DNA from: Halanaerobium saccharolyticum subsp. saccharolyticum DSM 6643
GTDB taxonomy: Bacteria > Bacillota > Halanaerobiia > Halanaerobiales > Halanaerobiaceae
NCBI RefSeq assembly: GCF_000350165.1
Contig: NZ_CAUI01000015.1
Location: 124,001-188,000 of the forward strand
Direction: 5' to 3'
Length of the DNA: 64,000 nucleotides
Part shown: in pieces, positions 1 to 64,000 of the stretch
How positions within the stretch are numbered: position 1 is the first letter of the stretch
How the letters are laid out: every line of letters begins with the position of its first letter
Translations under genes and position numbers: made by a program
The notes under the pieces: generated by a model
Databases searched by the model: none
Told to the model about the DNA's origin: nothing
Seen by the model: only the letters and a program-made list of their open reading frames with translations

Positions 1-555
1 ATATTTGGCAGTGAAAGCATGACAACTATCTATGCAAACACCTAGTCTCTCAGAATGATCTACAGCTTCTAAAATAGCCTTTAAATGTGAAAATTCTTCA
101 CCGATACTTGTACCTGCACCAGCAGTGTTTTCTAAAAGAATCATAGTTTCATTTTTAACCTCAGCTAAAATTTGATTTAAAGCCTCAGCAATTCTTTGGA
201 TACCCGTTTCTAAACCAGAACCTGTGTGGCTGCCTGGATGGAAAATCAGGTATTCAGCTCCGAGCCTGTCACAGCGTTGGTATTCAGACTTAAGAGCTGA
301 AATTGATTTTTCCCATAATTCATCTTTTGGAGATGCTAAATTAATCAAATAAGCTGCATGAACTACAACTGGATCTATCTTATATTTTTTTCTAGCTGCC
401 TTGAATTTTTCTACTTCTTCTGCCATAACCTCGCGCATTTTCCAGCCGCGTGGATTTTTGACAAAAATCTGCAGTGAATTACAGCCAATGTTAGCTGCTC
501 TTTTAAAAGCTTTGTCAAGACCGCCAGCTATAGAAACATGTTTGCCTAAAATCAT
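1..555 (-). CDS. nfo: endonuclease IV (AP endonuclease family 2), partial
   Basis: Cuts DNA 5' of abasic sites in base excision repair. Reading from the ATG at 555 gives the family start MILGKHVSIAGGLDKAF, then TIM-barrel segments with the metal-ligand motifs HAAYLIN, IFHPGSHTG and LLENTAGAG, and VCIDSCHAF near the window edge. About 185 residues are visible of the usual 280 or so; the 3' end lies outside the window, so no stop is seen. A GGAG lies 11 bases upstream of the ATG. It follows pnp in the same direction after 41 bp and may be co-transcribed with it. Identity is secure from the motifs. Confidence 0.93.
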   Translation of the reverse strand, partial: MILGKHVSIAGGLDKAFKRAANIGCNSLQIFVKNPRGWKMREVMAEEVEKFKAARKKYKIDPVVVHAAYLINLASPKDELWEKSISALKSEYQRCDRLGAEYLIFHPGSHTGSGLETGIQRIAEALNQILAEVKNETMILLENTAGAGTSIGEEFSHLKAILEAVDHSERLGVCIDSCHAFTAKY

Positions 556-596
556 TAAATTCTCAACTCCAAGTACTATTCTTTATATTATAATAT

Positions 597-2687
597 TTAC
601 TCTTTTTCTTCTAGTTCTTTTTTTGCATCTTTAAGGGATAAATTAATTCTATCCTGATTATCTATTTCAATAACTTTTACAGGAATTTCATCTCCTATAG
701 AAACAACATCGCCAACTTCTTTAACATGGCGATCGGCTAATTCAGAAATGTGGACAAGCCCATCTTTATTTGGTAGAATTTCAACAAAGGCACCAAAGTT
801 CATGATTTTTTTAACTGTACCCTGATATATTTTACCAACTTCTACTTCTTCAGTTAGACGTTCTATCATTTCCTTAGCTTTTTGTCCGCCTTCCTGATCA
901 GTAGTCATAATCTTAACTAATCCATCATCTTCAATATCGATGTCGGCACCAGTTTCATCAATAATCTTATTGATCATTTTACCACCAGGACCAATAACAA
1001 ATCTAATTTTTTCTGGATTAATATTCATAGTAATAATTGCAGGTGCATTCGGAGATAATTCTGGACGAGCTTCTGGGATAACATCCAGCATTTTATCCAT
1101 AATATGCATTCTACCTTTTTTAGCTTTGGCTAAAGCTTCTTTTAAGACTTCAGAAGATAGACCTTTTAATTTCATATCCATCTGTAAAGCTGTAATACCA
1201 TCTTTAGTTCCAGCAACTTTAAAGTCCATGTCTCCATGAAAATCTTCAAAGCCCTGAATATCTGATAGAACTACAATCTCATCATCTTTTTTCATTAATC
1301 CCATTGCAATACCTGCCACAGGTGCTTTAATTGGTACTCCAGCAGCCATTAAAGCTAAACTACTACCACAGATACTTGCCTGAGATGAAGATCCATTTGA
1401 TTCTAATACTTCAGATACAATTCTGATTGTATATGGAAAATCTTCTTCAGACGGAATAACCGGCAGCAATGCTTTTTCACCTAAAGTACCATGTCCGATT
1501 TCTCTTCTTCCTGGAGAGCGCATTGGAGATGTTTCACCAACACAGAAAGATGGGAAATTGTAGTGATGCATATAACGTTTGGTCTCATTTTCACCGAGTC
1601 CAAATATGGTCTGTTCATCTCTAGCTGATCCTAGAGTTAAAACACTTAAAGCCTGAGTTTCACCTCTGGTAAAGACTCCAGATCCATGTGCTCTTGGTAC
1701 AAAGTCAACTTCTGCCCAGATAGGTCTGATTTCATCATAATCTCTACCATCAGGACGAACTCCATCATCAATAATTAAGCCCTTAACAGACTTTTTAATC
1801 ATTTTTTCAAATGCTAATTCAAGCTGTTTATTGATTGCTTCGTCTTCTTCAGGATTAATTGTAGTTTTTAGCTCTTCTTTAAGCTCATCAAGCCTATCAC
1901 TTCTTGACTTTTTTTCCTGAATTTGAATTGCTTCTTTCATCTTATCACCAAGAATTTGATCAACTTGAGTCTGAATCTCATCATCTACAGTTGGAGATTC
2001 AAAAGGCATTTTTTCCTTACCTGCCTCTTCTCTGATATCTTCCTGTAAAGAAATAATCTTTTTGATTTCAGTATGAGCAGCATCCATTGCTTCTAATATT
2101 TTTTCTTCACTTACCTCATTAGCACTTGCTTCTACCATCATAATTGCATCTTTGCTGCCTGCAACTACAAGATCAAGATCGCTATTTTCTCTTTCTTCTT
2201 CATTTGGATTAATAATTATTTCTCCATCAACTAATCCAACTTTTGCTGCACCAATTGGACCTGCAAAAGGTATGTCTGATAAGGTCAGAGCAACAGAAGC
2301 TCCATTTAAAGCTAAAACTTCTGGATCATGATCATCATCTACAGATAAAATAGTTGCAACTATCTGTACATCACGTCTATATCCATCTGGAAATAATGGT
2401 CTAATAGAGCGGTCAATTACTCTAGCTGCAAGAGTAGCTTCATCTCTAGGTCTTCCTTCTCTTCTCATAACACTACCTGGAATCTGTCCGATAGCATAAA
2501 CTCTTTCCTCATAATTAACCATTAATGGGAAATAGTTCATTCCTGGTCTTGGGTCATCCATAGTTGCTGTAACTAAAACTTGTGAATCTCCACTGCGGAC
2601 TACTACAGAACCATTGGCCTGTTTGGCCACTTTACCGGTTGAAAAATTAAATTCGTCACCGGCATAATCAATTGTCCATTCGTTCAT
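597..2687 (-). CDS. pnp: polyribonucleotide nucleotidyltransferase (PNPase)
   Basis: Phosphorolytic 3'-5' exoribonuclease of mRNA turnover; normally a trimer. The 696 residues match the usual 690-710. In order: RNase PH domain 1 (about 10-145), all-alpha linker (about 235-300), RNase PH domain 2 (about 320-455, with FCVGETSPMRSPGRREIGHG), a KH domain with the GPGGKMI loop near 560, and an S1 domain (KIYQGTVKKIMNFGAFVE) from about 617, ending in a short Lys/Glu tail. A good TAAGGAGG precedes the ATG at 2687. It follows rpsO, as in many bacteria, with a strong hairpin in the 60-bp gap that may be a processing or attenuation site. Confidence 0.97.
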   Translation of the reverse strand: MNEWTIDYAGDEFNFSTGKVAKQANGSVVVRSGDSQVLVTATMDDPRPGMNYFPLMVNYEERVYAIGQIPGSVMRREGRPRDEATLAARVIDRSIRPLFPDGYRRDVQIVATILSVDDDHDPEVLALNGASVALTLSDIPFAGPIGAAKVGLVDGEIIINPNEEERENSDLDLVVAGSKDAIMMVEASANEVSEEKILEAMDAAHTEIKKIISLQEDIREEAGKEKMPFESPTVDDEIQTQVDQILGDKMKEAIQIQEKKSRSDRLDELKEELKTTINPEEDEAINKQLELAFEKMIKKSVKGLIIDDGVRPDGRDYDEIRPIWAEVDFVPRAHGSGVFTRGETQALSVLTLGSARDEQTIFGLGENETKRYMHHYNFPSFCVGETSPMRSPGRREIGHGTLGEKALLPVIPSEEDFPYTIRIVSEVLESNGSSSQASICGSSLALMAAGVPIKAPVAGIAMGLMKKDDEIVVLSDIQGFEDFHGDMDFKVAGTKDGITALQMDMKLKGLSSEVLKEALAKAKKGRMHIMDKMLDVIPEARPELSPNAPAIITMNINPEKIRFVIGPGGKMINKIIDETGADIDIEDDGLVKIMTTDQEGGQKAKEMIERLTEEVEVGKIYQGTVKKIMNFGAFVEILPNKDGLVHISELADRHVKEVGDVVSIGDEIPVKVIEIDNQDRINLSLKDAKKELEEKE

Positions 2688-2710
2688 ATTTTTTCCTCCT
2701 TATTCAAATA

Positions 2711-2734
2711 AAGAGCGGGGAATGCCCCGCTCTT
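2711..2734 (-). terminator. GC-rich hairpin between rpsO and pnp
   Basis: A perfect 10-bp inverted repeat (AAGAGCGGGG / CCCCGCTCTT) with a 4-base loop sits between the rpsO stop and the pnp ribosome binding site. On the reverse strand it is followed by only a broken U-run (UAUUUG), so it could be a leaky terminator, an mRNA 3' stabiliser for rpsO, or an RNase III-type processing stem as known in the E. coli rpsO-pnp gap. Confidence 0.7.
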
Positions 2735-2747
2735 TTAGTATGCATTA

Positions 2748-3014
2748 TTAACCGCGAATTCCTAATTTAGAAATTAGCTCACGATAACGCAGAACATCAT
2801 TATTTTTTAAGTATCTTAACAATTTTCTTCTTTTACCAACCATCTTTAAAAGACCTCTTCTTGAATGATGATCATTTTTGTGGTCTTTCAAATGCTCAGT
2901 TAATTCAGAAATTCTTGCTGTTAAAAGAGCAATTTGCACTTCAGATGAACCAGTATCGCCTTCTTCTAGTTGATATTCCTTAATAACTTCTTGCTTTTTT
3001 TCTTTACTTATCAT
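2748..3014 (-). CDS. rpsO: 30S ribosomal protein S15
   Basis: Primary 16S rRNA-binding protein of the small subunit platform; also forms intersubunit bridge B4. The 88-residue length is standard, and the family signature is clear ([17 protein letters not shown], then [17 protein letters not shown] and [12 protein letters not shown]). AGGAGGTG lies just before the ATG. It has a roughly 100-bp leader after ribF, long for this compact operon, which may be an S15 autoregulatory site (inference). Confidence 0.98.
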
Positions 3015-3113
3015 AAAAAATTCACCTCCTGAGAAACTAATTCGCCATAAGCCAAGATAACGTCGGAGAGTCGTAATCCTAGCAAATGGTAATTTAAAAC
3101 TTTCTTCATAATT

Positions 3114-4037
3114 TTAACATAAAAGATTGCGTGTGTAAAGAATATCTTGCTTCATCTGCGTAATTAATTCTTCTTTACTAGCAAAATTTTCTTCATCTCT
3201 AATAAATTCTATAATATCTACACAGACTCTCTTACCATATATGTCTCCATCAAAGTCTAAAATATAAGCTTCAAAAGAAATATCTTCATTCCTAAAAGTA
3301 GGATTGTAGCCTAAATTTGCTGAAGCAACATATTCTTGATTATCAAACTTTATTTTAGCTGCATAAACTCCTTCAGGTGGCAGGGCATAATTTGTCTCCA
3401 GCTTTAAATTAGCAGTTGGAAACCCAAGTTTTCTCCCAATTTTTTTACCATGAATAACTTCACCACAAATTTGATAGGGTCTACCCAGTAATTTTTTTGC
3501 CTTTTTAATTTTTCCTTTTTTCAAAAGACTTCTTATTCTAGTACTGGAGATTCTATCATCACTTGCATGAAGTTGAGATATTATCCTGGCCTTAAAACCA
3601 TGAAGTTCACCCATTTTATTTAAAATTTCAACATTACCTTCATTTTTATAGGCAAAGCGAAAATCATCACCAACTACAACAGTGCTAACATTTATTTTAT
3701 CTATCAATATCTCATTTATAAATTCTTCCGCCCTCAAAGATGCAAACTCCTGATTAAATTCCTGTTCAAAATAATAATCTATTCCCATTTCCGCCAGAAT
3801 TGAAATTTTTTGTTTGCGAGAAACAATTGAAGGTGGTGGATTTTTGCCGGGAATAATTTCTAAAGGATGAGGATGAAAAGATAAAACAGCAGCTGGAAAA
3901 TTATTTTCTCTAGCCTCTTTTATAGCCTCATTGATGATTAATTGATGACCTTTATGTAAGCCATCAAATGCACCTATTGCAAGACAGGTATTACTGCTCT
4001 GATATTTATTATATTCTTTACTTTTTATAACCTGCAT
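3114..4037 (-). CDS. ribF: bifunctional riboflavin kinase / FAD synthetase
   Basis: Converts riboflavin to FMN and then FAD. The N-terminal adenylyltransferase domain (about 1-180) carries AIGAFDGLHKGHQ and SSTRIRSLL; the C-terminal flavokinase domain (about 185-307) carries GKKIGRKLGFPTANL and PPEGVYAA. I place the start at the ATG at 4037 (MQVIKSKEY), which has GGAGGA 6-11 bases upstream and gives the usual length of about 307 residues. A longer in-frame start at 4115 would overlap truB by 62 bp and adds a non-conserved leader. It sits 16 bp after truB, its normal neighbour in Firmicutes. Confidence 0.95.
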   Translation of the reverse strand: MQVIKSKEYNKYQSSNTCLAIGAFDGLHKGHQLIINEAIKEARENNFPAAVLSFHPHPLEIIPGKNPPPSIVSRKQKISILAEMGIDYYFEQEFNQEFASLRAEEFINEILIDKINVSTVVVGDDFRFAYKNEGNVEILNKMGELHGFKARIISQLHASDDRISSTRIRSLLKKGKIKKAKKLLGRPYQICGEVIHGKKIGRKLGFPTANLKLETNYALPPEGVYAAKIKFDNQEYVASANLGYNPTFRNEDISFEAYILDFDGDIYGKRVCVDIIEFIRDEENFASKEELITQMKQDILYTRNLLC

Positions 4038-4053
4038 ATAATTTCCTCCAGCA

Positions 4054-4947
4054 TTAAATAAAAACTTTAAGTGGTTGATAAATTGAATAATCATCTTTAA
4101 TTTGATATTGACCAATAGCTAAAAAAGTCCCTGATTCAGAAAAAATTAAAAAATGATCATTAACATCTAGTTCAAACTCAGCTTCTCTGAAATTATCTTG
4201 AATTAAATAATTGCCATTTGCGGCCCGATTATATTCTTCATCTTTAATTGTATAATGTGGAATATCTAAAATTTCATAACTTTTGAGCAAAATATTTTTA
4301 CCTTGAGCTTTAACATCTTCAAAGCTTACTGAATCTTCTATTTTAAAAGGGCCTGATCTAGTCCGCAGCAAAAATGTCATTACTGCATTTGTATTTAGCT
4401 TTTCTCCAATATCTCTAACTAAAGACCGAATATAAGTTCCTCTTGAAACTTCTACTTTAAAGCGAATCAAAGGTAAATTTATGGCTAAAATTTCTAGATT
4501 AAATATCTCAATATCTCTGCTCTGACGTTCAACCTCAATCCCTCTCCGGGCTAACTGATAAAGACGCGCCCCTTGATAATGAAGAGCAGAATACATAGGT
4601 GGTATTTGCTGCTGTTTACCTTTAAATTTAAGTATTTCTGCTTCAACTACGGCTTCAGTTAAATTATTCCACTTAAGATCTTCTCTGATAACTTCTCCTT
4701 CTAAATCCAAAGTATCAGTTCTGGCCCCAAGTTTTAACTCACAAATATATTCTTTACGGCTGTCATCTAAAAAGGGAATAATTTTTGTTGCTTTACCAAA
4801 GCATACTCCTAAAACTCCAGCTGCAGCTGGATCTAAAGTCCCTGTATGACCGGCCTTTTTTTCATCTAAAAGACCTCGCAATTTTTTAATCAAGGCAAAA
4901 GACGAAATGCCGGGTGGTTTTAAAATATTTGCTGTTCCATTAAACAT
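4054..4947 (-). CDS. truB: tRNA pseudouridine(55) synthase
   Basis: Makes pseudouridine 55 in the T-loop of tRNAs. The catalytic Asp lies in GHTGTLDPAAAGVL near residue 40, and the substrate-binding Tyr region QIPPMYSALHYQGARLY and VSRGTYIRSLVRDIG follow in the right order. The C-terminal PUA-like part (about 230-297) is present. The start at 4947 (MFNGTANILKPPG) fits the family and has GGAGG 12 bases upstream; an in-frame start at 4968 adds seven residues not typical of the family. It overlaps the 3' end of nrnA by 8 bp, suggesting translational coupling. Confidence 0.95.
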   Translation of the reverse strand: MFNGTANILKPPGISSFALIKKLRGLLDEKKAGHTGTLDPAAAGVLGVCFGKATKIIPFLDDSRKEYICELKLGARTDTLDLEGEVIREDLKWNNLTEAVVEAEILKFKGKQQQIPPMYSALHYQGARLYQLARRGIEVERQSRDIEIFNLEILAINLPLIRFKVEVSRGTYIRSLVRDIGEKLNTNAVMTFLLRTRSGPFKIEDSVSFEDVKAQGKNILLKSYEILDIPHYTIKDEEYNRAANGNYLIQDNFREAEFELDVNDHFLIFSESGTFLAIGQYQIKDDYSIYQPLKVFI

Positions 4948-5917
4948 ACTTCTTCGCTGCCTCCACAACCGAATTAATTGTCTGCTGCAGAGTTTTTTCT
5001 ACAGTAGCACCAGCTGCTCTTGGGTGACCACCGCCATTGAATTCTGCTGCAAGTTTATTAACTTCTGCATAAAAATTAGAACGTAAACTAACTTTAATTT
5101 CTTTTTTTTCTTCCTCAGTAAAAAGAATCCCAATTTCTACATCTTCAATATCTCTAGCCATACTGACTAAACCTTCTGTATAATCGGTTTCTGCTTGATG
5201 CATCATCTCACGACTAACATAAAGCCAGGCGATTTTGCCGTCTTCACTTCTGGCAAGAGTAGCAAGAGCCAGACCCTTTAAAATTAAAGCCTTATAACTT
5301 ATACTGCCGAATATTTTTTTATTAATCTTATAAATATCTACACCAGCATCCATTAATTCAGCTAAAATCCTGAGGACTCTAGAAGTAGTATTTTCATAGC
5401 GTAAAGCACCCGTATCTGTTATAATACCAGTTGCAAGAGGTTCAGCGATTTCAAAAGGCAGCTTTGAATTAATCATTTCTGCAGCAAAATTATAAATTAT
5501 CTCTGCAACAGCTGCTCGATCAGCCTGAACTAAATTTACTTTTCCAAAACGACTATTATCTTCATGATGATCTATGTTGATAATAAATTGAGCATCTTTT
5601 ATTAATTCTTGATCTAAATCTACCCGCTCTAAATTACCTGAATCAAGAGTGATTAGAATATAGTCTTCAGCTGAAATTTCTTCTTTCAATTCTTTAGAAT
5701 CTGTATGAAATTCTTCTTCATTAACTTCTAAAAACGAAAAAGGAGCCAGAGTATCTCGATTAAGATAGGCTCTGGCTTTTTTATTTTTAATTCTTAACAA
5801 TCGAGTTAAAGCAGTCACTGATCCAATACTGTCACCATCTGCACCTACATGGCCAACAATTAAAAAATTATCATTCTCATTTATTATTTTAATAATCTCT
5901 TTAATTTTTTTCTGCAT
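4940..5917 (-). CDS. nrnA: bifunctional oligoribonuclease / pAp phosphatase (DHH family)
   Basis: Degrades nano-RNAs of 2-5 nt and dephosphorylates pAp. The DHH-family motifs are visible: GHVGADGDSIGS near residue 22, LITLDSG, INIDHHEDN near 118, then the DHHA1 domain ending GGGHPRAAGATVE. At 325 residues it has normal length. A TAAAGGAGT lies 9 bases upstream of the ATG. In B. subtilis this gene is elsewhere, but in many clostridia it lies between rbfA and truB, as here; it overlaps rbfA by 17 bp. Confidence 0.94.
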   Translation of the reverse strand: MQKKIKEIIKIINENDNFLIVGHVGADGDSIGSVTALTRLLRIKNKKARAYLNRDTLAPFSFLEVNEEEFHTDSKELKEEISAEDYILITLDSGNLERVDLDQELIKDAQFIINIDHHEDNSRFGKVNLVQADRAAVAEIIYNFAAEMINSKLPFEIAEPLATGIITDTGALRYENTTSRVLRILAELMDAGVDIYKINKKIFGSISYKALILKGLALATLARSEDGKIAWLYVSREMMHQAETDYTEGLVSMARDIEDVEIGILFTEEEKKEIKVSLRSNFYAEVNKLAAEFNGGGHPRAAGATVEKTLQQTINSVVEAAKKYV

Positions 5918-6284
5918 CAGAGTCAGACTCCTTTATCTCTCCTGATTCTTTAAGATCTTTAATTATTTCTGAGATATGAACTCCATTTTCTATAGAATCA
6001 TCATATCTAAAAATAATTTCTGGTGTATGATGAATTTTTACTCGTTCACCAACAAGTTTACGAACAAAACCCTGTGCCTGCTGTAAACCGTTTAAAGTTT
6101 CTTCCTTTTCTTTATCAGTACCATACACACTAATAAAGACTTTAGCATGTCTTAAATCTCCACTGACTTCTACATCAGTAATTGAAACAAAACCGATTCG
6201 TGGGTCTTTCATTTCTCGTAAAACAATCTGACTTATTTCTTCTTTTAGTAATTCTCCAACTCTTACTGCACGTTTATTTGCCAT
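5901..6284 (-). CDS. rbfA: ribosome-binding factor A
   Basis: Assembly and cold-adaptation factor that binds the immature 30S subunit near 16S helix 1. It has the single KH-like fold: RVGELLKEEISQIVLREMKDPR, then GFVSITDVEVSGDLRHAKVF and the closing TPEIIFRYDDSIENG. The protein is 127 residues with an acidic tail. The start has GAGGTGAGG upstream. It lies directly downstream of infB (12-bp gap), the conserved arrangement. Confidence 0.96.
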   Translation of the reverse strand: MANKRAVRVGELLKEEISQIVLREMKDPRIGFVSITDVEVSGDLRHAKVFISVYGTDKEKEETLNGLQQAQGFVRKLVGERVKIHHTPEIIFRYDDSIENGVHISEIIKDLKESGEIKESDSDAEKN

Positions 6285-6296
6285 TTTACCTCACCT

Positions 6297-8327
6297 CTAT
6301 AAGGACCTTTTAATCTCCTTATAAGTATAGAATTCGATAATATCTCCAACCTTGATATCATTATAATTTTCAATTCCAATTCCACATTCATAACCAGATT
6401 TTACTTCTCTCACATCATTTTCAAATCTCTTAAGAGAGGAAATTGTTCCTTCATGGATAACTACTCCATCTCTTATTAGACGAGCATCATAATTACGATT
6501 TACATGACCATCAGTAATATAAGCACCTGCAATAATACCAACATCTGGCACCTTAAATGTATCTCTTACTTCTGCTCTACCAGTAACTTGTTCTCTTAAC
6601 TCTGGATCAAGCAAACCTGCCATCGCATTTTTAATATCTTCTATCGCTTTATAAATTACTCTATAAGTTCTAATATCTACCTTTTCTTTTTCTGCAGCTT
6701 TGATAGTTTTATTATCAGGACGTACGTTGAAACCAATAATAATTGCATTCGAAGCACTAGCCAGGTTAACATCAGTCTCATTTACTCCACCAACACCAGT
6801 GTGAATAACATTTACTGTTACTTCATCTGTTCCTAATCTAATTAGTGAAGCTTTTAAAGCCTCAATAGAACCTTGTACATCAGCTTTGATAATGATGTTT
6901 AATTCCTTAACTTCACCTTCTTGAATCTGATTATAAAGATCATCTAAAGAAACCTTAGCATCTGATTTTAATTCAGATTGTCTTCTCTCATCCTGTCTAT
7001 CTGAAGCAACATCTCTTGCCTGTCTTTCATCTTCAAGCGACTGCACAAAGTCTCCTGCAGCAGGAACTTCGTTAAAACCAAGCACCTCAACAGCTGAAGA
7101 TGGTCCAGCTTTATCAAGCGATTCACCAAATTCATTAAACATAGCTCTTACTCTACCTGAAGTAAGGCCGGCTAAAATCGGATCTCCAATTTTAAGAGTT
7201 CCATTTTTAACTAGAATAGTTGCAACAGGACCTCTACCTTTATCAAGTTCAGCCTCAATTACAACCCCATCTGCTAAACGATTAGGATTAGCCTTTAACT
7301 CTTCCATTTCTGAAACTAAAATAATCATTTCTAAAAGCTCATCAATATTTTGTTCCTGTAGTGCAGAAACATTAACACAAATTGTGTTTCCACCCCAATC
7401 TTCAGGTACTAAACCATATTCGGTTAATTCCTGTTTAACTCTTTCGGGTTGAGCATTTGCTTTATCAATTTTATTAATAGCAACAATAATTGGAATACCT
7501 GCAGCTTTAGCATGGTTAATTGCCTCTTCTGTCTGTGGCATAATTCCATCATCTGCTGCTACAACTAATATTGCAATATCAGTTAACTGAGCACCACGTG
7601 CTCTCATTGCTGTAAAAGCCTCATGTCCGGGTGTATCAATAAAAGTAATTAATTTTTCATTAACTTTTGCCTGATAAGCACCAATATGCTGTGTAATTCC
7701 ACCAGCTTCACTGCCGGCAACTCTACTTTTTCTAATAACATCTAAAAGAGTAGTTTTCCCGTGGTCAACATGACCCATTACTGTAACAATCGGAGGACGA
7801 ACTTCTAAATCCTCTTCTTTATCTTCAATTTCAGGTCCAACTCTCATTAATGTTTCTTCTTCCTCTTCAGTTTTAAACTTAATTTGAACGCCAATTTCTT
7901 CTGCTAATAATTCCAGGGTATCCTCATCTAAACTCTGGTTAACATTAGCCATAACTCCCATATTCATTAATTCTACAATTAAGTTGTTAGGAGCCTCACC
8001 AATTTCTTCAGCAAATTCTTTAACAGTAATTGGCAGTTCAATTTCTACTGCATCTGCTTCTGTTTCCAAATCATCTGCTGCAGCTGCTTCATTTTCGGCC
8101 TGTTCGTTACTTTCAGCTTCAGCTTTAATAGCTTCTTTTTGCGCTGCTTCACTTTCTGCTGCAGTATCATCTCCTGCATACATACCTTTTACAAGTTCTG
8201 CTGTTTCATCAGTTATTGTACTCATATGACTTGATACCTCAATATCAAGTTCATTTAATATATCAATTACTTCCTTACTATCCATATCTAGCTCATGAGC
8301 TAGATTATACACTCTAATTTTTGCCAT
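6297..8327 (-). CDS. infB: translation initiation factor IF-2
   Basis: GTPase that brings fMet-tRNA to the ribosome and promotes subunit joining. At 676 residues it is a short form. An IF2N domain (about 1-50) is followed by a Glu/Ala-rich linker (50-97), a second IF2N-like domain (98-150), the G domain with G1 GHVDHGKT at 185-192, DTPGHE and NKIDK, then domains II, III and IV ([17 protein letters not shown]). The acidic linker is consistent with a salt-adapted proteome. A GGAGGTGCAAGT precedes the ATG. ylxR lies 30 bp upstream, with no ylxQ between them. Confidence 0.97.
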
Positions 8328-8357
8328 ACTTGCACCTCCAAAATATTCTGCTGTTAG

Positions 8358-8618
8358 TTAATCATGTTTAATCTCCTCCGAAATTTTTTCATAAATCTCG
8401 TCAGAAATATCAATTTTTAATGCTTTTTTAAGTGAATTTTTTTCTACTGCTTTATCTAAACAATCCGTATTAGGACAGAGATAAGCACCTCTACCAGGTG
8501 TTCTTTCTCCTGGATCAATTAAAATTTCTCCTTTATTATTCACAACTCTTAAAAGTTCAATCTTATCCCTTCTGGCACCACAACCTACACATTTACGAAT
8601 AGGACTTCTGCTCTGCAA
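8358..8618 (-). CDS. ylxR: YlxR/RnpM family RNA-binding protein
   Basis: Small basic protein of the nusA-infB operon; B. subtilis YlxR (RnpM) binds the RNase P RNA and modulates its activity. The family motif is clear (RKCVGCGARRDK, then LLRVV and GRGAYLCPNTDCLDKA), with four cysteines. I prefer the TTG at 8618, 7 bases after AAGGAGG; another TTG at 8624 sits almost on the Shine-Dalgarno. The protein has 86 residues. Its usual partner ylxQ (L7Ae-like) is absent between it and infB. Confidence 0.9.
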   Translation of the reverse strand: MQSRSPIRKCVGCGARRDKIELLRVVNNKGEILIDPGERTPGRGAYLCPNTDCLDKAVEKNSLKKALKIDISDEIYEKISEEIKHD

Positions 8619-8667
8619 TCTCAATCCTCCTTAAGATATTTTGTTCTAAAATTATTTCAACCATTTT

Positions 8668-9906
8668 TTAGTTTTCTTTAGTGTTTTTTTCTAATTCTTC
8701 TACTTCCTCAGACATTTCCTCAATTAAATCTTCAGTTGCCTCTTCAACATCATCATCTGGATTTACAGTTTCTGAAATTTCTTCAGCAGCTTCAGCTTCT
8801 TCTTCAAACTTTTCTAAGTTTGCCTTAAGTTCAGAAGCATTAGCTTCAATTTCTTCAAGATTATCAGGCTCAGCTTCAATTTCAGATTCTTTTTTAATAT
8901 CCACTTTCCAGCCTGTTAATTTTGCTGCAAGTCTTGCATTTTGTCCTTCTTTACCAATTGCTAATGACAATTGAAAATCAGGAACTACAACTTCAGCAAT
9001 TTTATCTGATTTATTGATATCTACACTAACAACTTCAGCTGGGTTTAAAGCATTTCCAACAAATACTTCTGGATCATCATCCCACTTTACAATATCAATT
9101 TTCTCATTGTTTAATTGGTTAACAACAGCCTGCACCCTCATTCCTTTAGGTCCAACACAGGCACCCACAGGATCAACCTGAGTGTCAGAACTACTAACTG
9201 CCATTTTAGATCTCTGACCAGCTTCTCTGGCAACTGCTTTGATTTCAACTAAACCCTGAAAAATTTCTGGAACCTCAATTTCAAAAAGTCTTTTTAATAA
9301 TCCAGGATGAGTTCTGGAAACTAAAATTCGAGGTCCTTTATTAGTTGTACTAACTTCAACAACATAAAGTTTAATTCTTTCTCCAATTTCATATCTTTCT
9401 CCAGCAATTTGTTCAGAAGGTGGTAATAATGCTTCTGTTTTCCCCATATCAATCAAAATATTATCATTATGGAAACGCTGAATTGTTCCAGTAATTAGTT
9501 CATCCTCTTTTTCTTTATATTGATCAAAAATTACATCTCTTTCTGCCTCTCTAATCCTCTGCATTACAACCTGTTTAGCTGTCTGAGCTGCAATACGTCC
9601 GAAATTAGCAGGTGTTACCTCAATTTCTACTATATCACCTAAAGTATATTTGCTATCTATTCCTTCAGCTTCAGTTAAAGAAATCTCACTATTTTCATTT
9701 TCAACATCTTCTACAACTTCTTTGCGAGAAAATACTTTAACTTCTCCAGCTTCTGCAGAAATCTCAATTCTAACATTATCCTTAGAACCAAAATCTTTTT
9801 TATATGCAGAAACTAATGCTGTTTCAATGGCCTCTAATAATACATCCTTAGATATACCTTTATCTTTTTCTATATCATCCAGGGCCTGAATGAATTCTAG
9901 ATTCAT
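8668..9906 (-). CDS. nusA: transcription termination/antitermination protein NusA
   Basis: Binds RNA polymerase and nascent RNA, modulating pausing and intrinsic termination. In order: NusA N-terminal domain (1-125), S1 domain (about 130-200, ITGTIQRFHNDNILIDMG), KH1 (about 230-275, with VDPVGACVGPKGMRVQ) and KH2 (about 295-345, with AIGKEGQNARLAAKLTG). A strongly acidic Glu/Asp tail (about 350-412) has no recognisable AR repeats, as is usual in Firmicutes. Start ATG at 9906 with a GGGGGG-type ribosome site. It lies 18 bp after rimP. Confidence 0.97.
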   Translation of the reverse strand: MNLEFIQALDDIEKDKGISKDVLLEAIETALVSAYKKDFGSKDNVRIEISAEAGEVKVFSRKEVVEDVENENSEISLTEAEGIDSKYTLGDIVEIEVTPANFGRIAAQTAKQVVMQRIREAERDVIFDQYKEKEDELITGTIQRFHNDNILIDMGKTEALLPPSEQIAGERYEIGERIKLYVVEVSTTNKGPRILVSRTHPGLLKRLFEIEVPEIFQGLVEIKAVAREAGQRSKMAVSSSDTQVDPVGACVGPKGMRVQAVVNQLNNEKIDIVKWDDDPEVFVGNALNPAEVVSVDINKSDKIAEVVVPDFQLSLAIGKEGQNARLAAKLTGWKVDIKKESEIEAEPDNLEEIEANASELKANLEKFEEEAEAAEEISETVNPDDDVEEATEDLIEEMSEEVEELEKNTKEN

Positions 9907-9924
9907 GCTTTCCCCCCCTTAATA

Positions 9925-10395
9925 TTAAATTTCAAAAGTCAAATTAGCTCTAGCTACTAGACTATAATCAATTGTTATTTCATCATCATTTTTTAAAATT
10001 AAAGTTATTTTTTCTTCTTCAAATTTCTTTAAAGTTCCAATAAATTCTTTTTCGCCATTTATTTTTTTGAAAGTTTTTACTGCAATTAATTCTCCCTGAA
10101 AACGTTCGAAATCCTCTTCCGTTTTAAGTGGTCTTTCAATCCCAGGAGAAGAAACTTCTAATATATAACTTTTATCGATTGGATCTTCCTCATCTAGAAT
10201 CATGCTTAAAGCTCTACTCACTTTTTCGCACTCTTCTATAGTTAAATCACCATCTTTATTTTCTAAAAAAATACGTAGAATCCAATCACTACCTTCTTTT
10301 AGAAATTCAACTTCAATTAAATTCAGATCTTCACTATGGGCAATAGGAAGTACAAAGTCTGTTACTGTTTCAGCAACTTTCCCCAAATAAAACAC
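9925..10395 (-). CDS. rimP: ribosome maturation factor RimP
   Basis: Assembly factor for the 30S subunit. The two-domain pattern is seen: N-terminal alpha/beta part with LIEVEFLKEGSDWILRIFLE, the signature YILEVSSPGIERPLKTEEDF near residues 85-105, and a C-terminal SH3-like barrel. The annotated GTG at 10395 has AAGGAAGAGGG upstream; a TTG at 10386 (LGKVAETV) is nearly as well placed and may be the real start. First gene of the nusA-infB operon; its promoter and a leader terminator lie upstream. Confidence 0.93.
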   Translation of the reverse strand: MFYLGKVAETVTDFVLPIAHSEDLNLIEVEFLKEGSDWILRIFLENKDGDLTIEECEKVSRALSMILDEEDPIDKSYILEVSSPGIERPLKTEEDFERFQGELIAVKTFKKINGEKEFIGTLKKFEEEKITLILKNDDEITIDYSLVARANLTFEI

Positions 10396-10448
10396 CCCTC
10401 TTCCTTAAATATTTAATTTTATTTTTAAAATTTTACTTAAACTATAAT

Positions 10449-10474
10449 AAAAGAGTGGGAAGACATCCCCACTC
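10449..10474 (-). terminator. intrinsic terminator inside the rimP operon leader
   Basis: A 7-bp stem GAGTGGG / CCCACTC with an 8-base loop followed by TTTTATTAT on the reverse strand. It lies between the candidate rimP promoter (10518-10546) and the rimP start (10395). It could therefore stop both polC read-through and transcripts that start at that promoter. This makes it a candidate attenuator of the nusA operon. Confidence 0.75.
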
Positions 10475-10517
10475 CTAAAAATCAACATTAGTATTTATCA
10501 GAACTCTTTCCTTTATA

Positions 10518-10546
10518 ATTCTATCACAGCTTTTTTATAGTTGCAA
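10518..10546 (-). promoter_or_regulatory. sigma-A type promoter for rimP-nusA-infB operon
   Basis: On the reverse strand TTGCAA (10541-10546) and TAGAAT (10518-10523) are separated by 17 bp. This lies between the polC stop and rimP, about 120 bp upstream of the rimP start. Inferred from sequence only. Confidence 0.6.
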
Positions 10547-10598
10547 GTTTTTTAAAAAAGCCAGCTAAACTGCAGCCATAAATATCAACTCTGAGAAC

Positions 10599-13500
10599 TT
10601 AATTAAACAAAGAAAGTTGATTTCTTTCCGGCATTCCGTCTAGAGAACCATGTTCCCTGAGTACTTCAATTACTGTTGAGGTAAGTGAGGTTCTATTTGA
10701 TAATTCCTCAATTGAGGTAAAATCTGATTTTTGTCTTTCTATAACAACACTTTCAGCAGCACTTGCTCCCAGCCCCTGTAAACTGATTAATGGAGCTAAA
10801 AGTTTATTATCTTCTTTTTTAAGAAAACGAGCTGCCTCAGACTCATAAATATTAACAGGTAAAAATTCAATACCTCTCATCATTGCTTCCAGTACAATTC
10901 TTAAAACGGTAAGTGTACCGCTTTCTTTAGCAGTCATATCATTACCTAAAGCTTCAAGTTCTTCAATTTTATTAATCACCTTTTCTTGACCATTGCAAGC
11001 AAGCTGGGCATCAAAGTCATCAGCTTTAATTGAAAAATACGATGTATAAAAAGCCGCGGGATAATGGACTTTAAAATAAGCAATTCTATAAGCCATTGTC
11101 ACGTAAGCTGCAGCATGTGCCTTAGGAAACATATATTTAATCTTTTTACAAGAATCTATATACCAATCTGGCACATTATTTTCGCGCATTGCCAGTTCTT
11201 CTTCATCACTTAAACCTTTACCCTTACGAACATGCTCCATAATCCAGAAAGCTGTTGATGGTTCAACACCTCTCTGTAAAAGATAGTTCATAATGTCATC
11301 ACGTACGGAAATTACTTCAGCTAATTCTGCTTTACCATTTTTAATTAAATTCTGAGCATTATTTAACCAGACATCTGTTCCGTGTGAAAGTCCACTGATT
11401 CGGACAAGTTCAGCAAAAGTTGTGGGTCGGGTATCTCTAAGCATCTGCTGCACAAAGGAAGTTCCAAATTCGGGGATTCCAAGAGTTCCAATATCGGTTC
11501 CCAGCAGATCTGAATCAACATTTAAAATATCAGTCCCTGAAAAAATACTCATGGTATCGGGATCATCAAGTGGAATATCTTTTGGCTCAATACCTGTCAT
11601 ATCCTGCAGCAGTCTCAGTGATGTAGGATCATCATGCCCAAGTAAATCAAGTTTTAAAATTCTACCACTAATTGAATGATAATCAAAATGAGTTGTTCTA
11701 ATATCTGTATCCTGATCATTAGCCGGATGTTGAATGGGAGTGAAATCAAAAATGCTATTTGACTTCGGTACGATCATTAACCCACCAGGGTGCTGACCTG
11801 TAGTTTTGCGAACACCAGTACAGCCAGCTACAAGACGATCAATTTCAGCTCTTTTAACATTCATTCCCTTATCATCAAGATAATTTTTAACAAAACCAAA
11901 AGCAGTTCTGTCTGCAATTGTAGAAATTGTTCCCGCTTTATAAACATAATCTCTACCAAAAAATTCTTCAGTATATTTATGAATTTTGCTCTGATACTCA
12001 CCTGAGAAGTTAAGATCAATATCTGGTACTTTATCACCTTTAAAACCCATAAACACTTCAAACGGTATATCAAAGCCGTCCTTAATAAATTCTGTTCCAC
12101 AATGGGGACAAACTTTATCAGGAAGGTCAACCCCAGTCCCAATTGAACCATCAGTTATAAACTCATGTTTTGAACACTCAGGACATCGATAGTGAGGAGG
12201 TAGTGGATTCACTTCTGTAATTTCTGTCATTGTTGCTACAAAAGAAGAGCCAACAGAACCCCTTGATCCTACTAAATAACCATCTTCTAAAGATTTTTTA
12301 ACAAGTTTATGTGCGATTAAGTAAATAACCGCAAAACCATTTTCAATAATCGAAGACAGCTCTTTTTCCAAACGGTCAATTACAAGCTGCGGTAGCTTTT
12401 CTCCATAAAACTCGTGTGCTCTTTGATAAGACATTTGCCTAATTTCTTCTTCTGCTCCTTCTATCTCAGGGGTGAAGAGTCCATCAGGGATTGGTTTGAT
12501 GTTTTGGATTTGATCTACAATCTGATTGGGATTATCTATTACAATCTCTTTTGCAATTTCATCTCCAAAATAATCAAATTCTGTCAGCATCTCGGCTGTA
12601 GTCCTATAATAAATTGGAGGCTGCTGATCAGCATCATTAAAACCCTGACCAGTTTGCAGGATCTCTCTAAAAATACTGTCTTTAGGATCAAGAAAATGTG
12701 CATCTGTAGTTGCCACTACAGGCTTATCTAATTCCTGTCCTAATTGATATATTTTTTTGTTAATATTTTTTAAATCTTCTTTTGAATTTACTTTATCCGG
12801 AATTAAAAATTGATTATTGCCCAGAGGTTGTAATTCCAGATAATCATACAGTTTGGCTATTTTTTTAATCTCATTTCGTGGTTTGTTATTAACAAATGCC
12901 TTATAAATCTGACCTGCTTCACAGGCAGAACCAATAATTAAACCATCACGATGCTGTAAAAGTACACTTTTTAAAATTCTCGGTTTCTTATAAAAGTTGT
13001 TTAAATGAGATATAGAAATTAACTTATATAGATTTCTTAAACCTTTTTTATTTTTAGCTAGGATGACAGCGTGAAAAGGTCTTAAATCTTTCCAGTCAAT
13101 TTTAGAAATATAATTATTAATTTGATTTAAATTATCTGAGCCATCTTCTTTAATTATTTGCAGCAAATTATTAAGGACTTCTGCTGTTGCTGATGCATCG
13201 TCTAAAGCTCGATGATGATTTTCTAAATCAATATCAAAATATTTAGCTAAAGTATTAAGTTTATAATTTTTACTGTCTTTTACTAAAGCTCTGGCCAGTC
13301 CCAGCGTATCTAAAACAGTATAATCATCTCTGTTAATTTTTAGATTTTCTAATGCAGTTCTAATGAAACCATAATCAAAATCTGCATTATGGGCAACTAA
13401 AACCCCATCCCCAGCAAATTCAACAAAATCATTAATTACCTGTTCTAGCGGGGGAGCATCTTTGACCATTCTATCATTTATTCCTGTTATATCTGTTATT

Positions 13501-14813
13501 TTAGATGGGATTTTTACTCCAGGATTAATAAACGATTTAAATTCATCGATTTTTTCTCCTGCTTTTAATTTGACAGCCCCAATCTCTATTATTTCATGTT
13601 GAGATGGATTTAAGCCTGTAGTCTCTAAGTCAAAAACAATAAATTCTGTCTCATCTAAAGCTGCAGAATAAGAATTGTTAATGATAGGCTCTCCATCATC
13701 TACTAAATAAGCTTCAACTCCATAAATAATCTGGACATCATGTTTTTGACCAGCTGCATAAGCATCAGGAAAAGCCTGAACAACACCATGGTCGGTTATT
13801 GCAATTGCTTTATGGCCCCAATCACCTGCTCTTTTAACAACATCTTTAACATTGATTACTGAATCCATAGAACTCATCTGAGTATGCAAATGAAGTTCTA
13901 CCCTTTTTTCTTCAGCCTGATCCTGGCGTTGTATTTTTTCTAGTTTTGTTAAATCATTAAACATTATACCCCATTCTTTACTATATGGATCAAAAGCAAC
14001 TTTCCCCCGGATTTTAAGTCTATCACCTCTGCTTAGACTCTCTAGAAAATCATCTTTTTCATCAGAAAAGCATTTAGCAGAAACAGAGCTGTCATAGTCT
14101 GTAATTTTTAATATATATAAATAGCTGCCTTTTCTAGTTTGACGAACATCTATCTCAAATAAATCTGCCTCAACTATAACTGAGGGGATTTCAGTATCAA
14201 GCTCTTTTAAATTATGTGTTTTCTGGCCTCGAATGACACGCCCATAACGATTTTTTTTCTTTTTAGATCGATTATTAGAAGAACTCGAGCCACCATTTGA
14301 CTTATTTTGAGAAGGAGGAGCTGTTCTTTCTGAACGCTGTTTGAATTTACTTGGATCAGATTTTTGCTCAATTTCTGGTAAAAAATCACCATTATGAATA
14401 GTAACTTTTTCAATTTGACTTAAATATTTACCAATATTATTTTCTAAGAAATTAATTACTTTAGGCTGCGCTAATTTCTTTTGAGCCATTTTAGTTTCTA
14501 ACTTAATTTTTAGTTCCTGATCTTCCAAAAAGAGCTGAGCTCTTTTTAACCAGTTTGTACTAAAGGAAAAATATGATTCAAAATCTTTGATTATCTGCGG
14601 CCAGATTAAAAACAATTCTTCTTTTAGCGTTAGATCAAAAATTATTTTGAGCTGAAAATTTCGCTGCTCTAAAGATAATCTTTCTTTTAAATCATTTTCT
14701 ATTTCAGACTTATTTTGAGAATCTGTAATGCAATAGATAATTTTTTTATTTTGATCACAGATTAAATATTTATATAAGTTGTTTTCTTTGACTGAGCTGA
14801 GTGCCTTTATCAT
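10599..14813 (-). CDS. polC: DNA polymerase III alpha subunit, PolC type
   Basis: Replicative polymerase of low-GC Gram-positive type with a built-in proofreading exonuclease. At 1404 residues it has usual length. In order: N-terminal domain (1-140), a Ser/Asn/Lys linker (150-195), OB domain (205-295), PHP domain from VELHLHTQM near 305, a DEDDh exonuclease inserted in the PHP (FIVFDLETTGL near 395, then HNADFDYGF and HHRALDDASATAE), the PHP remainder, a four-cysteine zinc site (CPECSKH...CPHCGTEF), the palm motif PDIDLNFSGEYQ, and the KAHAAAYVTMAYRIAYFK region. Last gene of the rpsB-to-polC cluster. Confidence 0.97.
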   Translation of the reverse strand: MIKALSSVKENNLYKYLICDQNKKIIYCITDSQNKSEIENDLKERLSLEQRNFQLKIIFDLTLKEELFLIWPQIIKDFESYFSFSTNWLKRAQLFLEDQELKIKLETKMAQKKLAQPKVINFLENNIGKYLSQIEKVTIHNGDFLPEIEQKSDPSKFKQRSERTAPPSQNKSNGGSSSSNNRSKKKKNRYGRVIRGQKTHNLKELDTEIPSVIVEADLFEIDVRQTRKGSYLYILKITDYDSSVSAKCFSDEKDDFLESLSRGDRLKIRGKVAFDPYSKEWGIMFNDLTKLEKIQRQDQAEEKRVELHLHTQMSSMDSVINVKDVVKRAGDWGHKAIAITDHGVVQAFPDAYAAGQKHDVQIIYGVEAYLVDDGEPIINNSYSAALDETEFIVFDLETTGLNPSQHEIIEIGAVKLKAGEKIDEFKSFINPGVKIPSKITDITGINDRMVKDAPPLEQVINDFVEFAGDGVLVAHNADFDYGFIRTALENLKINRDDYTVLDTLGLARALVKDSKNYKLNTLAKYFDIDLENHHRALDDASATAEVLNNLLQIIKEDGSDNLNQINNYISKIDWKDLRPFHAVILAKNKKGLRNLYKLISISHLNNFYKKPRILKSVLLQHRDGLIIGSACEAGQIYKAFVNNKPRNEIKKIAKLYDYLELQPLGNNQFLIPDKVNSKEDLKNINKKIYQLGQELDKPVVATTDAHFLDPKDSIFREILQTGQGFNDADQQPPIYYRTTAEMLTEFDYFGDEIAKEIVIDNPNQIVDQIQNIKPIPDGLFTPEIEGAEEEIRQMSYQRAHEFYGEKLPQLVIDRLEKELSSIIENGFAVIYLIAHKLVKKSLEDGYLVGSRGSVGSSFVATMTEITEVNPLPPHYRCPECSKHEFITDGSIGTGVDLPDKVCPHCGTEFIKDGFDIPFEVFMGFKGDKVPDIDLNFSGEYQSKIHKYTEEFFGRDYVYKAGTISTIADRTAFGFVKNYLDDKGMNVKRAEIDRLVAGCTGVRKTTGQHPGGLMIVPKSNSIFDFTPIQHPANDQDTDIRTTHFDYHSISGRILKLDLLGHDDPTSLRLLQDMTGIEPKDIPLDDPDTMSIFSGTDILNVDSDLLGTDIGTLGIPEFGTSFVQQMLRDTRPTTFAELVRISGLSHGTDVWLNNAQNLIKNGKAELAEVISVRDDIMNYLLQRGVEPSTAFWIMEHVRKGKGLSDEEELAMRENNVPDWYIDSCKKIKYMFPKAHAAAYVTMAYRIAYFKVHYPAAFYTSYFSIKADDFDAQLACNGQEKVINKIEELEALGNDMTAKESGTLTVLRIVLEAMMRGIEFLPVNIYESEAARFLKKEDNKLLAPLISLQGLGASAAESVVIERQKSDFTSIEELSNRTSLTSTVIEVLREHGSLDGMPERNQLSLFN

Positions 14814-14844
14814 TAATTACTCCTTCCAAAGAGTTGATTAAACC

Positions 14845-16551
14845 CTAAGAAATCTCTTCATACAATTTTTCAACTTTTTGATCTAAATTATCTAATTCTA
14901 TTTCTAATTTTTTATTTTCTGATCTAATCATTGCTTCAACTACACCATTTTCCAGAGAACGAGATCCAATAGTTAAACGAAGAGGGATTCCAATTAACTC
15001 AGAGTCGTTAAATTTAACTCCTGCTCTTTCATTTCGATCATCAATTAATACTTCCCAGCCCTTAGCTTTTAAATCTTGATAAATTTCTTCAGATTTTTCC
15101 TGAACTGCCTCATCATTACCTAAAGGTAGGATAATTATCTGATAAGGAGCAATTGCTTTTGGCCATTTAATACCGTAATCATCATTATTTTGTTCAATAG
15201 CTGCAGCAACCAGACGGGTAATACCAATTCCATAACTTCCCATAACTATCGGCTGCGCTTTTCCGTTTTCGTCAAGATAATTGGCACCCATATTTTTGCT
15301 GTATTTTGTTCCTAATTTAAAAATATGCCCAACTTCAATCCCATCTTTGATATTTAATTTACCACTATCACAGTTAGGACATCTTTCTCCACCTCTGACT
15401 GAACGAAGATCAGCAAATGCTTCAACTTCAAAATCTCTATTTGTTTTTACATTTTTTAAGTGATAATCTTTTTCATTGGCTCCAACAATAGCTCCTGACA
15501 TGTTTTTCAAACGCTGGTCAGCAACAATTCTAACCCCATTTAAGTTTACAGGACCAATAAATCCGGGAACACTATTAAATAATTCTTCAAATTCTTCCTC
15601 TTCGGCAGCTCTTAATTCATTAGCTTGAAGATAATTTGTTAATTTAATTTCGTTTAACTCATCTTCACCAGAAACTAAGGCTAAAACTGCCTCACCATCA
15701 GCAATCATAGCAACAGCTTTAATCATTTTGGCAGCTGGAACTTCCAAATATTCTTCTAATTCACTAATAGTTTTAATCTCAGGTGTATGTATTTTTTCAA
15801 AGTCAGATTCTACTTCAAAATCAATCTCAACTTTTTTGGATGTAGCTCTTTCTACATTTGCAGCATAATCACAGTCACTGCAAAAAGCAATTTCATCTTC
15901 TCCAGAATCAGCAAGAACCATAAATTCATGAGAATCTTTTCCACCCATAGCTCCAGTATCCGCTTCAACTGCAACTGCTTCTAAACCACATTCTGCAAAA
16001 ACTTTCTCATAAGCATCATACATCGCTTGATAACTTAGATCTAAGCCTTCATAATCAACATCTAAGCTATAAGCATCTTTCATAATAAACTCACGGCCGC
16101 GCATCACACCAAAACGAGGTCTAATTTCATCTCTAACCTTTGTCTGAATCTGATATAAATTTAAAGGTAGATCTTTATATGATCTAACTTCATCTCTGAC
16201 TAGATCAGTTACTACTTCTTCGTGAGTTGGGCCTAAACAGTATTCGCGATTTTTACGATCATGAAATTTAATCATCAAAGGACCAAATTTGTCCCAGCGC
16301 TTAGAATCTTTCCAGATTTTAGATGTCTGCATCACAGGAAGTAAAACCTCCTGTGCCTCACTGTTATCCATATGTTTTCTTGTTATACTTTCAACTTTTT
16401 TAATTACTTTATATCCTAAAGGAAGATAAGAATATATCCCGGAAGAATGTTTTCTCATCATTCCAGCTCTCAGCATCAGTTTATGACTAGTAACCTCTGC
16501 CTCAGCAGGATCTTCTTTCAGTGTTGGTAAATATAATTTTGACATGCGCAT
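14845..16551 (-). CDS. proS: prolyl-tRNA synthetase (bacterial type)
   Basis: Charges tRNA-Pro. Class II synthetase of 568 residues: motif 1 region GMMRKHSSGIYSYLPLG, motif 2 RPRFGVMRGREFIMKDAYS, an editing (INS) domain at about 225-405 between motifs 2 and 3, motif 3 (MGSYGIGITRLVAA) and the C-terminal anticodon-binding domain with GWEVLIDDRNERAGVKF. ATG at 16551 has AGGAG 9 bases upstream; a second ATG two codons on is possible. No T-box is visible in the 83-bp gap to ispG. Confidence 0.97.
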   Translation of the reverse strand: MRMSKLYLPTLKEDPAEAEVTSHKLMLRAGMMRKHSSGIYSYLPLGYKVIKKVESITRKHMDNSEAQEVLLPVMQTSKIWKDSKRWDKFGPLMIKFHDRKNREYCLGPTHEEVVTDLVRDEVRSYKDLPLNLYQIQTKVRDEIRPRFGVMRGREFIMKDAYSLDVDYEGLDLSYQAMYDAYEKVFAECGLEAVAVEADTGAMGGKDSHEFMVLADSGEDEIAFCSDCDYAANVERATSKKVEIDFEVESDFEKIHTPEIKTISELEEYLEVPAAKMIKAVAMIADGEAVLALVSGEDELNEIKLTNYLQANELRAAEEEEFEELFNSVPGFIGPVNLNGVRIVADQRLKNMSGAIVGANEKDYHLKNVKTNRDFEVEAFADLRSVRGGERCPNCDSGKLNIKDGIEVGHIFKLGTKYSKNMGANYLDENGKAQPIVMGSYGIGITRLVAAAIEQNNDDYGIKWPKAIAPYQIIILPLGNDEAVQEKSEEIYQDLKAKGWEVLIDDRNERAGVKFNDSELIGIPLRLTIGSRSLENGVVEAMIRSENKKLEIELDNLDQKVEKLYEEIS

Positions 16552-16634
16552 TTCAAACCACTCCTATTTCTTATAAAAATTTACTTTGTTATATTATTTT
16601 TTAAATTTTTTAAAATTTTATTTTAAAGTTTATA

Positions 16635-17687
16635 TTAAAGTTTATTTATCTCATTTAATAATTCTTCTAAAAGCTGATCTTCCTTTACTTTTTTGATAAT
16701 TTTACCTGATTTAAAAATTAAGCCTTCTTCCATTCCACCTGCAATACCAATATCAGCTTCTTTAGCTTCACCAGGCCCATTTACAGCGCAACCCATTACT
16801 GCAACTGTAATATCTTTATCAATTTTCATTAACTCTTTTTCGACCTTTTCAGCCAAAGCAATTAAATCAATATTTGTCCGACCACAGGTTGGACAGGAAA
16901 TAATTTCTACGCCCTTTTTTCTGAGCTCTAATGATTTTAAAATCTGCCAGCCTACTCTAACTTCTTCAACTGGATCACCAGTTAAGGAAACTCTTAAAGT
17001 ATCACCGAGTCCCTGTGTTAAAAGTGAGGCAATACCGGCAGCCGATTTGATTGTACCTCTCCAGGGAGTACCTGACTCTGTTATCCCAATATGGAAAGGG
17101 TAATTAACTTTTTTAGCCATTAATTTATATGCTTTAATAGTCGTTGAAATATGACTTGATTTTAGAGAAATAACAATCTTGTCAAAATTATTTTCTTCTA
17201 AGATCCTTACATTTCTTAAAGCACTTTCAACCATTGCTTCTGCAGTTGGACCACCAAATTTTTTTAATAACTCTTTTTCAATTGAGCCAGAATTACTACC
17301 AACTCGAATTGGAATATCATTATTTTTGCAGGCTAAAGCAACCTCTTTCACCCTCTGATCACTTCCAATATTACCTGGATTTATTCTCAGAGCATCGACA
17401 CCATTTTCAACTGCCATTAAAGCCAGCTTATAATCAAAGTGGATATCAGCAACCAGTGGGATTTTAATTCTTTTTTTTATTTCAGAAAGAGCTTGAGCAG
17501 AATTTTCATCTGGAACTGCCACCCTAATAATCTCACAACCGACTACTTCAAGTTCTTTTATCTGTTTAACGGTGGCTTCTACATTCTCTGTTTTCGTATT
17601 ACACATTGACTGAACAGAAATTGGAGCCTTTCCTCCAACTTGCTGTTCAGCAAAATTAACAACTTTTGTTTTTCTTCTATTATACAT
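16635..17687 (-). CDS. ispG: 4-hydroxy-3-methylbut-2-enyl diphosphate synthase (flavodoxin/ferredoxin)
   Basis: Penultimate step of the MEP isoprenoid pathway. The 350-residue short bacterial form has the TIM-barrel domain (PISVQSMCNTKTENVEATV, then LRINPGNIG) and the C-terminal reductase-like domain that holds the 4Fe-4S cluster: the CPTCGR pair near 260 and MGCAVNGPGEAKEADIG near 300. AGAGGTG precedes the ATG. dxr, two genes upstream, encodes another enzyme of the same pathway. Confidence 0.96.
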   Translation of the reverse strand: MYNRRKTKVVNFAEQQVGGKAPISVQSMCNTKTENVEATVKQIKELEVVGCEIIRVAVPDENSAQALSEIKKRIKIPLVADIHFDYKLALMAVENGVDALRINPGNIGSDQRVKEVALACKNNDIPIRVGSNSGSIEKELLKKFGGPTAEAMVESALRNVRILEENNFDKIVISLKSSHISTTIKAYKLMAKKVNYPFHIGITESGTPWRGTIKSAAGIASLLTQGLGDTLRVSLTGDPVEEVRVGWQILKSLELRKKGVEIISCPTCGRTNIDLIALAEKVEKELMKIDKDITVAVMGCAVNGPGEAKEADIGIAGGMEEGLIFKSGKIIKKVKEDQLLEELLNEINKL

Positions 17688-17744
17688 AATTCACCTCTGT
17701 AAATTATAACTCAAAATAACCTCAGCTCAATTTTGATTAAATTA

Positions 17745-18821
17745 TTAATTAAAGAAAGTTCTCATTACATCATTATAAATAATAAAAATCATCAGCAGCA
17801 TTAATAATGCAAAACCAATCATGTGGACATAACTTTCTTTGCGAGGATCCACTGCCTTACCTCTTATCATTTCAATGACTATAAATAATATTCTACCACC
17901 ATCTAAAGCTGGAAAAGGTAGTAAATTAATTATACCTAAGTTTATACTAATAATAGCCATCCAATTGAGAACATTTAAAATTCCAACTCTTGCAGCCTGA
18001 CCAATAATAGAAGCAATCATAATTGGTCCACCTATATCTTCGGCAGAACTTTCTCTAAACATCTGGACAAAACCTTGGATAGTCATTTTAAAAACCTGAT
18101 AACTCTGCTGCAGCCCTAAAGTAATAGCACTGCCAAAGCCAACATTTTCTCTAATTAACTTAGGATAAACACCAATAACTCCCCGCTCACTCTCTTCATC
18201 ATAAGCTGGTGTTATAGTAATCTCTTCAATCTCACTATCACGCTGATAACGAATTGTAATCTCCTGTTCCGAGTTCTGTCTAATTAGCTCAGACATTTTT
18301 TCCCAACTATCAACTTCTTGTCCGTTTATTGCAAGTATCTTATCATTTGCTCTCAAACCTGCTTCAGCGGCTGGTTGTTCAGGAATCACCTCACCTAAAA
18401 TTGCCTCATTGTTTGTAGATGTGGGAACTCCAAAAATAGCAAAAGCTAAAATAAAAATTAAAACAGCTAATAAAAAATTCATAATTGGACCCATTAAAAT
18501 TACAGCCAGTCTTTTGAAAGCAGATTTTTGATTAAAAAGCCTTCCTTTTTCCTTGGCTTGATCATAAGTTTCTCTTTCTGCTTCCGGCATTGACTCATCT
18601 GCTGGAAACTCACCAACCATATTACAAAAACCACCAAGCGGGATAGCTCTAATCGAATATAGAGTTTCTCCTACCTGCTTAGAAATGAGTTTAGGACCAA
18701 AACCGAGTGCGAATTCAGAAACCATTATATCTGATTTTTTAGCAGTAATATAATGACCAAATTCATGGATGAACACTAAAATTCCTAATACAATTACAAA
18801 TGAAACAATTGTTAAAACCAT
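17745..18821 (-). CDS. rseP: RIP metalloprotease, site-2 protease family
   Basis: Membrane zinc protease that cuts anti-sigma factors or signal-peptide remnants within the membrane. The first helix holds HEFGH (residues about 19-23), a single PDZ domain sits at about 125-205 (LRANDKILAINGQEVDSWEKM), and the C-terminal helices carry NLLPFPALDGGR. At 358 residues it is close to the Firmicutes form with one PDZ. GGAGG lies 10 bases upstream, inside the end of dxr (10-bp overlap). The RasP name of B. subtilis would also apply. Confidence 0.94.
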   Translation of the reverse strand: MVLTIVSFVIVLGILVFIHEFGHYITAKKSDIMVSEFALGFGPKLISKQVGETLYSIRAIPLGGFCNMVGEFPADESMPEAERETYDQAKEKGRLFNQKSAFKRLAVILMGPIMNFLLAVLIFILAFAIFGVPTSTNNEAILGEVIPEQPAAEAGLRANDKILAINGQEVDSWEKMSELIRQNSEQEITIRYQRDSEIEEITITPAYDEESERGVIGVYPKLIRENVGFGSAITLGLQQSYQVFKMTIQGFVQMFRESSAEDIGGPIMIASIIGQAARVGILNVLNWMAIISINLGIINLLPFPALDGGRILFIVIEMIRGKAVDPRKESYVHMIGFALLMLLMIFIIYNDVMRTFFN

Positions 18822-19960
18822 TCTTTAATTACCTCCAAGGCCAAACGACGAGCTTCTTGATCAGAATTTAAGATATCCTCTAAATTAGGATCTAAAATAT
18901 TCTGATGCTGATCTAAAACAGAAGCTACAACTCTACTCATAGCTAAAAATGGAATTTCACCTTTTAAAAAACTATAAACTGCAATTTCATTAGCAGCATT
19001 TAAAACAGCAGGATAGGTTCCTCCCGCTTTGCCAGCAGTATATGCATATTTTAAATTAGGAAATTTTTCTGTATCTGCCTGAAAAAATTCTAAAGCAGCA
19101 ATTTGATCAAGTTCTAATTTGCTCCCTAAAGATTCTATTCTTTCAGGATAAGTTAAACAATATTGAATTGGCATTCTCATATCTGCTGATCCCATCTCTG
19201 CTAAAACAGTACCGTCAATCAATCTAATCATTGAATGAACAATACTCTGAGGATGCACAAGTACTTTTATATCATCATAATCACAATCAAATAACCAATG
19301 AGCTTCAATAACTTCCAGCCCCTTATTCATTAAAGAAGCAGAATCAATCGTAATTTTACTACCCATTTCCCAATTTGGATGGTTTAAAGCATCTGCTACT
19401 GATACTTTTGCTAATTCATCCTTAGAATAAGAAAAGAAAGGACCACCAGAAGCAGTTAAAAGAATTTCATCTAATTCTTTTTCATGACTTTTTAAAAGTT
19501 GAAATATCGCATTATGCTCACTATCGACTGGTAATAAGCTTACACCTTTTTTATTAACTAAGTCTGTTAAAATAGAACCTCCACTGACTAAACTTTCTTT
19601 ATTTGCCAGTGCAATATCATTAGCTGCTTCTGCTGCAGCTAGCGAAGGCTCTAAACCTGCAAAACCTACAATTGCATTTAAGACAATATCTACATCTTCA
19701 GACGCAGCAATTTTTAAGTTTTCTTTACCGATCAAAACTTCTGTTTTTTTAGTCTTTAATTTAGATCTTAAATCAGCTGCAGCTTCTGCATCTACTACAA
19801 CTACAAATTCTGGCTGATATTTTTTGATCTGTTTTTCAAGAAGATCAATATTTTTATAAGCAGTTAAAGCCTTAACCTGCCAATTTTTTAAACTATCTAT
19901 TACTTCTAAAGTCTGGCATCCAATTGAACCAGTGGAACCAAGAATTGATATATTTTTCAT
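18812..19960 (-). CDS. dxr: 1-deoxy-D-xylulose 5-phosphate reductoisomerase
   Basis: Second step of the MEP pathway, NADPH-dependent. N-terminal Rossmann motif ISILGSTGSIGCQTLEV at 4-20, then LANKESLVSGG, the active-site stretch LLPVDSEHNAIFQ, ASGGPF, and NHPNWEMGSKITIDSASL. Length 382 is typical. AGGTG lies before the ATG. Overlaps rseP downstream, and follows an AI-2E family gene in place of the more common direct cdsA-dxr junction. Confidence 0.97.
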   Translation of the reverse strand: MKNISILGSTGSIGCQTLEVIDSLKNWQVKALTAYKNIDLLEKQIKKYQPEFVVVVDAEAAADLRSKLKTKKTEVLIGKENLKIAASEDVDIVLNAIVGFAGLEPSLAAAEAANDIALANKESLVSGGSILTDLVNKKGVSLLPVDSEHNAIFQLLKSHEKELDEILLTASGGPFFSYSKDELAKVSVADALNHPNWEMGSKITIDSASLMNKGLEVIEAHWLFDCDYDDIKVLVHPQSIVHSMIRLIDGTVLAEMGSADMRMPIQYCLTYPERIESLGSKLELDQIAALEFFQADTEKFPNLKYAYTAGKAGGTYPAVLNAANEIAVYSFLKGEIPFLAMSRVVASVLDQHQNILDPNLEDILNSDQEARRLALEVIKEWF

Positions 19961-19993
19961 TTTTTCACCTCTAAGTAAATTGCTTAAAAATCA

Positions 19994-21052
19994 TTATCTA
20001 ATATCTACTAAATCCGAATCAACTATTGCCTTAATAATAACTAAAAAAGTTGGTCCTACCACAAAACCGATGGCACCAAGTATTCTGTAACCAGAAAAAA
20101 GTGCTGTCATAGTTGCCAAAGGATGTAAGCCGAGATTTTTACCCATAATTTTCCCCTCGGAAGCCGAGCGTATTCCTGCCAAAAATAAATGCAGCAGAAA
20201 AAGTGAAAAAGCCTGAGAAAAATTACCAAAAATAATTGACATTACTATCCAGGGGTAAAATAATAAAGCAGGACCAATAATAGGTATTAAATCAAGTATA
20301 GCAGCTGCAGCTCCAACAATTAGAGCATATTGATTACCCATTAATTTAACTCCAGTTCCAGCTACTATTCCACTAATTGTAATTAAAATTAACATTGCTC
20401 TAATATAACCAACAGCAGAACGGTTTAACTGAGTAAAAACATTAGCTATTTTAGGCTGTATGTCTTCTGGAAAAATATTTATTAGAAATTCTTTAATACT
20501 ATCTCGATCTCTACTGATAAAAAATGTGGCTATAAAAGCTATAAAAAGAATCATAAACATACTTGGTAATTTGGTTAAAAAATCCAAAACTGAATTTATT
20601 ACAGAAACAAGCGTATCTCTAACTCCATTGTATAATAACTGTAAATTGCTGTTAATTGCCTCTTTAACAGCAGCTGATATTTCCCAATTTTCCATAAAAT
20701 TTTCTAATTCTAAATTTTGTTCAGAAATCCACTTTATTTGAGAATCAATGGAACGATAATCAGGTAGGTTGCGAAGCAGCCTGTTCAATTCTAAATAACC
20801 CTGTGCTCCCCCAATGATGAGCATGGTTACTAAAATTAAGATCACTAAAAATAATACGATGAGAACACTAAAACCCCTGTGTACTGGTATTTTATTGTCT
20901 AAATAATCTACAATGGGATTAATTAAACTGGCAATAACAGCAGCAATAATAAATGGCGTAAAATAAATAAAAACATGTTCTAAAATAACTAAACTAAATA
21001 ACAAAAACAAAAACATTAAAAAGTATTTAATATACCATTTATTGATTGACAT
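19994..21052 (-). CDS. AI-2E family transporter (YtvI/PerM-like membrane protein)
   Basis: Integral membrane protein of 352 residues. Two hydrophobic segments open it (about 8-45), a third follows near 62-85, then a soluble stretch (about 90-150) and four or five more helices from about 155 to the end. The late motifs LDLIPIIGPALLFYPW and EGKIMGKNLGLHPLATM are typical of the AI-2E transporter family. Members act as autoinducer-2 exporters or Na+/H+ antiporters; which applies here cannot be told from sequence. It lies between cdsA and dxr, 5 bp after cdsA, with GGGGTGA from the end of cdsA as ribosome site. Confidence 0.88.
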   Translation of the reverse strand: MSINKWYIKYFLMFLFLLFSLVILEHVFIYFTPFIIAAVIASLINPIVDYLDNKIPVHRGFSVLIVLFLVILILVTMLIIGGAQGYLELNRLLRNLPDYRSIDSQIKWISEQNLELENFMENWEISAAVKEAINSNLQLLYNGVRDTLVSVINSVLDFLTKLPSMFMILFIAFIATFFISRDRDSIKEFLINIFPEDIQPKIANVFTQLNRSAVGYIRAMLILITISGIVAGTGVKLMGNQYALIVGAAAAILDLIPIIGPALLFYPWIVMSIIFGNFSQAFSLFLLHLFLAGIRSASEGKIMGKNLGLHPLATMTALFSGYRILGAIGFVVGPTFLVIIKAIVDSDLVDIR

Positions 21053-21057
21053 TTAAT

Positions 21058-21867
21058 TCACCCCAGTAGTAATATAATGAAATAATATGTAAAAGGTGCT
21101 GTAAAAATAAAACTATCAAATCTATCTAAAATACCACCATGTCCAGGAATAATTGTCCCTGTATCTTTAACACCAAAATTTCTTTTGATACATGATTCAA
21201 ATAAATCGCCCATGATTGCAACTGCAGGAAATAAAAAAGCAAAAATAATATAATAAATAGTTAATATTTCTAAAAAATAAGCTGCAGCGATGATAAAGAG
21301 TGCGGTTGTTAAAATTCCACCAACTGCACCAGCAATTGTCTTATTAGGGCTTATAATAGGCGCCATTGATTTTTTTCCGAATTTTTTTCCTACAAAATAA
21401 GCACCCGAATCAGTTAACCAGGTGGCAATTAAAACTAACCATAAAGCACTAGTATTAATAAAGGGATCTCGATTTAGATCTCTTAAAAAAACTGCAAAGG
21501 ATAAGCCACCACCAATATAAATGACTGAAAAAAGTTGATAACTTAAGTTTTTAATGAATTGATTTTCTTCATAATTATATAAATGATAAATATAAAGACT
21601 AAAAATAATAATAAAAAAAATAATTCCATACGGTAAATAATTATAATTATTAGAAATCAAATAAACATTAAAAACAATCAAGACAGAACTTAAAGAAAGT
21701 AAAGTAAGTAATGCTTTTGATTTAATTTTAAGCATTCTTCCATATTCTCTAACTGCAAGCACAGAGATAATACTAACTGTAATAAAAAATGGTAGAGAAC
21801 CTGCAAAGACTAAAAAAATTAATAATAAAATTCCTATAATAGCACTAATAATTCTTTTTTTAAGCAT
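21058..21867 (-). CDS. cdsA: phosphatidate cytidylyltransferase (CDP-diglyceride synthase)
   Basis: Makes CDP-diacylglycerol for phospholipid synthesis. It has about seven hydrophobic helices and the family signature near the C terminus (GDLFESCIKRNFGVKD, then PGHGGILDRFDS). I use the ATG at 21867 (MLKKRIISAI), which matches family starts, has GGTGAT upstream and overlaps the uppS stop by 8 bp; an ATG at 21882 adds five residues with no ribosome site. Length is about 269 residues. Confidence 0.95.
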   Translation of the reverse strand: MLKKRIISAIIGILLLIFLVFAGSLPFFITVSIISVLAVREYGRMLKIKSKALLTLLSLSSVLIVFNVYLISNNYNYLPYGIIFFIIIFSLYIYHLYNYEENQFIKNLSYQLFSVIYIGGGLSFAVFLRDLNRDPFINTSALWLVLIATWLTDSGAYFVGKKFGKKSMAPIISPNKTIAGAVGGILTTALFIIAAAYFLEILTIYYIIFAFLFPAVAIMGDLFESCIKRNFGVKDTGTIIPGHGGILDRFDSFIFTAPFTYYFIILLLG

Positions 21868-22579
21868 GCTGATCACCATCATTTAAGCCGCCAAATCTTC
21901 TTTCCCGCTGCTTGAATTCTTCAATCGCTTTGATTAAATCTTTTTCCTCAAAATCAGGCCAGAATTTATCGGTGAAATACAGTTCCGCATAAGCAGACTG
22001 CCAGAGTAAAAAATTACTAAGGCGCATATCTCCACCTGTTCTAATTAATAATTCTACTTCCTTGAGTTCTTTATTATATAAATAATCTGAAAAATTATTT
22101 TCATCAAATTGATCCAGAGACAGCTTATCTGCTTTATAAGCTTCAGCTAATCTTTTTGCTGCATCGGTAATCTCTGCTCTTCCACCATAATTAAAGGCAA
22201 TATTTAATGTTAATTTTTTATTATTAGTAGAGCTTTGTTCGATATACTCTATTTCATCAGTTAAATTTTCCGATAATGCATCTTTTCTACCAATAAATTT
22301 AACTTTAACACCCTTTTCAATTAATTCTTCGACTTCATTACGCATAGTTTGCCTCATTAAAGTTAAAAGAAAATCAACCTCAGCTTTTGGTCTTTTCCAA
22401 TTTTCTGTTGAAAAAGCATACACTGTTAGTGATGCAACATTTAAATTGACAGCAGCTTTTACTATTTTTTTAAGGGTTTTAACCCCTTCTTTATGGCCAG
22501 AAGTTCTATGTTTGTTTCTTTGTTGTGCCCAACGGCCATTACCATCCATGATTATTGCAATGTTTTTAGGGCTATTCAT
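21860..22579 (-). CDS. uppS: undecaprenyl diphosphate synthase (cis-prenyltransferase)
   Basis: Builds the C55 lipid carrier for peptidoglycan and other wall polymers. Family motifs: IAIIMDGNGRWAQQRNK at 7-23 (catalytic Asp), GHKEG, LTVYAFSTENWKRP, NIAFNYGGRAEI and the closing ELLIRTGGDMRLSNFLLWQ followed by DFEEKDL. 239 residues, normal length. An AATTGGAAGGG lies upstream of the ATG. Confidence 0.97.
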   Translation of the reverse strand: MNSPKNIAIIMDGNGRWAQQRNKHRTSGHKEGVKTLKKIVKAAVNLNVASLTVYAFSTENWKRPKAEVDFLLTLMRQTMRNEVEELIEKGVKVKFIGRKDALSENLTDEIEYIEQSSTNNKKLTLNIAFNYGGRAEITDAAKRLAEAYKADKLSLDQFDENNFSDYLYNKELKEVELLIRTGGDMRLSNFLLWQSAYAELYFTDKFWPDFEEKDLIKAIEEFKQRERRFGGLNDGDQHA

Positions 22580-22610
22580 TAAAAAATCATCCCTTCCAAT
22601 TAATTAATTA

Positions 22611-22626
22611 CCCCCTAAAAAGGGGG
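22611..22626 (-). other. short GC hairpin upstream of uppS
   Basis: CCCCCT / AGGGGG with a 4-base AAAA loop lies between the 72-aa gene stop and the uppS ribosome site. On the reverse strand it is followed by TAATTAATTAATT rather than a T-run, so it is a poor terminator. It may be an mRNA processing or stabilising stem. Confidence 0.4.
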
Positions 22627-22632
22627 CATAAA

Positions 22633-22851
22633 TTAGCTGTTATATTGAAAAGACCAGGTTATCTGATAAATATTATTAACAATGTCTTTTTTTATTTTAA
22701 GAACTCTTTTTTTTCCACTGTTTTTCAAATTATCTTTATTTTGATATGGAGGTTTAATTTCTTTTAATCTATAATTGAGCTGTTTTTCTTCAAAAAAATT
22801 AACTGCTTTAGCAAGTGGAGAAGCTAATAATCTATACACTTCAAACTCCAT
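22633..22851 (-). CDS. small conserved-position protein between frr and uppS
   Basis: 72 residues, basic, no membrane segment and no cysteine. The N-terminal half looks helical and amphipathic (VYRLLASPLAKAVNFFEEK), followed by a proline-containing turn (KEIKPPYQNK) and an alternating hydrophobic C-terminal part (KRVLKIKKD, then YQITWSFQY), a layout reminiscent of a PASTA-like alpha/beta unit. It starts one base after the frr stop, so it is probably translationally coupled. Short proteins of similar layout occur after frr in other clostridia as I recall; no function can be assigned. Its position within a tight operon is the main reason to believe it is real. Confidence 0.65.
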   Translation of the reverse strand: MEFEVYRLLASPLAKAVNFFEEKQLNYRLKEIKPPYQNKDNLKNSGKKRVLKIKKDIVNNIYQITWSFQYNS

Positions 22852-22852
22852 G

Positions 22853-23410
22853 CTAAACTTCCATTATCTCTTCTTCTTTATTTTTAACTATGCTGTCTAA
22901 TTTACCAATATACTCATCAGTTAACTCCTGAACATTATCAAGACCGCGGTGCATATTATCTTCAGAAATTTCTCCTTCATCTTCTAACATTTCTAATTCT
23001 TCATTAGCTTCGCGTCGAATTGCACGAATAGCAATTCTACCTTTTTCTGCTTTTTCATGCAGAATCTTGACTAGTTCTTTTCTTCTTTCTTCTGTTAATT
23101 GGGGAATATTAATTCGAATTACACTACCATCATTGCTGGGGTTAAGCCCCAAATTTTCCTGCATAATAGCCTTTTCAATTGTATCAATATTGTTTTTATC
23201 CCAGGGCTCAATTACTATCTGTCTGGCTTCTGGAGCAAAAACTTTTGCCATCTGCTGAATTGGAGTAGCAACTCCATAGTTGTTAGCTTTAATATTTTCG
23301 ACTAATGATGGTCTAGCTCTACCAGTTCTAATGGTATTTAAATCTTCTTTTGTTTTTGCAAGTGTTTTCTGCATCTTATTTTCTGTTTCTTTCATTACTT
23401 CTCTAAACAT
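22853..23410 (-). CDS. frr: ribosome recycling factor
   Basis: Splits post-termination ribosomes together with EF-G. 185 residues with the family landmarks LNTIRTGRARPSLVENI, the YGVATPIQQMAKV loop of domain II, IVIEPWDKN and RINIPQLTEERRKELV. Ribosome site GAGGCC lies upstream of the ATG. It follows pyrH after 26 bp in the conserved tsf-pyrH-frr order. Confidence 0.98.
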   Translation of the reverse strand: MFREVMKETENKMQKTLAKTKEDLNTIRTGRARPSLVENIKANNYGVATPIQQMAKVFAPEARQIVIEPWDKNNIDTIEKAIMQENLGLNPSNDGSVIRINIPQLTEERRKELVKILHEKAEKGRIAIRAIRREANEELEMLEDEGEISEDNMHRGLDNVQELTDEYIGKLDSIVKNKEEEIMEV

Positions 23411-23436
23411 AAATTTGGCCTCCTCAGATCTGATTG

Positions 23437-24156
23437 TTATTTAACAGAAGTTCCAATATCTTCGCCAAGCAATACCCGCTTAATGTTACCTTCTTTTTTA
23501 ACTGCAAATACTTTTAAAGGTATTTTATTATCCATACAGAGTGAAACTGCTGTAAAGTCCATAACCCGCAAGGAGTTATTTAATAAGTCAATATAAGATA
23601 ATGTCTCATGCTTTTGTGCATTCTCATTAACTGCAGGATCAGAATCATAGATTCCATCAACATTTTTAGCCATTAAGATTACATCTGCAGAAATTTCTGC
23701 TGCCCGTAAAGCTGCTGTAGTATCAGTTGAGAAAAATGGATTTCCTGTACCAGCCGCAAAGATAACCACTCTTCCTTTTTCTAAATGTCTGATTGCACGA
23801 CGTCTAATATATGGCTCAGCAATCTGACGCATTTCAATTGCAGACTGAACTCTAGTTTCAATATCAAATTTTTCGATAGCATCCTGTAATGCTAATGCAT
23901 TAATAACAGTAGCCAACATACCCATATAATCTGCTGTACCTCTGTCCATTCCTTTTGCACTACCTGCTATACCTCTAAATATATTGCCACCACCAACTAC
24001 AACTGCCATTTCCACATTTGTAGACTTTACTACATCACTGATTTCTGCAGCAATTTTTTGAATCATGTCCGGGTCAATACCAAATCCATTATCACCGGCA
24101 AGGGCTTCCCCACTAATTTTAAGCAGTATTCTTGAATAAACTGGTTTTTCTGTCAT
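23437..24156 (-). CDS. pyrH: UMP kinase
   Basis: Phosphorylates UMP to UDP; amino-acid kinase fold. Motifs: [48 protein letters not shown] and [12 protein letters not shown]. The start at 24156 (MTEKPVYSR) has GGAGG 9-13 bases upstream; an ATG at 24174 overlaps that same Shine-Dalgarno and is unlikely. Length 239 is standard. A terminator-like hairpin separates it from tsf. Confidence 0.96.
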
Positions 24157-24227
24157 TATATAATTAACCTCCATTAAATATTATTCTTCAATTTTTAGCT
24201 AATTCCTTTTTTAAAAGCAAATTTACT

Positions 24228-24260
24228 TAAAAAAAGAGAACACTTTCTCCAGTGCTCTCC
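24228..24260 (-). terminator. intrinsic terminator after tsf
   Basis: On the reverse strand GAGAGCAC / GTGTTCTC (8 bp with one G-U) is followed by TTTTTTT. It sits 12 bp after the tsf stop and before pyrH, so it would reduce, not necessarily abolish, read-through into pyrH-frr. Confidence 0.8.
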
Positions 24261-24271
24261 TTTTTTAATTA

Positions 24272-25171
24272 TTATTGATTTTTTGTCATAGCAGCAACTT
24301 CAGCCGCGAAATCTTCTTCTTTCTTTTCAATACCTTCACCGATTTCAAAGCGTGTAAACTGTTTAACTTCCATATCATTTTCCTCTAATATTTCTGAAAC
24401 AGTTTGATCGTCGTTTCTAACAAATGGCTGCTCTAAAAGACAAACCTGAGTATAATACTTATTGATTTTACCTTCAATAATTTGATCAAGAATATGCTCT
24501 GGCTTTCCTTCATTTAACATTTGTTCTCTATAAATTTTCTTTTCTTTTTCAATTGATGTTGAGTCTACAGAAGCACGATCTAAAAATTCTGGATTGATAG
24601 CTGCAATATGCATTGCAATATCTTTAGCTGTTTGAGCTTTTTCTTCATTAAACTCATTAGCATACTCTACTAAAACACCAATTTTTCCACCCATGTGGAT
24701 ATAACCAAATAAATAACCATCAGTTTCAACTCTTTTAAATCTTCTCAGATTGATGTTTTCACCAATGCTTGCAATAGAAGCTTTAATTACATCATTCACT
24801 GTCTGGCTCTCATCTTTAAACCATTTTTCATTTTCAACAGCTTCTACTTCCTCTGCCTCACTCTGCATTAAATGATCTGAAATATCAGATACTAAAGTCT
24901 GGAACTGATCATTTTTAGCAACAAAATCAGTTTCGGAGTTAACCTCAACTAAAATACCTTTTTTGCGATCATCACTGATATTTAAGCTTACTAATCCCTC
25001 TGCAGCAACACGACCAGCTTTTTTAGCAGCAGCCGCCATCCCTTTTTCTCTCAAAAATTCTACAGCAGCTTCAACATCACCATCAACTTCATTTAAAGCC
25101 TTTTTGCAGTCAAGAACACCTGCACCGGTACGGGAACGAAGCTCTTTTATATCTTTCATTGTAACGCCCAT
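24272..25171 (-). CDS. tsf: translation elongation factor Ts
   Basis: Nucleotide exchange factor for EF-Tu. N-terminal UBA-like domain with KDIKELRSRTGAGVLDCKKA and the LREKGMAAAAKKAGR signature, then the two dimerisation sub-domains (VEVNSETDFVAKND; MHIAAINPEFL). 299 residues. AGGAGGT lies 9 bases from the ATG at 25171, supporting this start over the internal Met. Confidence 0.97.
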   Translation of the reverse strand: MGVTMKDIKELRSRTGAGVLDCKKALNEVDGDVEAAVEFLREKGMAAAAKKAGRVAAEGLVSLNISDDRKKGILVEVNSETDFVAKNDQFQTLVSDISDHLMQSEAEEVEAVENEKWFKDESQTVNDVIKASIASIGENINLRRFKRVETDGYLFGYIHMGGKIGVLVEYANEFNEEKAQTAKDIAMHIAAINPEFLDRASVDSTSIEKEKKIYREQMLNEGKPEHILDQIIEGKINKYYTQVCLLEQPFVRNDDQTVSEILEENDMEVKQFTRFEIGEGIEKKEEDFAAEVAAMTKNQ

Positions 25172-25280
25172 TTATTAATAACCTCCTTATAGTAACTTAT
25201 AGAACTTTTAAATAAATAATTTTTATTAACGTTTGATTTATAATTTAATAATTATATATATATAATTAAAATTATGCTAG

Positions 25281-25320
25281 AAAAAAAGCGCTGCAAAGCT
25301 TAAAACTTCACCAGCGCTTT
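25281..25320 (-). terminator. intrinsic terminator between rpsB and tsf
   Basis: On the reverse strand AAAGCGCTG / CAGCGCTTT (9 bp) with an 18-base loop is followed by TTTTTT. It lies in the 162-bp rpsB-tsf gap. A partial terminator here would set the S2:EF-Ts ratio, as known for the E. coli rpsB-tsf pair. Confidence 0.8.
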
Positions 25321-25333
25321 TTATAATTCTTAA

Positions 25334-26071
25334 TTATTCAGCAGTATTTTCTTCAGCTTCAGCTTGTTCTTTAACTTCAGCTTCTTGTTTACCCTGCTTT
25401 CCAGCAAGTACTGCATCAGAAATAACACTGGTAATCAATTTGACAGCTCTAATAGCATCATCATTACCAGGAATGACATAATCTATCAGATCTGGATCAC
25501 AGTTAGTATCTAAAATTGATACAATTGGGATATCAAGTTTTCTTGCTTCAGAAACTGCGATATCTTCTTTTCTTGCATCTGTGATAAAGATTACATCTGG
25601 TAAGCCATTCATATCTCTAATTCCACCGAGGAATCTCTCAAGTTTATCGTGTTCTTTGTTTAACTCGATAACCTCTTTTTTAGGAAGAACTTCAAAAATA
25701 CCTTCTTCTTCCATCTGCTCGATTTCTTCTAAACGATCAATACGCTTTTTGATAGTATTATAATTAGTTAACATACCACCTAACCAACGCTGATTAACAT
25801 AAGGCATTCCGCATTTTTCAGCTTCTTTTTTAATAGTTTCCTGTGCCTGACGCTTAGTTCCAACGAACAGTACATTTTTACCTTGAGCAGCTTGTTCCTT
25901 AACGAAATTATATGCATCGTCAATTAACTTAACTGTCTGCTGAAGGTCAATAATGTAAATTCCATTTCTTTCGGTGAAAATATATGGTTTCATCTTTGGG
26001 TTCCATCTCTTAGTCTGATGACCAAAATGAACACCCGATTCGAGGAGTTGTTTCATATTTACAACTGACAT
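25334..26071 (-). CDS. rpsB: 30S ribosomal protein S2
   Basis: Late-binding small subunit protein, needed for S1 or mRNA docking. 245 residues with the family patterns [43 protein letters not shown] and [13 protein letters not shown], and an acidic Gln/Glu tail from about 222. AAGGAGGTG lies upstream of the ATG. A promoter and a folded leader precede it; an intrinsic terminator follows it. Confidence 0.98.
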
Positions 26072-26103
26072 AACTCCTGCACCTCCTTTCTGGTTTTAGC
26101 CTC

Positions 26104-26166
26104 CGACAGCATCAATTCTAAACACAACTGTATTAAATACAGCACCAGCATTTAGATCAACTGTCG
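26104..26166 (-). promoter_or_regulatory. folded rpsB leader, candidate S2 autoregulatory site
   Basis: Three nested stems can be drawn on the reverse-strand RNA. Outer: CGACAG (26161-26166) with CUGUCG (26104-26109). Middle: UCUAAA (26151-26156) with UUUAGA (26117-26122). Inner: CUGUAU / AUACAG around a 3-base loop (26128-26142). It lies wholly between the promoter and the rpsB ribosome site. Autoregulation by S2 is inference. Confidence 0.5.
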
Positions 26167-26186
26167 TGTGTATTTTGCCACAAAAA

Positions 26187-26215
26187 AGTATACCATAGAC
26201 TTGAAGTTTAATCAA
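26187..26215 (-). promoter_or_regulatory. sigma-A type promoter for the rpsB operon
   Basis: Reverse strand TTGATT (26210-26215), 17-bp spacer, TATACT (26187-26192). It predicts a leader of about 110 nt. It lies just downstream of the codY terminator, so the rpsB cluster is an independent unit. Confidence 0.8.
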
Positions 26216-26249
26216 GCTATTTTGAAAAAATAATTTTATTTTAAGCGAT

Positions 26250-26276
26250 AAAAAACTCCTCTTATTATAAGAGGAG
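26250..26276 (-). terminator. intrinsic terminator after codY
   Basis: Reverse strand CTCCTCTTA / TAAGAGGAG, a perfect 9-bp stem with a 3-base loop, followed by TTTTTT. It ends the hslV-hslU-codY unit. Confidence 0.85.
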
Positions 26277-26302
26277 CCCCTAAAATCAAGGATTTTTAAT
26301 AT

Positions 26303-27085
26303 TTATCCTTTTAGTTTTTCTAATTCAGGTAATAAATTATCATTAAGTACTTTAATATATGTTCCTTTCATACCTAATGAGCGCGATTCAATTACACCAG
26401 CACTTTCAAATTTACGGAGAGCATTAACAATAACGGATCTTGTAATGCCAACTCTATCTGCAACTTTGCTGGCTACTAATAATCCTTCTTCTCCATCTAA
26501 TTCTTCAAAAATATGTTCAATTGCTTCTAACTCAGAATAGGAAAGAGTATCAATTGCAATTTGAACTGCAGCTTTTTTACGAGCTTCTTTTTCGATTTTT
26601 TCACTGCGGGAACGTAAAATTTCCATTCCTACAACTGCTGCCCCATATTCTGCTAAAACTAAATCTTCATCATTAAATTCAGAACCATAGCGAGCAAGCA
26701 CCAAAGTCCCTAATCTATCGCCACCACCGATTACTGGAACAATTGTGGTTAACTTATCTTCAAATAAGCAGTCTTCGCCATCTGCAAATACACACTTGCC
26801 ATCCTTTTGTTCTATATTAGATTTAGTTTCTCTTATTCTTAATAATCCTTTATTATAGTCTTCTGGAAATTCACCGTGATCTATAACTTCTTCTTCCATA
26901 ATATCACATTCGAAATCATCAAGTAAACTGTAACCTAATATCTTACCCTTTCCACTTGTAACATAAATGTTACATCTGACAGCTTCTTTTAAGACATAAG
27001 CCATATCAGAAAAGTCGACTGCATTTCCACCTGTTCTCTGTAATAATCGGTTAATCTTTCTGCTTTTTTCTAGTAAACTACCCAT
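26303..27085 (-). CDS. codY: GTP-sensing global transcriptional regulator CodY
   Basis: Represses nutrient-limitation genes when GTP and branched-chain amino acids are plentiful. The N-terminal GAF domain (about 1-155) starts [17 protein letters not shown]; the C-terminal winged helix-turn-helix (about 200-257) has [19 protein letters not shown] and [14 protein letters not shown]. 260 residues, as in Bacillus. GGAGGAGA precedes the ATG. Lies after hslVU, the standard Firmicutes order. No clear CodY box was seen at its own operon promoter. Confidence 0.97.
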
Positions 27086-27115
27086 TTTAAATCTCCTCCA
27101 TTTTCAGTTTTTAAA

Positions 27116-28492
27116 TTATAAAATATATTTACTTAAGTCTTTATTTGCAACAACATCTTTTAGCTTATCATTTACATATTCAACATTAATTTCAATTTTT
27201 TCTTGATCCATACCTGGAGCTTCAAAAGACAGATCTTCTAATAATTTTTCCATAATCGTATGCAGCCTTCTGGCCCCAATATTTTCGGTTTCTTCGTTAA
27301 TATCATAGGCAAAACCAGATATTTCTTCTACCGCAGATTCAGTGAATTCAATCGTGATGCCCTCAGTCTCTAATAATGCCTTGTACTGTTTGACTAAAGA
27401 ATTTTGTGGGAGAAGTAGTATATCTTTGAAATTTTCCCGGCTGAGACTGTCTAAATTAACTCTCAAAGGGAATCTACCCTGTAGTTCAGGTATCAAGTCT
27501 GCTGGTGAAGAAACATGGAAGGCACCTGCAGCAATAAAAAGAATGTGATCCGTTTTAACTGAACCATGTTTAGTGCTGACAGTTGATCCTTCAACTATTG
27601 GCAGAATATCTCTCTGAACACCCTGTCTCGAAACTTCCGGGCCAGAATTAGATTCTCTACCAGCAATTTTATCGATTTCATCTAAGAAAATTATCCCATC
27701 TTCTTCTACCTTTTCTATCGCTTCGGCTTTAACTTGATCCATGTCAATTAATTTTTGTGCTTCTTCATCTTTAAGCATTTCTTTAGCCTGAGCAATAGTA
27801 ACTTTTTTCTTCTGCTTTTTATTAGGGAAAATATTCCCCAGCATATCCTGAAAATTAATACCCATTTCTTCTACACCAGATCCAGAAAAGACTTCCATCA
27901 TTTGAGTATTATTTTCTTCAACTTCAATTTCAATTTTTTGATCGTCCAGCTTACCTTCTTTAATTCTGTCGTACATTCTTTTTCTCCTGGCAGCTACTCG
28001 ATCATCCACATTTTCATTTGTTTTTTTAACATCATCAACTAGATTAGAATAATAATCATCTTTATTTTTGCTTTTCCCAGGCAGCATATGATCTACAATC
28101 CTTTGAATAGCCTGTTTTTCTGCTTCAATCTCTACCGCTTCCATTTTATCTTCTCTGACCATTCTAATCGCTGATTCTGTAAGATCTCTTATCATTGATT
28201 CTACATCTCGGCCAACATAGCCGACTTCAGTAAACTTAGTTACTTCTATTTTAATAAAAGGCGACCTAGCAATTTTAGCAAGTCTGCGGGCAATTTCTGT
28301 TTTACCAACTCCCGTAGGTCCAATCATTAAAATATTTTTGGGAATAATTTCATCTTTCATTTCATCTTTTACTAATTTTCTTCTATATCTATTTCGCAAG
28401 GCAATAGCTACTGATTTCTTAGCTTTTGACTGTCCAATTATATATTTATCCAATTCAGCAACGATTTCTTTTGGCGTTAATTGATTATTCAC
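27116..28492 (-). CDS. hslU: HslU (ClpY) ATPase subunit of the HslVU protease
   Basis: AAA+ unfoldase that feeds proteins to HslV. Family start [20 protein letters not shown], Walker [10 protein letters not shown] near 61-69, an inserted I domain (about 110-230), Walker [10 protein letters not shown], and the C-terminal tail ending DLSKYIL, which docks into HslV. I take the GTG at 28492, overlapping the hslV stop, since the family begins here; an ATG at 28513 is in frame but overlaps hslV by 29 bp. Identity is secure, the start less so. Confidence 0.95.
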
Positions 28493-29054
28493 CTTTGTCA
28501 GACTCACCTCCATCTAGCTCCTCTAAAGTAATATTTTCGTTAGTATAAATACAAATAGAAGCCGCTATTTTGAGTGCTTCACTGGCTATATCCCCGGCAT
28601 TCAGGTCTTGAGTGTGTTCGGTTAATGCTGTGGCAGCTGCTCTTGCATAAGGGCCACCAGAACCAATAGCAGTAATCTTGCCATCAGGTTCAATAACATC
28701 ACCATTACCTGAAATAATAAGGATTTCATCCAGATCTGCAACAATTAGCAAAGCTTCAAGTTTTCTCAAAATTTTATCTGTTCGCCATTCTTTGGCCAGC
28801 TCAACTGCTGCCCGCTGCAGACTTCCATGGTATTCCTCTAATTTACCCTCAAATTTTTCAAAAAGAGTAAATGCATCTGCAGATGTTCCAGCGAATCCAG
28901 CTAAAATTTTGCCATTATATAATCTTCTGACTTTTCTGGCTGTACTTTTCATAACTGTATTGCCCAGTGTTACCTGACCATCCCCAGCTAAAGCCATACA
29001 ACCATTATGTTTTACGGCAACTATAGTAGTTGCTTCAAAATCTGTAATCGACAA
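28485..29054 (-). CDS. hslV: HslV (ClpQ) peptidase subunit of the HslVU protease
   Basis: N-terminal-nucleophile peptidase, a relative of the proteasome beta subunit. The sequence reads [18 protein letters not shown], so cleavage after Ala8 would expose the catalytic Thr; the propeptide is longer than the single Met of E. coli. GDGQVTLG and [14 protein letters not shown] are typical. 189 residues. AAAGGAGG precedes the ATG. First gene of hslV-hslU-codY, with its own promoter upstream. Confidence 0.96.
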
Positions 29055-29131
29055 TTTAGAACCTCCTTTACTTATAAACTTATATTTTTTAAATTGTCAC
29101 ATGATTCAAAATATTTTAATCTATTTTGTTA

Positions 29132-29161
29132 ATATTAACATGAATTACTTCAAAAAGTCAA
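29132..29161 (-). promoter_or_regulatory. sigma-A type promoter for hslV-hslU-codY
   Basis: Reverse strand TTGACT (29156-29161), 18-bp spacer, TAATAT (29132-29137), about 78 bp upstream of the hslV start. The rest of the 294-bp hslV-topA gap is AT-rich and holds only the topA terminator; the trmFO and xerC genes found here in B. subtilis are absent. Confidence 0.65.
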
Positions 29162-29277
29162 GTTTTAGCAATTAATTTCACAATATTCTAATCAGTTTCT
29201 AATCTTTAAATATTCATTCAGCGTTAGCTTTTATTAGTTATTATTATTATAAAAAACGCTTATATATAAATAATTAA

Positions 29278-29321
29278 AGCTCCCCCCAAAATTCAATCAA
29301 ACTAGAAAATTGGAGAAAGCT
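29278..29321 (-). terminator. probable terminator after topA
   Basis: Reverse strand AGCTTTCTCC can pair with GGGGGGAGCT over 10 bp, with three G-U pairs and a 24-base loop, followed by TTAATTATTT. It lies 27 bp after the topA stop. The U-run is weak, so it is less certain than the others here. Confidence 0.5.
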
Positions 29322-29348
29322 CAATAGTTTTAATAAATTAGATAATAA

Positions 29349-31427
29349 TTAGTCTGCTTTTTCTGTATGTCCACATTCTTTGTTAGTACATTTATAATGT
29401 TTGCCTTTTGCCTTAGTAGTTTTTTCAACCATTAGACTGCCACATTCTGGACATGGTTTTTTAACAGGTTTATTCCAACTCATAAAATTACAGTCTGGAT
29501 AATTACTACATCCATAAAAAGTTCTTCCTTTTTTAGATGTTCTCTCAATAACTTCTCCATCTTCACATTCCGGACAATCAACACCAGTTTTAATAAGATA
29601 CGGTTTAGTATTTTTACATTCCGGGTAACTTGAGCAGGCTAGAAACTTACCATAGCGGCCATATTTAACAACCATTGGACTACCACATTTTTCACAAACT
29701 TCATCTGTTTCTTCTACTATTTGAACTCTTTCCATGTTCTCTCTTGCATTTTCTAAACGATTATAAAAAGGTTCATAAAAATCTCTTAATATTTTTTTCC
29801 AATTTTCATTTCCCTTTTCAATTTCATCAAGTCTTTTCTCTAAATCAGCAGTAAACTCTACATCTGTTACATCAGGAAAATACTCAGTTAATAATTCAGT
29901 AACAGTTTCTCCAAGCTCTGTTGGTTTAAAATACCGACCTTCTTTTTCCACATAATCTCTAGATTCAATTGTAGAGAGTGTAGGAGCATATGTACTCGGA
30001 CGTCCTATTCCCTCTTCTTCTAAAGTTTTTACCAGTGTCGCCTCTGAGTATCTCGGAGGTGGAGTGGTAAAATGCTGTTCGGGATTTGTTTTAACTAAAG
30101 AATATTTATCTCCTTCATTTAAAACCGGAAGGTCAATGTTATCCTCTTTTTCTTTTCCAGTTAAAATTAAATGACCCGGAAATAAGAGACGGGAACCGCT
30201 GACTCTAAATTTATATTTTTCTCCAGCTTTAAATTGAGCTGAAATACTTTCGTAAAGAGCAGGACTCATCTGGCTTGCTACAAATCTTTTCCAGATTAAA
30301 TCATATAGTTTAAATTGATCTTTAGATAAATGTTTTTTCATCTTCTCAGGTGTTCGCTGCGTGTCAGTAGGCCTAATCGCCTCGTGAGCATCCTGAGCGT
30401 TCGAATTCTTCTTAGATTTTTTCTTGGAGCTTTTTAGAAACTTGTCTCCAAATTTATTTAAAATATAATCTTTAGCACCATTTTTTGCTTCATTAGAAAG
30501 TCTGGTACTATCAGTTCTAATATAAGAAATCAAACCAACTGTACCCTCACTACCAACATCTATACCTTCATATAACTGTTGAGCAAGATACATGGTCTTT
30601 TTAGCAGTATAATTAAGTTTATTAGAAGCTCGCTGCTGCAGGGTTGAAGTTGTAAAAGGTGATTTGGGATTGCGCCTTCTTTTTCTCTTTTTAACCTTTA
30701 TAATTTCAAATTCTTCATTTTTAATGTCTTCAATGACCTGATCTGTTTCTTCTTTATTTTCCAGATTAAACTTTTTATTATCAATTCTATATAGATCAGC
30801 TTTAAGTACTTCACCTTTTTCATTCTTTAACTCAATTTCTAAACTCCAATATTCTTCTTCATCAAAATTACGGATTTCTTCTTCACGCTCACAGATTATT
30901 TTAACAGCAACTGTCTGGACTCTACCTGCACTTAAACCCTTACGCACTTTTTTCCATAATAAAGGACTTAAGCGATAACCAACTATCCGGTCCAATAACC
31001 GTCTTGCCTGTTGAGCATCTACCAGATCCTTATCTATTGTCCGTGGGTTTTTGATTGCATTCTGAATCGCGCTTTTAGTTATTTCATTAAATTCTATTCG
31101 ATTATTATTTTCATCAGATAATTTTAAGGCATAAGCTAGATGCCAGGAAATAGCTTCTCCCTCTCTATCAGGGTCAGTTGCAAGAAAAACTTCATCACTT
31201 TTTTTAGCAGCTTTTCTTAATTTGTTTAAAGTTTTACCCTTACCTCTAATTGTAATATAATTTGGTTCAAAATCCTCTTCGAGATCTATTCCTAATTTAC
31301 TTTTTGGTAAATCTCTAACATGTCCCATTGATGCTTCTACTTTATAATTCCTACCCAAAAATTTCTTTATAGTTTTTGCTTTTGCAGGTGACTCTACAAT
31401 CACCAGATTCTTTTTTTTCTTTGCCAT
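29349..31427 (-). CDS. topA: DNA topoisomerase I (type IA)
   Basis: Relaxes negative supercoils. TOPRIM domain at the N terminus (LVIVESPAKAKTIKKFLG at 8-25; DPDREGEAISWHLA), active-site Tyr in ISYIRTDSTRLS near 300, and three C-terminal zinc ribbons of the four-Cys type (CEKCGSPMV...CSSYPEC, CPECEDGEV...CSNYPDC, CPECGSLMV...CTNKEC). 692 residues, normal for Firmicutes. GGAGG precedes the ATG. Last gene of dprA-smg-topA. Confidence 0.97.
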   Translation of the reverse strand: MAKKKKNLVIVESPAKAKTIKKFLGRNYKVEASMGHVRDLPKSKLGIDLEEDFEPNYITIRGKGKTLNKLRKAAKKSDEVFLATDPDREGEAISWHLAYALKLSDENNNRIEFNEITKSAIQNAIKNPRTIDKDLVDAQQARRLLDRIVGYRLSPLLWKKVRKGLSAGRVQTVAVKIICEREEEIRNFDEEEYWSLEIELKNEKGEVLKADLYRIDNKKFNLENKEETDQVIEDIKNEEFEIIKVKKRKRRRNPKSPFTTSTLQQRASNKLNYTAKKTMYLAQQLYEGIDVGSEGTVGLISYIRTDSTRLSNEAKNGAKDYILNKFGDKFLKSSKKKSKKNSNAQDAHEAIRPTDTQRTPEKMKKHLSKDQFKLYDLIWKRFVASQMSPALYESISAQFKAGEKYKFRVSGSRLLFPGHLILTGKEKEDNIDLPVLNEGDKYSLVKTNPEQHFTTPPPRYSEATLVKTLEEEGIGRPSTYAPTLSTIESRDYVEKEGRYFKPTELGETVTELLTEYFPDVTDVEFTADLEKRLDEIEKGNENWKKILRDFYEPFYNRLENARENMERVQIVEETDEVCEKCGSPMVVKYGRYGKFLACSSYPECKNTKPYLIKTGVDCPECEDGEVIERTSKKGRTFYGCSNYPDCNFMSWNKPVKKPCPECGSLMVEKTTKAKGKHYKCTNKECGHTEKAD

Positions 31428-31451
31428 TAAATTTATACCTCCAGTAAACCC

Positions 31452-31940
31452 TTAGTTTACTCTCTGTTGTTTTAATAAGCCCGGATTAAATTCGTTAAAC
31501 TCAGCTGAAATTGTTAATAATGAATCAGAATCATCAACAACATCACTAATTATCTCCCAGACTAAATCTGCCTCCAAATTATTAACACTTGCCAACTGAA
31601 ACATTCTAAATATAATTATTTCTAACTCATCTGCAGTCAGTATTCCCATTGCATTGAGCTTAAAAATTATAGATTTGATTTCATTACTAAAATAAAAATT
31701 TTCTACCTTTGTAAATACACGGTTATAGCCGCTGTGCATTTCATGATCTATATAATAATCCTGATCACCTACAGATATTATCTCACTAAATATAATATCA
31801 AATGCTTCACTAATATTTTCAATTGTATATCCTTTATTTTCAAGTTCTATTATAATATCTTCTTGTTTTTTCCATAAATCTTCATTATTCAGCATTTTAT
31901 GGATCAAAACACTAAGAATTTCTATAACTTTTTTATTCAT
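31452..31940 (-). CDS. smg: Smg family protein (DUF494)
   Basis: All-helical, acidic 162-residue protein of unknown function. MNKKVIEILSVLIHKML at the start and the central ELENKGYTIENISEAF match the Smg/DUF494 family best known from proteobacteria. It sits between dprA and topA, the same order as smf-smg-topA/yrdD in gamma-proteobacteria. The nearest Shine-Dalgarno (GGGAGG at 31967-31972) is 26 bases from the ATG, with a small hairpin (31949-31960) between; no other in-frame start exists nearby. Confidence 0.8.
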   Translation of the reverse strand: MNKKVIEILSVLIHKMLNNEDLWKKQEDIIIELENKGYTIENISEAFDIIFSEIISVGDQDYYIDHEMHSGYNRVFTKVENFYFSNEIKSIIFKLNAMGILTADELEIIIFRMFQLASVNNLEADLVWEIISDVVDDSDSLLTISAEFNEFNPGLLKQQRVN

Positions 31941-32003
31941 ATTATTCTGGCATTTATGCCTTAAGGCCTCCCTGAATTAAGAAAATCTTTAACTAGTATA
32001 TTA

Positions 32004-33146
32004 TTATATTGGTTTAAGAAGATTTTGTAAACCCTTAAATTGATATTTTTTTCCTTTTAATCGAATTATAATGTTCATTAGTTCTAATTTTACCAGTATT
32101 CTATCCATTTTTTCTGTAGTCAAATTACTTAATTTAATTAAATCATCATAATAAATTTCTATTTCATGCTGAAAAAGTTTTAAAACTTTTATTTCTTCGT
32201 AATTTAAATCTGGATAGACTTTTTTGGTTAATCTATCATTTTCAATAAAATTATTTTCTCTTTTTTCTTTCTGCAGATACTGACTAAGGTAATCACTGAC
32301 ATCACTTACCTTTGTAAAAATTGCTGCTCCTTTTTTGATAAGTCGATTAGAGCCTACCGAATTTGGTCGATCTATATTAGCTGGCACAGCCATAATATCT
32401 TTTCCCTGTTCAAGGGCATAATCAACTGTGATTAAAGTGCCACTTTTAGCTCCTGCTTCTACTACCAATATTAAATCTGCTAAAGCACTAATAATTCTGT
32501 TTCTTCTGGGAAAATTTTTCGCCTTTGGTGAAACTTCAGGGTTAAATTCTGTTAACATCAAACCTTTATTGATTATTTTTTGAGATAAAAATTTATTTTG
32601 GGAAGGATATAAATAATTAAATCCATTACCTAAAATCGCTGTTGTTATACCTGCATCTACAGATAAGGCACCTTGATGAGCAGTACTATCAATTCCATTG
32701 GCTAAACCACTAATAATATTTACTCCCATTTTGGCAAGTTCTGCAGCAGTTCTGCTGGCTATTTTTCGTCCGTAAACTGTAGAATTTCTGGAACCAATGA
32801 TTGCGACAGCCGGCAGCTGAAAATTTAAAATTCCTTTATAAAAAATAACAGGTGGAGGGTCATATATCTCTTTTAGTTTTTGGGGATATTTCTGATCATA
32901 GAGAGTTAAATATTTAATATTTTCTTTTTTTAAATCAGCAGCAATTTTTTCAGCCTTAAATTTATTTTTATATTTATTAAATTCTTTAATTTTAGAAGTT
33001 TTCAAACCCAGATTTTTTAACTGATGATCATTTAGCTGCCAAATAAGCTCCAATTTTTTTACTTTTTTGATTAAGTTTGCAATTGTTTTAGGTCCAAAAC
33101 CATTTAAATTATTTAAAAAGATAACTGCTAAGCCATTTATATCCAT
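32004..33146 (-). CDS. dprA: DNA processing protein DprA (Smf)
   Basis: Loads RecA on incoming single-stranded DNA during transformation. N-terminal helix-hairpin-helix/SAM-like part (LNNLNGFGPKTIANLIKKV), the Rossmann core (about 70-280) with AIIGSRNSTVYGRKIA, ISGLANGIDSTAHQGAL and EAGAKSGTLITVDYALEQG, and a C-terminal winged helix (about 305-375). 380 residues. AGGAGG lies 7 bases from the ATG. Together with comM at 42.4 kb it suggests at least part of a natural-competence toolkit. Confidence 0.95.
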   Translation of the reverse strand: MDINGLAVIFLNNLNGFGPKTIANLIKKVKKLELIWQLNDHQLKNLGLKTSKIKEFNKYKNKFKAEKIAADLKKENIKYLTLYDQKYPQKLKEIYDPPPVIFYKGILNFQLPAVAIIGSRNSTVYGRKIASRTAAELAKMGVNIISGLANGIDSTAHQGALSVDAGITTAILGNGFNYLYPSQNKFLSQKIINKGLMLTEFNPEVSPKAKNFPRRNRIISALADLILVVEAGAKSGTLITVDYALEQGKDIMAVPANIDRPNSVGSNRLIKKGAAIFTKVSDVSDYLSQYLQKEKRENNFIENDRLTKKVYPDLNYEEIKVLKLFQHEIEIYYDDLIKLSNLTTEKMDRILVKLELMNIIIRLKGKKYQFKGLQNLLKPI

Positions 33147-33171
33147 AATTTACCTCCTATATTTTATTTAT

Positions 33172-33200
33172 ATTATATATCCAAAAAATGTTAATAGCAA
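33172..33200 (-). promoter_or_regulatory. sigma-A type promoter for dprA-smg-topA
   Basis: Reverse strand TTGCTA (33195-33200), 17-bp spacer, TATAAT (33172-33177), 26 bp upstream of the dprA ATG. It lies in the divergent dprA-trkH gap. Confidence 0.7.
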
Positions 33201-33303
33201 ATAAATTCCAAAATATAAAGGAAGATTAGACTTGTTATTGAATAATAATAAATAACCGAAAATTATATTTTTAAATAAAATAAATGATAAAGGAGGAATA
33301 TTA

Positions 33304-34794
33304 TTGATTAATTCTACTAAATACAATACTATCCTATATTTTTTAAGTGTACTTGCATTTATCATGGGCTTTATTATTGTTGTACCGTTAGTGCTTGCCT
33401 TTATTTATCAGGAAGGAAACAGCATTTATCAGGCATTTTATTATACTATTATTATCTCATTAATTACAGGTACACTTTTAAAACTGCCCACAGATCCCGA
33501 AAATATTTATATAGATTTAACTACGGCCATGTTATTATGTGCCTTAGGTTGGATTATTGTTTCAATTTTAGGTGCTCTCCCTTTTATGATTGGGATTGAA
33601 AAATCTTTTGTAGATTCATTTTTTGAAGCAGTAAGTGGTTTTACAACTACAGGGATCACTGTTTTTACCGGACTTGATTCAATGCCTAAATCCATAATTT
33701 TTTGGAGAAGTTTAATGCAGCTTTTAGGTGGTTTGGGTATTTTAACTTTTTTCCTTTTAGTTTCAACTAGAGCTAAAGGAGAAACCTGGCAGTTATTTAG
33801 TGCAGAAAGCCATAAAATTAATGTTTCGCGACCTGTACCAAATATTTTTAAAACCGTAAAAATACTCTGGATGATATATTTAGGTTTTATGTTTTTACAA
33901 AGTATTATTCTTATTTTTCTTGGCTTATCTGTTTTTGATGCTTTTACTCATAGTTTTACTACTTTATCAACTGGTGGCTTTTCTCATTATGATGCTAGTA
34001 TTGCCCATTATGCTAACACTGGTTATAAAAATTATATTTTAATTGAATATGTAATAACATTTTTTATGTTTTTAGGTGGAGTTAACTTTTTACTTCATTT
34101 TAGATTTTTTACTAAGGATTTTGAAAGCATTAAACAAAACAGTGAATTAAAAACTTTCTTAAGGTTGATCTTTTATTCAACAGTTTTCATTAGTATTTTG
34201 ATCATAGTTTTAAATACTGCTGCTGATTTCAAGGCAGAAGAAATTTTTCGTAAAACACTATTTCAAATCACTTCAATAATTACTACAACAGGCTTTGGTA
34301 CCCAAAGTATTAATTCCACGTTTTTCCCAGCTGCCGCCCGACAGATTTTTATAGTATTTATGCTGATTGGTGGTAGTGTAGGTTCTACAGCCGGTGGTAT
34401 TAAAGTAATGCGTTTAAATATTTTAGGTGGTTTATTTAAAAGAGAAATTAAAAAAATATATTTACCAAACCATGCAGTTTTACCGGTAACTCTTGATAAA
34501 AGTATTATTGAAAGTGATGAAATTAATAAGCTAACAGGCTTATTTTCTTTCTGGCTGGTTTTGATTTTTATCGGAGGTATAATAACTTCTGTTTTCTCAG
34601 ATCTTAATGGATGGCAGGCTTTTTCAGGTATGTTTTCTGCTATGGGAAATATAGGACCATTTTTCTTTTCTGTTGAAAAAATGGCTTCACTTTCTCCGGT
34701 AATTAAAATAACATATATTATAGGAATGCTGGCGGGAAGACTAGAAATATTACCGATTATCATCTTATTTTCTAGGCAAGCCTGGAAAGATTAA
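33304..34794 (+). CDS. trkH: Trk/Ktr potassium uptake membrane subunit, TrkH family
   Basis: Pore subunit of a K+ (Na+-coupled or NAD/ATP-gated) uptake system. About ten membrane helices; the four pore-loop filter segments can be read: SGFTTTGIT, TLSTGGFSHY, TTTGFGTQ and FSAMGNIGP. Length 496, as in TrkH. The start is a TTG at 33304 with AAAGGAGGA 7 bases upstream; no ATG nearby fits. trkA follows after 33 bp and supplies the regulatory subunit. In a salt-in halophile this would be a main osmotic system (inference). Confidence 0.95.
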   Translation: MINSTKYNTILYFLSVLAFIMGFIIVVPLVLAFIYQEGNSIYQAFYYTIIISLITGTLLKLPTDPENIYIDLTTAMLLCALGWIIVSILGALPFMIGIEKSFVDSFFEAVSGFTTTGITVFTGLDSMPKSIIFWRSLMQLLGGLGILTFFLLVSTRAKGETWQLFSAESHKINVSRPVPNIFKTVKILWMIYLGFMFLQSIILIFLGLSVFDAFTHSFTTLSTGGFSHYDASIAHYANTGYKNYILIEYVITFFMFLGGVNFLLHFRFFTKDFESIKQNSELKTFLRLIFYSTVFISILIIVLNTAADFKAEEIFRKTLFQITSIITTTGFGTQSINSTFFPAAARQIFIVFMLIGGSVGSTAGGIKVMRLNILGGLFKREIKKIYLPNHAVLPVTLDKSIIESDEINKLTGLFSFWLVLIFIGGIITSVFSDLNGWQAFSGMFSAMGNIGPFFFSVEKMASLSPVIKITYIIGMLAGRLEILPIIILFSRQAWKD

Positions 34795-34827
34795 ATTTAT
34801 AAATTTTAAATATTTGGAGGTAAAATA

Positions 34828-35502
34828 ATGTATATAATTATTGCTGGTGGAGGAATTGCAGGCAGGAATTTAACAAAAAATTTAGTTAATAAACACGATG
34901 TAATTGTGATTGAAAAAGAACAAAGTGTAGCTGAAAAAATATACAGCCGCTATGGAGCAGTAACTGTCTTAGGAAGTGCAACAAGAATTGATATTTTAAA
35001 AGAAGCTGGTATAGAAAAATGTGATGTAGCAATTGCAGTAATGAGAGATGATGCAGATAATTTATCTTTTTCACTTCTAGCTAAAAATTTTGGAGTAGAA
35101 AAGATTTTAGTTAGAATGAGAGAACCCGAATATGAAAATGCTTTTGAGATGGCTGGAGCAACAAATATTGCTGCTACCATGGAGCTGATTGTAGATCGTT
35201 TTATTACTGATATTGAAGAGCCAGATGTCAGAAAGGTTGCTTCCTTAGGTGATGGAAAAGCTGAAGTTTCTATCTTGACAATTCCACCAGAATCCCCAAT
35301 TTCTGGTATGAAAATTTCGGAAATAGTAAGTCAGAAAAACTTTCCTGAAAACTGTGTAATAGCCGGAATTTTTGATAAGGCACAGGATAGATATATAGTA
35401 CCTAGAGGTAATAGAGAGATTTTTGCAGGTAATCAGGTCTTTTTGGTAGCTTCGAAAGATGATATGGAAAGAGCTGCGGATTTTTTATTAAATAAGGAAT
35501 AA
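34828..35502 (+). CDS. trkA: Trk/Ktr potassium uptake regulatory subunit (TrkA/KtrA)
   Basis: Cytoplasmic nucleotide-binding gate of the TrkH channel. Single RCK unit of 224 residues: TrkA-N Rossmann domain (IIAGGGIAGRNLTKNL at 4-19, then VLGSATRIDILKEAGI) and TrkA-C domain (about 137-220, SPISGMKISEIV). It is half the length of the duplicated E. coli TrkA, so four or eight copies would form the ring. GGAGG precedes the ATG. Ends at a bidirectional terminator. Confidence 0.95.
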   Translation: MYIIIAGGGIAGRNLTKNLVNKHDVIVIEKEQSVAEKIYSRYGAVTVLGSATRIDILKEAGIEKCDVAIAVMRDDADNLSFSLLAKNFGVEKILVRMREPEYENAFEMAGATNIAATMELIVDRFITDIEEPDVRKVASLGDGKAEVSILTIPPESPISGMKISEIVSQKNFPENCVIAGIFDKAQDRYIVPRGNREIFAGNQVFLVASKDDMERAADFLLNKE

Positions 35503-35527
35503 AAATAATTAAATATGAGTAAAATAA

Positions 35528-35562
35528 AAAGCTGAGTGCAGTTAAAAAATGCACTCAGCTTT
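35528..35562. terminator. bidirectional terminator between trkA and the SIMPL gene
   Basis: A perfect 13-bp inverted repeat, AAAGCTGAGTGCA / TGCACTCAGCTTT, with a 9-base loop. It is T-rich on the plus strand (TTTATTTG) and flanked by TTTTTATTTT on the other strand. It serves the convergent trkHA and SIMPL-domain genes. Confidence 0.9.
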
Positions 35563-35579
35563 ATTTGTTCTATAAACTG

Positions 35580-36365
35580 TTAATATAATTCTACTTCTGC
35601 TGATACTGAAACATTAATATTTACTTTTTGTTCAGCTAATGGAACTTCTGAAATGCTGCTTGATTCGGCTGACCTTGTCATAGATTGCAAAGCGTTGCTA
35701 CCATAAATATTCTGCTGACCAAAGTTAATTTCTTTAATTCTATAATTTTCTTTATCAAGATTTTCTGCCATAAAAGCAGCTTTATCTTTTAGAGAACTTA
35801 AAGCGACAGCGGTAACTTCTTCTAATGCTTTTTCATTACTTTCTAATCTGTAATCTATATTTACAACTCTATTTGCTCCAGCATTTAGTAATTCACCCAA
35901 AAGAACAGGCAGTTCAGCTAAATTTTTACTTGTAAACTTAATTTGGTTACTGACTTTATAATATGTTATTCTTTCTCTTTTTCCATTCCCATCATCATCA
36001 TTTACTGTAATATAATTAGTATAGGGATAAACTCTAAAACCCTGTGTTTCAACATTTTCTAATTCTTCTGCTTCTAAAATAGACATCAATTGACTCACAA
36101 TTTGATTGTTTTCTTCTACTGCTGTTGCTTGATCTCTACTTTCATTTTCAAAACCCAGTACAACCTCAACTATTTCTGGATCATATTCCCGCTGCTGACT
36201 AATGCTTAAATTAGTTGTGATATAATCCTCATCTACCTTTTCTACAGTTTCTTCTTTTTCTGCTGTTTGAACTATTGGTGTGTTAAAATATAAACCATTT
36301 ACAACTAACACTGATAATAAGATTAAAGCGATAAAAACTAAAAATGTTCCTAAATTCTTGCTCAT
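35580..36365 (-). CDS. SIMPL domain (DUF541) protein, membrane-anchored
   Basis: 261 residues. An N-terminal hydrophobic segment (about 7-27) could be a signal anchor or uncleaved signal peptide. A DUF541/SIMPL domain follows from about 50 to the end: ISQQREYDPEIVEVVLGF, a VETQGFRVYPYTNY strand region, KVSNQIKFTSKNLAELPVLL, and ALSSLKDKAAFMAENL. The family is periplasmic or surface-exposed with poorly known roles (BP26, YggE-like oxidative stress protein). It sits alone, 114 bp after exbD, with GGAGGGG at its start. Confidence 0.85.
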   Translation of the reverse strand: MSKNLGTFLVFIALILLSVLVVNGLYFNTPIVQTAEKEETVEKVDEDYITTNLSISQQREYDPEIVEVVLGFENESRDQATAVEENNQIVSQLMSILEAEELENVETQGFRVYPYTNYITVNDDDGNGKRERITYYKVSNQIKFTSKNLAELPVLLGELLNAGANRVVNIDYRLESNEKALEEVTAVALSSLKDKAAFMAENLDKENYRIKEINFGQQNIYGSNALQSMTRSAESSSISEVPLAEQKVNINVSVSAEVELY

Positions 36366-36479
36366 AAAACCCCTCCATTTGCTTTTGCTAATATAATTAT
36401 CTTTTTTATAATTTTACTCTTATCTATATAATTCTAAAAAAATAGCAAAATTCCTTTATTATTTTTTGAGATAAATTAT

Positions 36480-36881
36480 CTATTTATTTTTTTCCCTTAA
36501 AGCAAATGAAATATTTTGGTAATCAGCATTTTTGAATTTTTCAATCAAAAATACTATTGACTCAAAATTAGTCTGTTTATCTGCATAAATTTTAAGCTTT
36601 TTATCTTTAGCAGCAGATATATCGACTAACAAAGTTTCAATTTCATCTCTGCTGTATTGTTTTTCCTTATAATATATCTGATTATCTTTATCTAGAAAAA
36701 TGTTTATCATTTCTACATTTTTAGTTTCTCCTATAGAGCTGTCAGGTACTGTGATATTATATAGAGCTTCTTCTCCCTGCAGAGTTGAAGAAACTAAAAA
36801 GAAAATCAAAAGTAAAAATACAATATCAATCATCGGCGCTAAATTTAAAGTGGAGCTCTTTTTCTTAGGCTGATAACTCAT
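36480..36881 (-). CDS. exbD: biopolymer transport protein ExbD/TolR family
   Basis: Part of the proton-driven motor that energises TonB. 133 residues: a short cytoplasmic N terminus, one membrane helix (LAPMIDIVFLLLIFFLVSS, about 14-32) with the essential Asp19, and a periplasmic domain. Overlaps exbB by 17 bp. Sits last in the receptor-tonB-exbB-exbD operon, so it serves TonB rather than Tol-Pal. Confidence 0.92.
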   Translation of the reverse strand: MSYQPKKKSSTLNLAPMIDIVFLLLIFFLVSSTLQGEEALYNITVPDSSIGETKNVEMINIFLDKDNQIYYKEKQYSRDEIETLLVDISAAKDKKLKIYADKQTNFESIVFLIEKFKNADYQNISFALREKNK

Positions 36882-37536
36882 TCTTTTTCAGCTCCTTATT
36901 ATGAGACTCTTGCTGGGATACCTGATTAGACTCCTTGATTTCTTTTTTAAAAAGCATACTCTCGCTTTCTAATTTTAAATTGTTCATCTGATTATGCAAT
37001 TTTTCAATTTTGGCATAGAAATAATGATAAAATGCTGCAGCCGGCAGTGAGATAATAAGGCCAGCAGCTGTTGTAAATAAGGCTTCGGAAATACCAAGGG
37101 CCATCTGTTCTGGATTACCACCTAAACCTAGAACTTGAAAAGTTTTAATCATTCCACTAACTGTTCCCAAAAGTCCTAGAGTGGGTGCAACTTGGGCTAT
37201 AAAATTTAAAAAGCCTAAATGTTTTTCAAGTTCTGGCAGCTGGTCAATTTCTTCTGCATCAAGATACAATTTAAATTCTTCTCTATTTTTAGGTTTTTTA
37301 ATTAAGGTATTATAATATATTTTTGCTGCAATTCCTTTTTTCTCTTTTAAAATATTGCTTTTTATATTATTAGAATCAAATTCAGAAATTGCCTCTAAAT
37401 ATTCAGCTTTATTAATAGATCTGTAATTTAAGATAAAAACTATAGTTCTTTCAATAATTATAAACAGCATTAAAAATGCAGCTAAAAGCAGTGGATATGA
37501 CACAATACCTGCTGTTTCAATAAATTCTGTAATCAT
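36865..37536 (-). CDS. exbB: ExbB/TolQ/MotA proton channel family protein
   Basis: Inner-membrane stator of the TonB motor. 223 residues; three membrane helices at about 10-32, 108-130 and 148-170, with the family-conserved VAPTLGLLGTVSGMIKTF and GISEALFTTAAGLIISLPA. A charged Lys/Glu/Gln tail ends it. It lies 15 bp after tonB. Confidence 0.93.
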   Translation of the reverse strand: MITEFIETAGIVSYPLLLAAFLMLFIIIERTIVFILNYRSINKAEYLEAISEFDSNNIKSNILKEKKGIAAKIYYNTLIKKPKNREEFKLYLDAEEIDQLPELEKHLGFLNFIAQVAPTLGLLGTVSGMIKTFQVLGLGGNPEQMALGISEALFTTAAGLIISLPAAAFYHYFYAKIEKLHNQMNNLKLESESMLFKKEIKESNQVSQQESHNKELKKNELSA

Positions 37537-37551
37537 CTGCTTTACCTCCTT

Positions 37552-38727
37552 TTAATTTAACATAAATTTGATTGGAAGATTAACTATTACTTCTATTTTT
37601 TTATTATCTTTTTCTGCAGCTTTAAATTCCCAATTTGAGACTGCTTTTAAAGCAGCCTGATCAAAAGAATCATAACCCGAACTTTCATTTATTTTTAAAT
37701 CTTGTATTTTTCCTTCTCTATCTATTCTTAAAGTAACTATAACCTGTCCTTCTATATTTCTTTTTCTTAAATTTGAGGGGTAACTAGGTTGAGAATAGTT
37801 TTTAATTCCGGGCTTTTTAATTGAATCTGAACTGCCTTTTCTTAAATCATAAACTTTGTTTTCATGTTTATTTGGATTCTTTTCTCCATCAGAATTACCA
37901 GTCTCATTATTTTGCTCATTCTTATCAGCATTATTGTTTGCCTGATTTTTATCAATTTCACTTAAAGTACTGCTGTTATCAGCTTGAGTGGCTGAAGCTT
38001 CTTTTATTTCATTTGCTGTTTCAGATTTTTTTTCAATCCTTTCTTCTGCTTCTAAATCAGCTATAAAACTATCTAAATCAAATTTGTCTCTTTTATTGTT
38101 TTCTTTTGGCTCTTCAGGATTATCTTTTTTAGACTTATTATTAGTGTTCTGCATCCAGGCCGGTGGCTCATTTGCATCTTCTTTTTTAATTTTTTCTTTT
38201 TTATCATTTACTTTTGTTTTTTCTTTAGGCTCATTTTGAACTTCAATTTTTTCCTCTTTTACAGTTTCTTTTTCTAATTCTGTTTCTTCTATTAACTCAG
38301 TGTTTTCCTGTTGTTTATCAGGTTCTTCCTGCTTGTTTTCAGTTTTTTTAACTATTTTTTTCGGTGGATCCTTTTTTTCTATTATTTTATCTTCAACTAT
38401 TTCATCTTCAACAAGCTGTTCCTTTTCTTCTTTAACTTCCTTTTTAACTTCTTCTTTTTTTTCAACTGAACTATTTTTATCTGCTTCCTCATTTGTTTCT
38501 GCTGGTGCTGGCCCGCTTTTAGTTTGAATTTCTTCTGTTTCTCCAGTCTGAGCCTCTTTTACTCCCAGATCATTAGAAGCAGATAATAATAGTTCTATTT
38601 CAACTTCTTCTCTTTCCTGAATTTTTATATCTTCTGCCAGAAGCTTTAAAGAACCAGCTTCCAGCAGTAAGATAAGGGATAATGATAAGAGGAAGGCTGT
38701 TAGATATATTATTAAGTTATGCTTCAT
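37552..38727 (-). CDS. tonB: TonB family energy transducer
   Basis: Spans the periplasm and passes energy from ExbBD to outer-membrane receptors. N-terminal membrane anchor (about 4-25), a long Glu/Lys-rich low-complexity linker (about 60-290), and the C-terminal TonB domain (about 305-391: SYPSNLRKRNIEGQVIVTL, then GYDSFDQAALKAVSNWEF). At about 391 residues it is longer than E. coli TonB (239), and the linker is Glu/Lys rather than Pro/Lys. I prefer the ATG at 38727, 9 bases after AAAGG; an upstream ATG at 38736 overlaps the Shine-Dalgarno. Confidence 0.92.
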   Translation of the reverse strand: MKHNLIIYLTAFLLSLSLILLLEAGSLKLLAEDIKIQEREEVEIELLLSASNDLGVKEAQTGETEEIQTKSGPAPAETNEEADKNSSVEKKEEVKKEVKEEKEQLVEDEIVEDKIIEKKDPPKKIVKKTENKQEEPDKQQENTELIEETELEKETVKEEKIEVQNEPKEKTKVNDKKEKIKKEDANEPPAWMQNTNNKSKKDNPEEPKENNKRDKFDLDSFIADLEAEERIEKKSETANEIKEASATQADNSSTLSEIDKNQANNNADKNEQNNETGNSDGEKNPNKHENKVYDLRKGSSDSIKKPGIKNYSQPSYPSNLRKRNIEGQVIVTLRIDREGKIQDLKINESSGYDSFDQAALKAVSNWEFKAAEKDNKKIEVIVNLPIKFMLN

Positions 38728-38765
38728 TATCATCATCCTTTCTATAAGTTAATTTGTAGGTTGAA

Positions 38766-40577
38766 CTAGAATTTAGTGCTTAAGTTGACCATGAAATTGC
38801 GGCCCGGCATTGGATAACCGTCAACTACTTCATAGTCTTTATCGAAGAGATTGTTGATTTCAAAAGCTAATTCTTTATTCTCATCTAAACTAGTTGATAT
38901 TTTTAAATCAGATATAAAATAAGAGTCTACTTTTCCACCACCATAAGAATTGGTTTCATCAACATATCTGTTATTAAGCACAGATTTATAATTATCATTA
39001 TTATATTTTATATTTAAAGCAATCTGATTATATGGCATATTTAATGATTGACCATCTACACTATCATCTCTGGCCTCTAAATAAGTGTAAGAAAAATCAA
39101 TATTCCAATTATCATAAAGGTTTCTTGATGTTAATAACTCTATCCCCTTGATATCTGCTTCATCTATATTTTCCATTACATCTGTATCATTATTGTAAGT
39201 AATTAACTGCTCAAAATCTCTTTTAAAAAATGTAATTTCTCTTCTACAGATTGAATCTGAATATTTAAATCCAATATCAAAGGTCTTACCTTCTTCTACA
39301 TTTAAATCTTCATTGCCACCAAAACCATATAAATCAAGAAAAGTTGGGGCTCTATAAGCTTCTCCATAATTAAAATTAAAATTCCAATTATCAGTTATTT
39401 CATAAATATAGCCAAATTTAGGGCTAAGATTAGATCCATATTTGTCATGATCATCATATCTAGCACCAAATACAAAAATATTATTATTTAATCTAAACTT
39501 ATCCTGAATATATAAGGCCTTATTTAGATTATCATGTTTATTGTTAGTTAATAATTCATTATCTTCAACTTCATTTTCTATTATATCAAAACCATAATTA
39601 ATTATGTGGTTATCGAAATGATAATTTGTTTCTTTATAGGTAAAACCTCTTTTTAAAATGTCTAAATTTGTTGTGTTATATCCAGTCAGGCTCCAAGTAC
39701 TCCTAGTCTTATCATACATTTCTCGCTCATTATTATATACTAAAAAGGTTCTATCTATATTTTCTAAATTTTGATTTAAAGAAATCTTGATATTTTCATC
39801 CTGGTCATCACGAGATCCATAATCATCATTTGAATCTGAGCCAGGATAATTGGATTCAGTATTATTAAGTCTGTATGTAATATTAACATCAGACTCCTTA
39901 CTTAAATCGTATTTATATTTTAAGAAAATATCGTTCCGATCCAATGATGATTTTTGATCAGGATCATCACGATGTTCATCACTAGTTAATTTGTCATATG
40001 AAAAAAGTAATGAAGATTTTTCAAAATTATAATTAGTTGTTAAACTATAATTTTGAGTATTAAAAGATCCTAATCCAAATTTAACTTCTGTCTGACTTTC
40101 TTCATCAGCATCTTTAGTTATAATGTTAATCACACCACCCATAGCATTTGCTCCATAAATTGATGATGAAGCAGACTTAGAGATTTCAATTCGTTTAATA
40201 ATAGAAATAGGAATATCTTCTAACCTAATAATACCATCCTGAGGACTATTTAATGGCTGTCCATCTAATAAATATAATATTTGCTTTTGTCTTGCACCTC
40301 GAATTATTACATCTTTTTTCCCAGTTAAACCACTAAGATCTTTAATGTAAACTCCACCAGCACCTTGTAATAGCTCTGCTAAATTCTTAGCATTACTCTC
40401 TTCTATCTCCTCCTGATCAATAACTTCAATACTAACTGGGGTATCCATAATACTTTCCTCATAACGACTCGCGGTTACAACAACTTCATCCAAATCGATA
40501 ACATTTTCCTGCGCACTTACTGGCACCGCAAAAATTAAAAGTGCTGTAAGCATAACTAAAACTGATTTCTTTAACAT
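38766..40577 (-). CDS. btuB: TonB-dependent outer membrane receptor, probable cobalamin transporter
   Basis: 603 residues with a clear signal peptide (about 1-22, ending PVSAQE), a TonB box (DEVVVTASR, about 30-38), a plug domain (about 45-150, with IIRGARQKQILYLLDGQPLN and GANAMGGVINIIT), and a 22-strand barrel ending in the usual aromatic residue (NLSTKF). Size and layout match BtuB. The cobalamin riboswitch directly upstream supports B12 or another corrinoid as substrate, but other ligands are not excluded. AGGAGGAA precedes the ATG. tonB, exbB and exbD follow in the same operon. Confidence 0.88.
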   Translation of the reverse strand: MLKKSVLVMLTALLIFAVPVSAQENVIDLDEVVVTASRYEESIMDTPVSIEVIDQEEIEESNAKNLAELLQGAGGVYIKDLSGLTGKKDVIIRGARQKQILYLLDGQPLNSPQDGIIRLEDIPISIIKRIEISKSASSSIYGANAMGGVINIITKDADEESQTEVKFGLGSFNTQNYSLTTNYNFEKSSLLFSYDKLTSDEHRDDPDQKSSLDRNDIFLKYKYDLSKESDVNITYRLNNTESNYPGSDSNDDYGSRDDQDENIKISLNQNLENIDRTFLVYNNEREMYDKTRSTWSLTGYNTTNLDILKRGFTYKETNYHFDNHIINYGFDIIENEVEDNELLTNNKHDNLNKALYIQDKFRLNNNIFVFGARYDDHDKYGSNLSPKFGYIYEITDNWNFNFNYGEAYRAPTFLDLYGFGGNEDLNVEEGKTFDIGFKYSDSICRREITFFKRDFEQLITYNNDTDVMENIDEADIKGIELLTSRNLYDNWNIDFSYTYLEARDDSVDGQSLNMPYNQIALNIKYNNDNYKSVLNNRYVDETNSYGGGKVDSYFISDLKISTSLDENKELAFEINNLFDKDYEVVDGYPMPGRNFMVNLSTKF

Positions 40578-40642
40578 TAATAATTCCTCCTTAGTTTTTG
40601 TTTGCTCACAGCCACCCTAGACAAAATAAGGCTATAAAACAT

Positions 40643-40675
40643 AAAAAGACACCCAGGTCTAAATTGAGGGTGTCT
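40643..40675 (-). terminator. terminator of the cobalamin riboswitch expression platform
   Basis: Reverse strand AGACACCC / GGGTGTCT, 8 bp with a 13-base loop, followed by TTTTTATG. It lies between the riboswitch aptamer and the receptor gene, so ligand binding would favour transcription termination. Confidence 0.85.
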
Positions 40676-40686
40676 GTAGCTTCTTA

Positions 40687-40890
40687 AATAGCCCACAACC
40701 ATTCCTGTCTCGAAGATGGCTGTTGTCTTTTCAGGCAGGTCTCCTGACTTTACAGCTCTACCGACTTACCTTCCCCATAATTATTTTTATGAGTGGTTTT
40801 AATCGGCCTACTGATTTACAGTGGCGGACCCGTTCAGGAATTTCACCTGATTCCCTATTATCTCCCATTTAAAGAAGCACCTAAAAAGAG
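40687..40890 (-). ncRNA. cobalamin (AdoCbl) riboswitch
   Basis: Reverse-strand RNA has the conserved parts in order: AGGTGC start (40877-40882), GGGAATCAGGTGAAATTCC core, CGGGTCCGCCACTGT with the B12 box GCCACTGT at 40818-40825, GGTAAGTC, and AGGAGACCTGCC at 40734-40745. A final stem (ACAACAGCCAT / ATGGTTGT) follows and its loop could form the usual kissing contact. A terminator lies just downstream. Together with the stretch to 40998, which is AT-rich and otherwise empty, it fills the 421-bp gap between the receptor gene and ucpA. Confidence 0.95.
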
Positions 40891-40998
40891 AACATTATTT
40901 ACTTTTCTATTATTACTATTCTCGTAATTTAGAAAAAATCCTTTAATTTATACTAAATAATATAAAATAATTTTTATTATTATATTTTAAAAAAACAA

Positions 40999-41790
40999 TT
41001 AAGTTCCAACACTAACAGACTCTGGAAGTGTACTGCCTCCATCAATTACATTTTGAGTCCCTGTCATATAACTTGACTCATCGCTTCCTAAAAATGCAGC
41101 TAGCTCTCCCACTTCTTTGGGTTCGGCAAGTCTTTGCATTGGAATTGCTTTTGCCATTTCACTAAGAACTGACTCTGGATCTTCCGGATTTGACTCCTCA
41201 GCAATAGATTCTGCCATTGGAGTTCTAACATAGCCAGGACAAATTGCATTTACTCTAATATTATTCTGAGCATATTCAACCGCAAGTGATTTGGTTAGTC
41301 CGACTAAAGCAGATTTGCTCAATGCATAAGCAGTTTCTCCAGGATCTGCAACCATATCACCAGTAACAGAAGAAGTAATTACAATATTCCCATAGTCATT
41401 CTTTTTCATTTCTGGAAGAACTGCTTTTATGGTATTCCAAGCTCCTTTAATATTTACATCAATATGATAATCTCTATTTTTATCTGACATTTCTAAAAAA
41501 TTATCTAATTTACACACACCTGCATTTGCTACTAAAACATGAATCGTTCCGAATCTTTCTATCCCCTTATTTACAGCACTTTTTAAATCTTCAAGACTTC
41601 GAACATCCGCAACTTCAGCTAAAACTTGATGTCCATCTTCTTTTAATTCTTCCGCAAAATTAACAATTTCTTCTGAAATATCAACTAAAATTAATTTTGC
41701 TCCATGTTCAGCATAGACTTCTGCAATTCCTTTACCAATTCCACTAGAAGCACCAGTAATTAAAGCAACTTTGTCAGTTAATTTAGCCAT
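40999..41790 (-). CDS. ucpA: UcpA-like short-chain dehydrogenase/reductase
   Basis: NAD(P)-dependent oxidoreductase of classical SDR type, 263 residues. Cofactor motif TGASSGIG at 13-20, NAG at 88-90, catalytic Ser near 140, Tyr155 and Lys159 (YALSK), and the C-terminal FLGSDESSYMTGTQNVIDGG. Several stretches (SVTGDMVADPGETAYAL, NPEDPESVLSEMAKAIPM) match what I recall of E. coli UcpA almost word for word. E. coli UcpA is linked to furfural tolerance; the natural substrate is unknown. Stands alone between the B12 operon and yraN, with its own promoter. Confidence 0.85.
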   Translation of the reverse strand: MAKLTDKVALITGASSGIGKGIAEVYAEHGAKLILVDISEEIVNFAEELKEDGHQVLAEVADVRSLEDLKSAVNKGIERFGTIHVLVANAGVCKLDNFLEMSDKNRDYHIDVNIKGAWNTIKAVLPEMKKNDYGNIVITSSVTGDMVADPGETAYALSKSALVGLTKSLAVEYAQNNIRVNAICPGYVRTPMAESIAEESNPEDPESVLSEMAKAIPMQRLAEPKEVGELAAFLGSDESSYMTGTQNVIDGGSTLPESVSVGT

Positions 41791-41836
41791 TTAAAACACT
41801 CCTTTTATAATATTGTGAATATTTATACTTAATTAT

Positions 41837-41865
41837 AATATAATAAAGAAAATTGAATATGTCAA
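41837..41865 (-). promoter_or_regulatory. sigma-A type promoter for the ucpA-like gene
   Basis: Reverse strand TTGACA (41860-41865), 17-bp spacer, TATATT (41837-41842), about 47 bp upstream of the ATG. The divergent side of this 204-bp gap has a TATAAT at 41924-41929 that may serve the forward yraN-comM pair, but no good -35 box is seen. Confidence 0.7.
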
Positions 41866-41994
41866 ACCCAACTTAAAGTCAAGTAATCTTAAGTCTTCTG
41901 TTTAAACAATTAAATTAAAAAAATATAATAAAAAAGAAGGAATTTCTAAATATTTACATAATTATATATTATATCTAATAAAGGGGGTTTTTAA

Positions 41995-42360
41995 ATGGCA
42001 TTACATAATAAAATTGGAAAATTAGGAGAAGAAATTGCTGTGAGATATCTAAAAAAAGAAGGTTATTATATTGTGGAAAGGAATTATCGAAATAAATTTG
42101 GAGAAATTGATATAATTGCTGCTAAAAAAAGCTGTACAGTCTTTGTTGAAGTTAAAAGTAGAAGTTCAGAAAACTATCTTGAACTAGCAGAATCACTTTA
42201 TCAAAACCAAATGCACCATATTAGAAGAGCTGCTATTTATTATTTTGCCGAAAAAAACATCCATTTTAACTCTATTCGTTTTGATTTAATCGCTCTAAAG
42301 ATTGATCCTTCAGCCAGAAAAATAGATAAACTGAAACATTTTACAAACATAATTGACTAA
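41995..42360 (+). CDS. YraN/UPF0102 family nuclease-like protein
   Basis: 121 residues with a PD-(D/E)XK-type core: GEEIAVRYLKKEGYYIVERN, then GEIDIIAAKKSCTVFVEVKSRSS with the Asp and Glu-x-Lys pair. The family is linked to DNA processing and competence by gene context, but its activity is little studied. AAAGGGGG precedes the ATG. comM begins 80 bp further on, and rnhB lies close by, as in many Firmicutes. Confidence 0.9.
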   Translation: MALHNKIGKLGEEIAVRYLKKEGYYIVERNYRNKFGEIDIIAAKKSCTVFVEVKSRSSENYLELAESLYQNQMHHIRRAAIYYFAEKNIHFNSIRFDLIALKIDPSARKIDKLKHFTNIID

Positions 42361-42439
42361 TTTTATTTTTCTTATTTTATTTTTAATTAGTTTATGTACT
42401 GAGTGGATTTACAATTATTCTTTTCGAAAGGAGAATCAG

Positions 42440-43966
42440 ATGTATTCATATCTCTATTCAGCTGTTATTCATGGAGTCAAGGCAGAAATAGTTAGAGTTG
42501 AAGTTGATATTTCAAGAGGCTTACCAGGTTTCAATATAGTTGGCCTTGCAGGTAAAACTGTTCGAGAATCTGCAAAAAGAGTTAGGTCTGCTATTATAAA
42601 TTCAGGTTTTGAATGGCCGGTTAAAAAGATAACAGTTAACCTTGCTCCAGGCAACATTAACAAATATGGATCTCACTTTGATCTTGCTATTGCAGCAGTT
42701 TTATTAGAATGTTCAGGTCAAATAAAAATTAAAAATAAAAACAAAAAGCTCTTTGCAGGTGAATTAAATTTAAACGGAAATATCAATCATGTCAAAGGCG
42801 TCTTGTCAATGCTTTTAGCTGCCAGAGAAAATAGTTTTAGGGAAGCAGTACTACCTGCTGATAATCAAAAAGAATCGTATTTAGTAAAAAATTTAAATTC
42901 CTATTTAATTAAACATCTCAGGGAAATTAATAATTTAGAAAGAAATGCAGAAAATATCCTGCCGACTCCAATACTTAAATCAAATTTTTCTTTAGATTAT
43001 GCAGATATTTCTGAAATTAGAGGCCAAAAAAATGCTAAAAAAGCAATTATAACTGCTGCAGCTGGAGGTCATAATTTGCTCTTAATTGGTCCTCCAGGCT
43101 GTGGAAAAACTGTTTTAGCAGAATCAATAGTCAAGTTATTAGCTCCTTTAAATAAAAAAGAACTGCTCGAAACGGCTTCGATTTACAGTATTAACAATAA
43201 TTTAGATGAGCTTAATTTAATTAAGAAATATCGACCTTTTGTAGCTCCCCATCATTCTATTACTGCTGCTGCTTTAATTGGTGGTGGTCATATACCTGTT
43301 CCTGGAGAGATTTCATTAGCTCATAATGGAGTCTTATTTTTAGATGAACTGCCAGAATTTAAAAATAGTGTGCTGGCCAATTTAAGAGAGCCACTGGAGA
43401 AAAAAAGAATTAAAATTGTTCGACAACAGGGAAGTTTTTATTTTCCTGCCAACTTTCAATTTATTGCCGCAATGAATCCCTGCCCCTGTGGTTTTGCAGG
43501 AGTAAAGGACAGAGTATGCAAGTGTTCAGATAGAGATATTGTTAGGTATCAACAAAAATTATCAGGTCCGTTAAAAGATAGAATTGATTTGCAGATTGAG
43601 GTTTTACCTTTAAAAAAGGATGAAATACTAGTTAATAAATCAAAAAATAAATCTAATAATTATAGCGAAAAAATAGAAATAGCCCGCAAAATGCAGGCTA
43701 AAAGATATCTAAATACAAATTTAAAAAACAATTCTGAACTACAGTTAAAAGACATAGAGAAATACTGTCCGTTTGATAAAAAAAGTAAAGATATACTAAA
43801 TCAAGCCTATGAACGTCTTAAATTAAGTGTTCGAGGCTATATTAGATTAATGAGAGTAGCCAGAACTATTGCTGATTTAAATAATAATTATCAAATAAAA
43901 GAATCAGACTTAATTGAAGCTGTTGATTTTCGCTGGTATGCAGAAAAATCAGAAATGCTTCTTTAA
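42440..43966 (+). CDS. comM: ComM/YifB family Mg-chelatase-like AAA+ ATPase
   Basis: Helicase that promotes branch migration of transforming DNA in competent species. N-terminal Lon-protease-like domain (LPGFNIVGLAGKTVRESAKR), Walker A GPPGCGKT near 220, Walker B GVLFLDELPEF, a cysteine cluster (AMNPCPCGFAGVKDRVCKCS), and a C-terminal Mg-chelatase domain. I start at the ATG at 42440 (MYSYLYSAVIHG), with AAAGGAGA 5 bases before it; an ORF start at 42353 adds a hydrophobic non-family leader. About 508 residues. Confidence 0.94.
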   Translation: MYSYLYSAVIHGVKAEIVRVEVDISRGLPGFNIVGLAGKTVRESAKRVRSAIINSGFEWPVKKITVNLAPGNINKYGSHFDLAIAAVLLECSGQIKIKNKNKKLFAGELNLNGNINHVKGVLSMLLAARENSFREAVLPADNQKESYLVKNLNSYLIKHLREINNLERNAENILPTPILKSNFSLDYADISEIRGQKNAKKAIITAAAGGHNLLLIGPPGCGKTVLAESIVKLLAPLNKKELLETASIYSINNNLDELNLIKKYRPFVAPHHSITAAALIGGGHIPVPGEISLAHNGVLFLDELPEFKNSVLANLREPLEKKRIKIVRQQGSFYFPANFQFIAAMNPCPCGFAGVKDRVCKCSDRDIVRYQQKLSGPLKDRIDLQIEVLPLKKDEILVNKSKNKSNNYSEKIEIARKMQAKRYLNTNLKNNSELQLKDIEKYCPFDKKSKDILNQAYERLKLSVRGYIRLMRVARTIADLNNNYQIKESDLIEAVDFRWYAEKSEMLL

Positions 43967-44395
43967 ATACTTAATTAAGGGAACTCCAAGTATCAATACA
44001 ACAGCAGCCTCACTTAAACCAATTTGAATAACATTTAGCCAATAGGGAAGTCCAAATAATGTATGTAAATAAATACTGATCAAAAATGCATTAAATAAAA
44101 TTGGACTTAAATAAGCAAAAATATTATCTCTATTTTTATAAGTAACATAAGCAGCTAGAAGAGTAACTAAACTTCCCCCCACTATATCTATCATTCCTAA
44201 ACCACCAATCACATTAGCCAGTAAAACACCTAAAAACAAAGCTGGTACTGCTTCTGGAAAAATAATTGGTAAAACTGTTAAAGCTTCTGCTGCTCTAAAT
44301 TGAATTGGGCCAAAACTTACCGGCGCCAAAAAATATGTTATCACAACATATAAAGCAGTGATTGCTGCTCCACGAGCAATTGTTTTTGTATTCAT
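43949..44395 (-). CDS. queT: QueT family membrane transporter (queuosine precursor, ECF S-component)
   Basis: About 148 residues with five membrane helices. The near-N-terminal FGPIQFRAAEALTVLP and PALFLGVLLANVIGGLG are hallmarks of the QueT/DUF988 family, thought to take up the pre-queuosine base with a shared ECF module. Start ATG at 44395 has GAAAGGAGA upstream; an ATG at 44413 is less likely. No preQ1 riboswitch is seen in the 12-bp gap to rnhB. Its 3' end overlaps comM by 18 bp on the opposite strand. Confidence 0.85.
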   Translation of the reverse strand: MNTKTIARGAAITALYVVITYFLAPVSFGPIQFRAAEALTVLPIIFPEAVPALFLGVLLANVIGGLGMIDIVGGSLVTLLAAYVTYKNRDNIFAYLSPILFNAFLISIYLHTLFGLPYWLNVIQIGLSEAAVVLILGVPLIKYLKKHF

Positions 44396-44425
44396 TTTCT
44401 TATCTCCTTTCATAAGAGCTTATAT

Positions 44426-45262
44426 TTACTCTGGAACTCTGCCAAATGATTTGCGGTGGATTGGAGATGAACCATACTTTTCCAAAGCTGCAATATGTTC
44501 AGCAGTCCCATAACCTTTATTTGATTTAAAACTATATTCATGGTATTTTTTTGCATATTCAAAAATAATATCATCTCTTGTTACTTTAGCAATTATCGAA
44601 GCGGCAGCAATTGCATTAACATCAGCATCTCCATCAATTATTGTTTTTTGTTCAATAGTCAAATTAGGAATTGCTGCATTTCCATCAACTAATAAAATAT
44701 CCGGATTATTATTTAATTTAGGCAGCAGATCTTTAACTGCTCTTTTCATAGCAACAAAAGTTGCTTCTCTAATATTATATTTATCAATTTCACTGCTGTT
44801 TGCTTTCCCAATTCCAAACTTTGCCTTGGCTTTAATTTCTTTAAATAATTCTTCTCTTTTTTTTCGAGAAAGCTTTTTGGAATCATCTAATCCATAAATT
44901 TTGTGATCCGGATCTAGAATTACTGCTGCAGCAACCACAGGTCCGGCAAGCGGACCTCGGCCAGCTTCATCAATACCAACTATTAACTGATGCCCCTGAG
45001 CAAATAATTCAGCTTCTATTTCATTCATCTGTTTCCATTTAGTAATAATAGCTTCTTTTTTGGAAATCTTCCGCTGCAGTTTAGCTGCAATCTTTTTAAC
45101 ACCTTTACGCGAATCTTCATTTAAAAATTTAATTATTTCCGGAAGCTGCTCATCAACTTCTAATTTAGAAGCAAAAACTTTTATTTCTTTGATTGTAAAA
45201 TCTTTTAAATTTTCCAGTTTTTTTAAATTGTCTAATTTAAAATCTTGATCACTCTTCATCAT
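44426..45262 (-). CDS. rnhB: ribonuclease HII
   Basis: Removes single ribonucleotides and RNA primers from DNA. Catalytic motif IVGIDEAGRGPLAGPVVAAAV near residue 95 with the first two acidic residues, DDSKKLS, LLVDG and AAASIIAKVTRD follow. The N-terminal domain of about 85 residues before the core is typical of the longer Firmicutes form. Start ATG at 45262 or 45259; the longer reading at 45265 would be a TTG. Overlaps the rbgA stop by 14 bp. Confidence 0.95.
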   Translation of the reverse strand: MMKSDQDFKLDNLKKLENLKDFTIKEIKVFASKLEVDEQLPEIIKFLNEDSRKGVKKIAAKLQRKISKKEAIITKWKQMNEIEAELFAQGHQLIVGIDEAGRGPLAGPVVAAAVILDPDHKIYGLDDSKKLSRKKREELFKEIKAKAKFGIGKANSSEIDKYNIREATFVAMKRAVKDLLPKLNNNPDILLVDGNAAIPNLTIEQKTIIDGDADVNAIAAASIIAKVTRDDIIFEYAKKYHEYSFKSNKGYGTAEHIAALEKYGSSPIHRKSFGRVPE

Positions 45263-46133
45263 CAATTTCCACCTTTAATTCAGCTGATTCGGATGGTTTT
45301 TCGAGAGTAATCCTTCCTAATTTTCCATCCCGAAAATCATTGACAACTACCCTAGCAGCACGATTACGATCAACTTTACCACCTGTCATTAAACAGCCTC
45401 TTTTACGTCCTATATCAGCTAAAATATCATAAGCTAGTGGTTCTAAATAATCAAGCTCATAAGCATCTAATAGAATATCTTCATTGATCTCAATTATAAA
45501 ATCAATTAATTTATAAGCAGCAAGTTCTGCATCAAAAATATCATTGTCAACTGCACCAGTTAAGGCTAATTTATAGGCTTTATCTTCATCAGAAAACTTA
45601 GGCCATAAAATACCAGGTGTATCAAGCAACCTAATTTTTTTGCTGACATTAACCCACTGTCTACCTTTAGTAACCCCAGGCTTGTTACCAATTGTAGTGA
45701 TTTTTGAACCAGCCAACAAATTAATCAGAGCAGATTTCCCTACATTGGGAATCCCAATAATCATTGCCCTCAGGCGACGAGGGTTTCTACCCTTTTGCGC
45801 CAGTTTAGAAGCAATTTGATCATAAGTGTTATTTAAAATACTCTTTAGCTCACTTACTCCTTCTCCAGTTAATGAGTTAAGTAAAACTGCATCTTCATCA
45901 GTTTCTTTTTCAAAATAGTTTATCCATTTTTTGTTATATTCTGAGTCAGCTAAATCTTTTTTATTCAAAACAGTTACTTTCGACTGCTCATTAATTAACT
46001 TTCTTAAATCAGGATTTAAACTGCTTAAAGGTACTCTAGCATCAGCTACCTCAATTACTATATCTACTAATTTTAAGTCATCTTTCAATATTCTCTTTGC
46101 TTTGGCCATATGGCCAGGATACCACTGTATCAT
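45249..46133 (-). CDS. rbgA: ribosome biogenesis GTPase RbgA (YlqF)
   Basis: Needed for late 50S assembly (uL16 insertion). Circularly permuted GTPase: G4 LNKKDLAD comes first, then G1 GIPNVGKSALIN near 125 and G3 DTPGILWP. The family start IQWYPGHMAKAKR is seen when reading from the ATG at 46133, with GAGGAG 7 bases upstream; a TTG at 46148 is an upstream alternative that runs through the Shine-Dalgarno. Ends in an RNA-binding ANTAR-like region and an acidic tail. About 294 residues. Confidence 0.95.
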   Translation of the reverse strand: MIQWYPGHMAKAKRILKDDLKLVDIVIEVADARVPLSSLNPDLRKLINEQSKVTVLNKKDLADSEYNKKWINYFEKETDEDAVLLNSLTGEGVSELKSILNNTYDQIASKLAQKGRNPRRLRAMIIGIPNVGKSALINLLAGSKITTIGNKPGVTKGRQWVNVSKKIRLLDTPGILWPKFSDEDKAYKLALTGAVDNDIFDAELAAYKLIDFIIEINEDILLDAYELDYLEPLAYDILADIGRKRGCLMTGGKVDRNRAARVVVNDFRDGKLGRITLEKPSESAELKVEIDDEE

Positions 46134-46192
46134 ATTAAAACTCCTCAAAAAAATAATAAAATTTTGTTGTTCAAATTAAACTTTTAGATATT

Positions 46193-46220
46193 GAAAAAAG
46201 GTGGAGAAGTTCCCCACCTT
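46193..46220 (-). terminator. intrinsic terminator after rplS
   Basis: Reverse strand AAGGTGG / CCACCTT with a 9-base loop, followed by TTTTTTC. It ends the ylxM-to-rplS operon just before rbgA. Confidence 0.85.
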
Positions 46221-46232
46221 AGTCTCAAATAA

Positions 46233-46586
46233 TTACTTTCTTTCTTCTCTTTTCTCTTTAATTCTAGAAGCCTTACCTCTTCTATCCCGTAGATAGTAAA
46301 GACGAGATCTTCTAACATCACCACGGCGAACCACAGTAATAGTATCTAGCTTAGAAGTATGTAGTGGGAAAGTTCTTTCCACACCAACACCGTGTGCAAT
46401 TTTACGAATAGTGAAAGTCTCGCTCAGACCACCACCATTTCTTCTAATAACAACACCTTTGAATGGCTGTAATCTTTCTTTTCCACCCTCAGAGATTAAT
46501 ACTTTAAGATCTAATGTATCTCCAACAGCAAATTCGGGAATATCATCACGAATTTGTTCTTTTTCTATTTCATTGATAATGTTCAT
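46233..46586 (-). CDS. rplS: 50S ribosomal protein L19
   Basis: Large subunit protein at the 30S interface. 117 residues, with [34 protein letters not shown] and [22 protein letters not shown] precedes the ATG. Comes after a SPOUT methyltransferase gene, which often separates trmD and rplS in clostridia. Confidence 0.98.
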
Positions 46587-46617
46587 CTATAAACCTCCTC
46601 TCAAAAAATGATTAAAT

Positions 46618-47202
46618 TTATGCTTCCCACCAGGGATCAGATAATAAGCGATCCATAATTATTGAAGCAGCACTTCTAACTGAAAGGTGATTAAAATCTC
46701 CTCTACCCCAAATAGGATAAAGCATATAATCACAATCAGCAATCATTTCTTTAGTTAATCCATAACCAGTTCCATAAATTATTAAAAACGGACGCTCAAT
46801 TTTCTGTAACTCCTTACGCATATCTATATAAGATATAGTATTGGGATATTCGCGAGCATCAGTAGCAATTAATAAAGGCTCTTGACCAGTTTCTTTTTTT
46901 ATTTCAGCTTTAACTTCTTCTAATTCAGAAGCAATTTCCAAAACAGAAAAAGCCTGATGTCGATTATATACATAATCAGCACCTCTGCCGCCGGTCCAAT
47001 AGTCCTTAACTCTTTCTACTAATTCCTGCTGTGATTTTAGATTGTTTATTATATAGTATTTTTTGATATCGTATGTTTTTGCAGCTCTTGAAATATCATG
47101 TAAGTCATAATTTGTTACAGTTGTTGTTATAACTTCATCCAGTTTATTATAAATAGGATTATGAACTAAACCAAGATAGACATCAGCCTCAATTTTACTC
47201 AT
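46618..47202 (-). CDS. SPOUT-type RNA methyltransferase family protein
   Basis: 194 residues of the putative SAM-dependent RNA methyltransferase family found between trmD and rplS (Pfam Methyltrn_RNA_4 as I recall). [13 protein letters not shown] at the start, [16 protein letters not shown] in the middle, and a SPOUT-like knot region [20 protein letters not shown] with [16 protein letters not shown] near the end. Its target is unknown. The ATG at 47202 overlaps the trmD stop; an in-frame GTG at 47211 is less likely. Confidence 0.82.
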
Positions 47203-47947
47203 CAACTTCACCCTTTAGTTCCAGCTTAATTTCTTTAAGTAATTCTTTTTCTTGATCACTAAGTTTTTTATCTTCCAGCAGATCTTTTCTTCTCAAAAGA
47301 GTTCTTTTTAAAGATTCTTTTTTTCGCCAGCGTTCAATCAACTGATGATTACCACTAACTAATACATCAGGAACTTTAAGACCGTTAAATTCTCGTGGTC
47401 TTGTATAATGAGGATGTTCTAAAAGTCCATTATAAAATGAATCCTTTTTAGAAGAATCTTCATCACCTAAAACATCACTTAAAAGTCTAGATATTGAATC
47501 AACAAGCACCATTGCTGGTAATTCTCCACCGGTAAGTACATAATCACCAATCGAGATTTCTTGATCAACAATAGTATCTCTAACTCTCTCATCAACACCT
47601 TCATAACGGCCACAGATTATCGTTAACCCCTCTTCGTTACTTAGATCTTTAACTAAATCTTGAGTCAGTTCTTTACCTTGAGGACTCATTAAAATAGTTT
47701 TTGACTTAACTCCCCTTTTATTTTGAGTATCCTGCCAGGCTTTAAAGATTGGTTCTGCCTTCATCACCATTCCAGCTCCTCCACCATATGGTGGTTCATC
47801 TGTAGTATGATGTTTATCTTCAGCAAAATCGCGGATATTAATTGTTTTAATATCTATTAAATCTTTTTCTCTGGCTCTTTTTAAAATACTTTCACTAAAA
47901 GGTCCCACAAACATTTCGGGGAAAAGAGTTAAAATATCAAAAAACAT
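47195..47947 (-). CDS. trmD: tRNA (guanine-N1)-methyltransferase
   Basis: Makes m1G37 next to the anticodon, preventing frameshifts. SPOUT fold of 250 residues: [39 protein letters not shown], the SAM knot [16 protein letters not shown] and the C-terminal [19 protein letters not shown] precedes the ATG. Follows rimM, as is usual. Confidence 0.97.
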
Positions 47948-47958
47948 AAATTCAGCTC

Positions 47959-48471
47959 CTAAAGATCTAAGATTCCTGGAATTGGATCAACAATAATTTT
48001 CTTATTTTCAAGATCAATCTCTAAAATCATTTCACGACTGGCGGGCAGCATATATTCTTTTTCCTGGCCCTTGACCAGAAAAATATCTGCACCTAAAGTA
48101 TCTACAACATCTATTAAATTACCTAAATATTTGCCAGATTTTAAATAAACCTCACAGTCTATTAAGTCAGTTACATAATAGTTGTCTTCTGGAAGTAAAT
48201 ATTTTTCAGACTCATCAATTAAGACTTGATAATTTTTGAGTTTTTCTGCTTCATCAATCGAATCCACATCAAAAAACTTAATTATCACAAATTGTTTATG
48301 AAAACGAATATAATCTATTTCCAGTTCTTTAAGCTCATCTCCTCTTTTTAGATAAACAAAATCTAAATCAAGAAAACGCTCAGGAATATCAGTTGTAGCT
48401 TTGACGCGAACTTCACCTTTATTTCCCTGAAAACGAGTTATTATCCCAATCTCTAAATAATTATCACTCAA
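47959..48471 (-). CDS. rimM: 16S rRNA processing protein RimM
   Basis: Assembly factor for the 30S head. N-terminal RimM domain ([18 protein letters not shown], about 5-85) and C-terminal PRC-barrel (about 95-168, with [18 protein letters not shown] and [17 protein letters not shown]). 170 residues. The start is a TTG at 48471, 5 bases after GGTGA; no ATG is close. Confidence 0.94.
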
Positions 48472-48492
48472 TTATTTCACCAGCCTGAAAAA

Positions 48493-48720
48493 TTATTTGA
48501 TATCAACTTTTACATTTGTTCCTTCTTTTGCCGCTGCAGCATTAACTACGGTTCTAATTGCCTTCGCAATTCGTCCTCTCTTACCGATGACCTTACCCAT
48601 ATCTTCATCTGCAACAGAAAGTTCTACAGTGATAGAATTATTTTCTTCAATTCTATTTACCGAAACTTCTGAAGGATCATCTACAATTGATTCGGCAATA
48701 AATTGTATTAGTTCTTCCAT
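48493..48720 (-). CDS. khpA: KH-domain RNA-binding protein KhpA (YlqC)
   Basis: 75-residue single KH domain with the GKRGR form of the GxxG loop (IGKRGRIAKAIRTVVNAAA). In other Firmicutes it pairs with KhpB and affects cell length and RNA biology. GGAGG precedes the ATG. It lies between rpsP and rimM, the usual position. Confidence 0.94.
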   Translation of the reverse strand: MEELIQFIAESIVDDPSEVSVNRIEENNSITVELSVADEDMGKVIGKRGRIAKAIRTVVNAAAAKEGTNVKVDIK

Positions 48721-48739
48721 GGAGAAAACCTCCTTTTAA

Positions 48740-49000
48740 TTACTCATTACCGTGATACTTTGCCATAACACCTGACTTCTTTAATAAAGTCTTAACTGTA
48801 TCTGAAGGCTTTGCACCATTATTTAACCACTTGAGTGCTTTTTCTTCATCAATGTTATAAGTCTCAGGTTCAGTTGTAGGATCAAAGAAACCTAATTCCT
48901 CAACGAAATATCCCTGAGGAGCTCTCTTGGAATCAGATACAATAATTCTGTATGATGCATTACGCTTACTACCAATTCTTTTTAAACGAATCTTAACCAT
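48740..49000 (-). CDS. rpsP: 30S ribosomal protein S16
   Basis: 86 residues; VKIRLKRIGSKRNASYRIIVSDSK at the start and GFFDPTTEP in the middle are diagnostic. GGGGAGGTG lies upstream of the ATG. The 90-bp gap to ffh holds two small hairpins (GGGCTTTTGGCCC and TTTGCACATAATGTGCGAA) that may be a leader or an mRNA processing site. Confidence 0.98.
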   Translation of the reverse strand: MVKIRLKRIGSKRNASYRIIVSDSKRAPQGYFVEELGFFDPTTEPETYNIDEEKALKWLNNGAKPSDTVKTLLKKSGVMAKYHGNE

Positions 49001-49090
49001 CTATCAAACACCTCCCCTCATTCGCACATTATGTGCAAATTTACATTAGGGCCAAAAGCCCATCACAAAATTTTATTGATAATTTATATA

Positions 49091-50431
49091 TTAATTGAAA
49101 AATGGTAGATTAAGTCCTCCACCTTTTTTCATTTTTCCATTGTTTAATTGTTTCATCATCTTTTTAATCTGTCTAAACTGTTTTAAAAGTCTGTTCACTT
49201 CCTGAATACTGGTTCCACTACCCTGAGCAATTCTTTTACGGCGAGAACCATTAATTATTTCAGGATCTCTTCGTTCTTCTGGAGTCATTGATGAAATAAT
49301 AGCTTCAATATAATCAAGTTGTTTATCATCAACCTGCATATTTTTTAGCTGTTTGGCTCCACCCATTCCTGGTATCATACCAAGAATTTCATCCATCGGA
49401 CCCATATTTCTAACCTGCTCCATCTGTTCCATAAAATCTTCTAAAGTAAATTCATTTTTTCGAAGCTTTTCTTCTAAGGCTTGAGCTTTTTCTTTATCAA
49501 TACTTTTTTCTGCTTTTTCAATTAAACTTAAAACATCACCCATACCCAGGATTCGAGAAGACATTCTATCTGGATGAAAAGCTTCTAAATCAGCTAGTTT
49601 TTCACCAGTACCAGCAAATTTAATTGGTTTACCTGTGATCGCCTTTATTGATAAGGCAGCACCACCACGAGCGTCACCATCCATCTTAGTTAAAACAATA
49701 CCATCAATATCAAGGCGCTGATCAAAGTTTTCAGCAACATTTACAGCATCCTGACCTGTCATTGCATCAACAACTAAAAGAATCTCATCTGGTTCAACTG
49801 TTCCTTTAATATTTTCTAATTCTTCCATCATTTCCTGATCAATATGCAGTCGACCTGCTGTATCAAGAATAATAGTGTCACAGTTATGAGAAGCAGCATA
49901 ATTAATACTTCCCTTAGCTATATCAACAGGATTACTATCTTCTCCCATTGAAAATACTGGCAGTTCTAATCTTTCACCTAAAACCTGCAGCTGTCTAATT
50001 GCAGCTGGACGGTAAACATCTGCTGCAACTAAAAGTGGATTTTTACCATCTTTAGATAACTTGCGGGCCAGTTTACCTGCACTGGTAGTTTTACCTGAAC
50101 CCTGCAGACCAACCATCATGATAATTGTCGGCGGCTCAGGCGAAACAGCAATATCTTCTTTGCTGCCACCCATCAAATCCTGCATTTCTTCATTTACTAT
50201 TTTAATAACCTGTTGGCCGGGAGTTAAACTATCCATAACTTCCTTACCGACAGCTCTTTCTTCAATTTTAGAAATAAAGTCTTTTACAACTTTATAGTTA
50301 ACATCAGCTTCTAAAAGAGCCATTTTAACTTCTTTTAAAGCTGCTTTGACATCTTTTTCTGACAGTTTACCTTTACCCTTTAACTTATCAAAGGTATCCT
50401 GCAGTTTCTCAGCCAGACTGGAAAAAATCAT
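49091..50431 (-). CDS. ffh: signal recognition particle protein Ffh
   Basis: SRP54 GTPase that binds signal peptides on ribosomes. N domain (1-90), G domain with MVGLQGSGKTTSAGKLA near 107, DTAGRLH and TKMDGDARGG, then the Met-rich M domain (about 300-440, including EDFMEQMEQVRNMGP and GSGTSIQEVNRLLKQF). 446 residues. GAGGGGG precedes the ATG. ylxM is 12 bp upstream; ftsY, its receptor, is the next gene beyond the large palindrome. Confidence 0.97.
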   Translation of the reverse strand: MIFSSLAEKLQDTFDKLKGKGKLSEKDVKAALKEVKMALLEADVNYKVVKDFISKIEERAVGKEVMDSLTPGQQVIKIVNEEMQDLMGGSKEDIAVSPEPPTIIMMVGLQGSGKTTSAGKLARKLSKDGKNPLLVAADVYRPAAIRQLQVLGERLELPVFSMGEDSNPVDIAKGSINYAASHNCDTIILDTAGRLHIDQEMMEELENIKGTVEPDEILLVVDAMTGQDAVNVAENFDQRLDIDGIVLTKMDGDARGGAALSIKAITGKPIKFAGTGEKLADLEAFHPDRMSSRILGMGDVLSLIEKAEKSIDKEKAQALEEKLRKNEFTLEDFMEQMEQVRNMGPMDEILGMIPGMGGAKQLKNMQVDDKQLDYIEAIISSMTPEERRDPEIINGSRRKRIAQGSGTSIQEVNRLLKQFRQIKKMMKQLNNGKMKKGGGLNLPFFN

Positions 50432-50443
50432 AATATACCCCCT

Positions 50444-50788
50444 CTAGAGGATCGATTTAATCGATTCTAGTTTTTTGCGCAAATCTTGATTCTGGTCTTC
50501 AGCTAATATACCTTTAGCAGTCATCATATCTTCTAAATCATTTATATTTTTTCTGATTCTATTATACTTTTTCAATAATCCCAACTTTGCCTCATAGTCT
50601 TCTAAATTTTCCTCACTTCTATGTAAATGATCATAAACACCCTGTCGACTAATACCGATATTGTCAGCTATTTCCGAAAGGGATAAATCATTATAGAAGT
50701 AACTATTAATAATATTTTGCTGCTTTTCTGTCAGCAGCGACCCATAAAAATCAAATAACATTGTTATTTTAATTGTTTTCTTTAGCAA
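50444..50788 (-). CDS. ylxM: YlxM/p13 family DNA- or RNA-binding HTH protein
   Basis: Accessory protein encoded upstream of ffh; streptococcal YlxM stimulates SRP GTPase cycling. Sigma-70 region-4-like helix-turn-helix: LFDFYGSLLTEKQQNIINSY, then LSLSEIADNIGISRQGVYDHL. I place the start at the TTG at 50788 (LKKTIKITMLFDFYG), 5 bases after AGGTGA, which gives 114 residues as in Bacillus; the longer ORF to 50857 would run through the promoter. Confidence 0.88.
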   Translation of the reverse strand: MLKKTIKITMLFDFYGSLLTEKQQNIINSYFYNDLSLSEIADNIGISRQGVYDHLHRSEENLEDYEAKLGLLKKYNRIRKNINDLEDMMTAKGILAEDQNQDLRKKLESIKSIL

Positions 50789-50828
50789 TAAAATCACCTG
50801 TAAAGTTAATTTACTTAACACAGATGAT

Positions 50829-50857
50829 AGTATATGATATTTTGGAGCTTTTGTCAA
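50829..50857 (-). promoter_or_regulatory. consensus sigma-A promoter for ylxM-ffh-rpsP...rplS
   Basis: Reverse strand TTGACA (50852-50857), exactly 17-bp spacer, TATACT (50829-50834), about 40 bp upstream of the ylxM start. The -35 hexamer lies inside the outer arm of the large inverted repeat described next. Confidence 0.85.
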
Positions 50858-51178
50858 GCTAAAATTTCAAAACATCCTTAAATTTTTAATCAGTTAAGAT
50901 TGAGCCCTGATAAATATAATATCTTTCCAAATTAACTTTTAAAAAGAACTAAAATTCATAAACAAATTAAACTGCTTTACCCTCCTGATCAGTGCCTCCT
51001 GCACTGCAGTCAGCTGTAAACATCGTGTTTACAGAAGCAGTTTAATTATGTTTACTCATTAAGTTCTATTAGAAATAGCTAATAAGTCAGATCTATTATA
51101 TTTATCAGGACTCAATCTTTTCCATATCAATAAAACAAGATCAAGTTTTGAAATTTTAAGCTTGCAAAACTCTCTTTA
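50844..51178. repeat. 335-bp imperfect inverted repeat with branched head (ftsY-ylxM gap)
   Basis: The 441-bp gap between ylxM and ftsY holds no gene; most of it is one palindrome. Pairing blocks, outside to inside: CAAGCT-AAAATTTCAAAAC (from 50855) with its complement at about 51144-51164; a 23-24 bp block AGATTGAG(C/T)CCTGATAAATAT (50897-50920 with 51094-51117, one mismatch); AGAACT (50945-50950 with 51061-51066); TAAACA-AATTAAACTGCTT (50959-50977 with 51035-51055). The head has two arms: TGTAAACA/TGTTTACA (51014-51033) and CAGTGC/GCACTG (50990-51008). It could be a MITE-like element, a structured RNA, or both. Confidence 0.85.
50896..51119 (-). ncRNA. candidate 6S-like RNA (rod with central loop)
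   Basis: The inner 220 nt, read on the reverse strand, begin AAGATTGAGTCCTGAT and end ATCAGGGCTCAATCTT. They pair as a closing stem of about 24 bp, open into a central loop of about 25 nt on each side, then re-pair up to a branched head. This resembles 6S RNA, whose Firmicutes members, as I recall, often have GUCCUGAU and AUCAGGGC at their ends. A weak TTCAAA-17-TGATAT promoter lies just upstream. The head, with two AGGAGG motifs, is not typical. No covariance model could be run, so the call is tentative. Confidence 0.35.
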
Positions 51179-51229
51179 TTAATATCTAGATTAACAAAAA
51201 ATCTGCAGCTAGCCTAACCAACGACTAAA

Positions 51230-52153
51230 TTATTCTTCGCTGCTAAAAAGTGCTTCAATAAATTCGTCTGGATCAAAGTTTTGTAAGTCTTCTGCTGCTT
51301 CGCCAACACCAATTAATTTTATCGGAATCTGTAGTTCATTTTTAACAGCAATTACAATACCACCTTTGGCAGTACCATCCAGTTTAGTTAGAGCAACCCC
51401 ATCAACATCTACTGCTTCATTGAAAAGTTTCGCCTGAGAAATTGCATTTTGACCTGTTGTAGCATCTAAAACTAAAAGTACCTCTACTTCTGCATTTATC
51501 TCCCCTGCTTCTCTATCAATTACTCTTTTTACTTTTTTTAGTTCTTCCATTAGGTTTGTCTGAGTATGCAGACGACCAGCAGTATCTACAATTAAAAGAT
51601 CAACATCTTTGGCTCTAGCTGATTGAACTGCATCGTATGCTACTGCTGCTGCATCTGAACCTTCCTGCTGCGCAATAACATTAACTCCCAGACGGTCTCC
51701 CCAAATCTGCAGCTGCTCAATGGCTCCCGCTCTGAAAGTATCACCAGCTGCCAGCATAACTTTCTTACCCTGTTCTTTGTAACGGCCAGCAATTTTAGCA
51801 ATTGTAGTTGTTTTTCCAGCTCCATTAACACCTACAACCATGATAATATTAAGTTCTTTATCAAAGTTAAAACCACCTTCATCATTCTGCAGCATGCTTT
51901 TCAATTCTTTCTGAAAATATCCCATTAATTCTTCTGGTTCATTGATCTCTTCTTCCTTAACATCTTCTTTTAATTTTTCAATTAAAGCAAAAGTAGTTTT
52001 AACACCAACATCTGCCTGGATTAATACTTCTTCTAATTCTTCAAATAATTCATCATCAATATTACTTCTGCCGGTAAAAATATTAGTTACCCTATTTACA
52101 AAACCTTCTTTTGTTTTTTTGAGTCCATCTTTTAATCTCTGTAAAAATCCCAC
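51230..52153 (-). CDS. ftsY: signal recognition particle receptor FtsY
   Basis: Membrane-associated SRP GTPase receptor. Short form of 307 residues: N domain (about 20-95) without the long acidic A domain of E. coli, then the G domain with VVGVNGAGKTTTIAKIAGR near 108, DTFRAGAIEQL, DTAGRLHTQTN and TKLDGTAKGG. The start is a GTG at 52153 immediately after the smc stop (TAA then GTG), with AAGGAGG inside the smc end, so the two are translationally coupled. Confidence 0.96.
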   Translation of the reverse strand: MGFLQRLKDGLKKTKEGFVNRVTNIFTGRSNIDDELFEELEEVLIQADVGVKTTFALIEKLKEDVKEEEINEPEELMGYFQKELKSMLQNDEGGFNFDKELNIIMVVGVNGAGKTTTIAKIAGRYKEQGKKVMLAAGDTFRAGAIEQLQIWGDRLGVNVIAQQEGSDAAAVAYDAVQSARAKDVDLLIVDTAGRLHTQTNLMEELKKVKRVIDREAGEINAEVEVLLVLDATTGQNAISQAKLFNEAVDVDGVALTKLDGTAKGGIVIAVKNELQIPIKLIGVGEAAEDLQNFDPDEFIEALFSSEE

Positions 52154-55100
52154 TTATAAAGCCTCCTTGATATAATTATCATTAAATTCTTCCGCCTGAT
52201 CCAATTTTAAAGATACTAAACGTGATACACCTGATTTTTCCATAGTTACACCATATAACGAATCAACCTCTGTCATCATATAACGGCGGTGAGTTATAAT
52301 AATAAACTGAGCTACTTTTGCATATTTTTTAATAAAACTGGCAAATCGAACAATATTAACATCATCCAGGGGCGCATCAATTTCATCTAAGACATAAAAA
52401 GGACTGGGCTTAACCTGAATGAAAGCAAAAATTAAGGCAATTGCTGTTAAAGCTCTCTCACCACCAGAAAGCAGTGATAGACTTTTTAAACTTTTACCAG
52501 GAGGTTGAGCATGAATTTCTACACCGGTGGTTAAAAGTTCTTCCGGATCTGTTAATTCCAGTTCAGCCTTTCCTCCCTGAAATAAAGATTTAAAAACTTT
52601 AGAAAACTCTTCTTTGACCTGATAAAAAGTTTTAGCAAACATTTTTTCCATTGACTCTTCTATATCAGAAATTACTAATTCAATTGAATTTCTGGCATGT
52701 TTTAAATCATCCTGCTGCTCATGTAAATAATCTAATCTATCCTTTAACTCAGCAAATTCTTCCACAGCTGCCTCATTAATCGGATGTAATTTTTCCATTT
52801 TATTTTTTAATTCCTTAATTTTTGTTTCAACTTCAGCTTCTTCCTCATCGCTGATTTCTATTAAATTATTTTCATCAATTTGAGCTGGCTCTAGATTATA
52901 ATCTTCCAGCAATATGGAGTTAATATTCGTCAATTTATCATCCAACTTTGTATATTTTAAATCAAGCTGATGAAAGTTATCTTTAATTTTATTTAGCTCC
53001 TGCTGTAGTTCTTTTGATTCTTTTTCTTTTAGCTCAACTTCTTTTTCTAAATCTTTAACTTTTAAAGTTAGTTCTTCTTTTTTTTGCTTTAGATCTTGAC
53101 CTTCGGCTGCAAGTTCTTTTTTCTTCTGCTGCAGTTTAACTTTACGATCAGCTATTTTTTCTAAATCGCTTTGTATCTCTTCTATCTCTTTTTTGCGAGT
53201 ATTAATTTCTTTATTTTTTAATTCTAAAATTCTTTTTTTCTCGCTTAATTTTTCCTGCGCATTATTCCTTTTTTCAGAAATTCTAGCTCCATCTAATTCT
53301 AGTTCTTTTAATTGAGGTTCAATTTCTGCTAAATTTTCTTCTTTAATATTTAAAGCTGCCCGCAGATCATTGATTTCAATATTTAAATTTTCGATTTCAG
53401 CCTTTAAGTCTTTAATTTTTTCTTCTTTAGCAGCAATTGTATTTTGATTATCTTTTAAATTATTGTCCAAGTCAGAAAAACTATCCTGTCTTTTACCTTT
53501 ATCCTCTTTTAATTCATTTAAATTTTCTTCAATCCTATTTTTACGATAAATTATATTATTCTCATCCATTTTTAAGGACTGAAGTTCAGATTTTAAAGTT
53601 TCTAATTTATCCTGTTTTTGATCAAGTTCTTTTTTATCATTTTCTAATTTTTTAACAAGTGATTTACCTTTTTGCTGCAATTTTTTCTTCTTCTTTTTGA
53701 GCTCTTCTATTTTACGACTGCGTCCAATTAAGTCACGGCTGTTGCTGGAGCTGCTGCCGCCAGAGATTGCTCCACCTGGATAAACAACATCTCCTTCTGC
53801 AGTAACAATCCTAAAACTTCTTTTAATATTTTTAGCTATCTTAACTGCATGGTCGAGAGTGTCACTAACTACAATCTGTCCCAAAAGAAAATTAAATATA
53901 TTTTCTAAACGCTCTGGAAAATCAACTAAGTCAACAGCCAGACCGATAAAGCCTTCCTGTTCAGCTAATTTATTCAAATAGCGATCACCAAGCCGAGAAC
54001 CATTAACCATATTTAAGGGCAAAAAGGTAGCACGACCTCTGTTGTTTTTCTTTAAATACTGCACGGCATTACGAGCAGTCTGATCATCTTCGACAATGAT
54101 ATTCTGCATCTTGGCCCCTAAGGCAGTTTCTATTGCCTGCTCATATTCAGCTTTTACAGAGACTATTTCTGCAACTACGTCAATTAAACCGCTAAACTGA
54201 TCTCTTTTTTCTAAAATACTGCGCACACCATTATAATAACCTTCATAACTGTCCTGCATTTCTTCCATCAACTGCAGGCGAGAATTATAATGCTGAAAAT
54301 CTTCTTTGCATTTTAAAAGCTCATCTTTACCATTTTCTAAAGCTTTTGTGTCATTTTTTATTGTTTGAGTTAGTTTGTTTAATGATTTTTCTGTTCTTTC
54401 AATTTCTTTTCTAATAGCAGATAGTTCGTCTCTTATGTGATCTGCTTTAGCTTTTTTATTCTCTATTTTTGAATCAATTTCAGCTTGAGATTCTGATATT
54501 TCCTGAAGTCGATCATTAGAAATATCAACTCTTTCTTTTAACCTCTCAAGGGCTGAATTTTCAGTTTGGATTTCTTCTTTTTTAATCTTGATCTTATTTT
54601 CTTTAGTTTCGATTTGACGCTTAATCTTATCTATTTTTTCTCTACTGCTATTTATTTTATTTTTTAAATTATTAATTTCTTTTTTTACATTTTCTTGATC
54701 AGAGTTAATGATTTCAAAATTTTCTTTAGCTTTTTTAACTTCTTTTTCCTGCAGTTTACGCTCTTTTTTTAGTTTAGTAATTTTATGCTTTAAATTTTCT
54801 TTATTTTCTATGTAATTGTTTTTTCTTTCTTCCATTACATTTAAATTATTATTAATCTCATTTACTTTATTTTGATTCTGAAAATACTCATTACTAACTT
54901 CTTCTTTTTCATTTTTTAAGTCTTTCAATTTATCTTTAGAATTATCAAGTTTATATGATAAAGCATTATATCTGCTTTCTTTTTCAGTTAATTTTTTCTG
55001 AGAAGTTTCTCTTTTTTGACTAATCTTTTCAAATTCTTTTGAATGTTCTTTCCACTGCTTATTTAACAAACTAATTTCTAAATCTGAAAGTTCATCTTTG

Positions 55101-55771
55101 TATCCCTTATATTTTTTTGCTTTTTCTGCTGCTTTTTCTAAGGGGTCATGTCTTTTTTCTAATTCATCTACTATATCATGAATTCGATTTAAATCAGTGT
55201 TTGTATTTTCCAGCCTTTTTTCTGCCTCTTCTTTACGAGATTTATGTTTCATAATCCCGGCAGCCTCTTCAAAAAAGAGTCGCATCTTATCCGGCTTAGA
55301 TTTAATTATAGAGTCAATTCTTCCCTGACCAACTATTGAATAACCATCACTTCCAAGACCACTGTCCATTAAAAGCATCTCAATATCTTTTAGACGGCAG
55401 GAAGCACCATTAATTAAATAGTCACTGCGTCCATCATCCTCTACCTGGCGCCCTAAAGTTAATTCCTTGCCTTCAACCGGCAAATCCCCATTTGAATTAT
55501 CAAAAAACAAAGTTACACTGGCCTTATTTTTGGAATTTAATTCTTCACTTCCAGAAAATATAATATCTGACATTCTGCTGCCGCGAAGATTTTTGGCACT
55601 CTGTTCACCTAAAACCCAACGAATAGCATCAACAATATTGCTCTTACCACTGCCATTTGGACCTACTACAGCAGTAATATTTTCTTCAATTTCTATATCT
55701 GTTTTATTGGCAAAAGATTTAAAACCTTTCAACCTAATTTTTTTTAAAAAAATATTAACCACCAACCTCAC
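52154..55771 (-). CDS. smc: chromosome segregation protein SMC
   Basis: ATPase of the condensin complex with ScpA and ScpB (encoded at 57.0-58.5 kb). 1205 residues: Walker A VVGPNGSGKSNIVDAIRW near 35, long coiled coil (about 170-500), hinge domain (about 520-640, with GAKMQNIIVEDDQTARNAV), second coiled coil (about 680-1030), then LSLLSGGERALTAIALI and Walker B FYVLDEIDAPLDD. The GTG at 55771 is the longest start; the family usually begins near FLKKIRLKGFKSFA eight residues later, but no standard start codon is there, so the true start is unclear. Confidence 0.96.
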   Translation of the reverse strand: MRLVVNIFLKKIRLKGFKSFANKTDIEIEENITAVVGPNGSGKSNIVDAIRWVLGEQSAKNLRGSRMSDIIFSGSEELNSKNKASVTLFFDNSNGDLPVEGKELTLGRQVEDDGRSDYLINGASCRLKDIEMLLMDSGLGSDGYSIVGQGRIDSIIKSKPDKMRLFFEEAAGIMKHKSRKEEAEKRLENTNTDLNRIHDIVDELEKRHDPLEKAAEKAKKYKGYKDELSDLEISLLNKQWKEHSKEFEKISQKRETSQKKLTEKESRYNALSYKLDNSKDKLKDLKNEKEEVSNEYFQNQNKVNEINNNLNVMEERKNNYIENKENLKHKITKLKKERKLQEKEVKKAKENFEIINSDQENVKKEINNLKNKINSSREKIDKIKRQIETKENKIKIKKEEIQTENSALERLKERVDISNDRLQEISESQAEIDSKIENKKAKADHIRDELSAIRKEIERTEKSLNKLTQTIKNDTKALENGKDELLKCKEDFQHYNSRLQLMEEMQDSYEGYYNGVRSILEKRDQFSGLIDVVAEIVSVKAEYEQAIETALGAKMQNIIVEDDQTARNAVQYLKKNNRGRATFLPLNMVNGSRLGDRYLNKLAEQEGFIGLAVDLVDFPERLENIFNFLLGQIVVSDTLDHAVKIAKNIKRSFRIVTAEGDVVYPGGAISGGSSSSNSRDLIGRSRKIEELKKKKKKLQQKGKSLVKKLENDKKELDQKQDKLETLKSELQSLKMDENNIIYRKNRIEENLNELKEDKGKRQDSFSDLDNNLKDNQNTIAAKEEKIKDLKAEIENLNIEINDLRAALNIKEENLAEIEPQLKELELDGARISEKRNNAQEKLSEKKRILELKNKEINTRKKEIEEIQSDLEKIADRKVKLQQKKKELAAEGQDLKQKKEELTLKVKDLEKEVELKEKESKELQQELNKIKDNFHQLDLKYTKLDDKLTNINSILLEDYNLEPAQIDENNLIEISDEEEAEVETKIKELKNKMEKLHPINEAAVEEFAELKDRLDYLHEQQDDLKHARNSIELVISDIEESMEKMFAKTFYQVKEEFSKVFKSLFQGGKAELELTDPEELLTTGVEIHAQPPGKSLKSLSLLSGGERALTAIALIFAFIQVKPSPFYVLDEIDAPLDDVNIVRFASFIKKYAKVAQFIIITHRRYMMTEVDSLYGVTMEKSGVSRLVSLKLDQAEEFNDNYIKEAL

Positions 55772-55791
55772 ACTTTAGACTGATTTACAGT

Positions 55792-55820
55792 TAAAAACCT
55801 ACCCTCACGGATAGGTTTTA
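55792..55820 (-). terminator. intrinsic terminator after spoVS
   Basis: Reverse strand AAAACCTA / TAGGTTTT, 8 bp with a 10-base loop, followed by TTAACTG. It lies between spoVS and smc, so smc-ftsY probably need a separate promoter or rely on read-through. Confidence 0.7.
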
Positions 55821-55832
55821 AAAGCTCGTGAT

Positions 55833-56093
55833 TTATCTCGGCTCTACTAAAAATTTTATAGCTGTTCGTTCTTCTCCATCGATTTCAATTTCAGTAAATG
55901 CAGGAATCATTATTAAATCCATTCCGTTTGGAGCCACATAGCCCCTTGAAATTGCAATTGCTTTGATAGTTTGATTAACTGCCCCAGCCCCAACTGCCTG
56001 TAGTTCTACTTTTTTTTCTTCTCTAACAACTGCTGCTAAAGCACCGGCAACAGCTTTTGGATCTGATTTTGATGATACCTTTAATTCTTCCAT
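55833..56093 (-). CDS. spoVS: stage V sporulation protein S (SpoVS/Alba-like)
   Basis: 86 residues, almost the whole length conserved in the family: MEELKVSSKSDPKAVAGALA, VELQAVGAGAVNQTIKAIAI and the end EERTAIKFLVEPR. In Bacillus it affects septation and sporulation; it has an Alba-like nucleic-acid-binding fold and is found in many non-spore-formers. GGGGGAG precedes the ATG. Between rluB and smc, its role here is likely general rather than sporulation-specific (inference). Confidence 0.96.
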   Translation of the reverse strand: MEELKVSSKSDPKAVAGALAAVVREEKKVELQAVGAGAVNQTIKAIAISRGYVAPNGMDLIMIPAFTEIEIDGEERTAIKFLVEPR

Positions 56094-56157
56094 AAATAGT
56101 TTAACTCCCCCTTAAAATAATATTAATATTTTTTTCTAAAATAGGTGGAGAATCTTA

Positions 56158-56177
56158 AAGGTTATGTAAATAACCTT
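56158..56177 (-). terminator. hairpin in the rluB-spoVS gap
   Basis: Reverse strand AAGGTTAT / ATAACCTT, a perfect 8-bp stem with a 4-base loop, followed by TTAAG. Likely a weak terminator or 3' stabiliser after rluB. Confidence 0.5.
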
Positions 56178-56244
56178 GAGAATATTTAAACAGCTAATTA
56201 TTTATTTCTTGATTAAAGGTATTTTTCCTTCTTTATCACTTAAA

Positions 56245-56955
56245 TTAACTTATATTTTTTAATTTATTTACTTCTTGATCACTTAAATATCTAAAATCTC
56301 CTTCTTTAACTCCTTCAAGTGTCAAAAATGCAAAGGCTATTCTCTTAAGTGAAGCTACTGGGAAACCGGCTATTTTACACATTCTTCTAACCTGTCTATT
56401 TCTACCTTCATGAATAACCACATCAAATTCTGTCTGGTAATCTCTGTAGTTAACATTAGATATTTCAGCTGGAGCTGTTTTTTGACCATCAATAACCATA
56501 CCCGCTTCAAATTTTTCAAAATCTTCTCGGCTTAATTCACCATCTGCCAAAACTCTATATTTTTTATCAACTTCTTTTTTTGGATGAGTCAACTTATAGG
56601 TTAAATCACCATCGTTAGTCATAATTAAGAGACCTGAACTATCATAGTCAAGTCTACCAGCCGGATATAATCTCTGTTTTAAATCTGGTATTAAATCCAT
56701 TACTGTTGGCCGACCTTCTGGATCAGAAACAGTTGTAATATAGCCTTCAGGTTTATTTAATAAAATATACCTTTTCTTTTCTTCACTAATAAGCTCACCA
56801 TCAACAACAATTTCGTCCTGCTCTGGGTCTACTTTAAATCCCATTTCTGTAACAATTTCTCCATTAACCTTAACTCTTCCCTCTGCTATAATTTCTTCTG
56901 ATTTTCTGCGAGAAGCAACCCCTGCATGGGCCATAACTTTCTGCAGTCTCTCCAT
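56245..56955 (-). CDS. rluB: 23S rRNA pseudouridine synthase, RluB family
   Basis: 236 residues: an S4 domain (about 1-50, MERLQKVMAHAGVASRRKSEE) followed by the RsuA-type catalytic domain with the essential Asp in YPAGRLDYDSSGLLIMTNDG near 105, and EGRNRQVRRMC. The exact target (2604/2605 or other) cannot be told. Follows scpB, as in most Firmicutes. Confidence 0.95.
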   Translation of the reverse strand: MERLQKVMAHAGVASRRKSEEIIAEGRVKVNGEIVTEMGFKVDPEQDEIVVDGELISEEKKRYILLNKPEGYITTVSDPEGRPTVMDLIPDLKQRLYPAGRLDYDSSGLLIMTNDGDLTYKLTHPKKEVDKKYRVLADGELSREDFEKFEAGMVIDGQKTAPAEISNVNYRDYQTEFDVVIHEGRNRQVRRMCKIAGFPVASLKRIAFAFLTLEGVKEGDFRYLSDQEVNKLKNIS

Positions 56956-57006
56956 TATTTCACCCCAAAATTATAATAATATTTTAATATGCTTAGATTT
57001 TATTAA

Positions 57007-57696
57007 TCAATCATCTTGACTTGTATCTTCTTTTTTCTCTGGTTGTATTTCTTCCGCTGCAGCTTTTTCTGCAGCTTCCTCAATTTCTTCAGCAAATAAT
57101 TTTTCTACTCTTTCAATCTCCGGTAATTCATTTAAGTCTTCAATATCTAGATATTCCAAAAACTGACCTGTAGTTCCATAAATAATTGGATTACCAATAG
57201 TTTCTTTTCTGCCCACTTCTTCTATCAGTTCATATTTACTTAAAGTTTTGAGAGTTCTCTCGACACTAACTCCTCTAATTGCTTCTATTTCTGAGCGGGT
57301 AACAGGCTGTCTATAAGCAATAATAGCCAGTGTTTCCATAGAGGCAGTGGAAAGAGAAGAAACTTTTGTGATGTCAAATAACTGCTCAATTTCAGCAGCA
57401 AATTCTTTTTTTGTCTGGAATAAATAGCTGTTATTATATTCTTTTAACTGGATGCCAAATTCAATGCTCTGATATTTTTGTTCTAAATAAATAATAATTC
57501 TTTCTAATTTTTCTTCAGAAAAAGAAGTTATTTCTTTAATAACTTTGTGGGGCAGTCTCTTTTTGCTGCTAAAAATAAGTGCCTCAACTAAGGCAATATC
57601 TTTTGGCTTTAAATCTTCAAACCCCAAATTATCAAGAATTTGCTTTTCTTTTTCTCTTCTTTTATTACTTAGATAACTTATATTATCCTCGCTCAT
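57007..57696 (-). CDS. scpB: segregation and condensation protein B
   Basis: Dimeric winged-helix partner of the SMC-ScpA complex. Core motifs LVEALIFSSKKRLPHKVI, LETLAIIAYRQPVTRSEIEAIRGV and GNPIIYGTTGQFLEYL, then an acidic/Ala tail (about 195-229). I start at the ATG at 57696 (MSEDNISYL), 7 bases after GAGGAGGG; an ORF start at 57726 adds ten non-family residues. Follows scpA after 56 bp. Confidence 0.94.
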   Translation of the reverse strand: MSEDNISYLSNKRREKEKQILDNLGFEDLKPKDIALVEALIFSSKKRLPHKVIKEITSFSEEKLERIIIYLEQKYQSIEFGIQLKEYNNSYLFQTKKEFAAEIEQLFDITKVSSLSTASMETLAIIAYRQPVTRSEIEAIRGVSVERTLKTLSKYELIEEVGRKETIGNPIIYGTTGQFLEYLDIEDLNELPEIERVEKLFAEEIEEAAEKAAAEEIQPEKKEDTSQDD

Positions 57697-57752
57697 TAAT
57701 TGACCCTCCTCGGGGCAAGCCCACAAGGTTTGCTAGCAGACTTTAACTTTGA

Positions 57753-58481
57753 TCACCTTTGCATACTGATTCTGATATCTGAAAAATTATTATCCTGGAC
57801 TACCTTAATTCTTTTTCTTTTCATTAACTCTAATAAAGCTAATAAACTTACTACTATTTCTAGTTGGTTATTTTCTTCTTTAATCAACTTGAAAAATGAT
57901 ATTTCTTGATTAACCTGTCTGATATCTTTTAAAATATCTCTAATTTTATTACCAATATTAAATTTTTCTTCTTTGAGATATTCCAGTTTCGGGTTTTGAA
58001 GCACTTCTGTTTCCTCTTCTTTTTCAGCAGTAATGGCCTTAACTACCATCTCATGAAGTTCAGAAGCAGAAATTTCTAAGTCAACCTGAAGCATCTCTGG
58101 CATTAATTCTTCTAAATCAACCTGAGCTTGATAACGGCTGCCGGCTTCTGCTTCCCATTCTTTTAATAGTTCAGCAATATTTTTAAATAATTCATATTCT
58201 CTTAAGCGAGTAATTAATTCATGCTCACTTTCTGTTTCTTCAGCTTCAGCTTCAGCAGGCAGCAGTGCTTTTATTTTTATTTCAATTAGCTCAGCTGCAA
58301 TAATTAAAAATTCACTAGCCAGATCAATATCAAATTCCCTCATTTGATCAAGATAATTAAGATACTGATCGGTAATTCTGGCAAGTGAAAGCTCTGAAAT
58401 ATTAATTTCATTTTTTTTAACCAGCTTATATAGAAGTTCCAGTGGTCCTTCAAAATCATCAAGCACAAGTTTATAGTCCAT
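57753..58481 (-). CDS. scpA: segregation and condensation protein A (kleisin)
   Basis: Kleisin that bridges the SMC heads. YKLVLDDFEGPLELLYKLV at the start is diagnostic, followed by ISELSLARITDQYLNYL and DLASEFLIIAAELIEIKIKALLP; a C-terminal winged helix (about 190-242) ends it. 242 residues. AGGAAGAGG lies upstream of the ATG. Confidence 0.96.
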   Translation of the reverse strand: MDYKLVLDDFEGPLELLYKLVKKNEINISELSLARITDQYLNYLDQMREFDIDLASEFLIIAAELIEIKIKALLPAEAEAEETESEHELITRLREYELFKNIAELLKEWEAEAGSRYQAQVDLEELMPEMLQVDLEISASELHEMVVKAITAEKEEETEVLQNPKLEYLKEEKFNIGNKIRDILKDIRQVNQEISFFKLIKEENNQLEIVVSLLALLELMKRKRIKVVQDNNFSDIRISMQR

Positions 58482-58498
58482 AACTCAACCTCTTCCTC

Positions 58499-59140
58499 CT
58501 ATAGTAATAGGCCATACACAGTGTTTACCAGGGGTCCGATAATACTCCATAAAATACCCGTATAGGCCAGTAATAATAATAAAATCATCCCGTAAGGCCC
58601 TTCAAGTTTACGGATATATTTATCAAATTTAGGTGGTAATACCCCCATTAATATCTTAGATCCATCTAATGGTGGAACAGGTAAAAGATTGAAAAAACCT
58701 AAACTTAAATTAATAATAACTGCCAGCTGAAAGAAAACAAAGATGGTCTGAACTAAACTGCCATAACCAGCCATCTGCAGCTGATATAAAGTTGAAGAAC
58801 TAAAAAAGACTATTACCCTTGCTATAAGTGCAAATAAGGCGGCTAGAAAAAAATTAGCGCCAGGCCCTGCAAGACTAACCAACATCATTCCCTGCCGCGG
58901 GTTATTATAATAGTTCGGATTAATCGGTACCGGTTTTGCCCAACCAAAACGTCTGGTTAAAACCAAGACTAAACTGCCCATCAAATCCAAATGAGCAAGG
59001 GGATTTAAGGTTAACCTACCCTGAGATTTAGGGGTTGGATCTCCTAATCTATATGAAACATAGCCATGCATAAATTCATGTAGTGATAAAGAAAATAACA
59101 GTACTGGTATTAGTAATAATAATTCGTATATTGTATTCAT
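58499..59140 (-). CDS. site-2 protease family (M50) membrane protein
   Basis: 213 residues, five or six membrane helices and the zinc motif HEFMH (about 21-25) with NLLPVPPLDGSKI for the third ligand. LGDPTPKSQGRLTLNPLAHLD is typical of the small YwhC/M50B proteases common next to scpA in Firmicutes. Substrate unknown. Start ATG at 59140 has GAGGTGA 4 bases upstream; the TTG at 59164 is unlikely. Distinct from rseP at 17.7 kb, which has a PDZ domain. Confidence 0.9.
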   Translation of the reverse strand: MNTIYELLLLIPVLLFSLSLHEFMHGYVSYRLGDPTPKSQGRLTLNPLAHLDLMGSLVLVLTRRFGWAKPVPINPNYYNNPRQGMMLVSLAGPGANFFLAALFALIARVIVFFSSSTLYQLQMAGYGSLVQTIFVFFQLAVIINLSLGFFNLLPVPPLDGSKILMGVLPPKFDKYIRKLEGPYGMILLLLLAYTGILWSIIGPLVNTVYGLLL

Positions 59141-59169
59141 TATTTCACCTCTTATCAAAGACAAATAAA

Positions 59170-60801
59170 CTAAATAATTTTTCTTAAATATTCTAATGCC
59201 TCTTGCCGATTAGATATATTTTTTCTTAAAATTTGATCTCTAATTTCCAATAAATATTCTTTTATTTCTGGTCCCTGCTTTAGACCAAGTTCTAATAAAT
59301 CATGTCCTGAAACAGGGATTTTCAGTTCTTTTCTTAAACGTAAATGTTCAAAAATTTCCTCTACATAATCCTGTTCAAAATTATTAATTATAAAAAACAG
59401 CAGTTCTTCTACCTGATAAGATTCCAGATTTCTGTATCTTAAAGCTGGATCCTTAATCTCTAAAATCGAGGTAGAAATATCCTCCCATCTTTTTTTAATA
59501 AAAGTCTTTTTTTCTATAGTGGATAATGGCCATAAATTTATTAAGCTTTCTTCACTATTATAAAACAAATTTATTAATCTTACAAGAAAATGATTAACAT
59601 CAATCTCCTTTTCTCTACTGATGGCTAAAAGTTTTTCCCCTTTTAAAAAGTCAGCATCTCGATTTGGATTAAATTTAAAATCATCTTTAACTAATTTTAA
59701 AACAGGAATCTGATTTAATAAAATAGAAGAAAATTGCGAAATATCTTTATGTGCCTTAAATAAATACGAAAGCTCAGTAAAAACCCTTTCTATAGCAAGC
59801 TTATGATAGTCATAATTTTTAAGTGATTTGCGGCTCAATTCAACTGTTTCCGCACTTAACCTAAACTCTTTTAAAGTTTGAAAACGAATACCCCTTAAAA
59901 TTCTTAAAGGATCATCTCTAAAACTATAATTATGGAGAACTTTAAGAATTCTATTTTTTAGATCATTTAGACCACCAAAAAAATCATAAAGTATTCCTTT
60001 TCGATCAGGGTGTAAATCAATAACTAAAGTATTGATTGTAAAGTCTCTTCTGAATAAATCGGAAAAAAGATCAGCTTTTTCAACAAGAGGTAAAGCTCCC
60101 GGAAAGTGATATTTTTCCTCTCTACAGCTGGCAATATCAATTGAATAGCCATACTTGTTGTGTAAAAAACCTGTAGAAAATTTATTATTATAATCATATT
60201 CATAATCATATTTTTGGGCCAGATGATCAAAAAATTTCTTTAAATCTCCATCTAATAAAATGTCTAAATCCTTATTTAAGGGCAGATCAATTAATAAATC
60301 TCTAACCTGGCCTCCGACTAAATAAAGATTATATCCCAATTTTGCCGCTTCTGCGGCTAGATCTAAAAGAAGTTCTCTTCTTTCTGGAGGAAGTTCATTC
60401 AACAAATTAGATTTATAATGCAAAAAGGATGCCTGATTATGATTGTTTTGTCTATATTTTTTTAAGAGATCAAGTCCTTTATCCAAGTCAATGCTCAAAC
60501 TTTTATATTTTTGATTATCAATATAGGGAACATTATGATCTCCAGATTTTATTTTTCCAAGAAATTGGATTTTGTATTTTAACAAATTAACACTTTCTTT
60601 ATTAAAATAAATATTATCCTGATCAATTAAATATTGATTTTTTTTATAAAATCTATAATCTGACTCATCAACATTAGCAGCTACTTTTTTGAATTTAACT
60701 TCTTTTAAATTATTAACTTTAATGATTTTGTTATTATAGCTATAGTATTCTTCTGCCATTGAATCTAAAAGCTTTTCTAATAAATTATTTTTGTTTTTCA
60801 T
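59170..60801 (-). CDS. cca: CCA-adding enzyme / poly(A) polymerase family protein with N-terminal extension
   Basis: 543 residues. The class II nucleotidyltransferase core starts near 155 with LYLVGGQVRDLLIDLPLNKDLDILLDGD (metal-binding DLD), RRDFTINTLVID and DDPLRILRGIRF, then the neck and helical body. Before it are about 140 residues of Lys/Asn/Tyr-rich sequence with no family I recognise. Whether it adds CCA, CC, A or poly(A) cannot be read from sequence. It follows pncB after a terminator. The ATG at 60801 has only a weak GGTGAA upstream. Confidence 0.85.
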   Translation of the reverse strand: MKNKNNLLEKLLDSMAEEYYSYNNKIIKVNNLKEVKFKKVAANVDESDYRFYKKNQYLIDQDNIYFNKESVNLLKYKIQFLGKIKSGDHNVPYIDNQKYKSLSIDLDKGLDLLKKYRQNNHNQASFLHYKSNLLNELPPERRELLLDLAAEAAKLGYNLYLVGGQVRDLLIDLPLNKDLDILLDGDLKKFFDHLAQKYDYEYDYNNKFSTGFLHNKYGYSIDIASCREEKYHFPGALPLVEKADLFSDLFRRDFTINTLVIDLHPDRKGILYDFFGGLNDLKNRILKVLHNYSFRDDPLRILRGIRFQTLKEFRLSAETVELSRKSLKNYDYHKLAIERVFTELSYLFKAHKDISQFSSILLNQIPVLKLVKDDFKFNPNRDADFLKGEKLLAISREKEIDVNHFLVRLINLFYNSEESLINLWPLSTIEKKTFIKKRWEDISTSILEIKDPALRYRNLESYQVEELLFFIINNFEQDYVEEIFEHLRLRKELKIPVSGHDLLELGLKQGPEIKEYLLEIRDQILRKNISNRQEALEYLRKII

Positions 60802-60816
60802 ATGCTATTCACCACT

Positions 60817-60844
60817 TTAAAAGACTGCCTCAATAGAGACAGCC
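60817..60844 (-). terminator. intrinsic terminator after pncB
   Basis: Reverse strand GGCTGTCTC / GAGGCAGTC, 9 bp with two G-U pairs and a 4-base loop, followed by TTTTAAAG. It closes the punA-pdp-pncB salvage unit. Confidence 0.8.
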
Positions 60845-60884
60845 TGAATTATAAAATTAATTAAACTATCTTAAATCAGTTCCT

Positions 60885-62213
60885 CTAACTTATCTCACTT
60901 AAATCTATTTCTTTTAATTTAGGATTATCAGCAGCTGAACGACCAACCTTAGCCAGATCAATCCATTCTCCATCAACTTTAACCCTAACAACATCTCCAG
61001 TAAAATCATTCTTAGTCCCAGCACAGGAACAATTAGATAAAAGCCAACTGCCCACACCGTAAATATCAACAGGTACCTGGGATGATTCAAAACGATCAAT
61101 TTTTTCAGGATTAAAACCACCAGTTGCGATGATTTTTACATCCTGACAGAATTTTTTTGCAAGCTCAAAATTTTCTGGTCTTAAATCCCAATCTTTATAA
61201 GCATTATCAAGTGCTTTGCGCATATTAAATATTAATCTAGCATTAACACCATTATCAAGTTCTTTTTTGCCAAGCGGCTCAACACTTTCATCTCTTAAAT
61301 CAGAAGAGTTGTCAGGTCTAACTCCAAATAACTTATATTTTTTAGCCTCTTTTTCCTGACCAGAACTTAAGAGCTCAATATATTTATCAAACATTGTTTT
61401 TAAAACGTTAAGACTTGTTTTAACACAATCATTATCAAAATCTACCAGAGCAATTCTATTTACATCAAGCGGCATCAAACGGCAAAACTGCAGCATTGAT
61501 TCAGCAGTATCTCCTAAAAATGAAGCTACATAAGAATGACTGATAGTTCCGCCACCTTTTCCACCCCACCAGGCTCCCTGTTCATCAGTTGAAATATAGC
61601 GTTGAGTATTAGTGCCATATTCATTATTATAGGCATTTACTCCTAAAGAATAGGCATACCCATGCATTGCTTGGGATTTATAATGAGTAAATCTAGCTGG
61701 AAAAAATAAAATATCTTTTCCTCTTGCAGCTACCATAACCTGATAAACATTAGTAGCAATTCTAGAAGCCTCAGTTAAAGATCCTAAGATTGGAGTTTCA
61801 AGTATTGAAAAATCTCGATAACGTCCCCTAATTTTTATTACCGGATCAACATTATGAGGATTACCTTTATAATATGCTTTTTCTCCATCATGACAAGCTT
61901 CAATTTCTAGACTGGAAGAAGTATTAACAAAATTGCCATCTTGATCTTTATAGCCGACAGCAGTTTTTAAAATAGAAAGTGCCTCATCTATACCACCTAA
62001 AATACAAAATGGCTGGCGCCTTGGAAAAATCTGCATCTCAACTTCTATATTACCGATATCCTGGCCCTGAAACTTATAATCTTCTTCAGATAATTTAGTT
62101 AAAATACGCGCTATATTTCTAAAATAAACATCTGAATACCAACCATCTGCCATTCTTTCTCGATCTAGTTGAAATAATTCTGTTTCCAGACGCTCACCAT
62201 TAAAAATTGTCAT
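60885..62213 (-). CDS. pncB: nicotinate phosphoribosyltransferase
   Basis: Makes nicotinate mononucleotide from nicotinate and PRPP in NAD salvage. 442 residues; the type II PRTase barrel shows VMVAARGKDILFFPARFTH, GTISHSYVASF (His likely phosphorylated) and KIIATGGFNPEKIDRF, followed by a C-terminal part with the cysteine cluster LLSNCSCAGTKNDFTGD. Lies 21 bp after pdp, so nucleoside breakdown and NAD salvage share one unit. Confidence 0.9.
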   Translation of the reverse strand: MTIFNGERLETELFQLDRERMADGWYSDVYFRNIARILTKLSEEDYKFQGQDIGNIEVEMQIFPRRQPFCILGGIDEALSILKTAVGYKDQDGNFVNTSSSLEIEACHDGEKAYYKGNPHNVDPVIKIRGRYRDFSILETPILGSLTEASRIATNVYQVMVAARGKDILFFPARFTHYKSQAMHGYAYSLGVNAYNNEYGTNTQRYISTDEQGAWWGGKGGGTISHSYVASFLGDTAESMLQFCRLMPLDVNRIALVDFDNDCVKTSLNVLKTMFDKYIELLSSGQEKEAKKYKLFGVRPDNSSDLRDESVEPLGKKELDNGVNARLIFNMRKALDNAYKDWDLRPENFELAKKFCQDVKIIATGGFNPEKIDRFESSQVPVDIYGVGSWLLSNCSCAGTKNDFTGDVVRVKVDGEWIDLAKVGRSAADNPKLKEIDLSEIS

Positions 62214-62234
62214 AACCTCACCTCAAAAATTTTC

Positions 62235-63539
62235 TTATTTAATTATTTCATATATTAATTCATTTTTCTTTTTCTTTTCGTCAGTAATTGTAAAAGCTTC
62301 TAACAGTTTCTTTTTTGCATCTTTAAGGTTTTTACTGTCATTGTAATGGAGCACTGCTAAAGGCTCACCTTTACTGACTGGATCAGCTGTTTTCTTTTTC
62401 AGTTCTAAGCCAACAGCGAGGTCAATTTCAGATTCTTTATTTTCTCTGCCAGCACCTAAAATCATTGCAGCTAGACCTACATCCAATGCTTTTATTTCAG
62501 AAATATAACCATCTTTTTCTGCTTTTACTTCAACTGTATCAGCTGCAGTTGGCAGTAATGATAAATCATCAACTACTTCAGCATTTCCTCCCTGAGCCCT
62601 AATCATCTCAGAAAATTTGGCTAAAGCCTTTCCATTTTTTAAATTTTCTTTTAAAATATTTCTGCCCTCTTCTAAATCTTTTATTTTACCTGAAAGTTGA
62701 AGCATAGCTGAACCAAGTTCTATACAAAGTTCAGTCAAATCTTCAGGTCCTTCTCCCCTAAGTGTTTTAATAGCTTCTTTAACTTCAAGCGCATTGCCGA
62801 CTGCATTACCCAAAGGTTGATTCATATCAGTAATATAAGCTGCTGTATCTCTACCAACTTTTTTACCAATAGCAACCATCGCCTCTGCTAATTTTTTTGC
62901 ATCATCAAATTCTTTCATAAAAGCACCATTACCTGTTTTAACATCAAGCACAATGGCATCAGCTCCACCAGCTAGTTTTTTACTCATAATACTGCTGGCA
63001 ATTAGAGGAATAGATTCGACTGTTGCTGTTACATCCCTCAAAGCATATAGCTTTTTATCTGCAGGAGTTAAATTGCCAGTCTGACCAACGACTGCAACTC
63101 CGTGCTGATTTACATTATCGAAAAATTTATCTCTGCTTAACGATGTATTAAAATTAGGTATCGATTCTAGTTTATCTATTGTACCTCCAGTATGTCCAAG
63201 ACCTCGCCCAGACATCTTAGCAACTGGAATTCCAGCTGAAGCAACTAATGGCGCTAAAATTAAAGTAGTAGTATCTCCAACCCCACCAGTGCTGTGTTTA
63301 TCAACCTTAACTCCCTGAATAGGGCTTAAATCAATCATATCACCTGATTCAGCCATCAGCATAGTCAGCTTTGCAGTTTCTGCTGCATCCATCCCCTGGA
63401 AAAATACTGCCATTGCCCAGGCTGAAATTTGATAATCAGGAATTTCTCCATTAACATAACCTTTAATTAAAAACTCTAATTCTTCTTTGTTTAATTTTTG
63501 ACCTTCTCTTTTTTTATATATAATATCATATGCACGCAT
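62235..63539 (-). CDS. pdp: pyrimidine-nucleoside phosphorylase
   Basis: Splits uridine and thymidine with phosphate. 434 residues with [19 protein letters not shown] (phosphate binding, about 80-98), [19 protein letters not shown] and [20 protein letters not shown], then the C-terminal alpha/beta domain. The typical length favours Pdp/DeoA of Firmicutes type over TrpD relatives. 14 bp after the purine phosphorylase gene. Confidence 0.95.
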
Positions 63540-63553
63540 CTTAAACCCTCCAA

Positions 63554-64000
63554 CTAGATATTTTTAATAATACCTCGCATTAATTTAATAAAATCAGGTC
63601 TAACTTTTTCAGCAATTTCTACAACTTCATTGTGATTAAGAGGCTGTGGTAAGATTCCTGCTGCCATATTTGTAATACAGGAAACTCCAATAATACCTAA
63701 GCCCATATGATTTGCTGCAATTACTTCAGGTACTGTAGACATTCCAACAGCATCAGCACCTATTGTTCTTAAATATTTAATTTCAGCAGGTGTTTCATAA
63801 CTTGGACCTGATTCAGCTGCATAAATGCCTTTTCTAGTCAGAATACCATTTTTTCTAGCCACATCTTCAACTACTTCAATTAATTCTTTATTATATGCTT
63901 CTGACATATCTGGGAAACGGGGACCAAATTCAGCTAAATTTTCACCAATTAAAGGATTATCTCCCATTAAATTAATATGATCAGAAATAATCATAAATTC
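63554..64000 (-). CDS. punA: purine-nucleoside phosphorylase (PNP/MTAP family), 5' part outside window
   Basis: C-terminal part only; the frame stays open to the window edge and the apparent Met near 63994 is internal. Motifs of the trimeric PNP family: [33 protein letters not shown] and [17 protein letters not shown], ending [14 protein letters not shown]. About 148 residues are visible of the usual 270 or so. First of the visible genes in the nucleoside salvage unit punA-pdp-pncB. Confidence 0.93.

Follow-up and report, generated by a model that had tools for sequence, protein, structure and literature searches.

The Bacillus cereus bcr repeats are dispersed and have a conserved, foldable structure; they are likened to the element described here by description and serve as a lead only. 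RNA stems generally contain many G·U pairs and few A·C pairs, and compensatory change (covariation) is normally read as proof of RNA. Our element resembles the palindromic bacterial MITEs (NEMIS/Correia, ERIC, RUP, and similar elements) in being small, non-coding, intergenic, and AT-rich, with terminal inverted repeats, target duplications, and transcripts expected to fold into long stem-loops (reviewed in PMC2229807 and PMC10969869). It differs from them in that its terminal repeats and arms vary by lineage, and even by locus, whereas the forked head inside the element is conserved throughout Bacillota. In addition, its rod is longer and its duplications are 6-7 bp long rather than TA.

A further likeness is to the Bacillaceae-1 RNA, a motif that one study is said to have split into two classes. 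When the head of our element is read on the complementary strand, it likewise has two adjacent hairpins with UCCU caps. The Rfam model of that RNA lacks a rod, however, and one of the two Bacillaceae-1 loci considered here lies in a 16S-23S spacer. Ten copies of the Bacillaceae-1 RNA are reported from one genome, that of Brevibacillus reuszeri (PMC5764928).

The palindrome between ftsY and ylxM

The 335-bp palindrome at positions 50844-51178 of the window (the whole stretch of 64,000 nt that was analyzed) is genuine and far above chance expectation. The inverted repeats that the initial annotation had placed there were recovered as a 26-nt pair (96% identity; the terminal repeats of Table 1), 25-nt outer arms (50849-50873 and 51145-51169, 80% identity), and a 13-nt inner pair (50965-50977 and 51035-51047, 100% identity). 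A 24-bp block described earlier does pair, its partner lying at 51095-51118, one base from the position first given. Folded as a single RNA strand, the 335 nt reached -102.1 kcal/mol (plus strand) and -124.7 kcal/mol (minus strand), with z-scores of -12.9 and -11.8, respectively; none of 100 shuffles reached either value. The folding of both strands that had been proposed as a check thus gave energies 12-13 SD below shuffles on either strand. The structure is, however, a composite of a 220-bp core and outer arms that are flank. An Rfam search of the window returned nothing relevant to the palindrome, and a plasmid DNA search with the window copy returned no match beyond chance.

Table 1 Features of the palindrome and its surroundings (window positions)
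Feature	Position	Strand	Basis
ylxM-ffh promoter, TTGACA-17-TATACT	50829..50857	-	11/12 matches; conserved in relatives
Outer arm, host flank, ending in the -35 box of the ylxM promoter	50845..50873	-	Inverted repeats, gap comparison, promoter match
3' terminal inverted repeat, 26 nt, one mismatch to partner	50896..50921	-	Inverted-repeat search
Core element, 220 bp	50898..51117	-	GATTGAG terminal-repeat start; length of 220-221 bp and GATT start as in full-length G038, G025, and G147 copies
Conserved forked head and inner rod	50945..51067	-	Covariance models R1 (127.6 bits) and R2 (110.5 bits), both with the window sequence among their members
Conserved box TATGAATTTTAG, other side of the rod's tandem G·A step	50949..50960	-	Consensus columns 200-215
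Second tip hairpin, loop CAGGAGG, GA/GA step at base	50982..51013	-	Alignment of relatives, consensus
First tip hairpin, loop CACGATG	51014..51034	-	Alignment of relatives, consensus
Conserved box CTTAATGA, one side of the rod's tandem G·A step	51056..51063	-	Consensus columns 5-12
5' terminal inverted repeat, head-strand orientation, 26 nt	51094..51119	-	Inverted-repeat search
Outer arm, inverted copy of the ylxM promoter flank	51145..51174	-	Inverted repeats; absent in species with a short ancestral gap

The ylxM promoter overlaps the outer right arm, and ftsY ends at 51230. Judging from the ribosome-binding site and from relatives, ylxM likely starts at the TTG at 50788 rather than at that at 50857. 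Directly after the promoter, a 32-nt near-palindrome, CATCTGTGTTAAGTAAATTAACTTTACAGGTG, was observed at 50795-50826 (minus strand). Nine other genomes of the genus carry it with at most one base different from the genus consensus, a looser form precedes ylxM in other families of the order, and it may serve the ylxM-ffh operon as operator or leader.

In a DNA search of 60 relatives, full-length copies were found at the same locus in G004, G005, and G009 (83%, 75%, and 75% identity, respectively) and a partial one in G003; the copies found elsewhere in these relatives had only ~100 nt of the middle in common with the window copy. The gene upstream in G004 is not ftsY, and the element is still beside ylxM; its position between ftsY and ylxM is therefore incidental. 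Only ~15 bp separate the ftsY stop from the ylxM -35 box in G007 and G002, G006 retains the outer sequence and has lost the core, and G001 has lost the element. From this comparison of gaps, the simplest history is a single insertion in an ancestor of a sub-clade, after which the promoter flank was copied and two losses followed. The reading of G006 as a site that had never received the element was ruled out, because the short-gap species G002 and G007 lack the extra sequence that is still present in G006.

The genome of the window (2.87 Mb, 23 contigs) holds a single clear copy. A candidate second copy (L102 1501-1608; G000 contig 20, 148740-148847) scored 21 bits and looks decayed. No target duplication was detected at the window copy. 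The genome comparison proposed at the outset thus returned one clear copy rather than many in the organism itself, and a copy at the same place in relatives of the same genus. The window copy is old, single in its genome, and common to those relatives.

Family distribution and mobility

A covariance model of the head found at least 80 copies in G039, at least 43 in G147, and fewer in ~20 further Bacillota genomes. Among the latter, at least 10 copies were found in G038, at least eight in G109 (Natranaerobius thermophilus, to whose plasmid it has an identical match), up to 8-12 per genome in several Halanaerobiales, and a few in two GC-rich members of the phylum; all of these counts are lower bounds, as only some candidates were scored. 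On contig 1 of G039 (1943483-1981554), ~13 heads lie on one strand, many of them ~2.1 kb apart, in tandem repeats of a segment that carries the element. Two heads in the same orientation, 62 nt apart, were also observed in G005 contig 14 (L065, 2021-2142 and 2205-2326). A phage DNA search with a G038 copy returned no match beyond chance.

In G038, identity between copies reaches 99.6% over ~230 bp, and these copies end abruptly in unrelated flanks. Terminal inverted repeats differ by genome (GATTCTGGTGCAAAAAGTC in G147, GATTAGAACACAAAAAGG in G038, and GGCTCTTTTATACTCC in G109). The 19-nt terminal repeat of G147 had 203 matches in its genome, vs. three for the reversed control; many of these are full 221-bp elements, and many are derivatives of 39-129 bp without the head, a mixture typical of MITE families. 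Of 24 G147 copies, 12 were flanked by target duplications with n = 6 when one mismatch was allowed (mean 4.2 and maximum 9 for shuffled pairings), and duplications with n = 7 flanked seven of 11 copies in G038/G025 (shuffled mean 2.6, maximum 6). Six copies of G109 hint at 8-9-bp duplications, a sample too small for certainty. The element is 220-255 bp long, which leaves no room for a transposase gene of its own. An autonomous partner with matching ends was not found; the 30 terminal-repeat sites read, of ~200 in G147, showed no transposase between paired ends.

Terminal inverted repeats, target duplications and dispersed copies (both in relatives), and the lack of an own transposase are the characters of bacterial MITEs. 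The reading as MITE-like rests on the near-identical dispersed copies, the terminal repeats, and the duplications in relatives. Of the three candidates first named (a MITE-like element, a long regulatory RNA, and a chromosomal structure site), it is the MITE-like element that these data favor. Many copies with target duplications, the pattern proposed as a sign of mobility, were present in G147 and G038/G025; the window copy is without a duplication.

Forked head and arms

On the minus strand, the head forms a three-way junction, in which a rod is followed by two hairpins capped CACGATG and CAGGAGG in the window. The branched head with two side-by-side hairpins, as initially annotated, is thus present in the window, and it is conserved in relatives. 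Tandem G·A steps occur in the rod, and the second hairpin has them at its base as well. Family-wide, both caps follow CA[G/C]GANG. The second hairpin is CAGGANG in more than 90% of heads, and the loop of the first is CGA or UGA in ~40% of heads, the window among these. The two caps are swapped in one relative (L069), and two G019 copies (L198 and L200, from 1201) have ~65 nt extra at the same site between the tip hairpins.

In a set of 11 sequences, 36 of the 48 pairs had changed on both sides, and 94.7% of cells were paired, vs. 73.5% when shuffled. Among 96 distinct heads, 47 of the 48 pairs had changed on both sides, with 89.5% of cells paired vs. 62.8% when shuffled; this alignment was fitted to the model and so leans towards it, and slid controls were 35-45% paired. 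Pairing is therefore conserved in relatives, where its absence would have spoken against a real structure, and compensatory changes have kept it.

The arms of Halanaerobium copies are unrelated in sequence between loci and complementary inside each copy. At a locus common to G001, G005, and G009, the arm sequence differs by species and is complementary in each. Arm extents were taken from extension with strict scoring, as lenient scoring ran into the flanks. One locus is kept in seven species (L063, L143, L152, L153, L155, L158, and L164); there, the right arm holds the last codons and the stop of the neighboring gene, and the left arm holds their inverted copy. The Halanaerobium loci have the head in common and not the arm sequence, so that their common origin as one TIR element is putative.

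The arms contained 138 G·U and 118 A·C pairs (P = 0.23; 66 independent loci, one copy per locus), counted with a scoring that treats every mismatch alike. The SRP RNA of the same class, used as a control, contained 111 G·U and 23 A·C pairs (Fisher P = 1e-8 against the arms). Compensatory changes in syntenic copies, which had been put forward as support for an RNA, were thus observed, but the excess of G·U over A·C that accompanies them in a structured RNA was not. G·A mismatches were more frequent than T·C mismatches in the arms (448 vs. 103), at least partly because of the conserved tandem steps, and this excess means that the head strand and its complement are not equivalent. To judge from these counts, the folded form looks more like DNA than RNA, although the low number of G·U pairs bears on that choice indirectly. 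Since there is no G·U excess and the arms change in sequence yet stay complementary, we favor a process at the DNA level for the arms; the conserved head would then be a single strand in folded form.

Selection and orientation

Between the window and G004, G005, and G009, identity at the fourfold-degenerate sites of ffh was 59-65%, which is below that of the element (75-83%). Within the orthologous heads, identity was 0.88 in unpaired columns and 0.70 in paired columns. Because the core is conserved above neutral sites, the window copy likely has some local role or has exchanged sequence with other copies; exchange is possible because the G005 copy has a head stem similar to those found elsewhere in the family.

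The modeled strand was antisense to both flanking genes at 42 loci and sense at 14 (66 independent loci, P = 2e-4); the window copy belongs to the minority class. Replication direction could cause this bias, and it is inseparable from gene direction as a cause, because gene direction follows replication.

Discussion

The palindrome is probably a copy of a MITE-like element, non-autonomous and non-coding, that has settled at this locus and is no longer mobile. A pure MITE leaves unexplained why the internal head, and not the ends, is best conserved. One alternative is a structured RNA, regulatory or acting in trans, that is distantly related to Bacillaceae-1 (RF01690) and has dispersed in the manner of a mobile element; on the plus strand here, it would expose two UCCU-capped hairpins. 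Copies of G038 scored 27.5-28.5 bits against RF01690 on the strand opposite the modeled head (E = 0.0013 on 226 nt). Reciprocally, if weakly, the two best places of model R2 within 5 kb were two genuine RF01690 loci (41 bits in the Planococcus plasmid record and 59 bits in that of Bacillus velezensis), again on the opposite strand, at 11.6 and 11.2 bits. That strand is also the one that runs with both flanking genes at 42 loci vs. 14. We nevertheless find this RNA somewhat unlikely: the score is under the gathering threshold of 35 bits, for which reason the element was not filed as a Bacillaceae-1 member, it was reached in one lineage only, and the window copy had no match. Moreover, G·U does not exceed A·C on either strand, unlike in known RNA, and on the strand in question the conserved G·A steps turn into unfavorable U·C mismatches. 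An outer inverted repeat seen by eye around the Planococcus locus was not above shuffles. One G019 copy (L166 1182-1338) matched the Rfam TwoAYGGAY RNA, another two-hairpin GGA-loop motif, weakly (29.5 bits, threshold 43). A minus-strand RNA might instead bind CsrA, its adjacent AGGAN-pentaloop hairpins on C-G closing pairs taking up one CsrA dimer. CsrA/RsmE sites are A(N)GGAX loops on a C-G pair, the N being absent in RsmZ SL3 and SL4 (PMC4005645). The second hairpin fits such a site, and csrA was found in 14 of the 15 genomes of the order that bear the element (vs. eight of 23 others) and in 11 of 11 such genomes in a phylum draw (vs. 285 of 398 overall). This co-occurrence is, however, confounded by phylogeny and genome completeness, G014 bears the element and had no csrA match, the CGA or UGA loops of many first hairpins, the window's included, depart from the site, and the modeled strand is mostly antisense to flanking genes; we regard CsrA binding as very unlikely.

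Template switching in replication can create and maintain stems (PMC8794818), and pairing could last by this process alone in an inert, functionless relic. The loss of the palindrome center in G006 and the deletion in G001 agree with such decay. Against it stand the unpaired positions and loops conserved in orthologous copies and the 75-83% identity of the element where fourfold sites have 59-65%, so that we hold a relic to be unlikely. An SRP-associated RNA, suggested by the place between ffh and ftsY, has only the genomic position in its favor. The SRP RNA gene lies on another contig, and other copies of the element adjoin unrelated genes; this distribution refutes the association, which is almost certainly wrong.

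For the MITE-like element that we prefer, a transposase acting in trans would have inserted it in the flank of the ylxM-ffh promoter before the species of one sub-clade of the genus diverged. It would then have been kept in five sampled genomes, including that of the window, lost from a sixth, and cut to its base in a seventh. Arm complementarity would come mainly from DNA polymerase switching template in the hairpin, such that one arm is copied onto the other, and the same switching would account for the inverted copy of the promoter flank that lies beyond the element. The tip may be kept by recognition as a folded strand, of DNA more likely than of RNA.

More broadly, we tentatively suggest that mobile palindromes of this kind form one family throughout the phylum. 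Their conserved signal would be the folded strand itself, a forked head with two like caps and G·A steps, while template switching would rewrite both arms jointly and could add inverted host flank to them; the Bacillaceae-1 RNA would be the core of its Bacilli branch. Such a set would make mutation-driven correction of arms separable from selection on structure, as covariation comes here without the G·U signature of RNA. The orphan Rfam family Bacillaceae-1 may be explained as part of a mobile element. In the window, the feature probably reached the ylxM-ffh promoter by insertion, and it is not part of the signal-recognition system.
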